Source: Candidatus Peribacteria bacterium RIFOXYB1_FULL_54_35 (lineage in GTDB: Bacteria; Patescibacteriota; Gracilibacteria; Peribacterales; Peribacteraceae). From it: a stretch of 42,769 bases of DNA. Below the pieces are notes generated by a model. That model had not been told where the DNA came from. It saw only the letters and a list, made by a program, of their open reading frames with translations, and did no database searches. Positions 1 to 42,769 of the stretch are shown piece after piece. The stretch is taken from positions 1-42,769 of the forward strand of contig MFYJ01000007.1 of NCBI GenBank assembly GCA_001787755.1, read 5' to 3'. The translations under genes and the position numbers were made by a program. Each line of letters opens with the position of its first letter. Positions within the stretch are counted from its first letter, which is position 1.

Positions 1-72
1 CGCTTCAATCACCGCCAGACTTCCCTCGAAGAGCAGACAGAACTGTTGCTCGATCTGGTGGCAGATTTGTAA
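1..72 (+). CDS. C-terminal end of an unknown gene (partial)
   Basis: Frame 1 is open from the first base and ends at a TAA at 70-72, giving 23 residues that finish with a hydrophobic/acidic helix-like stretch (EEQTELLLDLVADL). The composition looks coding, but no family can be named from so short a tail. The gene would run in the same direction as trpS, with 600 non-coding bases between them. It could also be chance. Confidence 0.4.
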   Translation, partial: RFNHRQTSLEEQTELLLDLVADL

Positions 73-278
73 CATTACCCTTTAGAAAAAGTGCCAAAGA
101 AGGAATTTCCTTCAACGAGCCCGGGATGGCACCGAGTGTGCCGGGAATTGTTCATTGTGAAAAGTGCCAGGGTGAGAAGCTGACACCGCTGTACCATCGG
201 TACGACTGCACCGACTGCGAAGTTGCGGGTCATTGGTGCGTGTGCAGTCCGCTCCAGCGGACAGCGCAGCGAGGTTAA

Positions 279-323
279 ACCTCCTCCCTCACCCTGGCTT
301 GGTTCTTTGGGGAAAGAACGTGT
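279..323 (+). repeat. Intergenic hairpin repeat, copy 1
   Basis: This stretch resembles 538-583: a CCTCCTCC-type pyrimidine lead, CACC, a GG(C/T)-rich linker, a hairpin whose right arm ends AAAGAACGTG. The inner stem here is GTTCTTT / AAAGAAC with a GGGG loop. Two diverged copies within 300 bases suggest a dispersed repeat family. Confidence 0.5.
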
Positions 324-450
324 AAGAATAGTGCTGTACTGGACAGTGGTCTGCAATGGTTTTCCGGCTGTTTTTATGGAGCCGGGGTGGGAAAACTGCT
401 CCATGTCCTAGGCCATGTTCCGGGGGCTTTTTTTGAGATGCTCCCCGATG

Positions 451-490
451 CATGCCGCAGACTGCGGCATGAGAAGCCCGATTGCTTCTC
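451..490 (+). repeat. Two abutting palindromic hairpins
   Basis: CATGCCGCAG and CTGCGGCATG (451-471) form a perfect 10-bp inverted repeat around one base. GAGAAGC (471-477) and GCTTCTC (484-490) form a second stem that begins where the first ends. The arrangement could be cruciform-forming or an RNA structure. No gene is associated. Confidence 0.55.
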
Positions 491-542
491 GAGAATATGC
501 CGCACCGAACCGCGACTTGCAGTGAGACCAGGAATGGCCTCC

Positions 543-590
543 TCCTCCCACCTCGGCGTTGTTCTCTTCCAAGAAAAGAACGTGGGAGGA
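543..590 (+). repeat. Intergenic hairpin repeat, copy 2 (long stem-loop)
   Basis: The outer arms TCCTCCCAC (543-551) and GTGGGAGGA (582-590) are exactly complementary, and an inner stem GTTCTCTT (561-568) pairs with AAAAGAAC (574-581) with one mismatch. The core is related to the hairpin at 302-319. It lies 86 bases upstream of trpS and lacks a following T-run, so it is not a typical terminator. It could be a leader structure or a dispersed repeat. Confidence 0.5.
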
Positions 591-676
591 ATCTATGCTT
601 CTATTGTTATTATGCAATAATTTTATAAAGATTTTCTCCAGTAGTTATTTCTGCCTGGAAGCGCTAGCATACGTTC

Positions 677-1633
677 ATGCGCGTGCTCTCCGCCATGCAG
701 CCCTCCGGGCAGCTGCACCTGGGTAACTACTTCGGTTCCATGAAACCGAATCTCGATTTCCTCGCGCAGTCGGAGGACAGCTACTTCTTCATCGCCGATC
801 TCCACGCCCTTACCTCGGTGCAGGATCCCGCACTTCTCCGGCAGTACAGGGAAGATGCCATCCTGGGTTATCTTGCGGCGGGATTTGATCCCGAGAAGGC
901 GGTGATTTTCTACCAGTCCGAGGTGCCCGAGCACACGGAGCTCCTGTGGATTCTTTCCACGGTGTCCCCCGTGGGCTTGCTGGAGCGTGCGGTGAGTTAT
1001 AAGGAGAAAGTGGAGAAGGGTATTTCCGCTTCCGTCGGTTTGTTTGCGTATCCTGTGCTGCAGGCGGCGGACATCCTGCTGTATGGCGCGGACAAGGTCC
1101 CCGTCGGGAAAGACCAGAAACAGCATGTGGAGATGGCGAGGGATATCGCCATCAAGTTCAACAACCAGTTCGGGGATGTTCTCACGGTGCCGGAACCGGT
1201 GATCGGTGAGGACGTTGCGGTGGTCCCCGGTATAGACGGGCAGAAGATGAGCAAGAGCTACGGCAATACCATTCCGCTCTTCGGAGAGGAGAAGGAAGTG
1301 AAGAAGGCGATTATGGGGATTGTGACCGATTCCAAGGAGAAAGATGATCCCAAGGATCCTGAAACCTGCATCATCTATCAGATTCACCGCCTCATGCTGG
1401 GAAAAAAGGAGGCTCTTGCCCTGGCAAAGGAGTACCGCAGCGGGCTCCCGTACGGGGAAGCCAAGAAGAAGCTCTTTCAGTCGTACATGGAGTTCTTTGG
1501 GCCTATGCGCCAGCGCAGGGAGACAATTTCTCTGAAAGAGGCACGGCATGTGCTGGATGAAGGGGCCAAAAAAGCCCGCTCTGCAGCCCAGAAGACGATG
1601 GAGGAGGTGCGCAGGGCCGTTGGATTGAGATAG
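677..1633 (+). CDS. trpS: Tryptophanyl-tRNA synthetase
   Basis: Class I aminoacyl-tRNA synthetase that charges tRNA-Trp with tryptophan using ATP, in the cytoplasm. The 318 residues match the usual bacterial size (about 320-340). The HIGH motif appears as HLGN (residues 14-17), following the typical SAMQPSG opening, and the KMSKS loop is at 190-194 in GIDGQKMSKSYGN. The central GLFAYPVLQAADILLY block is also characteristic of TrpS. The ATG at 677 puts HLGN at the expected distance; no Shine-Dalgarno is seen, and a weak TANNNT box (TAGCAT) lies just before the start, consistent with a leaderless message. Complete and ordinary; the next gene follows in the same direction but has its own promoter. 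Confidence 0.97.
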   Translation: MRVLSAMQPSGQLHLGNYFGSMKPNLDFLAQSEDSYFFIADLHALTSVQDPALLRQYREDAILGYLAAGFDPEKAVIFYQSEVPEHTELLWILSTVSPVGLLERAVSYKEKVEKGISASVGLFAYPVLQAADILLYGADKVPVGKDQKQHVEMARDIAIKFNNQFGDVLTVPEPVIGEDVAVVPGIDGQKMSKSYGNTIPLFGEEKEVKKAIMGIVTDSKEKDDPKDPETCIIYQIHRLMLGKKEALALAKEYRSGLPYGEAKKKLFQSYMEFFGPMRQRRETISLKEARHVLDEGAKKARSAAQKTMEEVRRAVGLR

Positions 1634-1653
1634 AGGCAGAAATTTGGTATAAT
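1625..1653 (+). promoter_or_regulatory. Sigma70-type promoter for the 1678 gene
   Basis: TTGAGA (1625-1630), a 17-base spacer, and a perfect TATAAT (1648-1653). It overlaps the 3' end of trpS. Transcription would begin near 1660, so the ATG at 1657 is too early and the ATG at 1678 becomes the likely start, with a leader of about 18 bases. Confidence 0.7.
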
Positions 1654-1677
1654 GGTATGAACATACCAACACATACC

Positions 1678-2367
1678 ATGAAGAACCGAAGATCCGTACG
1701 CGTCCTCTCCGCAGCGCTCCTGGGGGTGATGACTATTCCAGTCGCAGTGCAGCACGTACTGCAAGGTTCTATCGTGAGTGACGAAGGAGAATATGCCATC
1801 TTCCGTTCTCTGGATGACGACGGAATGAATTTCCATGGAGAGGACATCCGCCCGGATGTCATCGAGTACCAGAGTACGTTCCGTGCACAGCGACGCGCGT
1901 ATTCCCGTGCCGTGGAACGCTGCCGTGACCGGCTTAGGGAGGGGGAGGATATCGAGTGTCCGGATTTTAACGATCCTGAAACCTACGGGGTGGAGATAGA
2001 AGAGCCCGTGCATGCCGCGGCGGAAGAGGAAGTGCGTCAGGCTCCGAGCAGCCGCGAACTTGTTCGCCAGCTGAGCACCGAAGAGAGGGAATTGCTCCGT
2101 ACGTATACGCGTGCAGGGTTCTGCAGTACGACATTGGGTGAGTCTCTCTACGAGCTTTGCCGTGCCATTGTCGGCGAGGAGGACACCGAAACAGCACCCT
2201 CGGGATTCATCAATGACAATGTATTTCTCCACAGCCGTTACGCCGCACCGCGCCCGACCCTGAAATTGCGGTTGCAGATGCTGGACGAAGCGATCTCCGG
2301 TTCACGCGGCCGCCGTACCGACGTAGGTGGTCCCATGCGGTACCAGGGAGGCTTGTACAACAAGTGA
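1678..2367 (+). CDS. Secreted protein of unknown function
   Basis: No family was recognised. From the ATG at 1678 the 229-residue product begins MKNRRSVRVLSAALLG, a basic n-region followed by a hydrophobic core, that is, a Sec signal peptide. The rest is acidic and Glu/Arg-rich, with at least four cysteines (CRDR, CPDF, CSTTL, CRAI) that might pair outside the membrane, and a basic, Gly/Arg-rich end. An upstream ATG at 1657 is in frame but lies only three bases after the -10 box, so it was not chosen. It stands alone between trpS and maf. It is probably an exported or membrane-attached protein; the partner and role are unknown. Confidence 0.75.
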   Translation: MKNRRSVRVLSAALLGVMTIPVAVQHVLQGSIVSDEGEYAIFRSLDDDGMNFHGEDIRPDVIEYQSTFRAQRRAYSRAVERCRDRLREGEDIECPDFNDPETYGVEIEEPVHAAAEEEVRQAPSSRELVRQLSTEERELLRTYTRAGFCSTTLGESLYELCRAIVGEEDTETAPSGFINDNVFLHSRYAAPRPTLKLRLQMLDEAISGSRGRRTDVGGPMRYQGGLYNK

Positions 2368-2414
2368 GTATCAGGATTTGAGAGGATCCATCCGTTGAAC
2401 ACCGGTGGTGGAAA

Positions 2415-2469
2415 GCGGTAAGCGATCAGCGATAAGTGTAAGGCGCGTTTCGCTTGCCGCTTATCGCTC
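2415..2469 (+). repeat. Heptad-periodic inverted repeat
   Basis: AGCGATAAG (2428-2436) is complementary to CTTATCGCT (2460-2468), and the flanks extend an imperfect stem around a CGTTT loop. Both arms show a 7-base period: GTAAGCG, ATCAGCG, ATAAGTG, TAAGGCG on the left and CGCTTGC, CGCTTAT, CGCTCCC on the right. It lies between the secreted unknown and maf and belongs to the same style of element as those at 3126, 4283 and 16265. Confidence 0.65.
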
Positions 2470-2531
2470 CCAGTTTGCCCTCTTTTTTGAAACATTGAGT
2501 GTTTTGATCTGGTTGTTTAGTATGCTGATGT

Positions 2532-3116
2532 ATGAGCACCCTTTTTGTGCTTGCATCGGCGAGTCCGCAGCGCAGACTGCTTCTCCAGGGCCTTGGTCTG
2601 GATTTCATCGTTTGTGCGAGTGAGAAGGCCGAGTCAGTGTGCATGGAGGCAGATCCGGCGGAGCGTGCAAAAATACTCGCACGCCTGAAGGCGGATGATG
2701 TTTCTACGCAGTACCCTGATGCTTGGGTTCTCGGGGGTGATACGCTGGTTGTCTCTTCCCGGGGGGAGCTCCTTGAGAAACCACTCAATGCGGATGACGC
2801 ACGGCGCATGCTCCGTCTCCATAGCGGCTCGGTTTCCGCTGTGCATTCAACGCTGTGCCTCAGGAGTCCTGCCGGAGAGTTCTATGAGGGGCTTTCGACG
2901 TCGAAAGTATATTTCCGGGAGCTTTCGGATGAGGATATTGCATGGTGGATTGGAACAGAGCTGTGGCGGGACCGTTCGGGTGCTTTTCAGATTGACGGCC
3001 AGGGGCAGCTCCTCATCTCGCATATGGAAGGGGACTGGTCGGGTGTGGTGGGGTTGCCGGTGTTCCTGTTCGGGGAACTCTGCAGGCGGGCAGGCCTTGT
3101 TTTGCTTCCAAAGTGA
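2532..3116 (+). CDS. maf: Maf-family nucleotide pyrophosphatase
   Basis: Maf/YhdE/YceF proteins hydrolyse nucleoside triphosphates, including modified or non-canonical ones, to monophosphates and are linked to septum control. The 194-residue product carries the opening signature LASASPQRRLLL (about residues 7-18), the GGDTLVV block around 68-74 with its Asp, and the GAFQIDGQG segment with the conserved Gln and Asp. The length is normal. The ATG at 2532 gives the standard N-terminus; it has no Shine-Dalgarno, and TATGCT ends five bases before it. It converges on suhB, with a perfect inverted repeat between their stops. Confidence 0.93.
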   Translation: MSTLFVLASASPQRRLLLQGLGLDFIVCASEKAESVCMEADPAERAKILARLKADDVSTQYPDAWVLGGDTLVVSSRGELLEKPLNADDARRMLRLHSGSVSAVHSTLCLRSPAGEFYEGLSTSKVYFRELSDEDIAWWIGTELWRDRSGAFQIDGQGQLLISHMEGDWSGVVGLPVFLFGELCRRAGLVLLPK

Positions 3117-3125
3117 TGAGAATAA

Positions 3126-3208
3126 GAGAGTAAGAGAATAAGAGGACTTTGTTCTACATCTCCTTTGGTTTTTACTGCTTTCCTCATTCCTCTTATTCTC
3201 TTACTCTC
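3126..3208. repeat. Perfect 21-bp inverted repeat built of heptamers
   Basis: The left arm 3126-3146 is exactly complementary to the right arm 3188-3208, with a 41-base loop. Each arm is three 7-base words of one type (GAGAGTA, AGAGAAT, AAGAGGA). It fills the gap between the convergent genes maf (stop at 3116) and suhB (stop at 3221), so it could end transcription from both sides, but the arms lack a clean T-run and the sequence is unusually purine/pyrimidine-biased. Confidence 0.8.
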
Positions 3209-3220
3209 CTCCCTCTTCTC

Positions 3221-4048
3221 TCACGTGAGGTTCTTCTCAAATACAAATGTGCAGAGCTCCTCAAAAATCGGTGCAGTGGAAGCGACGGCCAGGAGTCCTG
3301 AGCGTTTGTTTTTTGGTTCGAGAAACTCGTACCGGTACTTGCCTCCGGCCTCTTCCATCATGAGGAACCCCGCTGCGATGTCCCATAGCCGGATGCCCCT
3401 GAAGAACGCCCCGTCGTTCTGTCCAAGAAGAATTTCTCCAAGCTCCTGGATGGCGCAGCCATAGTTTTCCATCGAGGCACAGAACGGCATGGAGGCGTAC
3501 CAGGCACCATCTTTCCCCTCTACCGCGCGGCGCAGGATATTCGATGAGAGAATCGCATCATGCATTCCCTTCGTCTGCCGCAGCGAAACTTTCTGCCCGT
3601 TGATGGTGGCTCCTTTCCCGAGTGCCCCCTGGTACAGCTGCTTGAGAAAGGGCATGTACATCACTCCGGCTTGGAATGCGCCGTTCTTCTGCACAGTGAC
3701 GATCGTGCCGAAGTTCTCTTTGCCATGGACGAAGTTCGTTGTTCCATCCAGCGGATCGATGATCCACTCATAGGGGGAGTCGGGATTTCCCAAATCATCT
3801 GCTCCTTCTTCCTCTGCGATGAACCGGTGATCCGGGAAGTGGCTCTGAATGGCGGAGATGATGGCATCCTGCGCGAGTTGATCCGCCTCTGTAATGAGGT
3901 CGATAGGAGAGCTCTTTGTGCCTACCTCCAGCCGATCAGTTGCATGTGCTCCAAAGACGGCATGGTGCTTATCCACGAGTAAATCTGCAGCCCTCAGTAC
4001 TGCCTCATTTGCGATTTCCAGCAGCGTTTCAACGGAGGGATTGCTCAT
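3221..4048 (-). CDS. suhB: Inositol monophosphatase family protein (SuhB-like)
   Basis: Mg-dependent phosphatase of the IMPase/FBPase superfamily, removing phosphate from inositol phosphates or related sugar phosphates. The 275-residue length is typical. Metal-binding motifs are intact: EE at 79-80 (FIAEEE), IIDPLDGTTNFVHG at about 96-109 with Asp98 and Asp101, and the C-terminal LWDIAAGFLMMEEAGG block. The ATG at 4046-4048 overlaps the stop of a small acidic reading frame by four bases, which implies translational coupling. Substrate could be inositol phosphate, a nucleotide such as PAP, or fructose-1,6-bisphosphate; sequence alone does not decide. Confidence 0.92.
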   Translation of the reverse strand: MSNPSVETLLEIANEAVLRAADLLVDKHHAVFGAHATDRLEVGTKSSPIDLITEADQLAQDAIISAIQSHFPDHRFIAEEEGADDLGNPDSPYEWIIDPLDGTTNFVHGKENFGTIVTVQKNGAFQAGVMYMPFLKQLYQGALGKGATINGQKVSLRQTKGMHDAILSSNILRRAVEGKDGAWYASMPFCASMENYGCAIQELGEILLGQNDGAFFRGIRLWDIAAGFLMMEEAGGKYRYEFLEPKNKRSGLLAVASTAPIFEELCTFVFEKNLT

Positions 4049-4182
4049 GTCACCTCGTCTTCGACAGGATCATGCCCTTCGCCGATCATCTCTCCAATGT
4101 CGTCACCCATGTTGTAGGTTCCTTCTTCCGGCTGACAGGTGTTCTTGTCATCCTCATCGTCGTCGTCACCATCAAGGAACAT
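4045..4182 (-). CDS. Small acidic protein (45 aa) coupled to suhB
   Basis: A 45-residue frame opening MFLDGDDDDEDDKN and ending GEGHDPVEDEVT, very rich in Asp and Glu with one Cys. Its TGA overlaps the suhB ATG (ATGA), and a strong promoter lies 29 bases upstream, so a translated frame is expected exactly here. No family is recognised. It could be a charged regulatory or metal-buffering peptide, or simply a coupling leader for suhB. The frame is open further upstream, but the promoter position rules out an earlier start. No Shine-Dalgarno is present. Confidence 0.5.
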   Translation of the reverse strand: MFLDGDDDDEDDKNTCQPEEGTYNMGDDIGEMIGEGHDPVEDEVT

Positions 4183-4210
4183 GATGAATGTGGGGAAAGA
4201 ATGTAAGGTG

Positions 4211-4239
4211 ATTGTAGAGTGCCTGGTGGCATATGACAA
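4211..4239 (-). promoter_or_regulatory. Promoter of the small acidic ORF-suhB operon
   Basis: Reading the minus strand: TTGTCA (4239-4234), a 17-base spacer, TACAAT (4216-4211). This is one of the best -35/-10 pairs in the window. The expected transcription start is near 4204, about 22 bases before the 4182 ATG. Confidence 0.7.
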
Positions 4240-4282
4240 CGAGAGTCTGGCTGGTTTCCTGAGATTTTTTCTGATGGGTAAG

Positions 4283-4405
4283 ATCCAAGATGCAAATGAC
4301 AAGTTGTTCCAAAGAAGAAACAACCTCCGAATTCCAAAAGAATTGTTTGAATGTTGAGTAGTGTGATTTGGTATTTATTTGCATCTTGTCATTTGCATCT
4401 TGGAT
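4283..4405. repeat. Perfect 21-bp inverted repeat built of heptamers
   Basis: The arm 4283-4303 is exactly complementary to 4385-4405, separated by 81 bases. The arms divide into three 7-base words (ATCCAAG, ATGCAAA, TGACAAG), and the right side continues the period leftward (GCATCTT, GTCATTT, GCATCTT). It lies between the YgjP-like gene and the suhB promoter. The arm length is the same as at 3126-3208 although the sequence differs. Confidence 0.8.
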
Positions 4406-4438
4406 TTTCCGAAGGTTGGTTTCCCAGGCAATCCGGGA

Positions 4439-5140
4439 TCAGAGTGTTGGCAGACGGTGATTCTGCAGCTGGTCCCGCAGGGCACAATACCTTGGCAGAG
4501 CCTCTTTCACGAGGTTCCAGTAGGCCGGGGAATGATCTGCATGCTTTCGATGTGCGAGTTCGTGGATGACGATGTACCGGAGCAGGGAGGGTGGCACGAA
4601 GAGCAGTGCTGCATTCAGCATGATGATTCCCCGTGGGGAACAGCTGCCCCACTGCGAGGAGGCGAACCGCAGCCGCACACATTGTATGTGTATGCCGAGC
4701 GTCTGCTCATTCACCCTCTCCACGAACCGGTACAAGCGGTTGCTCTCCCTCTCTGCGATGATGTTCCAGAGAAACCGGTGCAGTGCAGCGCGTCGTGTAC
4801 GAGGACCCACAGAAACGATCCATCCTTTCCTCGTGCGCGCCGCAGAGAGTTTCGTGCCTGCACGAAGCGCAATCTCATATCTTTTCCCGTTCGCAAGTGC
4901 TATGACATCTCTCTGTTTTCCACTGAGCAGGCCTTTGAACGGATGGATGTACACAATGTGTTTCTCCTCTCTGAGGAGCTGCTTCGTCATCCTATCGAGC
5001 AGGTCTTCCACATGTTCGTGCTCTTCTGTTTTCGAGAGGTTCCGTGCAAGGCGAATGATGATTGTGTCTTCCCGAAACACCGCGCGCGAGTGTTTGTTGC
5101 AGGTTCTTTCCACTCGGTGCGGATAGAGGTTCTTCGCCAT
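4439..5140 (-). CDS. YgjP-type metal-dependent hydrolase (DUF45/M48-like)
   Basis: Members of this family have a zincin-type HExxH site and are often found in repair or housekeeping settings; the true substrate is unknown. The 233-residue product shows the family C-terminus: FASSQWGSCSPRG, then YIVIHELAHRKHADHSPAYW with His193, Glu194, His197 and His203 as metal or catalytic candidates. The length matches the family (about 230-240). The N-terminal half is basic and divergent, as usual. The ATG at 5138-5140 is preceded by a TATACT box 11 bases upstream. It stands alone, transcribed toward suhB. Confidence 0.9.
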   Translation of the reverse strand: MAKNLYPHRVERTCNKHSRAVFREDTIIIRLARNLSKTEEHEHVEDLLDRMTKQLLREEKHIVYIHPFKGLLSGKQRDVIALANGKRYEIALRAGTKLSAARTRKGWIVSVGPRTRRAALHRFLWNIIAERESNRLYRFVERVNEQTLGIHIQCVRLRFASSQWGSCSPRGIIMLNAALLFVPPSLLRYIVIHELAHRKHADHSPAYWNLVKEALPRYCALRDQLQNHRLPTL

Positions 5141-5151
5141 AGAGGCGAGTG

Positions 5152-5181
5152 AGTATAGAACAGGAGGAAGCGGGTTGTCCG
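5152..5181 (-). promoter_or_regulatory. Likely promoter of the YgjP-like gene
   Basis: On the minus strand CGGACA (5181-5176), 18 bases, TATACT (5157-5152), which ends 11 bases before the ATG at 5140, giving a leader of about five bases. The -35 match is moderate and the -10 match is good. Confidence 0.45.
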
Positions 5182-5285
5182 GATACTTGCATGTTTATAT
5201 AAATATGTTCTTGTAACATACAAGAAAGCTATTTTTTGGCTTTCTGAAGCCCAAAATGGCTATTTGTTAAGCAGTGTATTTCCCC

Positions 5286-6185
5286 TCATAAGTTTTTCCA
5301 CCGTCTCCTCGGGGAGAGCTCTTCCCGGTTCTCCTGTGGCTCCTCGGGTGGAGGAGGATTCTCAAACAATTGCTGGAGCCTGTGAGCTTCCCTGAGGAGG
5401 TCTGTACAGGTCTGCAGGTGTGCCAGGGATTTCCCCAGAGCGGCATTGGCATCCTCGAATCCTTCTATGGTGCTCAGTCCCATCAGCTGGGTTTCTCCTT
5501 CCTCAAAGCAGGTGAATGCTTCAGAGGTTTTCTCGAACGCTTCCGGTCCGAGTTCCGTGTTCTGCGTCATGAGGAAGAGCTGGTGCAGGAGGTGTGCCAC
5601 CCACGTGAGGGAGCGGTCAGCTTCTACACGGAGTTCTGCGAGAAGGGCGGGAACTCTGTAGGCACTATGAAGGTTTTGCTTCGCTTCTATGAGATCTTCT
5701 CTGCCCGTGAAGACGTCATTTCCCACTCCCTTGAGCAGCGCGTCGAGCGCCGGAAGGAATGCATCCTCTGCGAGGAGCGCCTGATCCCGCAACACGCTTG
5801 ATATGCCGGGGATACTCTCCATGTACTGGCGTTTCTTCTCGTGCAGTCCGCGGTCCAGCACCAGTTCTCTCTGGTAGCAGTGGAGGAGCGTGGAGAACTG
5901 CGCGTCGCGGTTCGCTCGCCGCAGATCCTCCCGGCACCTCTCACGGTTCGCCAGAAGATCCTCTGTGTTTTTCTTCTGGAAGCTGTAGAACAATTCCACA
6001 CCTCTGCGTGTCTGCAGCATGATGATGCGGAAACCTTCTGCACGGTCGAATCTCCGTTGCCAAACCTCTTCCTCAGCGGTGGGTGGTTCCTGCGGTGCAG
6101 GCTCCGCTGTTTCCTGCGCGTACGCTGCAGCTGAGAAGCTGAAGACGGTACAGAGGGCAACAGTGGTGAGGTGAAAACGATTCAT
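5286..6185 (-). CDS. Secreted alpha-helical protein of unknown function
   Basis: No family was recognised. From the ATG at 6183-6185 the 299-residue product opens MNRFHLTTVALCTVFSFSAAAYAQE, a Sec signal peptide with an AYAQ cleavage site, followed by a Pro/Glu linker and a long mostly helical region rich in Glu, Leu and Arg. The end is basic (PRRRWKNL). An in-frame ATG 90 bases further upstream was rejected because it puts the signal peptide inside the protein and the extra codons lie in a dispersed repeat (6232-6272). It follows the glucoamylase gene after a 222-base gap, so co-transcription is uncertain. Confidence 0.75.
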   Translation of the reverse strand: MNRFHLTTVALCTVFSFSAAAYAQETAEPAPQEPPTAEEEVWQRRFDRAEGFRIIMLQTRRGVELFYSFQKKNTEDLLANRERCREDLRRANRDAQFSTLLHCYQRELVLDRGLHEKKRQYMESIPGISSVLRDQALLAEDAFLPALDALLKGVGNDVFTGREDLIEAKQNLHSAYRVPALLAELRVEADRSLTWVAHLLHQLFLMTQNTELGPEAFEKTSEAFTCFEEGETQLMGLSTIEGFEDANAALGKSLAHLQTCTDLLREAHRLQQLFENPPPPEEPQENREELSPRRRWKNL

Positions 6186-6231
6186 GGAGGAGAAGGGTAG
6201 CGGCACTCTACCATAGGATACTGCCGTCTCA

Positions 6232-6368
6232 CCAGCCTTCGCCCCTGCGGGGCTACGGCCGGCAAGATTGGTCATTTTTCAATTTCCGGAAGTGCTGCGT
6301 CTGCGTGCCGTAACGCCGCTTTGAATGAAGGAGATACGGCACTACGGCGTGCAGGCAGGGAGCCTGCC
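6232..6368. repeat. Dispersed GC-rich repeat plus hairpins
   Basis: 6232-6272 (CCAGCCTTCGCC ... GGCCGGCAAG) resembles the reverse complement of the repeats at 40457 and 41384. Downstream, GTGCCGTA (6305-6312) pairs with TACGGCAC (6335-6342), and GGCAGG (6354-6359) pairs with CCTGCC (6363-6368). The block fills the space between GH15 and the secreted unknown. Confidence 0.45.
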
Positions 6369-6407
6369 CGGCGAAGTCTTGGCGAAGTCGGGTAAGCCCG
6401 TGAGTAT

Positions 6408-8480
6408 CTATCTTGTGTCCTTTACATCATAGTTTCCTTTGAGGATCTCCTTCTCCTTCTCGACGAAATCAAGGACGGTTTCCACGAATGTCGCATGACT
6501 CCATGTGAGAGGGGCAACGGAGAGAGGTTCTCCTGTGAGCGGGTTGAGCTGTTCGGCAAGCACGCCTGCCGGCGATGCGGAGCGGACGACCCAATCGAGC
6601 ATGGCACGGGCTTTTTCCAGATCTGTGATAGTCTGTGCCCGCCGTATGTACCACTGTGCATCCCAGAGTGTGGTAATAATCCACGGGTTCCCCGGCACGT
6701 CTTCCCTTGGTTCTGTGACAGAGTGATAGACGTCTCCCGGGTACCGCGCGAGTCCCCCTACTGCCGTTCGTACTGTGAGAGCCTCTTCCAGCTGCTGCAT
6801 GGTGGAGATGGACCGCGGGTCTTCCGGCGAGAGAACGTCGAGCTTCCAGATCACGGCCATGCTTGCATCGGGTGTGGAGTCTTTCTCCGTTGTCTGCCCG
6901 TTCTTCCGCTTGATCTTCTTGAGGAATCTTCCCAGCTTCTCATCGTACAGATGGAAGAGGAGGGCCTGCTTCATTTCGTCTGCTGCGGTCTGGTACCGTT
7001 CCGAGTGCGTGTAGTGCCCGAGAATGTGGCAGATCCGGGCGGCTGCGTGCAGACCGGCGATCGTGCATGCTGTAGTGTATGTGAAAACGCCTTTGTGCTC
7101 TTCCCATGGGTCGTAGCTCTGGAGCGGCAGTCCGGTTTCCGGTTCGCGGAAGTCACAGAGGAACTGTGCAGCCTTCTTCACGAGTTCCTCGTACATTTTT
7201 TGGAGAAATTCGAAGTCCTTCTCCCGCTCGAAGTGGTGCCAGAGCGCGTAGAGGACAAGGGCCGTTTCATCTTCCTGAATTGGCAGCTGCGCTTCTCCGT
7301 CACGGAACCACGGGTGCCAGGAGGATCCGTACGAACCATCCGGGTTGTACTTATGCAGCATGTAACCGTCCGGCTGCTGAATGCGGCAGCAGAATTCGAA
7401 GAAGCGCCGGGAAACTTCCATGAACCCCGCCTTATCGAGCGCGAGAGAAACAAACGCACCATCGCGCGGCCAGACGTACGTGTAGGTATCTTTGTTGAAC
7501 ATCATGATGTCTGCATCGGCTGCGGCCATGATTCCTCCGTTGTTGTCGGAGTGCATGCGTATGAGCAGGAGGCTGCGTTTGTAGAGATCAATGATGCCGG
7601 GGCTGAGTGAGCCGAATGTTCTGTGCGTTTTGTTCACCCAGCTCTTCCAGTAGTTGTGGCAGTTGCGCTTCATGCGCTCCGGCGTCTCTTCCAGTATGAA
7701 CTGCTGCAGCTCCACCACTTCCTCGAGGTTTTTCCCGAAACAGACCCAGAGGTGCAACTCAGTTTCTTTCTCCGGTGACACTGCGCAATGGATGGAAACA
7801 GTGGAGTCCACGGATCCCTGGTCGATTGTCGTTCCTGCGAGTTTGCCGTCTTCCGCATCCTTCCAGGTTCCCACGTATCCCTGATATTCGGATTTGCCGA
7901 TGCTGTACTCGTTGATGCCGCAACTCTGGATTTTCTTCTTGCTGTGAAGAACAGACTTGTATGCCTTCACGCTCTCCTCCCTCCGGCATGCAATCGGGTC
8001 TGACGTCTGCCCGCCGACCAGAAAGTACCGTTTCAGGCGGTAGTGGATGACGGTGTTTGTGTATGGCTCGTAGAATGCGGTGTCCTTCTGTTTGTCTCCG
8101 TAGATGTGGAAGTCGTGGTGGAAGTAGAATCGCACTTCTTTCTTCTTCCCGTCTATGCTCACCACTTTGAACTCACGCATGAGGATGTTGTACACCGGGT
8201 GTACGTAGTCTTCCGCGGTGATCATAAGACCAAGTTTCTCGTTTCTGAGGAGCGAATGCCCGACGAGTGTCTCCGGCTTGTAGTTGGGTTGAATATCCCA
8301 GTCATCATCTTCAAACCAGGAGAATCCTAAGTCCTCTACCCATACACCCACACGGTGAACATCCCCGTAGGCAGTGTGATCCTCCATTCCCACGTATGGG
8401 TAGTATAAATCGCGCATCTGCATGTTATTGTCGAAGGTCGCGAGCAGCGAGCCGTTGCCGAGGATGATGGAGCGCGGCAT
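6408..8480 (-). CDS. Glycoside hydrolase family 15 (glucoamylase-like)
   Basis: GH15 enzymes release glucose from the non-reducing ends of alpha-glucans or split trehalose. The 690-residue protein has an N-terminal beta-sandwich domain (about 1-270, opening GNGSLLATFDNNMQMRDLYYP) and a C-terminal (alpha/alpha)6 barrel. Signature segments are TYVWPRDGAFV near 340, SYDPWEEHKG near 455 carrying the expected general acid Glu, and AEQLNPLTGEP followed by PLTWSHATFVE near 640 carrying the expected general base Glu. No signal peptide, so it acts on an internal glucan. It starts six bases after the GH57 stop with no Shine-Dalgarno, last of a GT4-GH57-GH15 unit. Confidence 0.93.
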   Translation of the reverse strand: MPRSIILGNGSLLATFDNNMQMRDLYYPYVGMEDHTAYGDVHRVGVWVEDLGFSWFEDDDWDIQPNYKPETLVGHSLLRNEKLGLMITAEDYVHPVYNILMREFKVVSIDGKKKEVRFYFHHDFHIYGDKQKDTAFYEPYTNTVIHYRLKRYFLVGGQTSDPIACRREESVKAYKSVLHSKKKIQSCGINEYSIGKSEYQGYVGTWKDAEDGKLAGTTIDQGSVDSTVSIHCAVSPEKETELHLWVCFGKNLEEVVELQQFILEETPERMKRNCHNYWKSWVNKTHRTFGSLSPGIIDLYKRSLLLIRMHSDNNGGIMAAADADIMMFNKDTYTYVWPRDGAFVSLALDKAGFMEVSRRFFEFCCRIQQPDGYMLHKYNPDGSYGSSWHPWFRDGEAQLPIQEDETALVLYALWHHFEREKDFEFLQKMYEELVKKAAQFLCDFREPETGLPLQSYDPWEEHKGVFTYTTACTIAGLHAAARICHILGHYTHSERYQTAADEMKQALLFHLYDEKLGRFLKKIKRKNGQTTEKDSTPDASMAVIWKLDVLSPEDPRSISTMQQLEEALTVRTAVGGLARYPGDVYHSVTEPREDVPGNPWIITTLWDAQWYIRRAQTITDLEKARAMLDWVVRSASPAGVLAEQLNPLTGEPLSVAPLTWSHATFVETVLDFVEKEKEILKGNYDVKDTR

Positions 8481-8486
8481 AGGTGG

Positions 8487-9839
8487 TTACAGGTGGAGCC
8501 GGGAACGCAAATCGCAGAGCGCATGGCTGAAGCGCCGGTAGGCTTCGTACGGTGATTCGTAAGGGCTGAAGTACTTGTGCACGTCTCCGTCGTTCCAGTA
8601 CTTCGTGCACATGTAGTAGAAGTGGTCGGAGCTCTGGAGCAGTCGCCAGGTGCGGATGAGCTGCTCATTCCCACTCGCTTTCACATACTTTTCCAGTTCG
8701 TAGAGTGCCCGCAGTGCAGCCGACTGGATCTGGTTTCCGTTCCATGCGGAGAGATCTCTCTCTGTGTCTGCCCAGGAGATGGAGAGGTGTGCGTCGAATG
8801 TTTTCTCCTGGAGCTCCAAAGGGGACTGCACAGTCTCGGGTCTCTTCCAGAGTGCAGAGAGTGCGGCAAGAATGGACGCCGCTTCCTTTTTCAGGTGTTC
8901 TTGCTCTGCCGGCCCTTGTGTTTTCTTCTCCCAGTCGTCGAGGACCTGCGATGGCGTGAGTGCCCGTATACCCCGTTCCTGCCAGAGTTCGGGGAGTTTG
9001 CGCAGGAATTCGAATATCCCCGTGTCTTTCCACTGGTGTTCACCGAACGTTTCATAGTCCATGAAGAGGTTGATGTTGTGGCCTCCTGAACCGATGACCC
9101 AGTCTGTGAATGTTTCTGCTCTGAGCGGGAATCCAATCCAGCTTCTGTCTGAGAAGCGGAATGCCACGTCGTCACTCAGTTTGTAGTTCTTCAGAAGGAC
9201 GAGAATCTTCTTCGGAGGGTACACTCCGGGGAAGGATTGCCTGATGACGTTCCAGTATTTGTCTTCCGGGAGGTAGAACTCCGGCGGAGCGTACGGCTCG
9301 TTGGGGCTGCGTCCCTGCAGGATGTGGTCTGCGCCCTCTGCCAGGGTGCCGCGGAATCCCATCATGCGGGCAGTGTGGGCAATTTCGTTGTTGAAGATGA
9401 GCTCTGTATTGCGGAAGATTTGTGGTTTCTGTCCGAAGAGATCCTCTATTTTCCTGACGTGCATGGCCACCTGTTCGCAGAACTCCGGAATGGAATGGAT
9501 GGCACTCAGGGAGTGGTAGTACGTTTCGGCAAGGAATTCTACTTTTCCGGTCGCAGCGAGTTTCTTGAACGAATCGAGCACGTCGTGCCCGTACTCATTG
9601 CACTGTTCGAGGAACACGCCTGAGAGGGAGTAGGAGACATGGAATTCCGGATATTTTTTCAGGAGTTCCAGCATGAGGGCATTTGCCGGGAGGTAGCATT
9701 TCTCCGCGACCTTCCGGAACACGTCGTGATTCTTCTGCCAGTCGAAGTATTCGCTCCCGTGGCCGATATCTGTGATACGGAGATCCCTGAGCCGGTAGGG
9801 TTGGTGTACCTGGAAGTAGAAGCAAATGTTGGGAGTCAT
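8487..9839 (-). CDS. Glycoside hydrolase family 57 (alpha-amylase-like)
   Basis: Cytoplasmic retaining alpha-glucan hydrolase or transferase. The 450 residues show GH57 motif 1 as FQVHQPYR (9-16), motif 3 as FRNTELIFNNEIA with the expected nucleophile Glu146, and motif 4 as LFMDYETFGEHQ with Asp261 as likely acid/base. There is no signal peptide. The C-terminal helical region (about 330-450) is usual for the family. It lies between a GT4 glycosyltransferase (10 bases upstream) and GH15, pointing to turnover of an internal glycogen-like polymer. It could be amylase, amylopullulanase or 4-alpha-glucanotransferase; amylase fits the NTELIFNNEIA form best. Confidence 0.93.
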   Translation of the reverse strand: MTPNICFYFQVHQPYRLRDLRITDIGHGSEYFDWQKNHDVFRKVAEKCYLPANALMLELLKKYPEFHVSYSLSGVFLEQCNEYGHDVLDSFKKLAATGKVEFLAETYYHSLSAIHSIPEFCEQVAMHVRKIEDLFGQKPQIFRNTELIFNNEIAHTARMMGFRGTLAEGADHILQGRSPNEPYAPPEFYLPEDKYWNVIRQSFPGVYPPKKILVLLKNYKLSDDVAFRFSDRSWIGFPLRAETFTDWVIGSGGHNINLFMDYETFGEHQWKDTGIFEFLRKLPELWQERGIRALTPSQVLDDWEKKTQGPAEQEHLKKEAASILAALSALWKRPETVQSPLELQEKTFDAHLSISWADTERDLSAWNGNQIQSAALRALYELEKYVKASGNEQLIRTWRLLQSSDHFYYMCTKYWNDGDVHKYFSPYESPYEAYRRFSHALCDLRSRLHL

Positions 9840-9849
9840 ACTCGTAGGG

Positions 9850-11067
9850 TTAGGAGTGGAGTATCTGCTGGTAGAGTGAGCGCACGGCCATTGCCTGGTG
9901 TTCCCAGGTCAGCCGGTCAAGTACGCGCGAGGCTTCGGAGCGCAGCTGCCATGCGAGAGGGTCTTCGCGCAGGAGCGTGAGGACGCAGTCGGCCATCTTT
10001 GCCGTATCCCAGAAGTCTACTTTGAATGCGTGGCCAATGACCTCGCTCACGCCTGACTGCTTGGAGATGATGACGGGAGTTCCCTGCGCTATCGCTTCGA
10101 GGGCCACGAGTCCGAACGGTTCCGAGAGTGAGGGCATGACAAAGCAGTCTGCCTGTGCAAAGAGCTTCTGCGCCTCGTCGTTGCTCACTTTCCCTGCAAA
10201 CATGATGTTGTTCTGCAGCCCAAGTTGCAGAGAGTGATTAATGAGTTCTCCCAGCATGCCGCCGTCCCCTGCGACCACGAACTCAACATCCGGTCGGATA
10301 CCGTGCACCGCGGAGGCCATTTCCAGGAATTGGTGCGGGCCCTTTTGCAGGGTCAGACGTCCGAGGAAAAGCACCATCGGTGGGTGATTCTTCCTGTACT
10401 CCGAGTGGATGGCTTCCGGATCGATGTCTCTCGTGATGTTGTTCCCGTTATGGACAACGGTGATTTTCTCCGCAGGGATTCCGTAGTGGGACACGAGGAT
10501 TTGCTTGGTGTAATTGCTCACAGCAATGATTCTGTCTGCCTGTTCAAATCCCCACCTCTCCCGGTCGTAGATCCACTGGTTGGGGCTGAAGTGCGTGCGG
10601 TCCAGCTCTGTGGCGTGGATGTGTGCGACCAAGGGTTTGCGGTGGTAGCGCGCTGCCCTCACTCCTGCTTCATACGTCATCCAGTCGTGGCAGTGCACGA
10701 TGTCCGGGCGAACGTCTTTTGTCATTTCCACACTCGCTGCTGAGTAGTTGGCAATGGCCTGTCCCAGATCCTCCCCGTAGATTTGCTGCCGTTCTCTCGG
10801 TATGTTCTTCACTCTCTGGTAGTACTGCTGGGCGCTGTCGTACGGAGAGAGCATGCTTGCAATATGCATATGTTCGATCATTTCTTCCGTCGGGAAGAGG
10901 ATGTCCAAGTCTCCTTCCCGATCGGCATCCGGGTGGGGGAGCACGAGTGTCACTTTCACGCCGTTCTTCATCAGTCCGCGCACGAGTCCCTGGCAGGCAA
11001 CACCCAGTCCGCCGAGGTGAATGGGGGGGTATTCCCAGCCGAACATGAGCGTATGCAGACGAGACAT
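9850..11067 (-). CDS. GT4-family glycosyltransferase (glycogen-synthase-like)
   Basis: GT-B fold retaining transferase using a nucleotide sugar. The 405-residue product opens MFGWEYPPIHLGGLGVACQGLVRGL, the acceptor-side GGLG loop shared with glycogen synthases, has VHCHDWMT near 125, and the donor-side block FVMPSLSEPFGLVALEAIAQGTPV with the E-x7-E pair (Glu-Pro-Phe-Gly ... Glu). First gene of the GT4-GH57-GH15 unit; the neighbours imply that it builds an alpha-glucan that the other two degrade. An extended -10 (TGCTATAAT) lies about 50 bases upstream. Trehalose or sucrose-type synthesis cannot be excluded. Confidence 0.88.
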   Translation of the reverse strand: MSRLHTLMFGWEYPPIHLGGLGVACQGLVRGLMKNGVKVTLVLPHPDADREGDLDILFPTEEMIEHMHIASMLSPYDSAQQYYQRVKNIPRERQQIYGEDLGQAIANYSAASVEMTKDVRPDIVHCHDWMTYEAGVRAARYHRKPLVAHIHATELDRTHFSPNQWIYDRERWGFEQADRIIAVSNYTKQILVSHYGIPAEKITVVHNGNNITRDIDPEAIHSEYRKNHPPMVLFLGRLTLQKGPHQFLEMASAVHGIRPDVEFVVAGDGGMLGELINHSLQLGLQNNIMFAGKVSNDEAQKLFAQADCFVMPSLSEPFGLVALEAIAQGTPVIISKQSGVSEVIGHAFKVDFWDTAKMADCVLTLLREDPLAWQLRSEASRVLDRLTWEHQAMAVRSLYQQILHS

Positions 11068-11102
11068 GATGGAGTCTGTGTGTGGGTGTTTGTGAGGTTT
11101 TC

Positions 11103-11123
11103 TACAATCTTTAGATTATAGCA
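11103..11123 (-). promoter_or_regulatory. Extended -10 promoter with overlapping palindrome, glycan operon
   Basis: On the minus strand TGC (11123-11121) plus TATAAT (11120-11115) forms an extended -10; no good -35 is seen. AATCTTTAGATT (11106-11117) is a 12-base palindrome that overlaps the -10 and the start point, the core of an imperfect 18-base dyad at 11103-11120. That is a good place for a repressor or for the Crp/Fnr protein encoded next door. The leader would be about 45 bases. Confidence 0.55.
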
Positions 11124-11211
11124 GAAAATTACCATTTTTGGAATGTGTAATACCGGTTTGGTGCCCCCGATCATCAAGCGCCGGTTCCGGCTGAGAGAAG
11201 CCGAGAAGATG

Positions 11212-11898
11212 TCACACCAGTACGGCGACAGCTTCCTTCCCTTTCGGTGTGAGGCGGATGTGCTTGTTTCTGGCTTCTATGAGCCCTTCCTGCTCAAGTT
11301 TCAGCAGCTGTTTCGTCACGGTTTCCCGCGTGAGGCCTGTGGCGTTGGCAAGTTTTTCGTGCGTCATTTTTGTGGGTATTCTCAGAATGGGCGGGAGGAT
11401 GCTCCGTTCCTCCTTTTCGCTGAAGAGGCGCACGGCGGAGAGGATGCGTTCCTGCGCGCCAAGCATGGAGAGGAACTTCACCTGTGACTCATACTCCGCG
11501 ATCCGCTTGCTGAGCAGCCGCAGTGCCCGGAGGGCCACTTCCGGTTTCTTCCTGAGGAGTTGCACCATAAAATTCTCCGGCAGTGTGCAGATGAATGATC
11601 TCTGCGTGGTTTCCGCGTAGTGTTTTTCACCTGTCGTGAAGCCGATGTTCCCGAAAATGGATCCTGGCTTCAGGATGTCGAGCAACACCTTCTTCCCCTC
11701 CGGTGTGGTCTGGTAGATGATCACCTCTCCCTCTTTGAGAATATACATGTCTTCCACCTGTTCCTGCGGAGTGTAGAGGATATGGTGGTTGGGATACTCC
11801 CCGTGGTTGATTTTCTGCACGATTTCATTGATCTCTTCGTCCGACATAGTGGCGAAAAGTTCCACTTTCTTCAGGTACCAGACGGGAGGGCGGTGCAT
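11212..11898 (-). CDS. Crp/Fnr-family transcription regulator
   Basis: The 228-residue product has an N-terminal cyclic-nucleotide-binding beta-roll (about 10-125; EDMYILKEGEVIIYQ, then ILKPGSIFGNIGF) and a C-terminal winged helix with recognition segment MTHEKLANATGLTRETVTKQLLKLEQEGLI near 178-207. The ligand pocket lacks the classic cAMP RxE...RS pattern as far as I can see, and there is no N-terminal Fe-S cysteine cluster, so the signal is unknown. It has its own promoter and probably a leaderless message. It lies just upstream of the glycan operon, whose promoter carries a palindrome; control of that operon is an inference. Confidence 0.92.
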   Translation of the reverse strand: MHRPPVWYLKKVELFATMSDEEINEIVQKINHGEYPNHHILYTPQEQVEDMYILKEGEVIIYQTTPEGKKVLLDILKPGSIFGNIGFTTGEKHYAETTQRSFICTLPENFMVQLLRKKPEVALRALRLLSKRIAEYESQVKFLSMLGAQERILSAVRLFSEKEERSILPPILRIPTKMTHEKLANATGLTRETVTKQLLKLEQEGLIEARNKHIRLTPKGKEAVAVLV

Positions 11899-11907
11899 GG
11901 AAGAAAT

Positions 11908-11935
11908 ATTGTAGCAATGCCCCTGTGTTCGGCAA
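11908..11935 (-). promoter_or_regulatory. Promoter of the Crp/Fnr gene
   Basis: On the minus strand TTGCCG (11935-11930), 16 bases ending in TGC, TACAAT (11913-11908). The -10 ends nine bases before the ATG at 11898, giving a leader of about three bases, so the transcript is leaderless or nearly so. Confidence 0.65.
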
Positions 11936-11940
11936 GAATT

Positions 11941-12870
11941 CTATGGCTGTTCTGTGCCGAGAACGTGTCCTTTGAGCGTTTCCAGTACAACATCGAGATC
12001 CTCGTTCACAAGGATGTGATCGAAGAGCTCGCTCCGTTCCTCGAAGAAATCGAGATCTCTCTCCGCGTTCTTCATGCGGTCCTGGATGTGGCGTTCGGTG
12101 TCCCGCCCGCGGCTGCGCAGACGGTGCAGGAGCTGTGAGAGCATGGCTCGCCGGCTCCTGCCCGGGGGGAGGAGACCAAAGGAGAGAATAGATCTTCTCC
12201 CGTAGTATGCGCTGAGTCCCTGCAGCAGGTGCTGCTCGGTAATGACAACGGGAATCTTCCCCTTGTCCCATATGGCCTGGATATCTTTCTCCTGGTAGCC
12301 GTACCAGCGCTTCTCGGAATGTGAGGGAATCTGTGTTGCTGCAATAATTTTCTGCTCCTTCTGCATGCGTGTGAACTCCGTGGTGCTCGTGTGGTTGTAC
12401 TCGCCTTCGTCACCTCTCTTCTTTCTCCGCGTGGTTACGATGGGAACGTTTTCCACGTAGTCGCCCAGCACCGTTGTGAGGAGCCGGCTTACGGTGGATT
12501 TGCCAACGCCGGACGGGCCGTACAGCGCGACAATGTATCCTGGGAATTCCAATTTCTGTTCCACTGTGAGAGGCTGGGAAACAGCAAGTTCATAGACGAC
12601 ATCGTAGATGCGCAGCCCCTGTGCGTTTGTCCTGAGCAGCTGCATGCGTGGCAGAACCTTCTGTCCGATGCGGAGGGTGCAGTTTGCCGGAATGCGCATC
12701 TGACCCATGACGCGGTTTCCATCCTGGAGTTCAATGAGGCCAATGATGAACGGGCCTGCACCGAACCCTTCGGAGGGGTGGTTCACTGTTGTGAATGAGA
12801 TGACGGTCCCTTCCTGCATTTTGCGTTTGCATGCAGTCTTTGCCCTGTAGATGACGGAGGGATTAGACAT
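11941..12870 (-). CDS. DUF35 OB-fold fused to a guanylate-kinase-like P-loop domain
   Basis: A 309-residue two-domain protein. Residues about 16-96 match the OB-fold half of DUF35 proteins (EGTVISFTTVNHPSEGF ... FIIGLIELQDGNRVMGQMR ... LRIGQKV), which in archaea bridge thiolase and HMG-CoA synthase; the usual N-terminal zinc ribbon is missing. Residues about 110-305 form a guanylate-kinase-like domain: Walker A GPSGVGKS (118-125), TTRRKKRGDEGEY (146-158), WYGYQEKD near 189-196, and RLRSRGRDTERHIQDRMKNAERDL (split: about 250-273). GMP-site motifs are altered: YGT is YGY, and the IDVQG strand reads ITEQH. The ATG at 12870 overlaps the thiolase stop by eight bases; an upstream in-frame extension into thiolase was rejected. 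It may be a scaffold plus true GMP kinase, or a kinase acting on a pathway intermediate. Confidence 0.85.
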   Translation of the reverse strand: MSNPSVIYRAKTACKRKMQEGTVISFTTVNHPSEGFGAGPFIIGLIELQDGNRVMGQMRIPANCTLRIGQKVLPRMQLLRTNAQGLRIYDVVYELAVSQPLTVEQKLEFPGYIVALYGPSGVGKSTVSRLLTTVLGDYVENVPIVTTRRKKRGDEGEYNHTSTTEFTRMQKEQKIIAATQIPSHSEKRWYGYQEKDIQAIWDKGKIPVVITEQHLLQGLSAYYGRRSILSFGLLPPGRSRRAMLSQLLHRLRSRGRDTERHIQDRMKNAERDLDFFEERSELFDHILVNEDLDVVLETLKGHVLGTEQP

Positions 12871-13978
12871 GGATATGTTCCAGAATGTGGATACCGCAGC
12901 TGGCGCACGCGCCGCCGAAATTATGGGAGAGTCCCCAACGGTTGCCTGAGTTCCTGAGTTGCTTGCTGACATCAATGAGCTGCTTGATGCCGGTGGCAGC
13001 AACAGGATGGCCGCATGCTTTCAGACCTCCGCTCGCGTTGATGGTGGGGACTGGATCTGCCTGCTCATACAGTTCTATGCCTCTCCCTGGTTCCGCGAAA
13101 CCCAGATCCTCCACGTTGATGACTGCTGCAATCGAGAAGCAATCGTGTACTTCGATGTGTGAAATGCTGCTCCGGTCGGTGTCTGCCTCCTCCAGTGCCT
13201 TCTCCATCGCTTTCTTCGTGGCAGGGAACGAGGTGATGCTCTCGCGCTCCGTCAGACTTACAGCATCAGAAGCGAGCTGGGAAGCGGCGAGCTTCATATC
13301 ACTCTCGAATGCCGTCGAGAGGATGCAGGCTGCCGCACCGTCGCTGATGGGGGAGCAGTCGAGCAGGCAGAGCGGGTCTGCCACCTTGGGGCTCTGGGAG
13401 ATCTTCTCTGCGGGGATCTCCGCACGGAACTGCGCGAAAGGATTTGCCACTGCATTGCGGTGGTGCGCCGCGCTCACAGTATTCAGCTGTTCGCGTGTGA
13501 GGCCGTACTCGAACATGTACCGCTGTGCGACGAGCCCGAAAATGCCTGGAAATGTGAGGCCACAGGGGGCATCTTTCTCGCTGTCTGCCGCTCCCATGAG
13601 CGCAGTGGATACTTCCGCGGGTGGCACGTCTGTCATCTTCTCCACGCCGAGCACCAGTACAGTCTTCGCACGGCCGCTCTCGAGGAGGGCACAGGCAGTG
13701 TGCAGTGCGACTGCGCCGGATGCGCAGGCGGATTCCACGCGGAGAGCAGGGGGCCTGTGCGGAAGGAGCGACGAAGCGAGCGCACCGAGGTGAGCCTGCG
13801 CGTTCGTCCGTTCGGCGATCATGTTCGCCACGATGACCGTATCAATATCGAGTGCGGTGCAGGGGGCGCTTTCGAGGGCGCCGTCTATTGCCTCGTACAT
13901 GAGGTCGCGGATGCCTTTTTCCCACCACTCTCCGAAGCGGGTCTGCCCTGAGCCGATGAGGAAAACATCCGTGTTCAT
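12863..13978 (-). CDS. Archaeal-type acetoacetyl-CoA thiolase
   Basis: Condenses two acetyl-CoA to acetoacetyl-CoA, the first mevalonate step. The 371-residue product belongs to the SCP2/archaeal thiolase branch: nucleophile Cys85 in VESACASGAVAL, HDCFSIAAV with its His, and NASGGLKACGHPVAATG near the end with the catalytic His. The ATG at 13976-13978 overlaps the HMG-CoA synthase TGA (ATGA), and its own stop overlaps the DUF35-kinase start. An upstream open frame to 14332 runs inside the synthase gene and is not part of it. Pairing with synthase and DUF35 is the arrangement known from archaeal thiolase/HMG-CoA synthase complexes. Confidence 0.93.
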   Translation of the reverse strand: MNTDVFLIGSGQTRFGEWWEKGIRDLMYEAIDGALESAPCTALDIDTVIVANMIAERTNAQAHLGALASSLLPHRPPALRVESACASGAVALHTACALLESGRAKTVLVLGVEKMTDVPPAEVSTALMGAADSEKDAPCGLTFPGIFGLVAQRYMFEYGLTREQLNTVSAAHHRNAVANPFAQFRAEIPAEKISQSPKVADPLCLLDCSPISDGAAACILSTAFESDMKLAASQLASDAVSLTERESITSFPATKKAMEKALEEADTDRSSISHIEVHDCFSIAAVINVEDLGFAEPGRGIELYEQADPVPTINASGGLKACGHPVAATGIKQLIDVSKQLRNSGNRWGLSHNFGGACASCGIHILEHIHV

Positions 13979-15012
13979 GCTTGTGCTGTCACAGCGTGCC
14001 CCCGCAGGCTGTACTGTCCGTACGTGAGGTAGCGAGGGGTGCGCGTATCGGTTGGGAGGAGCACTCCATCGCGGAGCATGGTGAAGAGGAATGCATCGGA
14101 GCCTGCTCCGGAACCGTAGGATACGAGGAGAATTGTCTCTCCTTCCTTCGCTTTCTGCAATACATGTGCGAGTCCCAGGGGGGAGCAGGCACTGTAGGTG
14201 TTGCCAATATGGGGCACGATGAACCCGTGTTTCATCTGTTCTTTCGTGAATCTGAACTCCTTGGCGATCTTGCTCGGGAACTTCGCATTCGGCATGTGCA
14301 GGATGACATGGTTCACATCTTTCACGTCGCATTCTGCCGTATCCAGTATTCCTTTCGTAGCCTCGCGCACGTGGCGGAAGTACGCCGGCTCGCCGGTGAA
14401 GCGCCCGGCGTGGCTGGGGTATTTGTCATGGGCGCCGCGCCAGAAATCGGGGGTATCGGTGGTGAAGGAGAGTGTGTAGTCGATGCGGCAGAGTGCATTT
14501 TTCGAGCGCTCCGGTCCTATGACGAACGCGGCGGCACCCGCGGCAGCTGTGTACTCCAGAACATCGCCGGGGGCGGCCTGTGCCGTATCGCTCCCTATGG
14601 CAAGCCCGTAGCGGATCTGCCCGGCGCGCACCATGGAATCCACGATCTGCATGCCGGCCGTGCCCGCTTTGCAGGCGAATTCCAGGTCTGCGCAGTGGCA
14701 GAACGGATCAAGATCCAGCGCATCCGCCACCATGCCGCTCGTGGGTTTGACGGCGTACGGATGGCTCTCGGAGCCGACGAACGATGCGGAGATCTGTGAC
14801 GGCTTCACTCCGGCGATTTCTATCGCCTGCTTGGCTGCTTCGTATGCCATGGTGAAGGTGTCTTCCCCTTCGCCGGGAACCGTTTTTTCCTGCACTCCCA
14901 GCCCACTCTCGATGGCATGGGCATCCTGCTGCCACTCCGCAGCGATGTCTGCGGTGCGAATGCGGTCACTCGGCAGGTACATGCCAAAACCGATGATGGC
15001 AGATTTGTTCAT
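13975..15012 (-). CDS. Hydroxymethylglutaryl-CoA synthase (archaeal type)
   Basis: Joins acetyl-CoA and acetoacetyl-CoA to HMG-CoA. The product, 345 residues from the chosen start, is the short archaeal form. The nucleophile Cys is in LEFACKAGTAGMQ (residue 114), and VPHIGNTYSACSPLG near 250-265 forms the second conserved block. Two ATGs compete: 15021 overlaps a TGCTACAAT -10 box, so transcription should begin at or near the second ATG at 15012, which gives MNKSAIIGFGMYLP, the usual family opening; I chose it. It is followed by thiolase through a four-base overlap. Confidence 0.93.
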   Translation of the reverse strand: MNKSAIIGFGMYLPSDRIRTADIAAEWQQDAHAIESGLGVQEKTVPGEGEDTFTMAYEAAKQAIEIAGVKPSQISASFVGSESHPYAVKPTSGMVADALDLDPFCHCADLEFACKAGTAGMQIVDSMVRAGQIRYGLAIGSDTAQAAPGDVLEYTAAAGAAAFVIGPERSKNALCRIDYTLSFTTDTPDFWRGAHDKYPSHAGRFTGEPAYFRHVREATKGILDTAECDVKDVNHVILHMPNAKFPSKIAKEFRFTKEQMKHGFIVPHIGNTYSACSPLGLAHVLQKAKEGETILLVSYGSGAGSDAFLFTMLRDGVLLPTDTRTPRYLTYGQYSLRGHAVTAQA

Positions 15013-15019
15013 CCGGGGC

Positions 15020-15028
15020 ATTGTAGCA
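15020..15028 (-). promoter_or_regulatory. Extended -10 box before HMG-CoA synthase
   Basis: On the minus strand TGC (15028-15026) and TACAAT (15025-15020). The box ends seven bases before the ATG at 15012, so the transcript would be leaderless and the operon has an internal promoter at synthase-thiolase-DUF35. No clear -35. Confidence 0.5.
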
Positions 15029-15048
15029 GACCATAGCGAAAAATCAGC

Positions 15049-16248
15049 CTATCTGGCGTGTTTTTTGTGGGCGGATGCAAGGGTTTGGTTGGCCTGTGCT
15101 GCGAGGAGTGAAATCTCCCCTGCGAGGACTGCTGCTCCTATACTCTCGGCAAGCTGCCTGCAGGGGTGGAGAGACGTGCGGTTCTTCAGGAGCATTTGCA
15201 GGCACTGGTTCTGCGCGGGGAGCGCCGTGCCGCCGCCGCGGACGCCGATGAGCAGAGCGGGGAGGCGGGTGGAAACAGCGAGATCGTCACCGCGGAGTTC
15301 CACTGTCGTATCTGCGAGGGAGCCTTCTACAACGTGCGCCGCGTCCTGGCCGGTTGCCAGGTACAGCGCAGCAATGACGTTGGCGGCATGGAGGTTTGCT
15401 CCAAGTGCTCCCGCAATCTCCGATCCTTCTCTCAGTTTTGCATCCGCGACCGCTGCCATATCTGTTGCAGTTGTCTTCAGCATGGAGGAGATCACTGCAC
15501 CGGGAATGAGTGTCTTCGCCGTCACTTCGTACCCGCGGCCGCGGTCATGCGTCCGCCGGCTCGGCTTCTTATCGCTGTCGACATTCCCGGCGATCGTGAT
15601 GAGGCGGGGAGAGTGGTCCTGTATGTTTTGAACGATCCAATCGCCCACAGCCTGTGCTGCGATCGTCACCATGTTCATGCCCATGGCTTCATCCGTATCA
15701 CAGGAGAGTGTGAGGAACACGTACTGTCCCCTTACGTCGACATCAGAGCTCATCACATGCAGATGGCTGCTTGTTTCCTCTGCAATTTGACTCCATTTGG
15801 CTTGTAGATGCCGTAATTTTTTAGTGAACATCTGTACACCATCCGCGCTTTTCCCCCTCTTTTTCTCACCGGAGGCTCTACCGATTCGGAACGCGATGGA
15901 CCGGGTCATGCCGTGGTGGGTTGAGAGCGTGTGTACGTCCGTCTCGCAGAGCACTTTGCATCCCCGGTTGACGCTCGCAACGAGTGCGCCTTCGGTGGTC
16001 GCAAGCGGCAGGTGGACAGTTGTCTTCTCACCGGAGCTGCACAGGAAAGTGAGCGGTCCGGCATACCCAACCGGCAGGGGAACCATGCCGAACATCTGCT
16101 CACAGTTTTTTTCGTCTGCTTCGCCGGCATGTTCATCGTCTGTGCGCGTGTGTGCAAGATCGAGTTTCAGTTCCTGCTCCAAGCGTTTGCGTCTTTCATC
16201 GCAGCGTTCACCGGGAGAGAGGCCGTCTCTGAGGTTTCGTGAGTCCAT
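15049..16248 (-). CDS. HMG-CoA reductase (class I-like)
   Basis: Reduces HMG-CoA to mevalonate with NAD(P)H, the committed step. The 399-residue soluble protein lacks the membrane anchor. Landmarks: FGMVPLPVGYAGPL (53-66), LATTEGALVASVNRG with catalytic Glu86, DEAMGMNMVT with the nucleotide-binding turn and Asp near 185, SDKKPS with the catalytic Lys, and GGGTALPAQNQ in the C-terminal part. The NVDSDKK and short-enzyme pattern fits the archaeal/class I branch. The start at 16248 is preceded by a TTCCAC/GTGGAA hairpin that includes a CACAAT box. It lies 27 bases upstream of the synthase ATG at 15021. Confidence 0.94.
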   Translation of the reverse strand: MDSRNLRDGLSPGERCDERRKRLEQELKLDLAHTRTDDEHAGEADEKNCEQMFGMVPLPVGYAGPLTFLCSSGEKTTVHLPLATTEGALVASVNRGCKVLCETDVHTLSTHHGMTRSIAFRIGRASGEKKRGKSADGVQMFTKKLRHLQAKWSQIAEETSSHLHVMSSDVDVRGQYVFLTLSCDTDEAMGMNMVTIAAQAVGDWIVQNIQDHSPRLITIAGNVDSDKKPSRRTHDRGRGYEVTAKTLIPGAVISSMLKTTATDMAAVADAKLREGSEIAGALGANLHAANVIAALYLATGQDAAHVVEGSLADTTVELRGDDLAVSTRLPALLIGVRGGGTALPAQNQCLQMLLKNRTSLHPCRQLAESIGAAVLAGEISLLAAQANQTLASAHKKHAR

Positions 16249-16264
16249 GTTCCACTATTGTGGA

Positions 16265-16292
16265 ATGGAAAATGGAAAATGGAAAATGGAAA
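16265..16292. repeat. Four perfect tandem heptamers (ATGGAAA)
   Basis: ATGGAAA occurs four times without change at 16265, 16272, 16279 and 16286, preceded by a partial TGGA. It lies between the GNAT gene and HMG-CoA reductase, that is, in the upstream region of the latter. The unit length of seven equals the internal period of the repeats at 2415, 3126 and 4283. Such arrays can change copy number and so alter spacing of promoter elements. Confidence 0.85.
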
Positions 16293-16339
16293 AACGTTCA
16301 ATTCTGAGTACAGCCGCTCGAGCATTTTCCAGGGGTTTC

Positions 16340-16834
16340 CTAAGAAAGCAGCTTCAGCATCAGATGCATGCGATCGATGTATCCTGCTCTGACATAGAAT
16401 TCGTGCGCGGAGATGTTCGGGGCGAAACAATCGACAAACGCGCAGGTGCACCCCTGTGTGCGGAAATATTCTTCCATTGCCTGCATCAGGCGCGTGCCCA
16501 AGCCGGATTTGCGGTGTTCCGAGGTCACGATCAGTTCGAGGATGGAGCCACTCTTCGACGGGTATGATTCCAGTGAGTCGATTTCGTTCTGTTCGGAGAT
16601 AATGCCGACGATGCATCCTGCAATGCGGCCATCCTCCTCTGCGACGAAGATATTCCCGGAGCACTTTTCCACCCGCTTGAGCGTGCAGTCGATGTATGCG
16701 TCACCGTTGAATGCCGGAAGATCCCGCGTCCGTTTGAGCGTGTCAAGATCGGAGACGTACTCCTGTAGTTCTTTGATGCATGACTTGATGCTTTCTCTGT
16801 CCGATGGCCGGTACTCGCGGATGACCGCTTCCAT
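16340..16834 (-). CDS. GNAT-family N-acetyltransferase
   Basis: Transfers an acetyl group from acetyl-CoA to an amine. The 164 residues show the GNAT core: beta4 with IAGCIVGIIS, then the acetyl-CoA loop in LELIVTSEHRKSGLGTRLMQAMEEYF (HRKSGLGTRL is the Q/R-x-x-G-x-G/A pyrophosphate loop), and the end HEFYVRAGYIDRMHLMLK. Acceptor unknown. It lies inside the mevalonate cluster between the decarboxylase and HMG-CoA reductase, yet has its own extended -10 box six bases before the ATG, so it may be leaderless and separately expressed. A role in acylating a pathway enzyme is only a possibility. Confidence 0.9.
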   Translation of the reverse strand: MEAVIREYRPSDRESIKSCIKELQEYVSDLDTLKRTRDLPAFNGDAYIDCTLKRVEKCSGNIFVAEEDGRIAGCIVGIISEQNEIDSLESYPSKSGSILELIVTSEHRKSGLGTRLMQAMEEYFRTQGCTCAFVDCFAPNISAHEFYVRAGYIDRMHLMLKLLS

Positions 16835-16840
16835 ATCACA

Positions 16841-16849
16841 ATGATAGCA
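16841..16849 (-). promoter_or_regulatory. Extended -10 box before the GNAT gene
   Basis: On the minus strand TGC (16849-16847) and TATCAT (16846-16841), six bases before the ATG at 16834, the spacing expected for a leaderless message. No convincing -35. Confidence 0.5.
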
Positions 16850-16911
16850 GGAATATCTGTTGGTTTTCTGTTACCTGAGAAGGAAACACTTGTGCTCCGG
16901 TTTCTCAGTGA

Positions 16912-17922
16912 TTAAGGGATCAAGCATGCACCTGGTCCTGTCTTTGCCTCGAAGAGGGCGCATCCTTCCTGTGCCCGCGCGAAGGCCAGCACCCGGTCAC
17001 GCGCTTCCTCCGTGCACAGAAGCTGCACCGTGGGGCCGGCATCCATGGTGTAGAACACGGGAAGGTGCTCGCTCCTGCGCAGCTCTGTGATGTCTCTCGT
17101 GATACGGTGCGTGTCCTCCGTAAGGTAGTCGAGGGGCGGCGTGCTCGTTCGCATCACATGGTGCATGTCGATGCAATCTTCCTCCACCACGTGCTGCAGC
17201 TTCTCAAAATCCTTCGTGAGGACCGCGTCGATGCACTCCCGCTGCCGGCGGGTCCTGATGGCCTGCACCCGTGCAGCGTAGTGCGGGCTGGTGTGCGCGG
17301 TCGGGTGTCCTTCTGTGGAGCCGACTTTCTTCTCGTGCATGGAAGGGACCAGAATGACATTGTAGAGAGCCCAGTGATGCTCGTCTGCATACTGTCTGCC
17401 GTAGGCGCTCCCGATTGCATCGCTCTCTCCGGCGAGGAGCGCGGAAAAGCCCCCGAAGATGCTGCGGGCAGCGGAACCAGATCCGAGCCTCGCTAAGACG
17501 CTCGTCTGCTCGTCTGTAAGTTCGATTGCCGGGAGAATGAGTCCCTGGATGGCGCGGGCAAGGCAGCTGAAGACAGCGGAGGAGGAGGCAAGTCCGACTG
17601 CAGGGGGGATCTGAGAGCGCACCGTGATCAGAGCGGAAGCAGGGAGAGCGTCCTCAACGCCGAGCGTGCGCAGGTACTGCTTCACAAGCTCCAGCGTCTT
17701 CCCAAAGCGCTGGATGTGCACTGCCCCAAGCTCTTTCTCCGAGCCATCCGGGTTGAAGGAGCGCACGCTGAGGACATCAGCATGGTCCAGCGTGATCTCC
17801 ACGGTCGGACTATCGAGCGTCATGGAGAACGAGTCTGCCATGGGGAGCCGTAAGGCATCATTCCGGTTGCCCCAGTACTTAATCCAGGCGCTGTTCGGTG
17901 TAGACCCCGCAGTGACACTCAT
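16912..17922 (-). CDS. mvaD: Diphosphomevalonate decarboxylase family
   Basis: GHMP-kinase-fold enzyme that phosphorylates and decarboxylates mevalonate diphosphate to isopentenyl diphosphate. The 336-residue length is typical. Landmarks: SAWIKYWGNRN (family IKYWGK), IPPAVGLASSSAVFSCLARA as the phosphate loop, LGSGSAARSIFGGFSAL, and FYTMDAGPTVQL with the conserved Asp. The first motif departs from the usual ALIKYWGK (WIKYWGN). Phosphomevalonate decarboxylases of archaea are close relatives, so the exact substrate is open because no phosphomevalonate kinase or isopentenyl phosphate kinase is seen nearby. Its ATG overlaps the mevalonate kinase TGA by four bases. Confidence 0.88.
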   Translation of the reverse strand: MSVTAGSTPNSAWIKYWGNRNDALRLPMADSFSMTLDSPTVEITLDHADVLSVRSFNPDGSEKELGAVHIQRFGKTLELVKQYLRTLGVEDALPASALITVRSQIPPAVGLASSSAVFSCLARAIQGLILPAIELTDEQTSVLARLGSGSAARSIFGGFSALLAGESDAIGSAYGRQYADEHHWALYNVILVPSMHEKKVGSTEGHPTAHTSPHYAARVQAIRTRRQRECIDAVLTKDFEKLQHVVEEDCIDMHHVMRTSTPPLDYLTEDTHRITRDITELRRSEHLPVFYTMDAGPTVQLLCTEEARDRVLAFARAQEGCALFEAKTGPGACLIP

Positions 17923-18869
17923 ACATTGAGAATGGAAAAGTGTGTGGGGACTGCGCGCAGGATCTTCTTGCGGTCTTCGTGGAGCACCAGAAGCATACCC
18001 CCGCCGCCCGTACGCCCCCCGGCTCCGATGATTTTCGCGCTGCCGCCGGAGCTCTCTATCTTCTCCACGAGTTTCTGCACACTCTCCGGAACCACGCCCA
18101 GTGCCACCTGTGCGCGGTGATGCTCACGCATCACGTTCCCAAGGTCCTCGCCTTCCCGGAGTTTCTCCGTGCAGCGGCCGATGGTCCTCAGTGCGGGCTC
18201 CAGTTCCTCTCTGCGCTCCGTAATCCATGCAATGAGTTCCGGGGTCGTCTCGTTCGGTGCACCTGTATCTATGAGCATTGTGTTCCTGAGGAGGTTTCGG
18301 GGCAGCTTAATTGTTTCCGGCTGGTTGTCCTTTTGAAAGAGAGTGGGGGAATTGTTCCATATCACAGAGAAATCCAGACCGCTGTGGCCTGGATTGAGCT
18401 CATCTTCAATTTCCAGTGCTTTCTCCCTGCAATCTTTCCCGAGCAAGCATCGGGAAACAGCAATGACAAGTGCGGTGGATGACCCCATACCTTTTTGAAG
18501 CGGAATATTGTTTTCAATGGTGAGATCTCCGGAGCATTTGCCGCACCGTGCGATGATATGCTTCAGGTATTCCTGCCACTCCGGTTTCTGTGCAATTTCG
18601 CTCCAGTGGATCCGCAGGTCTTTTGTGTCTTTCTGGTTTTCCAGTGTCACCCGACTTCGTCCGTTGCGGCGGACTACGCCGGGTTCCGCGTCATGTTTGC
18701 TACGGATGTTTGAAAAACTACACCGCTCACGGGTGTCGTGGATCTCCACATTCATTGTGAGCGGCGATGGCACGGCGATCCCCGGGTAGCCGAAGACGAC
18801 GGCAAACTCTCCGGTCAGGATAATTTTCCCAGGAGCAGAAGCCGATCGATGAGAAATTCTCGTTGTCAT
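17919..18869 (-). CDS. mvk: Mevalonate kinase (GHMP family)
   Basis: Phosphorylates mevalonate with ATP. From the ATG at 18867-18869 it has 316 residues: SASAPGKIILTGEFAVVFGYPGIA (about 9-32), NNIPLQKGMGSSTALVIAV as the GHMP phosphate loop, HSGLDFSV with the catalytic Asp, and IIGAGGRTGGGGMLL near the end. GEF replaces the usual GEH of mevalonate kinases. An alternative start at 18944 overlaps the uppS TGA as ATGA and would add MKRTASAPGN plus residues read through a palindromic repeat (18865-18916); the chosen ATG is itself inside that repeat. Operon order uppS-mvk-mvaD supports co-transcription. Confidence 0.88.
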   Translation of the reverse strand: MTTRISHRSASAPGKIILTGEFAVVFGYPGIAVPSPLTMNVEIHDTRERCSFSNIRSKHDAEPGVVRRNGRSRVTLENQKDTKDLRIHWSEIAQKPEWQEYLKHIIARCGKCSGDLTIENNIPLQKGMGSSTALVIAVSRCLLGKDCREKALEIEDELNPGHSGLDFSVIWNNSPTLFQKDNQPETIKLPRNLLRNTMLIDTGAPNETTPELIAWITERREELEPALRTIGRCTEKLREGEDLGNVMREHHRAQVALGVVPESVQKLVEKIESSGGSAKIIGAGGRTGGGGMLLVLHEDRKKILRAVPTHFSILNV

Positions 18870-18916
18870 CCTGAGCTTGCCACGGCAATCGCGATTGCCG
18901 TGGCTTGTCGAAGGAT
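18865..18916. repeat. Dispersed repeat with a palindrome flanked by GCTTG duplications
   Basis: The outer sequence reads TCATCCTGA ... TCGAAGGAT, a repeat motif seen in many bacterial genomes. Here it is split: GCTTG (18875-18879), a 23-base palindromic insert (18880-18902, with arms CCACGGCAATCG / CGATTGCCGTGG), then GCTTG again (18903-18907). The five-base duplication looks like a target-site duplication. It lies between the uppS stop and the mvk coding core and supplies the likely mvk ATG. Confidence 0.7.
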
Positions 18917-18940
18917 TCCCCGGTGCGGATGCTGTGCGTT

Positions 18941-19624
18941 TCATCCGCCAAATCGTCGGGAACGCTCCGTGTACGCATCCACCTCTTTCGCCAGGTCTCC
19001 TGCGGTGAACTCGGGGAATTTTTTCTGAGGAAACGCCCATTCACTGTAGGCGGATTGCCAGAGGAAGAAGTTGCTCGTGCGCTTCTCGCCCGAGGTGCGG
19101 ATGATGAGATCGATGTCGGGGAGTTCGGGGTGATCCAGATATTTCCGTACAGAATCCTCTGTCGCATCTTTGGTGCTTTGCATTTTCCGGATGGCGCGGA
19201 CGATCTCGTCGCGTCCTCCGTAGTCCAGTGCGAGGTGCAGCGTGAAAGCGGTCATAGTTTTGCTTTCCTCTTCTATATCACCGATGAGAGTTGCCAGCTT
19301 CTCCGGAATGCGGTCTTTGCGTCCCGAGTGCACCAGGCGTGTTTGTTTCTCCCGGAAGAGGTTCCTCTCCTTCACGAGGTACTCCTCGAGCATTCCCATG
19401 AGCATCTCAATCTCTTTCACGTCCCGTTTCCAGTTCTCGGTGGAGAAGCACCAGATGGTCAGTACGGCAATGCGGGGATCCTTATGGCACCAGTCCGTGA
19501 GGGACCGGAAATTGGCCACTGCTTTCCGGTGGCCTTCCCACGGGTCCAGCGCATGCTTCCTGGCCCAGCGTCTGTTGCCGTCCGGAATGATGGCGATGTG
19601 CAGGGGGGTCGTTCTTTTCTCCAT
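18941..19624 (-). CDS. uppS: Isoprenyl (undecaprenyl) diphosphate synthase, cis type
   Basis: Cis-prenyltransferase that extends farnesyl diphosphate with isopentenyl diphosphate to the lipid carrier for cell-wall and glycan export. The 227 residues show IAIIPDGNRRWARKH near 11-25 with the catalytic Asp, FSTENWKRD near 60, LDYGGRDEIVRA near 133, and RTSGEKRTSNFFLWQSAYSE near 175-195. The canonical RTSGExRLSNF is RTSGEKRTSNF here. Its TGA overlaps a possible mvk ATG at 18944. It directly uses the product of the mevalonate cluster. Confidence 0.95.
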   Translation of the reverse strand: MEKRTTPLHIAIIPDGNRRWARKHALDPWEGHRKAVANFRSLTDWCHKDPRIAVLTIWCFSTENWKRDVKEIEMLMGMLEEYLVKERNLFREKQTRLVHSGRKDRIPEKLATLIGDIEEESKTMTAFTLHLALDYGGRDEIVRAIRKMQSTKDATEDSVRKYLDHPELPDIDLIIRTSGEKRTSNFFLWQSAYSEWAFPQKKFPEFTAGDLAKEVDAYTERSRRFGG

Positions 19625-19704
19625 TGCTGTGTGTAGTGTAGTGGCGTTCCGAAGGAGGAAATAGAAGAAAGAGGGGATATCGGCTCTTCATTGCATCTAT
19701 TCCC

Positions 19705-20220
19705 TCATTTGAGGAGTTGCCTGAGGCCGAGCGTGAACCAGGGAGCGTACGCATCCGGATTCCTCTCCATATCTGCGAGCACTTTCTCCACCGGCGTCCA
19801 TTTCGTTTCAGCGATCTCGTCTGGGTCCGGTTTGGTGTCCTGATTCCCGTCCACATCTCCCCGGAAGAGCGTGACATGTTCATGCTCGACCCCCCGTCCG
19901 CCCGGATCCTCAGCGCGGTACACGAGGGTGCCGGTCTCCCGCAGGCTGCACTCGATGCCGCATTCTTCCCGCAGACGCCTTTTTCCTGCTTCCAGTATTC
20001 CTTCGCCCGGGAGCGGGTGGCTGCAGCAGGTGTTTGCCCAGAGGAGGGGGAAGAGCATTTTTTTACTGCTCCGCTTCTGCATGAGGATTTCTTTCCCATT
20101 GTTCCGGAAGACGTACACGGAGAAAGCCCTGTGGAGCTTCCCTTCCCCCGTATGGGCATCCACGATCTCTGCAAGGCCAGTTTCCTTCCCCTGCACATCT
20201 GTGAGTACGACGTTTCTCAT
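19705..20220 (-). CDS. idi: Isopentenyl-diphosphate delta-isomerase, type 1
   Basis: Nudix-fold, metal-dependent isomerase converting isopentenyl to dimethylallyl diphosphate. The 171 residues contain His30 in KLHRAFS, the WANTCCSHP block (61-69) with the catalytic Cys and metal His, RRLREECGI (81-89), and GVEHEHVTLF with metal ligands His114 and Glu115. This form is the usual length for bacteria. It is the first gene of the minus-strand isoprenoid cluster. A strong Shine-Dalgarno lies 17 bases upstream, but it faces a four-codon frame ending at the idi ATG. Confidence 0.95.
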   Translation of the reverse strand: MRNVVLTDVQGKETGLAEIVDAHTGEGKLHRAFSVYVFRNNGKEILMQKRSSKKMLFPLLWANTCCSHPLPGEGILEAGKRRLREECGIECSLRETGTLVYRAEDPGGRGVEHEHVTLFRGDVDGNQDTKPDPDEIAETKWTPVEKVLADMERNPDAYAPWFTLGLRQLLK

Positions 20221-20244
20221 GGAGTTCCCATGGTCTCCTCCTTT
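20218..20244 (-). promoter_or_regulatory. Strong Shine-Dalgarno and four-codon leader frame before idi
   Basis: On the minus strand AAAGGAGG (20244-20237) is followed after five bases by ATG GGA ACT CCA TGA, whose TGA overlaps the idi ATG (20220-20218) as ATGA. It is the only strong Shine-Dalgarno I found in the window. It may translate a tiny leader (MGTP) and couple idi to it, or assist idi directly at long spacing. Confidence 0.4.
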
Positions 20245-20276
20245 GCTCTGCCACGCAAGTTGGTACTACTATTTTC

Positions 20277-21587
20277 ATGATCTCCCTGTCCCGTCTCCAT
20301 CCGCTGGCGCAGCAGCTCAATGCCGTTCTCCGTGAGCAGCATTCTCCGCTCTTCTCGCTGCTCTCGAAGAGGGGGAAAGCCATATACTTCCCATTTGATG
20401 GCATCCTCGGCCAGACCGCAGAGGCGAAGGGGAAGAAGTACGATGCAACTATTGGTATTGCCTTAGAGGATGATGGGACTCCTATGCGTCTTCGGGCGAT
20501 CGATGCGTGCGTCGATCTGCCGCCCGGAGAGGTGTTCTCCTACGCTCCAAGCTTTGGGAAGAAGGAACTGAGAGAGAAGTGGCGGCAGATGATCCTTGAG
20601 AAGAATCCCTCTCTCTCCGCAGAGATCAGCCTGCCCGTTGTCGCTGGTGGCATCACGCATGCGATGAGCGTGGTTGCATCCGCCCTGCTCGATGCTGGTG
20701 ACGAGCTGCTCCTCCCGGATCTCTACTGGGGCAACTACGATCTCATCTTCTCCCATATGTACGGGGCTACGCTCCGGACGTTCCGCACGTTCAACGATGG
20801 CGGGTTCGATACCGGGGCGCTCCGGTCCGCACTCCGGAGAGGAAAGGGCAAAAAAGTGCTCCTGCTGAATTTCCCGAACAATCCGAGCGGCTACACTCCC
20901 ACAGTGGAGGAGGCGCAGTGCATTGTTTCCATCATCCGCGAGCGTGCCGATGCCGGAGACACCATTGCTGTGCTTCTTGATGATGCGTACTTCGGGCTCG
21001 TCTACCGGGAAGGAGTGTTTCGCGAGTCGCTCTTTTCCCTGCTCGCGGATCTCCACGAGAGGGTTCTCGCGGTGAAGATCGATGGCGCATCCAAAGAAGA
21101 GTACGTCTGGGGGCTGCGCATCGGGTTCGTCACATTCGCAGCGAAGGGGATGACCCCTGCGGTGCGTGAAGCATTCGAGGCGAAACTTGCGGGTACGGTG
21201 CGTGCCACTGTCTCGAGCGCCTCTCACCTCTCCCAGAGCCTGCTTCTTGCGGCTTATGCGGCAGAGTCGTATGAGCGGGAGAAGCAGGAGAAATATGCCA
21301 TCCTGAAGGATCGCTTTGAGGAGGTGCAGCGTGTCCTCTCCGATCCGAAGTACGCGTCAGTCTTCACACCCCTTCCGTTCAACTCCGGCTACTTTCTGTG
21401 CGTGGAGCTGCGGGAAGGACTGAATGCAGAAGCCATTCGCAGGAAACTTCTCTCTACATTCGATACGGGTGTCATAGCGCTCGGCAACACATTCCGTATC
21501 GCGTATTCCTCCCTTCCCGTCTCCGCCATCCGTCCCCTGTTTGAACATCTCTTCCTTGCCTGTTCTCCTTCTCGTACAGGCCAGTAA
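20277..21587 (+). CDS. PLP-dependent class I/II aminotransferase
   Basis: Fold-type I aminotransferase, substrate unknown. In 436 residues: a Tyr/Trp-rich cofactor region (PDLYWGNYDLIF near 140-151), LNFPNNPSGYTPT near 197-209 (PLP Asn), LLDDAYFGLVYREG near 230-243 (Asp and Tyr), and KIDGASKEEYVWGLRIGFV near 262-280 with the Schiff-base Lys and phosphate Arg. It has a longer N-terminus than aspartate aminotransferases. It is divergent from idi, 56 bases away, and precedes pdxS and pdxT, whose product (PLP) is its cofactor. An aromatic or aspartate-type role is possible but unproven. A TACTAT box lies four bases before the ATG. Confidence 0.9.
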   Translation: MISLSRLHPLAQQLNAVLREQHSPLFSLLSKRGKAIYFPFDGILGQTAEAKGKKYDATIGIALEDDGTPMRLRAIDACVDLPPGEVFSYAPSFGKKELREKWRQMILEKNPSLSAEISLPVVAGGITHAMSVVASALLDAGDELLLPDLYWGNYDLIFSHMYGATLRTFRTFNDGGFDTGALRSALRRGKGKKVLLLNFPNNPSGYTPTVEEAQCIVSIIRERADAGDTIAVLLDDAYFGLVYREGVFRESLFSLLADLHERVLAVKIDGASKEEYVWGLRIGFVTFAAKGMTPAVREAFEAKLAGTVRATVSSASHLSQSLLLAAYAAESYEREKQEKYAILKDRFEEVQRVLSDPKYASVFTPLPFNSGYFLCVELREGLNAEAIRRKLLSTFDTGVIALGNTFRIAYSSLPVSAIRPLFEHLFLACSPSRTGQ

Positions 21588-21626
21588 ATGCCTTTCTATT
21601 TTTTCTGATTCCGGGCAGAGGGAGCG

Positions 21627-21632
21627 TATACT
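21627..21632 (+). promoter_or_regulatory. -10 box before pdxS
   Basis: TATACT, ending nine bases before the GTG at 21642. It supports the GTG start and a leader of about three bases. No clear -35. Confidence 0.4.
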
Positions 21633-21641
21633 CCGGGACCT

Positions 21642-22517
21642 GTGCAAGGCAGGCAAAACATCCTCGGCCAGGACTTCGCGAAGATGCTGAGAGGCGGGGT
21701 CATTATGGATGTTGTGAGCGCGGAGCAGGCATGCATTGCGCAGGCAGCGGGAGCGTGTGCTGTCATGGCTCTCGAACGCATTCCTGCAGATATCCGCGTG
21801 CAGGGCGGGGTGGCGCGCATGAGCGATCCGCAGCTCATCCGCGAGATACAGGAAGCAGTTTCCATTCCCGTCATGGCGAAAGTGCGTATAGGGCATACTG
21901 CGGAAGCGCGTATCCTTGAGGCTCTTGAGATCGATTTCATCGACGAGAGCGAGGTGCTCACGCCGGCAGATCCTTTCGCTCACATCGACAAAACGCAGTT
22001 TCAGGTGCCCTTTGTCTGCGGCGCAACCAACCTCGGCGAAGGTTTGCGCAGGGTGGAGGAGGGTGCATCGATGATCCGCACAAAAGGCGAGGCTGGCACG
22101 GGGAATGTCATTGAGGCGGTGCGCCACATGAAAAGCATCAGGAGCGAGATCGCGTCGTTGCGCACGATGGGGGAGGAGGAGCTTGTCGCGTTCGCTTCCA
22201 GGGAGCGGGTATCTCTTGGTCTTGTGCGTAGTGTGCGGGATGAAGGGCGTCTTCCCGTTGTCACGTTCGTTGCGGGAGGAGTGGCCACTCCTGCCGATGC
22301 GGCACTACTCATGCAGTTGGGTGCCGAGGGCGTGTTCGTGGGGTCCGGCATCTTCAAATCAGGCAATCCGCGGAAGATGGCTGAGAGCATCGTGCAGGCA
22401 ACCATCCACTTCAGCGATCCGAAGAAGCTTCTCGAGGTATCCACCGGTCTTGGCAGTGCGATGCCCGGGGAGGAGATAGGAGCAGTTTCTGTCCGCATGC
22501 AGGACCGCGGCTGGTGA
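21642..22517 (+). CDS. pdxS: Pyridoxal 5'-phosphate synthase, PdxS subunit
   Basis: Makes PLP from ribose 5-phosphate, glyceraldehyde 3-phosphate and ammonia supplied by PdxT. The 291 residues match the family end to end: [12 protein letters not shown] near 15, [18 protein letters not shown] near 43, [10 protein letters not shown] near 76-85 with Lys80, TKGEAGTGN near 147, and the C-terminal MQDRGW. The GTG start yields the full N-terminus; the first ATG would remove the first helix. The TGA overlaps an alternative GTG of pdxT. Confidence 0.97.
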
Positions 22518-22519
22518 GT

Positions 22520-23080
22520 ATGACAGTCGGCGTACTCGCATTGCAGGGGAACTTCGCGGACCATTGCCGTGTACTCCGGAACATCGGGTGTACCTGCGAG
22601 GAAGTGCGTTCGCTCCGCGAACTTGCTCTCGTTGACCGTCTCATCATCCCAGGGGGAGAGAGCACGGTCATTGGCAGGTTGCTCTTTGAGTCAGGACTTT
22701 CTCAGGAGATCATCAGCCGCCACAGGGAGGGAAGTCTCCCGGTGTTCGGCACGTGCGCTGGTGCCATCGTACTTGCGACGGAGGTTATGGGAGCTCCAGC
22801 CCCCTCACTCCGTCTCATGGACATGAGCATCGAACGCAACGCATACGGGCGGCAGCTGCAGAGCTTTCAGACGAATCTCGCTATTTGCGGTCATGCCACG
22901 CCTATACCGGTTTCTTTCATCAGGGCTCCGAAAATTGTGCGCACGGGTCCTTCAGTCGATGTTCTGGCAACGCACGGCGGACATCCGGTGCTGGTGCGAC
23001 AGGGAGATGTGCTGGCAGCCACATTCCATCCGGAAGTGCATGAGGAAGCAGTGCTCCACAGATTGTTCATGGAGATGTGA
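22520..23080 (+). CDS. pdxT: Pyridoxal 5'-phosphate synthase glutaminase, PdxT subunit
   Basis: Glutaminase that feeds ammonia to PdxS. 186 residues with IPGGESTVIGRLL near 45-57, nucleophile Cys in VFGTCAGAIVLA near 76-87, ERNAYGRQLQSF near 110-121, and the His-Glu pair in TFHPEVHEE near 168. The ATG at 22520 gives the standard MTVGVLALQGNF opening; a GTG six bases upstream is possible. Two bases after the pdxS stop, so one transcript. Confidence 0.96.
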   Translation: MTVGVLALQGNFADHCRVLRNIGCTCEEVRSLRELALVDRLIIPGGESTVIGRLLFESGLSQEIISRHREGSLPVFGTCAGAIVLATEVMGAPAPSLRLMDMSIERNAYGRQLQSFQTNLAICGHATPIPVSFIRAPKIVRTGPSVDVLATHGGHPVLVRQGDVLAATFHPEVHEEAVLHRLFMEM

Positions 23081-23097
23081 AGGGCGGAGATTTTCGG

Positions 23098-23103
23098 TAT
23101 ACT
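23098..23103 (+). promoter_or_regulatory. -10 box before the LysE-type gene
   Basis: TATACT, six bases before the GTG at 23110, with a TGTGAA 16 bases upstream as a weak -35 (23076-23081). The spacing predicts a leaderless message and favours the GTG at 23110 over the GTG at 23077. Confidence 0.45.
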
Positions 23104-23109
23104 TCTCCT

Positions 23110-23730
23110 GTGTCAGCGTTCCTCACCATTGCTGTCATCCATTTTCTGGCTGTTGTGAGTCCTGGTCCGGATTTTGCCATTGTGACCCGGAATAGCCTGA
23201 GTTATTCACGGAGGGACGGTGTTGCCACCGCGGCGGGGTGCGGACTGGGTATCCTTGTTCACGTTTCCTATTCGCTCCTCGGGATCGGATTCCTGATCTC
23301 GCGGTCCATTTTGCTTTTCACTATTATCAAGTACATTGGTGCTGCCTACCTTATCTACATCGGGTGGAAAGCACTGGTTTCGAAGTCAGAGGAGGTATCT
23401 GCCCTGTGTGCCCGGAAGCTGCGACCGATCACTCTGAGGCAAGCATTCTGCAATGGTTTCCTCACGAATGTTCTCAACCCGAAAGCGACACTGTTCATGC
23501 TGGCACTTTTTACGCAGGTGATCGAGCCTTCTACCCCCGTCGCTGTCCAGGCTTTCTATGGGATCTACATGGGCGTAGCTACATTCGTGTGGTTTTCATT
23601 TGTTGCTTCTGTTTTTTCTCTCCGCGCCATCAGGCAATGCCTCGGGGGCATCCAGTCAGGCATCGAACGTGCCATGGGTGCGGTGTTGATCGCTCTGGGT
23701 TTGAAAGTGGCACTTTCGGCGCAAGAATAG
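23110..23730 (+). CDS. LysE/RhtB-family amino-acid exporter
   Basis: Inner-membrane exporter of amino acids or analogues with about six membrane helices. From the GTG at 23110 there are 206 residues: AVVSPGPDFAIVTRNSL near 11-27 is the family signature, GCGLGILVHVSYSLLGIG and YIGAAYLIYIGWKAL follow, and GFLTNVLNPKATLFMLALF marks helix 4. An earlier GTG at 23077 overlaps the pdxT TGA (GTGA) and adds 11 polar residues; both starts are possible. Substrate unknown; placement after pdxST is compatible with export of an amino acid or PLP-related compound. Confidence 0.88.
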   Translation: MSAFLTIAVIHFLAVVSPGPDFAIVTRNSLSYSRRDGVATAAGCGLGILVHVSYSLLGIGFLISRSILLFTIIKYIGAAYLIYIGWKALVSKSEEVSALCARKLRPITLRQAFCNGFLTNVLNPKATLFMLALFTQVIEPSTPVAVQAFYGIYMGVATFVWFSFVASVFSLRAIRQCLGGIQSGIERAMGAVLIALGLKVALSAQE

Positions 23731-23773
23731 GAAAAGAGAGGAAACAGAGACAGGAGGGGAGGAAGAGGGTTGG

Positions 23774-24439
23774 CTACTTATCCTCTGCCTCCTTTTTCTC
23801 GTAGAGTGCCTCTTCCCGTTCCCGCACTTCCTGCCGGATGCACATGATGCGCTGTGCTCCCCGCCTGTAGCGGCACACAACCTCTGCTTCCTTCTGGAAA
23901 TCCTTCCTCTTCTCGAGTTTTTCACGGATTTCCCGTTCCACTGTCTGCATATCTGCTCTGCGGAGGGACCGGATATCTCCGTAATTTTCCAGATTCTCGC
24001 TTCTCCCACGGGTTTGCTGGCTTACACGATTGCGGACGTTATCGCCTGCGCGATTCTGGATGAACTGATTACTCGCATCTATTGTTCTCTGTGTCTGCGA
24101 GGAGCGTATACGCTCCGTACGCGACTGCTGTCGTTTCTCCTTCTGCCCAGCCAAACGGCTGATATCCTTCTGTTTTTTCACATTATTCACGCAACGGCGC
24201 ACGAGAAAGCGCAGGGGGTTATCCACTTCCCAGAGGTACCCGATGTTCCCCGTGGAGAACCGGATGGATTCCTCGTCGATTCCCACTGCTTTCATGCAAG
24301 CTGCTTCTGCTTCTGCCTCGGTTTCGAACGGCCCCTCCACTTCAAGGTATTTTTTCACTACCGGGCGGGCCGCGGACGACACGGCCGGGATGAGCAGCAT
24401 CAAGAGCATGCCGGTGGCAAGGAGAGAGCGGAGCTTCAT
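23774..24439 (-). CDS. Secreted basic/coiled protein of unknown function
   Basis: No family was recognised. The 221 residues begin with a signal peptide (MKLRSLLATGMLLMLLIPAV, cleavage after SSA). A compact segment follows with two Cys (CMKAV and RRCVNNV, about 47-80), then a Gln/Arg/Ser-rich stretch (about 85-145) and a charged helical end with two more Cys (VVCRYRRG, IMCIRQEV). The four cysteines could form two disulfides after export. Transcribed toward the LysE gene, convergent, 44 bases apart. Confidence 0.7.
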   Translation of the reverse strand: MKLRSLLATGMLLMLLIPAVSSAARPVVKKYLEVEGPFETEAEAEAACMKAVGIDEESIRFSTGNIGYLWEVDNPLRFLVRRCVNNVKKQKDISRLAGQKEKRQQSRTERIRSSQTQRTIDASNQFIQNRAGDNVRNRVSQQTRGRSENLENYGDIRSLRRADMQTVEREIREKLEKRKDFQKEAEVVCRYRRGAQRIMCIRQEVREREEALYEKKEAEDK

Positions 24440-24528
24440 AAGGGGAGGAGGGTGCTCACCATTGTGCTCGAAGGACGCTTTTCACGCAAACGCATCCTGT
24501 TGGCACAGCTCTGAAACCTGACATAGAT

Positions 24529-26397
24529 TCAAAGGACTGTCCCGGGAGCATCACCTCCGCCGGACGGTGATTCCTGCACCGGCAGAAGGACGATTTCCCC
24601 GTTGGCATCCCCCTGTCCTGCGGGGAGATACTTTTTCCCTTCATCTATGAAGAGTAGTGCACAGAGATGCTCCTGCTGTGCAAACGGCAATGGTTTCTCC
24701 GTCATACTCACGAACCGGATGTCTGCCCCCATCTGTTTCGCTCTCACAAAAAGCGGGTATTGATAGTGCGAGAGCACACCGACCTTGTGGCATTCCATTC
24801 GCATCAATTCGTCGATTGCATGTTCGTATGCGGCTTGCTTCTTGGGGCCGATATCGTAGAAATACTGCAGCCATCTGTCAGTTGTGAGGGTGGAGGGGGC
24901 ACCCTTTCCCATCAGGAGTGTGTTGGGAACAATGGGGTTTAAGTCGCTGAAAAGCAGAGCGGGGATCGCCGTGACGTACAGAAATGCCGCAATAAATCGC
25001 AGCCATTTTCCGGGGATGGCCGTGGCAAACGCTATACCTACGGAGGGTGCGGCGAGCATGAGGAAAGGCATGTGGAGTCTTGTTCCGTAAGGACTCCATC
25101 TGAGGAATGACCAGGTGATCACAAGACAGCCGAGAATGGCACCCAGGTACCAATAGTGCTGCTTTTTCTTGGGGAGGGAGAGCAGCGGCACGCTCATAAC
25201 ACTGAGAAGAATGAGAAGGGAATGGAATGGGTTTCCGGCAGATACTTCATGCGTTTGGGTTATGGGGATGTTGAATCCGCGGGATGCGGCGTTCGTGTGA
25301 TCGAGTTCCACGTGCATCATTGCATGTATGTTCTGCACGGTGCGTTCAGCAAACGGATTGCCGACCATGAGTAATCCGGTTTCGAGGGAGGCATTCTTCA
25401 GAATATTCGAAGCGACAAATGCCGGAGAAAATTCAGTGTTGATGTTTATTGCCCTATCCCTTTCTGGAGCGAGGAAGTGCCCGAAGCTTTCGATATTGCG
25501 GAGGTAATGCGCAGCATTCAAGCTCAATGCGATACTGCCGACTATCAGTGTATGGCGGAGAAGGCGGGTTGGTCGTTTCCGGAGCGAAATGGCATACCAG
25601 AGGATAAGCACAGGGGCGAAAAAATAGGCATTCGATTTTGTGAGTAAGCTGAGCCCGAGCACTATTCCTATGCGAAGAGCGTTTGCCGGAGATTGGCTGC
25701 ATCTATCCCTGAGGATGAGATATGCCAGCATGAGCAACCAGAAGGTCACCGTATGTGTCGCTGTAGCATTGGTAGACTGCAGTATCCCTATGGGGAGTGT
25801 CGCAGCGAAGACCAGCGCAAAGCGTACTGCCTTCCGCTCTGCTCCGAGCTCTCTGGCGATGAGTGCTACCAGGAAGAGCGAGCCGGCGAATGCGAGCCAC
25901 TGGGGCATGTGGGCGAGCCGGTCTGAGTCTGTGAGGAGAGAGAGCTGTGCAATGAGGTACTCTGCCAGTGGCGGCATGTACAGCTGCCGCAGGTCGGGTG
26001 CAGGAGCAGGATAGTGTGCAACGGATTGGTGCTGCACCCAGTACGCCACTCTCGTCATGTGGTAGCCGAGTGAGTCGTAAGTGTTCGGTGGTGTAGAGAG
26101 CGCGATAGCGAAGGTGACAAAGAGGATTGTTCCTATGAGGATGGCGGTGATCGCCTCCCCCCGGAGTATGTTTCTGGTGTTCAAGAGGAATGATCTGCAC
26201 TGTTTCCGGAGCTTCTTGCCAAAGAACAACCATCCAGCGATGCCCACGATGCTCCACAGGAATACCACCCATGGTGCATTCAGCGCATGAAACAGAGAGA
26301 GAAGTTCTGTGATGCCTACAATGGCCGCTCCAAAGAATAGTGTGATATCAACGAGGAGGGGCACTTCGAACAAGTGTTCCTTTTCATCTGTTCGCAT
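24529..26397 (-). CDS. GT-C membrane glycosyltransferase (PMT/ArnT-like)
   Basis: Multi-pass transferase using a polyprenyl-phosphate sugar outside the membrane. 622 residues with about 11-13 hydrophobic helices, then a soluble C-terminal domain (about 490-622). The first outer loop holds STPPNTYDSLGYHMTRVAYW (about 100-119), with an Asp at the usual GT-C catalytic position and a Tyr-x-Met-Pro-Pro-Leu-Ala-Glu-Tyr motif (YMPPLAEY) shortly after. The lipid donor would depend on UppS. It probably glycosylates surface proteins or glycans. Upstream neighbour is an MFS transporter, 39 bases away. Confidence 0.82.
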   Translation of the reverse strand: MRTDEKEHLFEVPLLVDITLFFGAAIVGITELLSLFHALNAPWVVFLWSIVGIAGWLFFGKKLRKQCRSFLLNTRNILRGEAITAILIGTILFVTFAIALSTPPNTYDSLGYHMTRVAYWVQHQSVAHYPAPAPDLRQLYMPPLAEYLIAQLSLLTDSDRLAHMPQWLAFAGSLFLVALIARELGAERKAVRFALVFAATLPIGILQSTNATATHTVTFWLLMLAYLILRDRCSQSPANALRIGIVLGLSLLTKSNAYFFAPVLILWYAISLRKRPTRLLRHTLIVGSIALSLNAAHYLRNIESFGHFLAPERDRAININTEFSPAFVASNILKNASLETGLLMVGNPFAERTVQNIHAMMHVELDHTNAASRGFNIPITQTHEVSAGNPFHSLLILLSVMSVPLLSLPKKKQHYWYLGAILGCLVITWSFLRWSPYGTRLHMPFLMLAAPSVGIAFATAIPGKWLRFIAAFLYVTAIPALLFSDLNPIVPNTLLMGKGAPSTLTTDRWLQYFYDIGPKKQAAYEHAIDELMRMECHKVGVLSHYQYPLFVRAKQMGADIRFVSMTEKPLPFAQQEHLCALLFIDEGKKYLPAGQGDANGEIVLLPVQESPSGGGDAPGTVL

Positions 26398-26436
26398 AGG
26401 TGCATCCTAGCTGGAGGGGGACTGCGATGCTACTTC

Positions 26437-27591
26437 TCAGAAGAAGAGGATCGGCAGCGCACTCACGCTTCCGATGAAGAAGGAAGTCCGAATGCCATTG
26501 GTGAGGAACATCAGTCCAAGGAAGAGCATCGCACGTCCGAAGAGGAGAGAGAACTCTTTGAACGCAAAGAATTCGAGTGGCGAATTACTCTCTTTTGCCG
26601 ATTCGTTGACGATGCACTCAAATGGAACATCCACGAGTATTTTCACCGTTGCGGCAATCACGGCTAGGTAGACGAGGAGTGTGGAATGGATGGCAATGCC
26701 GAGGACGGCGAGCATGACTGCCGTCGCGACGACGCCGATGCGCAGGACAGTACGTTTCCCGAGCCTGTCCACGCTGTGGCCGATTTTCATGGCGCAGAAT
26801 ACATTGCAGAGAGTGATGGCAGACATTGCGGTACCCAGGAAGACAACGTCGCTTCTGCCGAGGAACAGGGCAATCGGAAGAACGGCGAAGAATATGAATC
26901 CTTTTATGCCGTAGAGATTGAGCATGAGGAACATTTTCCGGTGGGTGCGGAAGTAGTGCCGGAAGTTTGTGAGCCGGAAATGCGGGTGGTCCATGTTGCC
27001 CTCCACGAATGCGATGGGCACGACGGAGAATACGAGTACGAGGGAGACGATGGTGTAGAGCATGGCATAGCCAAACGTCATGACCACCCATCCTCCAGCA
27101 AGTGGGCCAAAGATTGTTCCCAGTGTGGGGAGAGCAATGAATTTGCTGGTTTGTGCTCCTTCGTGTCTGCGGGACATTACCTGCGTGAACAGGGAACTAA
27201 TGGAGAGTGTGTAAAGGCAGGAGGAGATCCCAAGCAGCACGGCGGGGAAGAGGTAGTACGCTTGCAGGGAAACATTGGAGTTCATGGCACCGAGGTAGAC
27301 AAGCGCTACCACGAGAATAGGTGTGCGCAGGAGCACGACTTCCTTGATACCAACGCGGCTGATGATCATGCCGAAGAGAGGTGCCAGCAATCCAAAACAC
27401 ACCCATTCGACGAGGAGGAAGAGGAATGTTTGGGGGAGGGTAAATCCCAACTGCAGCAGCTGTATGGGCACGAAGACAGAAATCATGGAAATGGCGATGG
27501 ATTTCACAACCAGGTGCACGTAGATACCCCGGAGCTCCTCCTTCATCTGGCAGACTTTACTGATGTGGTGCTGGTGTTGTTTGGTGTACAT
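26437..27591 (-). CDS. Major facilitator superfamily transporter
   Basis: 384 residues with about 12 hydrophobic segments, shorter than many MFS proteins (400+). The inter-domain region has VEGNMDHPHFRLTNFRHYFR near residue 200, and the helix 2-3 loop has GMIISRVGIKEVVLL as the MFS motif A equivalent. Substrate not identifiable. The ATG at 27589-27591 follows a TATACT box by five bases (27597-27602), consistent with leaderless expression; a later Met (MKEELRG, residue 16) is an alternative start. Confidence 0.85.
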   Translation of the reverse strand: MYTKQHQHHISKVCQMKEELRGIYVHLVVKSIAISMISVFVPIQLLQLGFTLPQTFLFLLVEWVCFGLLAPLFGMIISRVGIKEVVLLRTPILVVALVYLGAMNSNVSLQAYYLFPAVLLGISSCLYTLSISSLFTQVMSRRHEGAQTSKFIALPTLGTIFGPLAGGWVVMTFGYAMLYTIVSLVLVFSVVPIAFVEGNMDHPHFRLTNFRHYFRTHRKMFLMLNLYGIKGFIFFAVLPIALFLGRSDVVFLGTAMSAITLCNVFCAMKIGHSVDRLGKRTVLRIGVVATAVMLAVLGIAIHSTLLVYLAVIAATVKILVDVPFECIVNESAKESNSPLEFFAFKEFSLLFGRAMLFLGLMFLTNGIRTSFFIGSVSALPILFF

Positions 27592-27916
27592 GTATCAGTA
27601 TATTTTACCACTTTTTCGTTTTTTTGGGTACTATGAGGCTCGTAATCGATCACTCACTCGAATCATCTCTGGGGTGCGTTTTTATCGGTTATTTCTTTTT
27701 CTTTCTTTTTCCACCTTTTTCCGGCGAAAAAGGTGGAGCCAAAAACGCCGGCGCGCCAAAGCTCCTCCTCCCGGCCCCGTGCCTCCTTGTCGGCTTCTAC
27801 AAGGATTCAGAGCCGACTCGTCGGCATGCTGCTCTGCAGCAGGGCCTTCCCCTTCACCCCCGTGGCGCGCCACCCCCACATCTATTAAGAGGAAGTCAGG
27901 AGTGGTGAGTGGTTAC
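27592..27916. other. Structured, GC-rich intergenic region
   Basis: No gene supported in these 325 bases. A near-perfect stem CCACCTTTTTC (27711-27721) / GAAAAAGGTGG (27726-27736) is preceded by a long pyrimidine tract. GGCGCGCC occurs twice, once inside the 12-base palindrome GTGGCGCGCCAC near 27862. GTCGGCT/AGCCGAC and GCTGC/GCAGC hairpins lie between. The region separates the dehydrogenase stop from the MFS promoter; the 27711 stem is not followed by a T-run in the direction of the dehydrogenase transcript. Confidence 0.6.
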
Positions 27917-28870
27917 TCACGTCCGTGGTTTCACCGTGTGCTCCGGCTCCTTCCCGGCCAGGAACTGATCGATGGACTCGAAACAGTCGATATACATGTT
28001 CTTCATGCTGTCATCTGCGTAGAACGCAATGTGCGGCGTGGAGACGACGTTCGGGAGCTTGATGAGTTCTTTGTTCTCCTTGAAATTCTGCTCGTGCTCC
28101 AGCACGTCGAGCAGCGCGTGAGCAACCTTGCCGCTTTTCAGAGCTTTGAGCAGGGCATCGGAATCTATGAGGGAGCCGCGGGCGGTGTTCACCAGCACCA
28201 CGCCTTTGCGCATAGCTGCGAAGGCTTTTGCATTGATGATGTGCTCCGTCTCTTTGAGGGCAGGTATGTGCAGCGTGATGATGTCGCTCTGCGAGAACAG
28301 TTCCGGGAGTTCCACGTATGTCACACCGAGGAGGTCTTCCAGTTCGGCGACGCGTGCATGGTCATTCGCAAGGATTTTCATGCCAAAACCGTGTGCAATC
28401 TGCGCCACGCGGCGCCCGATCTTCCCCGTTCCCACAATGCCGATGGTCTTCCCGCGAAGCGCCATGCCGCGCAGGCCATGGTAGTCGAATGTGCCTCCCT
28501 CCACGCGGTCGTCCGCTTCCGCAATATGGCGGAGGGCACTGAGGAGCAGGGCGAAAACATGCTCTGCAATGACATGCGAACCGTAGTCCGGAACGTTGCA
28601 GACCGTAATGCCGCGTTTCCTGCACTCTTCCATGTCGATGTGGTCGTACCCCACAGAGCGTGCTGCAACCAGTTTGAGCTTCGGGAGTGCATCGAGATCT
28701 TTCTTCGTCAGTTGTGAGTAAATGAATGTGGAGAGGATTTCTGCGTTCTTGCACCGCTCCAACACACCTTTGTCCTGGAGTTTTTCTGAGAGGACAAGAC
28801 TTTTTCGGTATTTTGTCTGTACCTCTTTATTATCATCGGACTCTACCTCGAGAAAAACAATGCTGCTCAT
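27917..28870 (-). CDS. D-2-hydroxyacid dehydrogenase (D-lactate dehydrogenase-like)
   Basis: NAD-dependent reduction of a 2-keto acid. 317 residues from the ATG at 28870: ARSVGYDHIDMEECRKRGI near 72-90, Rossmann fingerprint IGIVGTGKIGRRVAQ near 144-158, VNTARGSLIDSDAL near 225-238 with the substrate Arg, and STPHIAFYADDSM near 285-297 with the catalytic His; the Glu partner is in LDVLEHEQNF. The form of the His motif resembles D-lactate dehydrogenase. An ATG seven codons upstream lies at the promoter -10 and was rejected. Likely the fermentative step for this cell, by inference. Confidence 0.93.
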   Translation of the reverse strand: MSSIVFLEVESDDNKEVQTKYRKSLVLSEKLQDKGVLERCKNAEILSTFIYSQLTKKDLDALPKLKLVAARSVGYDHIDMEECRKRGITVCNVPDYGSHVIAEHVFALLLSALRHIAEADDRVEGGTFDYHGLRGMALRGKTIGIVGTGKIGRRVAQIAHGFGMKILANDHARVAELEDLLGVTYVELPELFSQSDIITLHIPALKETEHIINAKAFAAMRKGVVLVNTARGSLIDSDALLKALKSGKVAHALLDVLEHEQNFKENKELIKLPNVVSTPHIAFYADDSMKNMYIDCFESIDQFLAGKEPEHTVKPRT

Positions 28871-28893
28871 AGGAAAGGGGAGGAGTTGCATCT

Positions 28894-28924
28894 ATCATAC
28901 CACTTCGCGTTTAAACGATTCCAA
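28894..28924 (-). promoter_or_regulatory. Promoter of the D-2-hydroxyacid dehydrogenase
   Basis: On the minus strand TTGGAA (28924-28919), 19 bases ending in TGG, TATGAT (28899-28894). Transcription would begin near 28887, after the upstream ATG, which supports the start at 28870. The leader before it is pyrimidine-rich (CTCCTCCCCTTTCCT), not a Shine-Dalgarno. Confidence 0.5.
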
Positions 28925-28977
28925 TGCACCGCAGTTTGGCAGCAGCAATTGCTGATTCGTACAAACGCTACGCGGTA

Positions 28978-29021
28978 CCCTCCTTCGCCTGCGAGCTTCG
29001 GACGGGCAGGCGAGAGGAGGG
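28978..29021 (+). repeat. Nested hairpin, dispersed repeat family
   Basis: CCCTCC (28978-28983) pairs with GGAGGG (29016-29021), and CGCCTGC (28986-28992) pairs with GCAGGCG (29006-29012). The left part and loop (CCTCCTTCGC ... AGCTTCGGACGGG) match 42685-42717 closely, which marks a dispersed repeat family. Confidence 0.65.
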
Positions 29022-29224
29022 AGTTTCCGTTCTCAGGAACAGTATCCATGTAATTGCAACTTGGCATCATCATGCAATAGCCTTTCTTTGTGAAGGGATT
29101 CTTGGTAGAGGAGATCCTTCTGCACTGCTGTATTCATGCCTTCTGTATAAATTTGTTATATGAAAGACACTTGAATACTTAGCTTGGCAAACTATGCTGC
29201 TATCGTACGTTTCCCGCTCTCCCT

Positions 29225-32200
29225 ATGCGCCTCACCCGCATTCTGGTCCTGAGCTGCATTGTTCTTCTCCTTCCCATGCAGGGGGTGCACGCCCAGGGCA
29301 GTTTTTTTGATGTGTTTTTTGATCTTGATTCGCAGCCGGGGCAACTCGATCTCCCGCCATTTGGCGAGATTTCCCCCCCGTCGCCGGATATGTCTCAGTT
29401 CGAGAGCTTCTTCGGTATCTTCTCTCAGATCAATATTCCAGAGCGTACGGAATGTAATCCCTGTGATGTACTGAAGGCAGAACTCGAGGCGGCACAGGAA
29501 GAAGCTGCGGAGCTTGAGGATGCTTTTCGCGATGTGTATTCCTCTCTTCATGAGGCATCTCAGGAGCGTGTGCGTCTGGAGCGGTCTCTCCGGGAAGCGG
29601 AGCATCTTCTCAGTGATCTCACCGATCCCCGCAGTTGGGCAGAGTCCGGTGGGAAGCGTATCGATACATCTGATCTGCGTGTCATGGAAACATACAATGC
29701 AGAGCTGTGGGAGTCCTATAAGTCTGGTCTCATAACGTCGAATGACTACCAGCAGCGTCTTACTCAGGGGTTAACCGGCGAGGAACGGGAGGGAAGGAGA
29801 CAGGAAATGATCAAGAATATCCGCAAGCAGGTAAAGGATCTCAAGGGGCAGCTCAAGGAGACGAAGGAGAAGGAACAAGGTTTTTCTGAGCAGGCAGATG
29901 CGCTTGAGGAACTGTTTACTGCAGTGCGGGAACGCACCGAGGATCTTCTGCGGAAGCTTGAAGAATGCTTGAAGCGGTGCACGGAGGAGCAGGTGAACGT
30001 GATCGATGACTTCGGTATGGGGCAGGCGGAGGGGCCGAACCTGCTCGAGCGCCTCTTTGGCTGGATAGTGGGCTATGAGCCGGAACCGCCGGCAGATACG
30101 CCCGCGGATGATCTTGGCTTCCCACCGCTGGATGTTCCATTGCCGTCGGCATTGTTCCCCCCCGGTTTCCTTGATTCGCTGTCCATTCCTCCCTCGTCAG
30201 GCTTCAGTCCCGAGATTGTTCTTCCCCCGTTCCCGCTTGTCCTGCCGGAGTGTGCCGAGTGTGATGAACTTCTCCAGATGATTCAGGAGATGGAAGATGA
30301 ACTGGAGGCGGTTGTAGAAGATTTGGATACTCTGAATGACGAACTTCTGGAGGCTCTGCTTGATGAGCACAATGCAGAACGGAGGCGGGATGAAGCGCAG
30401 AAACGACTCGAAGCATTTACGAATCCGCGGTCATCGGCTCAGTCAGGCGGCCGCAGCATCACTTCCGCCGATCTTGAGGTCATGCGGGACTACAACCGCA
30501 GCCTCTGGCAGCAGTACCGCAGCGGAGACCTTACCGCACAGGAGCTTGAGCAGAAGTGGGAGGAAGGGCTTCCAGATGCTGAGCGTGAGCAGATGAAGGA
30601 GCAGCAGAAACAGGAGCTCGAGCAAGAACTTGCGGACGCGCAGAAGGAACTGGAAGAGGCAAGTGCGCGTGTGAAGAATCTTCTGCAACTTTTCAATGAA
30701 ACACTCGAAGTAGTGAATGATCTTCTTGAGGAGCTGCAGGAACTGGAGGAGGAGTATGATGAGTGCATACAGGAGTGCACCGAAGAGAAAGAAATAAAGC
30801 TCGGTGGTTTTGGCGTGTTCCTTTCCCTGCCGGATGGTCTCCAGGATGGATCGGAGTCTGGTGCCGGCGGCACAGTGACATTCGGCGACGGAGTGGTGAT
30901 ACAACCGGGGCAACCGATCGATGTCAATGATCTTCTCAAAAAGTCGGATCAGTTCGATCCGCAGACGGGAGAATTGGATCTGGGTGGGATAAAGTTTGAG
31001 TTCGACGATCAGAATTATCTCGTCCCCAGTGGCGGAGAAGCTGATGTTTCTCTCGGTCTGCCCGAGGAGAGAGAAGACAAAGGGTTTTTCTGTGGTACTT
31101 TCGGGCTTTTCTGCCCAAAGGCGGAAGAGCTTCCCCCGCTGGCATTCGGTGATTTTGTTGGTTGTGTCGTTTCAGGATCTCAGGACCCATCGTGCACGCC
31201 ATTTGATGCGAATGAGGATGGTGCAGTGGATCTTGCGGATGCGGGAATGTTCCATCCCTTCCTGCAAGGCCCGGGATCGATGGAGATTGATCTGAACATC
31301 CATGGCATGGATGGTAACGACGCAGTCAGTGTTCCAGATCTGCAGTTATTCGGTGACTGTCTCAGGGGGGCACCGGGCACCTGTGATGGGTTGGGTGTTA
31401 CGCTCCGTGGAGGCGGAGGAGAGGACACGCCGTTCGGGGTGGGGGATTTTGGGCTCGGCTTGAGTGGAGGCCCGGGGAACGACATTCTCTTCAGCGATCC
31501 ACTGGATAATCTTATTGGAGTCCAGGGCAATGATAATCTGGCGGGAGGTCCGTTCCCTCCGGATTTCTTTGGGCCGGGATCCGGTCCTCTCGATGATTTC
31601 CATCTCTTCGGGCCCGGAGGGGAACCGATTCCGGTGCCTCAACTACCGGTGCCCGGGCAGATGCAGAATTTTGGAGGATGTCTGGACGGCTCCCTCACGA
31701 ATGGTGTGTGTCAGGAAGTGCCCATTCTCCGTGTAGATCTCCAGCCCGGCGAGAAGCTGCAGTGCAGCGTGACAGTCATTCGGGTTGGGAACAAACGGAT
31801 TATCATTGTGAAGTGCAGGAAGGTCAGGGAGGGGGTCCAGTGTCCGCGGGAGCAGTATCCCACTGCAGATACCTGCCGCAATGCGTGCCCCCGTGGTCAG
31901 GAATGTGTGCTCAATGAACAAACGAAGTGTTTCACATGCATGCCGGCGGTTCCTGCGTGTCCTGATCTTGCCTACACGGAACAGTCTGTTTGCCAGCGTG
32001 AGTGTATGCAGGGGCAGTGCCAAGCAAGGAATGTGGAGGGTGCCCAGTGTTACTTCTGCGTACCTGTAGAGTATCCGGATGATTGCGTGGGGAATGGACT
32101 CTTCAATGACACAACCAGTTGCCTGCTTGAGTGTGAGAGCCAGTCGTGCGTTGTGACGGATGATGGCTGTGTGCAATGTCTCCCGCTGGATCATGAAGAT

Positions 32201-33235
32201 TTCGCTGCCTGTCCCGACGGGCAGTGGACCAGCTACAGTCAGTGCAATGCATCATGCCCGAACGGCTCCTGTAAGTTCGCAAGCAGGTTAGGCGACAATA
32301 GCTGCTTCGTCTGCGGCCAGTGTCCGAGCGGCACGTACTACAATCCGCAGGATTGCATGAATGCATGCAATGGGGTGGAGTGTGTGCTCAGCAACAGTGC
32401 CAAGATTCATGGGGAGAAAGGATGTTATGAATGTAAGCCGGTTACCACTCCGCAACCGCAGCAGTGTGATGCACCGACGAAGACAGAAGCTCAGTGCCAG
32501 AGCAGCTGCAATGGTACCTGCGTCAAATCTTACACGCGCGACGACGGGGTGAAGTGCTATGAGTGTGTCCCAAGCCAGACGCCTTCCTGTCCGGATGATG
32601 CGGTTTCTTCCTGCAGCGAGTGCCCCAGTGGTTCTGAGTGTTACACAGAGAATGACTGCATCTTCTGCAGAGCGGTGGACCCTGGGCCGACATGTCCCAG
32701 CGGTACGACAGGTGACAGGAGTGTCTGCGAAGCACAGTGTGCGCCGAGAGGCGGGACATGTGTGCTGGAAAACAGCTGCTACAGTTGCATCGTCTTCAAC
32801 TGTCCCTCGGGGACCTACAAGAATGAATGTCCGGGAAGTTGCGCCAATGGGTGCACTGTCGTGGGGGAGCAGGGAGGTGTGAAGTGCTACCAGTGCAAAC
32901 AGAGTTGCGAGGACGTATGCGCCGGTCTCGGCCTTGAAGTTGCGAAGGACTACACGAGCTACATTCTCGGTGAACTCAACGGGTACACCTGCGTCTCCGG
33001 GGCCAACATCAGTGTCCAGCGTGCGACGAGCGGGGATTGTGAGTGTCTCTCCGTCCCGCAGATCACAGTGGATACCACGCCGCCGGTCTGCAGAGGCACT
33101 CCCTGCGGAGACGTGGCCTGCGGCTCACAGCAGAGTTGTTCCGGCGGCGAGAATACGACCATCACTGTGACGTGTAACTGGGGCGGGTGGGAGAAGATAG
33201 ATGAGTTCCGCTTCCGGCCTATTGTCGGTCAGTAA
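29225..33235 (+). CDS. Giant secreted cysteine-module protein (1336 aa)
   Basis: No known family covers this protein. A signal peptide (MRLTRILVLSCIVLLLPMQG, cleavage near HAQ) leads to two related coiled-coil hairpin modules: residues 77-252 (CNPC ... CLKRC) and 343-518 (CAEC ... CIQEC), each framed by a Cys pair at either end and each carrying DPRS/NPRS, SGG and DLxVMxxYNxxLWxxYxSG at mid-point. Residues about 643-725 are dockerin-like (DANEDGAVDLADAGMF, then MDGNDAVSVPDLQLFGDCL). Residues about 748-775 resemble an RTX repeat (GPGNDILF, QGNDNLAGG). Residues 873-1224 hold nine modules of about 39 residues, each with exactly six Cys and ending C-x2-C (CFTC, CYFC, CYEC and so on). A Cys-rich tail follows, with no membrane anchor. 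Probably a surface or released adhesion/scaffold protein; disulfides and calcium binding are inferred. Confidence 0.9.
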   Translation: MRLTRILVLSCIVLLLPMQGVHAQGSFFDVFFDLDSQPGQLDLPPFGEISPPSPDMSQFESFFGIFSQINIPERTECNPCDVLKAELEAAQEEAAELEDAFRDVYSSLHEASQERVRLERSLREAEHLLSDLTDPRSWAESGGKRIDTSDLRVMETYNAELWESYKSGLITSNDYQQRLTQGLTGEEREGRRQEMIKNIRKQVKDLKGQLKETKEKEQGFSEQADALEELFTAVRERTEDLLRKLEECLKRCTEEQVNVIDDFGMGQAEGPNLLERLFGWIVGYEPEPPADTPADDLGFPPLDVPLPSALFPPGFLDSLSIPPSSGFSPEIVLPPFPLVLPECAECDELLQMIQEMEDELEAVVEDLDTLNDELLEALLDEHNAERRRDEAQKRLEAFTNPRSSAQSGGRSITSADLEVMRDYNRSLWQQYRSGDLTAQELEQKWEEGLPDAEREQMKEQQKQELEQELADAQKELEEASARVKNLLQLFNETLEVVNDLLEELQELEEEYDECIQECTEEKEIKLGGFGVFLSLPDGLQDGSESGAGGTVTFGDGVVIQPGQPIDVNDLLKKSDQFDPQTGELDLGGIKFEFDDQNYLVPSGGEADVSLGLPEEREDKGFFCGTFGLFCPKAEELPPLAFGDFVGCVVSGSQDPSCTPFDANEDGAVDLADAGMFHPFLQGPGSMEIDLNIHGMDGNDAVSVPDLQLFGDCLRGAPGTCDGLGVTLRGGGGEDTPFGVGDFGLGLSGGPGNDILFSDPLDNLIGVQGNDNLAGGPFPPDFFGPGSGPLDDFHLFGPGGEPIPVPQLPVPGQMQNFGGCLDGSLTNGVCQEVPILRVDLQPGEKLQCSVTVIRVGNKRIIIVKCRKVREGVQCPREQYPTADTCRNACPRGQECVLNEQTKCFTCMPAVPACPDLAYTEQSVCQRECMQGQCQARNVEGAQCYFCVPVEYPDDCVGNGLFNDTTSCLLECESQSCVVTDDGCVQCLPLDHEDFAACPDGQWTSYSQCNASCPNGSCKFASRLGDNSCFVCGQCPSGTYYNPQDCMNACNGVECVLSNSAKIHGEKGCYECKPVTTPQPQQCDAPTKTEAQCQSSCNGTCVKSYTRDDGVKCYECVPSQTPSCPDDAVSSCSECPSGSECYTENDCIFCRAVDPGPTCPSGTTGDRSVCEAQCAPRGGTCVLENSCYSCIVFNCPSGTYKNECPGSCANGCTVVGEQGGVKCYQCKQSCEDVCAGLGLEVAKDYTSYILGELNGYTCVSGANISVQRATSGDCECLSVPQITVDTTPPVCRGTPCGDVACGSQQSCSGGENTTITVTCNWGGWEKIDEFRFRPIVGQ

Positions 33236-33247
33236 CCTTCCTTCTCT

Positions 33248-34846
33248 TTGAGTACGCAATCCTCTACATCACCTCTTCTCCGGGGCCTCCCGGCTCAGGA
33301 GAAGAGGCACGTGCGCTCTGTGTGCGAGTATGCGTTCGCACATCTTCACTCCATTCCACGGCGCAGCGGCGAGAGCTATGCTGAACACGGATGTGAAGTG
33401 GCACACACCCTTCGTGAGAGCAGCGAAGATGCATCACTTCTTGCTGTTGCTGTTTTGCATGATCTCCTCATACATCCCGGGGGTCCCTCTCTCCTGAGCT
33501 CCGCACCGCTTTCGGAAGATGAGCGGGCGCTTGTTCTCCAGATGTATGCGCTGCGCCGATTGCACATTGATGAACGCACGAAGGATCTGGATACCATCAT
33601 CCAGGCGTTCATGCAGGATCCCAGGCTGCTTCACCTGCGCATGGCTCATCGCCTGAACGATGTGCGCCATCTTCAAAGATTCCTTCCCACCCTACGGAAG
33701 AAGATCGCTTCGGAGACGCTCCATATGTACTGTGCCATTGCCGGGCGTCTTGGCATGTATGCGTGGCGCTATGAGATGGAAGATGCTTGTTTTTCCGTGG
33801 TGAGTCCCCGTGCCTGCGCGAATCTCCGGGCGCGCTTTGAAAAATGGAGAGAGCTCGATGAGACCTGTCTGACGCACACCACGGAGTTCCTCTTGAAAAA
33901 TCTGAAAGAAGAAGGGATTTCCTGCAGTCTGGAGTACCGCGTCAAAAGCTTCTTCTCCACCTACCGCAAGATGGTCATGAAGAAACGGCGGTTCGAAGAT
34001 CTCACAGATCGCCTGGCTCTCCGTGTCATCGTCCCGGAAATTATGGACTGCTACGCTGCGCTTGCAGTTGTACACTCCTGCATGCACCCCATTCCGGGGA
34101 AACTCAAAGATTACATCGGTGCCCCGAAGGAGAACGGGTACAAGTCCATTCACACAGTGGTGTATCCTCTGCCGGGGGTAACAGAGCAACCTATCGAAAT
34201 CCAAATTCGCACAGAAGAAATGCATGCTGCAAGTGAACACGGGCTTGTGTCACATGGAGAGTACAAGACGCTTCAGTATGCTCTGGATGCACGTCCTGCG
34301 CGCGTGAGCCTCTTCCGCAATTTGCTGAGTCTGCGGGAAGAGGCCCGCTCTCCCAGGCAATTTGAGGAGGCGCTGCGCAAGTACTTCCAGGAGGACCACA
34401 TTGCTGTGTTTGATTCGGAGAACAATCTCTATCACTTTAAGGATCCTGTCTCCGCACTCGACTTTGTGGACCGGGTGTATGCGAAACGGACAGGGAATCT
34501 GAAGGAGATCAGGGTGAATGGACGCAAGAGTTCTTTCGGTGTGCGCCTGCACGATGGTGACATTGTTGAGGCGAAGTTTGCGCGCGAAAGAAAAGTGGAG
34601 AGCGACTGGCAGGAACTCTGCTTCTACCGCTCCACACGTGTGAAGATTCGGTCTCTGAGCGGGAAGTTGCGGGCTGCTACCCGTTCGACAAAGCGCAGCT
34701 GCTCTGCGGCCGCGTCATCAGAAAGTAATTCCTTCAGAGGTGGGCTCAGGGTGAAGCGCGGAGGCTCTGCCTCCGCGTGCTTCACAACTCCGTCACCAGT
34801 GTCACCATACAGAAGAACCCGAAGAACAGGAATGTTGCGGCCATGA
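33248..34846 (+). CDS. RelA/SpoT-family protein, hydrolase half degenerate
   Basis: Makes (p)ppGpp. The 532 residues comprise an N-terminal HD-like domain (about 20-190), a synthetase domain (about 225-345), and a TGS domain (about 375-450). The synthetase looks intact: YRVKSFFSTYRKM, FEDLTDRLALRVIV, DYIGAPKENGYKSIHT and EIQIRTEEMH. In the HD half, AVLHDLLIHPGG keeps HD but not the following EDT, and the usual ADRLHNMRT reads AHRLNDVRH, so hydrolysis is probably lost. The ACT domain is absent. The last ~50 residues are Ser/Arg-rich and read through a strong hairpin, so the native stop may have been lost. The start is TTG at 33248, 12 bases after the giant gene. Confidence 0.88.
   Translation: MSTQSSTSPLLRGLPAQEKRHVRSVCEYAFAHLHSIPRRSGESYAEHGCEVAHTLRESSEDASLLAVAVLHDLLIHPGGPSLLSSAPLSEDERALVLQMYALRRLHIDERTKDLDTIIQAFMQDPRLLHLRMAHRLNDVRHLQRFLPTLRKKIASETLHMYCAIAGRLGMYAWRYEMEDACFSVVSPRACANLRARFEKWRELDETCLTHTTEFLLKNLKEEGISCSLEYRVKSFFSTYRKMVMKKRRFEDLTDRLALRVIVPEIMDCYAALAVVHSCMHPIPGKLKDYIGAPKENGYKSIHTVVYPLPGVTEQPIEIQIRTEEMHAASEHGLVSHGEYKTLQYALDARPARVSLFRNLLSLREEARSPRQFEEALRKYFQEDHIAVFDSENNLYHFKDPVSALDFVDRVYAKRTGNLKEIRVNGRKSSFGVRLHDGDIVEAKFARERKVESDWQELCFYRSTRVKIRSLSGKLRAATRSTKRSCSAAASSESNSFRGGLRVKRGGSASACFTTPSPVSPYRRTRRTGMLRP
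34751..34785. terminator. Strong hairpin between convergent genes
   Basis: GTGAAGCGCGGAGGC (34751-34765) and GCCTCCGCGTGCTTCAC (34769-34785) pair around a TCT loop, with a two-base bulge on the right arm. It straddles the Nramp-like stop (34782) and lies within the reading frame of the RelA/SpoT gene. There is no T-run, so a classic terminator is not certain; it may be a REP-like element. Confidence 0.5.
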
Positions 34847-36188
34847 CGAGGTTTCTCCACGGGCGGGGCCGCAGGGGTTTCGCGAGAAGCTTGTTGTTCA
34901 GGAAGAGGATGATACCGGAGTACACAAACATGCTGAATGCGTTGATCACGGCTCCCAGCACAATGAGCGTGAGCGGCTGGTCAAATCCTGCGGAGAAGAC
35001 AGTGATACCAAAAAGGATCTGCATCCAGAGGACAGTGTAGTATACCCTGGAAACGCGTATTGATTTCATATTAGTGAGGAGCAGCAGGTTCTCTGTGATG
35101 ATGCGGGAAGTGGAATCCAGCACCGTGAGTTGCGTTGCCGCGAGCATGATGCCTGTCACGACGAGGAACAGCATCCCGAAGATGGGCAGGGTTCTCAGTC
35201 CTATGGCAAATGCCTCGTTCACGACGAAGTTAATACCCTGTGCGTTGTTCTCCGCCCCGAACGTTGTGATGTATGCCAGCAGGGAGAGGGAGAGCATGGT
35301 GAAGAGACCCAGTGCCCAGAATACAAGCAGATGCTCGGTATTCACTGCCTTCCACCACTTCCTGAACCGGGCCAGATTCTCTTCTGTCGGAGGAAAAGTG
35401 TTCCCCGTCAGCGTGAAAGCATGGCCCCCTTCTTTGGAGGTAATGAGGCTGGTGATTTTATCGGCATACTTTCCCATCCCATATCCTTTATCGCGTATGT
35501 AGCAGGACTGCGTAAGGTTCAGGTTCCCTCCGGCACCCGCGTAGGCCAGTGCACCGAGGAACGTTCCCATCGCTATGCCTGCGGGGAGAAAGGAGTACGG
35601 TTCTCCGTTGAGCGATCCCTGGCCGAAGAGCCCTTGTACCAATGCGGCGACATCAGCGCGGCTTGCAAGGGAGTAGGCGATGATGACGATGAATGGCACG
35701 CCGATGGAAATGAGGTACTTCTGGAGCGTTTCCACTGTCTTGTAGAGCACGGTGCCCAGGGAGAGTATGAGTCCGATGATGATGAACAGTACGATCCCCA
35801 CGAGATTGGGGTTGCGCAGTCCGAATGCAGTGGAGAGCAAGGTGGCTCCGTAGAGCCCTATGCCGGGCCAGCCGAACCCGAAGAATGTGGAGATGATGAA
35901 CCACGCCGGGAGCCAACGAAGCAACCGGGTAAATCCGACAAAAATACTTTCCCCGTTAATGAGCGCGTAGCGTGCCACCTCCATGTTGATGAAGAACTGC
36001 ACAGTGATGCCAACGAGCATGCCCCACACGATGCCGAGGCCGTAGTTACTTGCCATGTAGGGCCAGAGCACCACCTCCCCGCTACCGAGCCCGAGTCCGA
36101 GTATGATGAAGCTGGGGCCGATGAGCTTGCGGAGACGGGGGGCTTCCGGCAGTTCCTTGGTTCCCAGAGCGAGGTCTTTGGCTTGCAT
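34782..36188 (-). CDS. Nramp/SLC11-like transporter with non-canonical metal site
   Basis: Integral membrane protein of 468 residues and about 11 helices with LeuT-type organisation. Opening helix: GPSFIILGLGLGSGEVVLWPYMASNYG (about 24-50); the canonical helix 1 motif DPGN is replaced by GSGE. Helix 6, normally carrying a Met-Pro-His metal site, reads FLGALAYAGAGGNLNLTQS (about 210-228). Another conserved region is SRIITENLLLL near 385. It fits a recognised side branch of Nramp-related proteins; the substrate need not be Mn or Fe. TATTCT ends four bases before the ATG. Convergent with the RelA/SpoT gene. Confidence 0.85.
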   Translation of the reverse strand: MQAKDLALGTKELPEAPRLRKLIGPSFIILGLGLGSGEVVLWPYMASNYGLGIVWGMLVGITVQFFINMEVARYALINGESIFVGFTRLLRWLPAWFIISTFFGFGWPGIGLYGATLLSTAFGLRNPNLVGIVLFIIIGLILSLGTVLYKTVETLQKYLISIGVPFIVIIAYSLASRADVAALVQGLFGQGSLNGEPYSFLPAGIAMGTFLGALAYAGAGGNLNLTQSCYIRDKGYGMGKYADKITSLITSKEGGHAFTLTGNTFPPTEENLARFRKWWKAVNTEHLLVFWALGLFTMLSLSLLAYITTFGAENNAQGINFVVNEAFAIGLRTLPIFGMLFLVVTGIMLAATQLTVLDSTSRIITENLLLLTNMKSIRVSRVYYTVLWMQILFGITVFSAGFDQPLTLIVLGAVINAFSMFVYSGIILFLNNKLLAKPLRPRPWRNLVMAATFLFFGFFCMVTLVTEL

Positions 36189-36234
36189 AGTGAGAATACC
36201 TTACCATGTTTCATTCTTTGGGCGGAACCTCTCT

Positions 36235-36264
36235 TTGGCCATGGAGGGTGATTTTTGCTATAAT
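36235..36264 (+). promoter_or_regulatory. Promoter of the HisKA-like small gene
   Basis: TTGGCC (36235-36240), 18 bases ending in TGC, TATAAT (36259-36264). An excellent extended -10. It ends 11 bases before the ATG at 36276, so the leader is about five bases. Confidence 0.7.
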
Positions 36265-36275
36265 AGTAAGAAACT

Positions 36276-36683
36276 ATGACCAATCTCCTCATTCTCATTG
36301 CGCTTCTGCAGGTCTGCACTGTTGTGTTCATCGTGTACCTGGTGAGCAGACATAACCGGCTGCTCTTTCCGGTGCCCAAGGGGAAGAATACGTACGAGGC
36401 ACGCAATGCGATGATCGGAATTCTCGTGCTCAAGATCCGGGGATACCTCACGAGTGTGCAGTGGTTTGCAGAACTTCTACAGGGACATTCCGGTGGTGAG
36501 CTCACGGAGGAACAGAGCCAGCTTGTTGCACAGCTTGCCGAGTCCTGCCAAAAGGCCAGTAAGAGCCTGGAGTGCATCATCAAGAGCATGAAAGGGACAG
36601 CGAAGATTGCCGACCTTCAGCTTTTTGAGATTTCTGAGGAGGAAGTGGAGAATTTCCGGAAACGGCACGAGTCGGGGAAGTGA
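36276..36683 (+). CDS. Membrane-anchored orphan HisKA-like protein
   Basis: 135 residues: one N-terminal membrane helix (about 3-24), a short basic linker, and a helical hairpin (about 43-110) that reads NAMIGILVLKIRGYLTSVQW, then FAELLQGHSGGELTEEQSQL and VAQLAESCQKASKSLECIIK. The order (LKIRGYLTS, AELLQG, LTEEQ, a repeat of Ser/Leu turns) follows the dimerisation domain of sensor histidine kinases (SHELRTPLTS, AELL, LTEEQ), but the phospho-acceptor His is absent and there is no ATPase domain. It may be a decoy or partner that dimerises with a kinase; this is an inference. The strong promoter indicates active expression. Confidence 0.75.
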   Translation: MTNLLILIALLQVCTVVFIVYLVSRHNRLLFPVPKGKNTYEARNAMIGILVLKIRGYLTSVQWFAELLQGHSGGELTEEQSQLVAQLAESCQKASKSLECIIKSMKGTAKIADLQLFEISEEEVENFRKRHESGK

Positions 36684-36717
36684 CAGAGAGGCGTCACTGT
36701 CACACGGTGAAGGATAC

Positions 36718-37674
36718 TCATCTCGCTTCCAGAAGGAGCTTCAGTACTGCCGCTGCTGTGTGCATGCGGTCTTCTGCGAGGTCTAAAATGCGACTCTGGG
36801 GGCCATCGACGACGTCTTTGTGCACTTCCTGCCCCGTGTGGGCCGGCATGCAGTGCAGGAACACGGCTTTGGGGTCTGCTCTTCCCATGAGCTCCGGTGT
36901 GATCTGGTACCCTGCGAATGCACGGAGAAGTTTTGCTTCTTCCGCTTCGTCCCCCATGGAGACGAAGGTGTCAGTGTACACGGCAAGGGCACCGTCCACT
37001 GCTGCTTCTGGCTTTGTTGTGAATTCCAGAGACACATGACTGTCAGTTGCATATCTCCTTGCCAACTCCCATTCATCGGCTGGGATTCTGTACTTTTCCG
37101 GTCCTGCGTGTACGAAATTCATTCCTGTCATGGCGCATGCCTGGCTCAGGGAGGTGGCGACGTTGTTTCCATCACCAATGTACGCGACTCTCCGGTTCGC
37201 CGGTGCAATGTCATGGAATTCTCTGTCTATGGTCGTGACATCCGCAAGAGCCTGCAGGGGATGATGTCTGTTGCAGAGAGCATTCACAACAGATGCGCGC
37301 CTCGATGCCTGCACAATCCTCTGGATGGTGTCGTGCTCAAATACACGGGCAATGATGAAATGGTAGTATCTCTCGAGTGCCCCGATGACATGCTCCAGCG
37401 ATTCGCGTTCTTGACCGTCACTCCGCTTCAGGAGGTTGCCTGCCTCTTCGAATTTTGAAAAACCTCCGTGTCTGGCAATGGCTGTCTGGAGGGAAGAGGT
37501 AGTGCGCAGCGAGGGTTTTTCAAACAGGAGAATGGCGTTCTTGTCCTGCAGAAACCTGCTCTCTGGTGGCCTGTCCTGATCCCAGAGAAGTTTCGATGCA
37601 TGGGCTTCCGTCACAATCCTTCTGGCTTCATCAGGAGAGAGATCGTGCATGCTTGTGAGATGCCGGCGAGCCAT
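36718..37674 (-). CDS. argF: Ornithine carbamoyltransferase family
   Basis: Transcarbamylase making citrulline from carbamoyl phosphate and ornithine, or the reverse. 318 residues with LFEKPSLRTTSSLQTA near 50-65 (carbamoyl-phosphate loop; the usual STRTR is SLRTT), HHPLQALADVTTI near 138-150 (usual HPCQ is HPLQ), YIGDGNNVATSL near 165-176, DTFVSMGDEAEE near 237-248 (the ornithine SMG loop), and FLHCMPAHTGQEV near 273-285. No other arginine gene is near. The SMG and HCMP motifs favour an ornithine enzyme, but the altered carbamoyl loop leaves another acceptor possible. Convergent with the HisKA-like gene. Confidence 0.85.
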   Translation of the reverse strand: MARRHLTSMHDLSPDEARRIVTEAHASKLLWDQDRPPESRFLQDKNAILLFEKPSLRTTSSLQTAIARHGGFSKFEEAGNLLKRSDGQERESLEHVIGALERYYHFIIARVFEHDTIQRIVQASRRASVVNALCNRHHPLQALADVTTIDREFHDIAPANRRVAYIGDGNNVATSLSQACAMTGMNFVHAGPEKYRIPADEWELARRYATDSHVSLEFTTKPEAAVDGALAVYTDTFVSMGDEAEEAKLLRAFAGYQITPELMGRADPKAVFLHCMPAHTGQEVHKDVVDGPQSRILDLAEDRMHTAAAVLKLLLEAR

Positions 37675-37790
37675 TGTGAGAGTGGTGACAGGACGAAGGA
37701 GGGGGCATTATTCCCGGTACCCGAGAGGCTGTCTAGGGGATAGTGGTGCATTTGCTGAGGAAAGGGCCTTCGAGGATTTCCTGAGGAATA

Positions 37791-37821
37791 TTGTAGGAGA
37801 AAGGTGATTTCATGCTATACT
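37791..37821 (+). promoter_or_regulatory. Promoter and long leader of the cold-shock gene
   Basis: TTGTAG (37791-37796), 19 bases ending TGC, TATACT (37816-37821). Transcription would start near 37828, leaving a leader of about 77 bases before the ATG at 37905. Long leaders are typical of cold-shock mRNAs, where the leader folds as a temperature switch. The last 40 bases are T-rich, with no Shine-Dalgarno. Confidence 0.55.
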
Positions 37822-37904
37822 GACGCCGTAAGCTTAGTTTTGAAAGAGGTAGGAATACTTCTCCAAAGTTATGATTACATTTCTACTTTTTTTCATCCTT
37901 TTTT

Positions 37905-38099
37905 ATGGATACAGGTTCTATCAAGAAACTATTGAATGGTTTCGGCTTCATCTCTCGTGACGGAGGCGAAGATCTCTTTTTCCACACAACAGACCTTGTT
38001 GATGTGTCTTTCAACTCTCTCCATGAGGGAGATACGGTGCAGTTCGAGGTCGGGCAGGGCAAAAAAGGCCCAAAGGCTGATAAGGTTTCCAGAGTGTAA
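37905..38099 (+). CDS. Cold-shock protein (CSD fold)
   Basis: Single-stranded nucleic-acid-binding OB-fold, an RNA chaperone. 64 residues: GSIKKLLNGFGFISRDGGEDLFFH (about 4-27), with RNP1-like NGFGFI and RNP2-like LFFH. The end PKADKVSRV matches the family end (PQAANV-type). Length slightly below the 66-70 of CspA. It stands as a single-gene unit with its own promoter and terminator. Confidence 0.93.
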   Translation: MDTGSIKKLLNGFGFISRDGGEDLFFHTTDLVDVSFNSLHEGDTVQFEVGQGKKGPKADKVSRV

Positions 38100-38117
38100 T
38101 TCTCTTTGACCTTTAAG

Positions 38118-38148
38118 AACACGCGGGCATTTGTACCGCGTGTTTTTT
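38118..38148. terminator. Rho-independent terminator after the cold-shock gene
   Basis: AACACGCGG (38118-38126), a nine-base loop, CCGCGTGTT (38136-38144), running into a T-run that ends at 38148. It lies 18 bases after the cold-shock stop and 13 bases before the DUF2231 stop on the other strand, so it may serve both genes, with the best T-run on the plus side. Confidence 0.85.
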
Positions 38149-38161
38149 CAAGCAGTATTTT

Positions 38162-38677
38162 CTATCTTCCGAAGAGCAGGTTGTAGACCAATGATGTGAC
38201 GGGATCAAATTGGGGGCCGTAGACAAACATTGCTCCAAGTGCGCCGGTGAGGGAGAGCCCAAGGAAACCGAGAACTGCCAATACAGGTGCAACAGGTGTT
38301 CCAAGAACTTTGGCGGCAAGTGGTTCTCCAAGGCGAGCTTTTCCCAGGATTCTCTGAAGCAAGGGTGGATGTGTGGTCGTTTGTTGCAACCAGAGGATCA
38401 GATAACTTACGGCAAGGACGGCATAGATCCATGTGGTTGCATTCGCAGCGATGGCATGTGCCTCAAGTATGTCATGCAATGTGCGGTCACCGAAGAGTTG
38501 CTCAGCTCTTTTGCCGGTCGAAAGGCTCACAAAGGCTCCTATGGTCCCTGCAATCACCAGCACGGCGCGCACCTGTACCCAGTGCTCGTTTTTTGTGAAA
38601 CGCCTGATGACTTCCAGGAAGCTATACAGTGTGAGGAGCGCGATCGGGAAGTGAACGAAGAGAGGGTGTAAGTCCAT
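38162..38677 (-). CDS. DUF2231-type membrane protein
   Basis: 171 residues, four hydrophobic segments (about 10-25, 38-58, 83-100, 125-150). It opens with MDLHPLFVHFPIALLTLYSFLE, the His-rich HPxxVHFP motif of DUF2231, and has TLHDILEAHAIAANAT near 67-82 with two further His that might bind metal or haem. Function not known. Its message ends at the hairpin next to the cold-shock gene. Confidence 0.82.
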   Translation of the reverse strand: MDLHPLFVHFPIALLTLYSFLEVIRRFTKNEHWVQVRAVLVIAGTIGAFVSLSTGKRAEQLFGDRTLHDILEAHAIAANATTWIYAVLAVSYLILWLQQTTTHPPLLQRILGKARLGEPLAAKVLGTPVAPVLAVLGFLGLSLTGALGAMFVYGPQFDPVTSLVYNLLFGR

Positions 38678-38821
38678 GGGGGTATTCTGCCCTCTGCTTG
38701 AAGCAAGAAAGGCATCTTCAAGAGCGGATTACTGGATGTTCGTATGACTCTGATGGGCGTGCCCAGGAGTATTTGTCTGTGATTCTGTGGAAAAGCACTG
38801 TATTTTCAGTAAGCTTATTCC

Positions 38822-39643
38822 GTGCACAAAGCTTGGGTTCTCTTTCTGGTTTTGTTTCTCTTTGGATGTGCTCCTCAGGACGCGCAACTGTTGCGTGAGA
38901 TCGGAAAGGTGGAGATTCCCGGCAGAGAAGCATCCGGGCTTACCTGGCATACCGGACGAGAGACATTCTTCATCGTGACGGATGAAGGGCGGGTGCTGGA
39001 AGTTAGCAGGGGTGGAACAGTTGTGCACGATCAGGAATTCCCCGGTTTGAATTTTGAAGGGATTACGTTCAATCCTCAGAGTGGGATGCTCTATGCGGCC
39101 ATCGAAGGGAGGGACCGGATCGTCGAAATCGATCCGGATTCTCTCGCGGTTCTCCGAGAGTTTGCCGTGAGCCGGAAACTTGATGGCTCTAAGGTCATCA
39201 CGGGGGGGAAGGAGGGATTTGAGGGCATTGAATTTGTTCCAGATGCATCGCATCCGGACGGAGGCACGTTCTTCGTGGTGAATCAGGCAACGGGCGAAGG
39301 GACGAAGAGAGAACCATCGGCTATTCTCGAAGTCGATCTCCCCCTGCATTTCACTCTGCCTCCGGATGGAAAGAAATTGCTCAAAGGTGAAATATTGCGC
39401 GGCTTTGTCTCCCCGTTCCTTGGGCTCTCGGGCATTCATTTCGACTCTCGTTCCGGCCACCTCTTCGCGATCAGCGATACCGAGGATCGTCTCCTTGAGG
39501 CAACGCTCGACGGGGATATCGTCCGCACTTCCGTCCTACCGGGGCAGAATCAGGAAGGAGTGGCGATGGTCGACGGCGATTTTTTCATCGTGCAGGATGA
39601 ACCGGCGACCATCACCTTCCTCATCTGTCGGTTTGGAGAATGA
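38822..39643 (+). CDS. SdiA-regulated-type lipoprotein (beta-propeller-like)
   Basis: 273 residues from a GTG start. The opening MHKAWVLFLVLFLFGCAPQD has a lipobox (LFGC), so the mature protein would be a lipid-anchored surface protein beginning at Cys. The rest resembles the SdiA-regulated/esterase-like YncE-type propeller family: EASGLTWHTGRETFFIVTDEG, NFEGITFNPQSGMLYAAIEG, GFEGIEFVPDA, LSGIHFDSRSGHLFAISDTEDRL and NQEGVAMVDGDFFIV are successive blades. Ligand unknown; calcium-dependent binding of phosphate esters is known in relatives. Convergent with the methyltransferase. Confidence 0.85.
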   Translation: MHKAWVLFLVLFLFGCAPQDAQLLREIGKVEIPGREASGLTWHTGRETFFIVTDEGRVLEVSRGGTVVHDQEFPGLNFEGITFNPQSGMLYAAIEGRDRIVEIDPDSLAVLREFAVSRKLDGSKVITGGKEGFEGIEFVPDASHPDGGTFFVVNQATGEGTKREPSAILEVDLPLHFTLPPDGKKLLKGEILRGFVSPFLGLSGIHFDSRSGHLFAISDTEDRLLEATLDGDIVRTSVLPGQNQEGVAMVDGDFFIVQDEPATITFLICRFGE

Positions 39644-39687
39644 GAGTACAAAACGTCAGTTTCTGTGTGGCTTTATTGTGAATGACT

Positions 39688-40416
39688 TCAATGCCCGGCA
39701 GTAAGCGGCTTACGGCAGATGTAGAGGATTTCCTTGGTTGTGAGTGCGCAGCATTTCACAATGCGGGGATTCAATGTCTGTGCAAAGCGGTTTAGCTCCA
39801 AGACAAATCCCGCCCCCCTCAGCCTGTCGGTAAAGTCCCTGCCGTAGAGGCGGACGTGATCACACTGACCGAAGTGCTTCTCGCGCTCCTGAGGGGAGAC
39901 GATGGAGAAATCCTCGTACGTTTCCATCCGCGAATGATCGACAGGACCCTGGATTATGGCCCAACCACCCGGCTTCATGACGCGGAAAATCTCCCGCATT
40001 GCCTCCCGATCATCAGGAATGTGCTCCAGGACATGGGAACAGAGCACGCAATCGTAGCTGTCCCCCGGAATCTGGAGGTTCGTCAGATCCATCTTCAACA
40101 TTGCAATCGGAGACGATAGATCGACACTCTGATAGTGGAGATTCTTCAGTTTGCAGAATGTGTCCTGCATGTACTTCTGCGGCGCGACTTCGAGCACGCT
40201 TAGCCGCGCGGAGAAGAAATCGGTGCACTGCTCCAGATACAGCCACAAGAGCCGGTGGCGTTCCAGGGATCTGCAGGAGGGGCACATGGAATTTGGCCGG
40301 GGGTGTATTCCGAAGGTGAGAAACGTGTTGGCGGTGCACATGCAAATAGGGCAACGGAGAGCTTGTCGAGGACGGAGCAAGCTGGAGAGACTCTTGAACA
40401 GGGATGGGAAGTGCAT
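39688..40416 (-). CDS. SAM-dependent methyltransferase with zinc ribbon
   Basis: 242 residues. N-terminal CPICMC (22-27) and CPSCRS (45-50) make a four-Cys zinc ribbon. A class I methyltransferase domain follows: VLEVAPQKYMQ near 74 (motif I, with the usual GxGxG replaced), LKMDLTNLQIPGDSYDCVLCSHVLEHIPDD near 107-136, REIFRVMKPGGWAIIQGP near 141-158. Similar proteins act on lipids, sugars or O-antigen-like glycans. It is the third gene in the minus-strand run ACR3-TauE-methyltransferase, but a repeat separates it from TauE. Confidence 0.85.
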   Translation of the reverse strand: MHFPSLFKSLSSLLRPRQALRCPICMCTANTFLTFGIHPRPNSMCPSCRSLERHRLLWLYLEQCTDFFSARLSVLEVAPQKYMQDTFCKLKNLHYQSVDLSSPIAMLKMDLTNLQIPGDSYDCVLCSHVLEHIPDDREAMREIFRVMKPGGWAIIQGPVDHSRMETYEDFSIVSPQEREKHFGQCDHVRLYGRDFTDRLRGAGFVLELNRFAQTLNPRIVKCCALTTKEILYICRKPLTAGH

Positions 40417-40456
40417 AGACGTGTACCAGCATTGCTGATTCTAATCAAATATCCAA

Positions 40457-40554
40457 GTGGCTGGAGCGGGTTACTGGCCTGCCGGCCGAAGTCCGAAGGC
40501 GAAGGCTGGAAACTATTACAACTATAGTGGGTGCTTCTTGGGGTTTGTGTCCGT
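40457..40554. repeat. Direct repeat copy A, downstream of TauE
   Basis: About 98 bases that match 41384-41479: GTGGCTGGAGCGGGTTACTG, then GCCTGCCGGCCGAAG, a CGAAGGCGAAG block, TGGAAACTAT and, after a weaker stretch, GTTTGTGTCCGT. The first 57 bases differ from copy B at two positions. It ends eight bases before the TauE stop codon. Confidence 0.85.
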
Positions 40555-40561
40555 AAACCGT

Positions 40562-41287
40562 TTATGGAAACAGCAGGAATTTCAGACCAACAAGCGCGAG
40601 GAAGATAGCGATGACTTGCCGGAAGGCTTTTTCAGGAAGTTGCCCAACGATCTTTTTTGCACACCATGCACCGGCAAAGGAAAGCGGTAGAAACAGGATC
40701 ATGCCATACCAGAGTTCCCTTGGCAGATTCACATTACCGATTCCGTAAGTGAGCAGACGAATGGAATCCGTCATCAATGCAATGGTGCCGGCAGTAAAAA
40801 TGTAGACGTGCTTGGGAAGATCGAATGCGGCAAGAAATGCTCCTCTCACGGCTCCGCCGACTCCAAAGATCCCCGCCATCAATCCTGAAAGCGCCCCGCC
40901 TGTTATGGCAGTCATATTCCTCTTCGGTAACTTCCATGAGGAGTGGAAGAGGAGAAAAATTGTATAAGCGATGAGCGCGGCACCGAGGATTCTCAGAAGG
41001 ATAGTTGATTCTGTCGTCAGTGTGAGACGAGCTCCGGCATATGCAGCAAGAACGCTTGGAATACCAAAAAGAAGTATGAGATTCCATGTTGCCCCTTTGC
41101 GAAACAGAATTATTTTCCAAATGTCGCCAACCCAGTGAACGATGCCAACAAGTAGTAGTGTCTGCGGCAGTGGATACCAGAAGAGCAGGACAGGGATCAT
41201 GATAGTTGATGTGCCGAAACCCGTCATGGTTCCGACTGCGGAGGCGACCAATGTCAAAGCGGCAATTGCGGGAATTTCAACGGGCAT
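40562..41287 (-). CDS. TauE/SafE-family anion exporter
   Basis: Sulfite or organosulfonate/anion exporter family, 241 residues with about eight hydrophobic segments. Family opening ALTLVASAVGTMTGFGTSTIMIPVLL (about 9-34) and repeat half ALSGLMAGIFGVGGAVRGAFL (about 140-160) carry the two Gly-rich (F/V)G(x)GG-type motifs. Substrate unknown. The gene lies between two copies of a direct repeat (40457-40554 and 41384-41479) and follows the ACR3 gene, so it may be a cassette. A TATAGA box lies 11 bases before the ATG. Confidence 0.88.
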   Translation of the reverse strand: MPVEIPAIAALTLVASAVGTMTGFGTSTIMIPVLLFWYPLPQTLLLVGIVHWVGDIWKIILFRKGATWNLILLFGIPSVLAAYAGARLTLTTESTILLRILGAALIAYTIFLLFHSSWKLPKRNMTAITGGALSGLMAGIFGVGGAVRGAFLAAFDLPKHVYIFTAGTIALMTDSIRLLTYGIGNVNLPRELWYGMILFLPLSFAGAWCAKKIVGQLPEKAFRQVIAIFLALVGLKFLLFP

Positions 41288-41353
41288 ATCAAAGTTAGTC
41301 TATAGCTTTTATTGTCTCAGAAGAATTGCCAGTTGTATTTCCGCTTACGCGTA

Positions 41354-41379
41354 CAAAATAAAATGGCTTAAATAAGCCA
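41354..41379 (-). terminator. Hairpin terminator after the ACR3 gene
   Basis: On the minus strand TGGCTTA (41379-41373), a two-base turn, TAAGCCA (41370-41364), then TTTTATTTTG (41363-41354). It lies 83 bases beyond the ACR3 stop and 67 bases before the TauE start, so TauE is probably transcribed separately. Confidence 0.6.
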
Positions 41380-41383
41380 CTTT

Positions 41384-41479
41384 GTGGCTGGAGCGGGTTA
41401 CTGGCCTGCCGGCCGAAGCCCGAAGGCGAAGACTGGAAACTATGACAACCGTGATGTGTCGCTAGGAGTTTGTGTCCGT
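41384..41479. repeat. Direct repeat copy B, overlapping the ACR3 end
   Basis: Partner of 40457-40554. Its right end runs into the last six codons of the ACR3 gene (PTDTNS and stop at 41462), so the shared GTTTGTGTCCGT is coding here. The same piece in copy A lies just outside the TauE gene. The distance between the copies is 927 bases. Confidence 0.85.
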
Positions 41480-42541
41480 TGGAAAGTATCTGCGTCTGAG
41501 ATACAAGGAAACGTTTACGAGGCCGATGAGGACGGGGACTTCCACGAGTGGGCCGACTACCGCAGCAAGAGCGGCTCCTGAGTTGATTCCGAACACCGCA
41601 ACGGCAACTGCGATGGCAAGCTCGAAGTTATTGCTCGCAGCCGTGAAGGACAGAGTGGCAGTCTGCGGATAAGGAGCACCGAGACGGCGGCTCATCCAGA
41701 AGGACAGGAAAAACATAATGAGGAAATAGGCAAGGAGAGGGATAGCAATACGGACGACATCAAATGGAATGGTGACGATATTCTTTCCCTGGAGCGAGAA
41801 CATCACGATGATCGTGAAAAGGAGGGCGATCAAAGTCAGAGGGGAGATACGAGGGATAAAGCGTTGTTCATACCAGTCGCGTCCTCGCGTTCGTACAAGG
41901 AGGAATCGAGTAGTCATTCCTCCGAGGAATGGAATGCCGAGGTAGATTGCCACGCTCTGAGCGATGGAGCTGATGGTGATGCGGGAGAGATCAACAGCCC
42001 CGAACTCGATGCCGAAGAGGGACGGGAGAATTTTGATGAACAGATAGGCATAAACCGAGTAGAGCAAGACTTGGAATATCGAATTCAGAGCGACAAGTCC
42101 TGCCGCATACTCCCTGTCTCCATCAGCAAGGTCGTTCCAGACAATCACCATGGCGATGCAGCGGGCAAGTCCGATGAGAATGAGTCCTACGGCATACTCC
42201 GGACGATCCGACAGGAAGAGTAGGGCAAGGAAGAACATGAGTATCGGACCGATAATCCAGTTCTGTACAAGCGAGAGTCCGAGCACCTTGCCATTCCTGA
42301 ACACGCGTCCCAGCTCTTCGTAGTGCACCTTCGCAAGCGGAGGATACATCATGACGATGAGCCCGACGGCAATGGGGATAGAGGTAGTGCCAACAGAGAG
42401 ATGCGTGATTCCTGCAACGAACGATGGGGCGATGTTCCCGAGCGCAATGCCGAGTGCCATTGCGAGGAATATCCAGAGAGTCAGATACCTGTCGAGAAAA
42501 GAAAGGCGGCTGAGGGTGGACGTGTGGGCAGAAGCGGACAT
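41462..42541 (-). CDS. arsB (ACR3 type): ACR3-type arsenite exporter
   Basis: Arsenite efflux permease of the BASS/ACR3 group. 359 residues from the ATG at 42541, about 10 helices: [18 protein letters not shown] near 15, [13 protein letters not shown] near 65-77, [31 protein letters not shown] near 124-154 with the essential Cys of ACR3, and [21 protein letters not shown] near 295-315. The last residues derive from a repeat. A TTG nine codons upstream has a TACACT box five bases before it, so translation may begin there. No ArsR or ArsC is visible in the window. Confidence 0.9.
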
Positions 42542-42568
42542 AGGCGTATTCAGTCTGGAAACGATCAA

Positions 42569-42769
42569 TCCGAAGTGTAGTAGGCTCAGGGGGCCTCTGT
42601 CGATAGGAGGACAGAGTTGTCTATTTTATCACCATTCCATTGAAGAATGGTGTGCTGAAGGCAAGATGTTGAGTGGAGCGGGTAACCCTCCTTCGCTCCT
42701 TCGGAGCTTCGGACGGGTTGCCGTCCAAGCCTTTCGCATGCGTCGTCTTCGGCAGGCTCAGACTCCTTG
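42569..42769. other. Upstream region with dispersed repeat, window end
   Basis: No gene supported. 42673-42725 (GGAGCGGGTAACCCTCCTTCG, with GCTCCTTCGGAGC as a hairpin, and GACGGGTTGCC) matches parts of the repeats at 28978 and 40457. The last bases (CTTCGGCAGGCTCAG) are another form of the CTGAGCCTGCCGAAG-type repeat, related to the one at 18865. Confidence 0.5.

Follow-up and report, generated by a model that had tools for sequence, protein, structure and literature searches.

What does a kinase domain do at the end of a scaffold protein in a mevalonate operon? The question is raised by one contig of Candidatus Peribacteria bacterium RIFOXYB1_FULL_54_35 (MFYJ01000007.1), analyzed here as a single stretch of 42,769 nucleotides (the window). 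An earlier note, made from the letters of this stretch, had described a gene in which a DUF35 half is followed by a guanylate-kinase-like half. Comparison of 57 genomes of the source family, Peribacteraceae, a group of ultra-small Peregrinibacteria, suggests that the kinase supplies a phosphorylation step which seems to be missing from the only isoprenoid route of this family.

The fusion gene and its operon

Both halves are recognized by Pfam in the domain search that the earlier note had proposed. OB_ChsH2_C (PF01796, equal to the DUF35 OB domain) covers residues 19–72 with 38.9 bits against a cut-off of 27.1, and Guanylate_kin (PF00625) covers residues 114–300 with 58.6 bits against 25.2. 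The Walker A motif stands exactly where the note had placed it and reads GPSGVGKS. The overlap with the thiolase gene that it had reported amounts to 8 nt, shared by the fusion ATG and the thiolase stop (ATGTCTAA). The structure model of the fusion, obtained with AlphaFold2 from 40 fused sequences, has a mean pLDDT of 89.6 and a weak linker near residues 100–104.

All genes of the same strand from the thiolase through UPPS lie upstream of the fusion (Table 1), and the order UPPS-MK-decarboxylase-HMGR-HMGS-thiolase-fusion is repeated in the related genomes read. The fusion adjoins the thiolase and an archaeal-type HMG-CoA synthase, so that its location in a mevalonate operon, as first described, is upheld. 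In the source genome a GNAT acetyltransferase gene sits between the HMG-CoA reductase and decarboxylase genes. A CRP/FNR-type regulator gene lies directly downstream of the fusion, and its orthologue adjoins the fusion in the genome G254 as well. Sigma-70 promoter matches within the operon did not exceed chance level. Elsewhere in the window, an open frame of 1336 aa lacks any Pfam match at E 0.001.

Table 1. Coordinates of the genes and domains discussed (positions in the window unless a locus or contig is named)
Feature	Position	Strand	Remarks
Fusion gene, DUF35 OB domain + guanylate-kinase-fold domain	11941..12870	(-)	309 aa, ATG at 12870
N-terminal helix + DUF35 OB domain, residues 1-96	12583..12870	(-)	best structural match 6esq_E, Z 12.1
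Guanylate-kinase-fold kinase domain, residues 109-309	11944..12546	(-)	Walker A 118-125
Kept residues of the kinase domain	within 11944..12546	(-)	K124, R148, Y158, Y190, R250, R252, R254, R265
Thiolase, acetoacetyl-CoA thiolase-like, PRK06064 type	12863..13978	(-)	stop overlaps fusion start
HMG-CoA synthase, archaeal type	13975..15021	(-)	TIGR00748, 393 bits, above cut-off
HMG-CoA reductase	15049..16248	(-)	PF00368
Mevalonate decarboxylase	16912..17922	(-)	KYWGN + GSTEGH residues, like mevalonate-5-phosphate decarboxylase AthPMD (6n0x)
GHMP kinase, mevalonate-kinase-like	17919..18869	(-)	groups with bacterial MK
Undecaprenyl diphosphate synthase family gene (uppS)	18941..19624	(-)	first gene of the conserved cluster
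CRP/FNR-type regulator	11212..11898	(-)
GNAT acetyltransferase	16340..16834	(-)
1336-aa open frame	29225..33235	(+)
Second-lineage decarboxylase	L049:11579-12577
Second-lineage decarboxylase	L052:8612-9760
Second-lineage decarboxylase	L143:10798-11835
Kinase-only gene of G017	L048:9501-10427	(-)	TTG start possible
Partial duplicate of the fusion C-terminus	G161:C71:44115-44243	(-)	43 residues

The OB half

Modelled alone, the N-terminal half reached a pLDDT of 89.2. Its ten best structural matches (Z 8.9–12.1) belong to DUF35-type subunits, most of them from thiolase-like complexes, while the eleventh falls to 6.9. The best of them is 6esq_E, the scaffold subunit in the archaeal thiolase/HMG-CoA synthase complex; it also came first when a profile of the OB half was compared with all PDB sequences (E 2.3e-8). 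With sequence and structure in agreement, the assignment of this half to the archaeal scaffold type is borne out.

Residues 4–96 of the OB half align to residues 2–128 of 6esq_E, which suggests that the N-terminal helix has been retained and that about one zinc-ribbon length is absent. Solved DUF35 proteins bind zinc (PMC6996347). As the earlier note had described, the fusion has no zinc ribbon, here the four-cysteine one at the N-terminus: the full protein contains only two cysteines, C14 and C64, and in the model the helix leads directly into the OB strands. The fusion therefore resembles the archaeal scaffold in its OB fold, N-terminal helix and neighbours (thiolase and archaeal-type HMG-CoA synthase), but differs from it in having no zinc ribbon, in carrying a C-terminal kinase and in belonging to a bacterial host. 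From fold, sequence and gene neighbours we infer a scaffold role for this half, joining thiolase and HMG-CoA synthase.

The kinase half

The kinase half has the whole fold of guanylate kinase (Z 24.7, rmsd 1.8 Å over 186 residues), with a TM of 0.89 to the yeast enzyme 1gky. Among the kept residues of Table 1, R148 (yeast R38) is retained in all but one of the 43 genomes of the family that encode just two GHMP proteins, and the others are invariant in 43/43. In yeast guanylate kinase we take Y50 and Y78, corresponding to Y158 and Y190, to contact the acceptor phosphate, and E69, S80 and D100 to recognize guanine. The latter three positions are changed in all 43 genomes, E69 to A, S or T, S80 to Y and D100 to E (yeast numbering). 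The name "guanylate-kinase-like" given earlier thus holds for the fold and fails for guanine recognition. Judged by its residues, the domain is one in which the ATP and acceptor-phosphate sites have been kept and guanine recognition has been dropped.

Profile scores were below the cut-offs of two kinase families: 74.3 bits for guanylate kinase (TIGR03263, cut-off 160.45) and 24.7 bits for PhnN ribose bisphosphokinase (TIGR02322, cut-off 156). An ordinary Gmk is ruled out by the replaced residues, by the score under the cut-off and by a separate Gmk with the usual guanine-binding residues in the source genome (L002). The fusion shares with Gmk/GUK1 the entire fold, the P-loop, the acceptor-phosphate residues and the lid arginines, but has new invariant motifs, for example R-x-YGY and LLPPG. 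It gave no match to AA-kinase (PF00696, NF040647) or GHMP kinase (PF00288) domains, and animal-type phosphomevalonate kinase (PF04275) was absent from its Pfam matches at E up to 1. In contrast to the GHMP phosphomevalonate kinases, it lacks the GHMP fold, Gmk being the nearest one. Animal PMVK also has an NMP-kinase fold.

Distribution of the fusion

The full-length fusion is present in 49 of the 57 genomes of the source family, among 288 genomes of the class that were searched. In the 48 other genomes the homologues are 43–69% identical over the full length. Named relatives are "Candidatus Peregrinibacteria" MAGs. The earlier note had allowed that related genomes might hold two separate genes, joined here by an assembly error or a frameshift; the 48 further fused homologues rule this out, and the fusion stands. 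PF01796 was detected in exactly 49 of the 288 class genomes, once in each and every time inside the fusion, and no stand-alone DUF35 protein was found among them. Beyond the source family, matches in the class were only Gmk-like. Across 380 phylum genomes a profile search likewise gave, outside the family, only the kinase part in open frames of about 190–280 aa without the OB half. No relatives were found in plasmid records.

The fusion co-occurs with mevalonate decarboxylase: 49 of the 57 family genomes have both, and the remaining eight have neither a full-length fusion nor a decarboxylase. One of these eight, G017, has a kinase-only version with intact active-site residues, and no decarboxylase, GHMP protein, UPPS or dxr was found in that genome. 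An intact kinase where the pathway genes are not found counts against a pathway kinase. The G017 gene has no ATG before the P-loop and is in antisense orientation next to secY and genes for ribosomal proteins. In G121, G143, G176 and G208, of the same family, mevalonate decarboxylase, dxr and UPPS were all not found, and these bacteria are apparently isoprenoid auxotrophs or users of unrecognised genes.

The apparent gap in the mevalonate pathway

The complete Peribacteria genomes published in 2016 were reported to have the genes leading to mevalonate-5P and those from mevalonate-5PP on, a "near-complete" pathway in which no gene was named for the step between the two (PMC4736985). By PF00288, exactly two GHMP proteins, the MK-like kinase and the decarboxylase, are present in 43 of the 49 fusion genomes, and no GHMP PMK above cut-off was found anywhere in the class (288 genomes). 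An AA-kinase IPK above cut-off was found in none of 60 genomes searched, a cut-off which two IPK-family proteins of family f6 also miss, so that a score below it is no proof of absence. Those of the weaker AA-kinase matches that were inspected turned out to be PyrH, ProB-like and aspartokinase-like proteins, and an AA-kinase IPK elsewhere in the genome was rejected on this ground. Six sampled family genomes have a single AA kinase each, PyrH where read. All these absences depend on MAGs and on the sensitivity of the HMMs, and another, unrecognised kinase may be present elsewhere in these genomes. As dxr is absent from G000, the mevalonate route is apparently the sole source of IPP there.

Family f6, another family of the class, includes two genomes (G047 and G138) that lack the fusion; in both, an AA kinase of the IPK family adjoins the decarboxylase. 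We count this arrangement as support for an isopentenyl phosphate kinase in the fusion.

Kinase decay beside a PMK-like gene

In six fusion genomes (G137, G154, G164, G180, G275 and G281), a different decarboxylase stands next to a third GHMP protein. The two genes form an inverted pair in the usual decarboxylase slot, split over two contigs in G281. The third protein has the PMK motif KGSGxD..A..GG and clusters with PMKs in the tree, although this fork has a support of only 93/91 with one archaeal MK as alternative partner, and by general score the protein is best matched by mevalonate kinase models. The GHMP kinase of the operon falls with bacterial MKs (100/97).

In five of the six genomes, all but G154, the fused kinase has lost 11–15 of 63 conserved positions, whereas the OB half has kept 9–11 of 11. 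Y158 is lost in 5/5 of these copies and Y190 or R265 in each of them; the copies of G164 and G281 are without the Walker lysine as well. The five copies belong to only two lineages and represent two events rather than five; for this reason the Fisher value of 3e-6 for decay against PMK presence, calculated over related genomes, is not relied on. In G154 the PMK-like cassette is present and the fused kinase is intact. The usual decarboxylase is found in G278, a close relative of G154, and the two together fit a recent swap. Such decay is predicted if the fused domain is a kinase of isopentenyl phosphate or of phosphomevalonate; neither a pure scaffold nor a nucleotide sensor would lead one to expect it.

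The decarboxylase and the choice of step

Which monophosphate, then, would the kinase use? Whether isopentenyl phosphate or mevalonate-5-phosphate is preferred hinges on residues of the decarboxylase. The closest solved relative of the window enzyme is 6n0x, the phosphomevalonate decarboxylase (PMD) of Anaerolinea thermophila bound to mevalonate-5-phosphate; the specificity of PMD was converted to that of DMD by mutagenesis (PMC9254496). Relative to 6n0x, 6n0z, probably the engineered variant, has N changed to K (KYWGK) and H to M. The reference DMDs from mouse, Streptococcus, Streptomyces and Limosilactobacillus all have K and M. The lysine is regarded as a mark of DMD and its loss as a mark of the monophosphate enzyme (PMC3857490; PMC11052028).

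In 41 of the 43 two-GHMP genomes the decarboxylase shares the N and H of AthPMD. These residues imply that in most such genomes the product would be isopentenyl phosphate, which still requires a kinase, and they favour an isopentenyl phosphate kinase over a phosphomevalonate kinase. G099 and G269 have a different decarboxylase with K and H, an intact fused kinase and no PMK; there, a phosphomevalonate kinase would fit better. Together with the six genomes that have a PMK-like gene, these two make eight non-standard genomes, whose decarboxylases, so far as they were compared, come nearest to that of Anaerolinea, which makes their substrate uncertain. A kinase accepting both intermediates is possible.

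Proposed function and rival explanations

We consider the chances evenly balanced that the fusion combines a DUF35 scaffold with a non-orthologous isopentenyl phosphate kinase. Its OB half would replace the archaeal DUF35 scaffold and link acetoacetyl-CoA thiolase to HMG-CoA synthase, while its C-terminal kinase would phosphorylate a monophosphate intermediate that none of the cell's other known enzymes handles. This intermediate is most likely isopentenyl phosphate, converted to isopentenyl diphosphate, because the neighbouring decarboxylase has the residues of a mevalonate-5-phosphate decarboxylase. The route would run from mevalonate through mevalonate-5-phosphate and isopentenyl phosphate to isopentenyl diphosphate, with the isopentenyl phosphate kinase tethered close to the entry enzymes of the pathway. 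The fuller claim, that a Gmk-derived IPK arose independently of the AA-kinase family, was built into the scaffold and completes an alternative mevalonate pathway in Peribacteria, is put forward tentatively, at a little under even chances.

The main rival, unlikely in our estimate yet to be taken seriously, is a non-orthologous phosphomevalonate kinase, with the decarboxylase acting on mevalonate-5-diphosphate as in the classical route. It would fill the same pathway gap, placed by the 2016 paper precisely at mevalonate-5P to mevalonate-5PP (PMC4736985), and would account for the same decay pattern. The window decarboxylase, a member of the diphosphomevalonate decarboxylase family, exceeds the cut-off of TIGR01240, and G099 and G269 combine an intact kinase and a decarboxylase having the DMD-like lysine with no GHMP PMK. 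The N/H pattern in 41/43 decarboxylases speaks against it. If this rival were right, the fusion would share its reaction class, monophosphate to diphosphate, with GHMP PMK and animal PMVK. A mevalonate kinase in the fusion, with the operon GHMP kinase serving as the phosphomevalonate kinase, would explain why the latter has GEYAV like reference PMKs, mevalonate kinases having typically GEHAV. We find this quite improbable: the operon kinase groups with bacterial MKs, shares their SGxD motif and has mevalonate kinase models as its best matches. The fused kinase, for its part, retains residues for an acceptor phosphate, which are unneeded for a hydroxyl acceptor.

The earlier note had offered either nucleotide sensing or action on a pathway intermediate. 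A nucleotide sensor or MAGUK-like protein-binding module, regulating the thiolase/synthase complex without a metabolic role, would agree with fusion to a scaffold and with the MAGUK guanylate-kinase domains lower in the structural match list. It is improbable, since 43 genomes show no variation at the Walker lysine, the tyrosines for the acceptor phosphate or the arginines of the lid, and since regulation alone does not predict decay accompanying a PMK-like gene in two lineages. The sensing half of that proposal is consequently disfavoured by the strict conservation of catalytic residues, and the metabolic half is favoured, narrowed by the pathway gaps and kinase decay to a monophosphate-to-diphosphate step. 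That a second GMP or other NMP kinase was fused by accident is suggested by a fold identical to that of guanylate kinase, but it is hardly credible given the guanine-binding residues replaced in all copies, the score of 74 bits against a cut-off of 160, the separate Gmk and the ties of all 49 copies to mevalonate genes.

The proposed isopentenyl phosphate kinase would share its reaction and pathway place with the AA-kinase IPK of the mevalonate-5-phosphate decarboxylase route in haloarchaea and Chloroflexi, and the residue pattern of the window decarboxylase is the same as in Anaerolinea PMD. Unlike the AA-kinase IPK, the fusion has an unrelated P-loop fold and is joined to a scaffold. The earlier note knew of no described fusion of this kind, and a full-text search of openly licensed papers agreed: it gave no description of a fusion of DUF35 and guanylate kinase, the one paper matched being unrelated. 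We rate the scaffold type, the fold and the proposed reaction as known, and their combination and the origin of the enzyme as new.

If the proposal is true, the phosphorylation gap noted in Peribacteria since 2016 is filled by a former nucleotide kinase that has come to phosphorylate an isoprenoid intermediate, and a broken classical route becomes a complete alternative one, like that of haloarchaea and Chloroflexi. The scaffold would then bear a later enzyme of its own pathway, with the first and last mevalonate steps in one polypeptide. Genomes in which the kinase has decayed and the scaffold has been kept, where a substitute exists, offer a natural comparison through which purified proteins can put the claim to the test.

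Additional observations in related genomes

A second decarboxylase lineage occurs in eight genomes of the family. The members read (Table 1) have NTGQD in place of the catalytic DAGP motif, and the lineage has a C-terminal HLF. In G161, a stretch past the end of the fusion gene is 60% identical to the fusion C-terminus and represents a partial duplicate.
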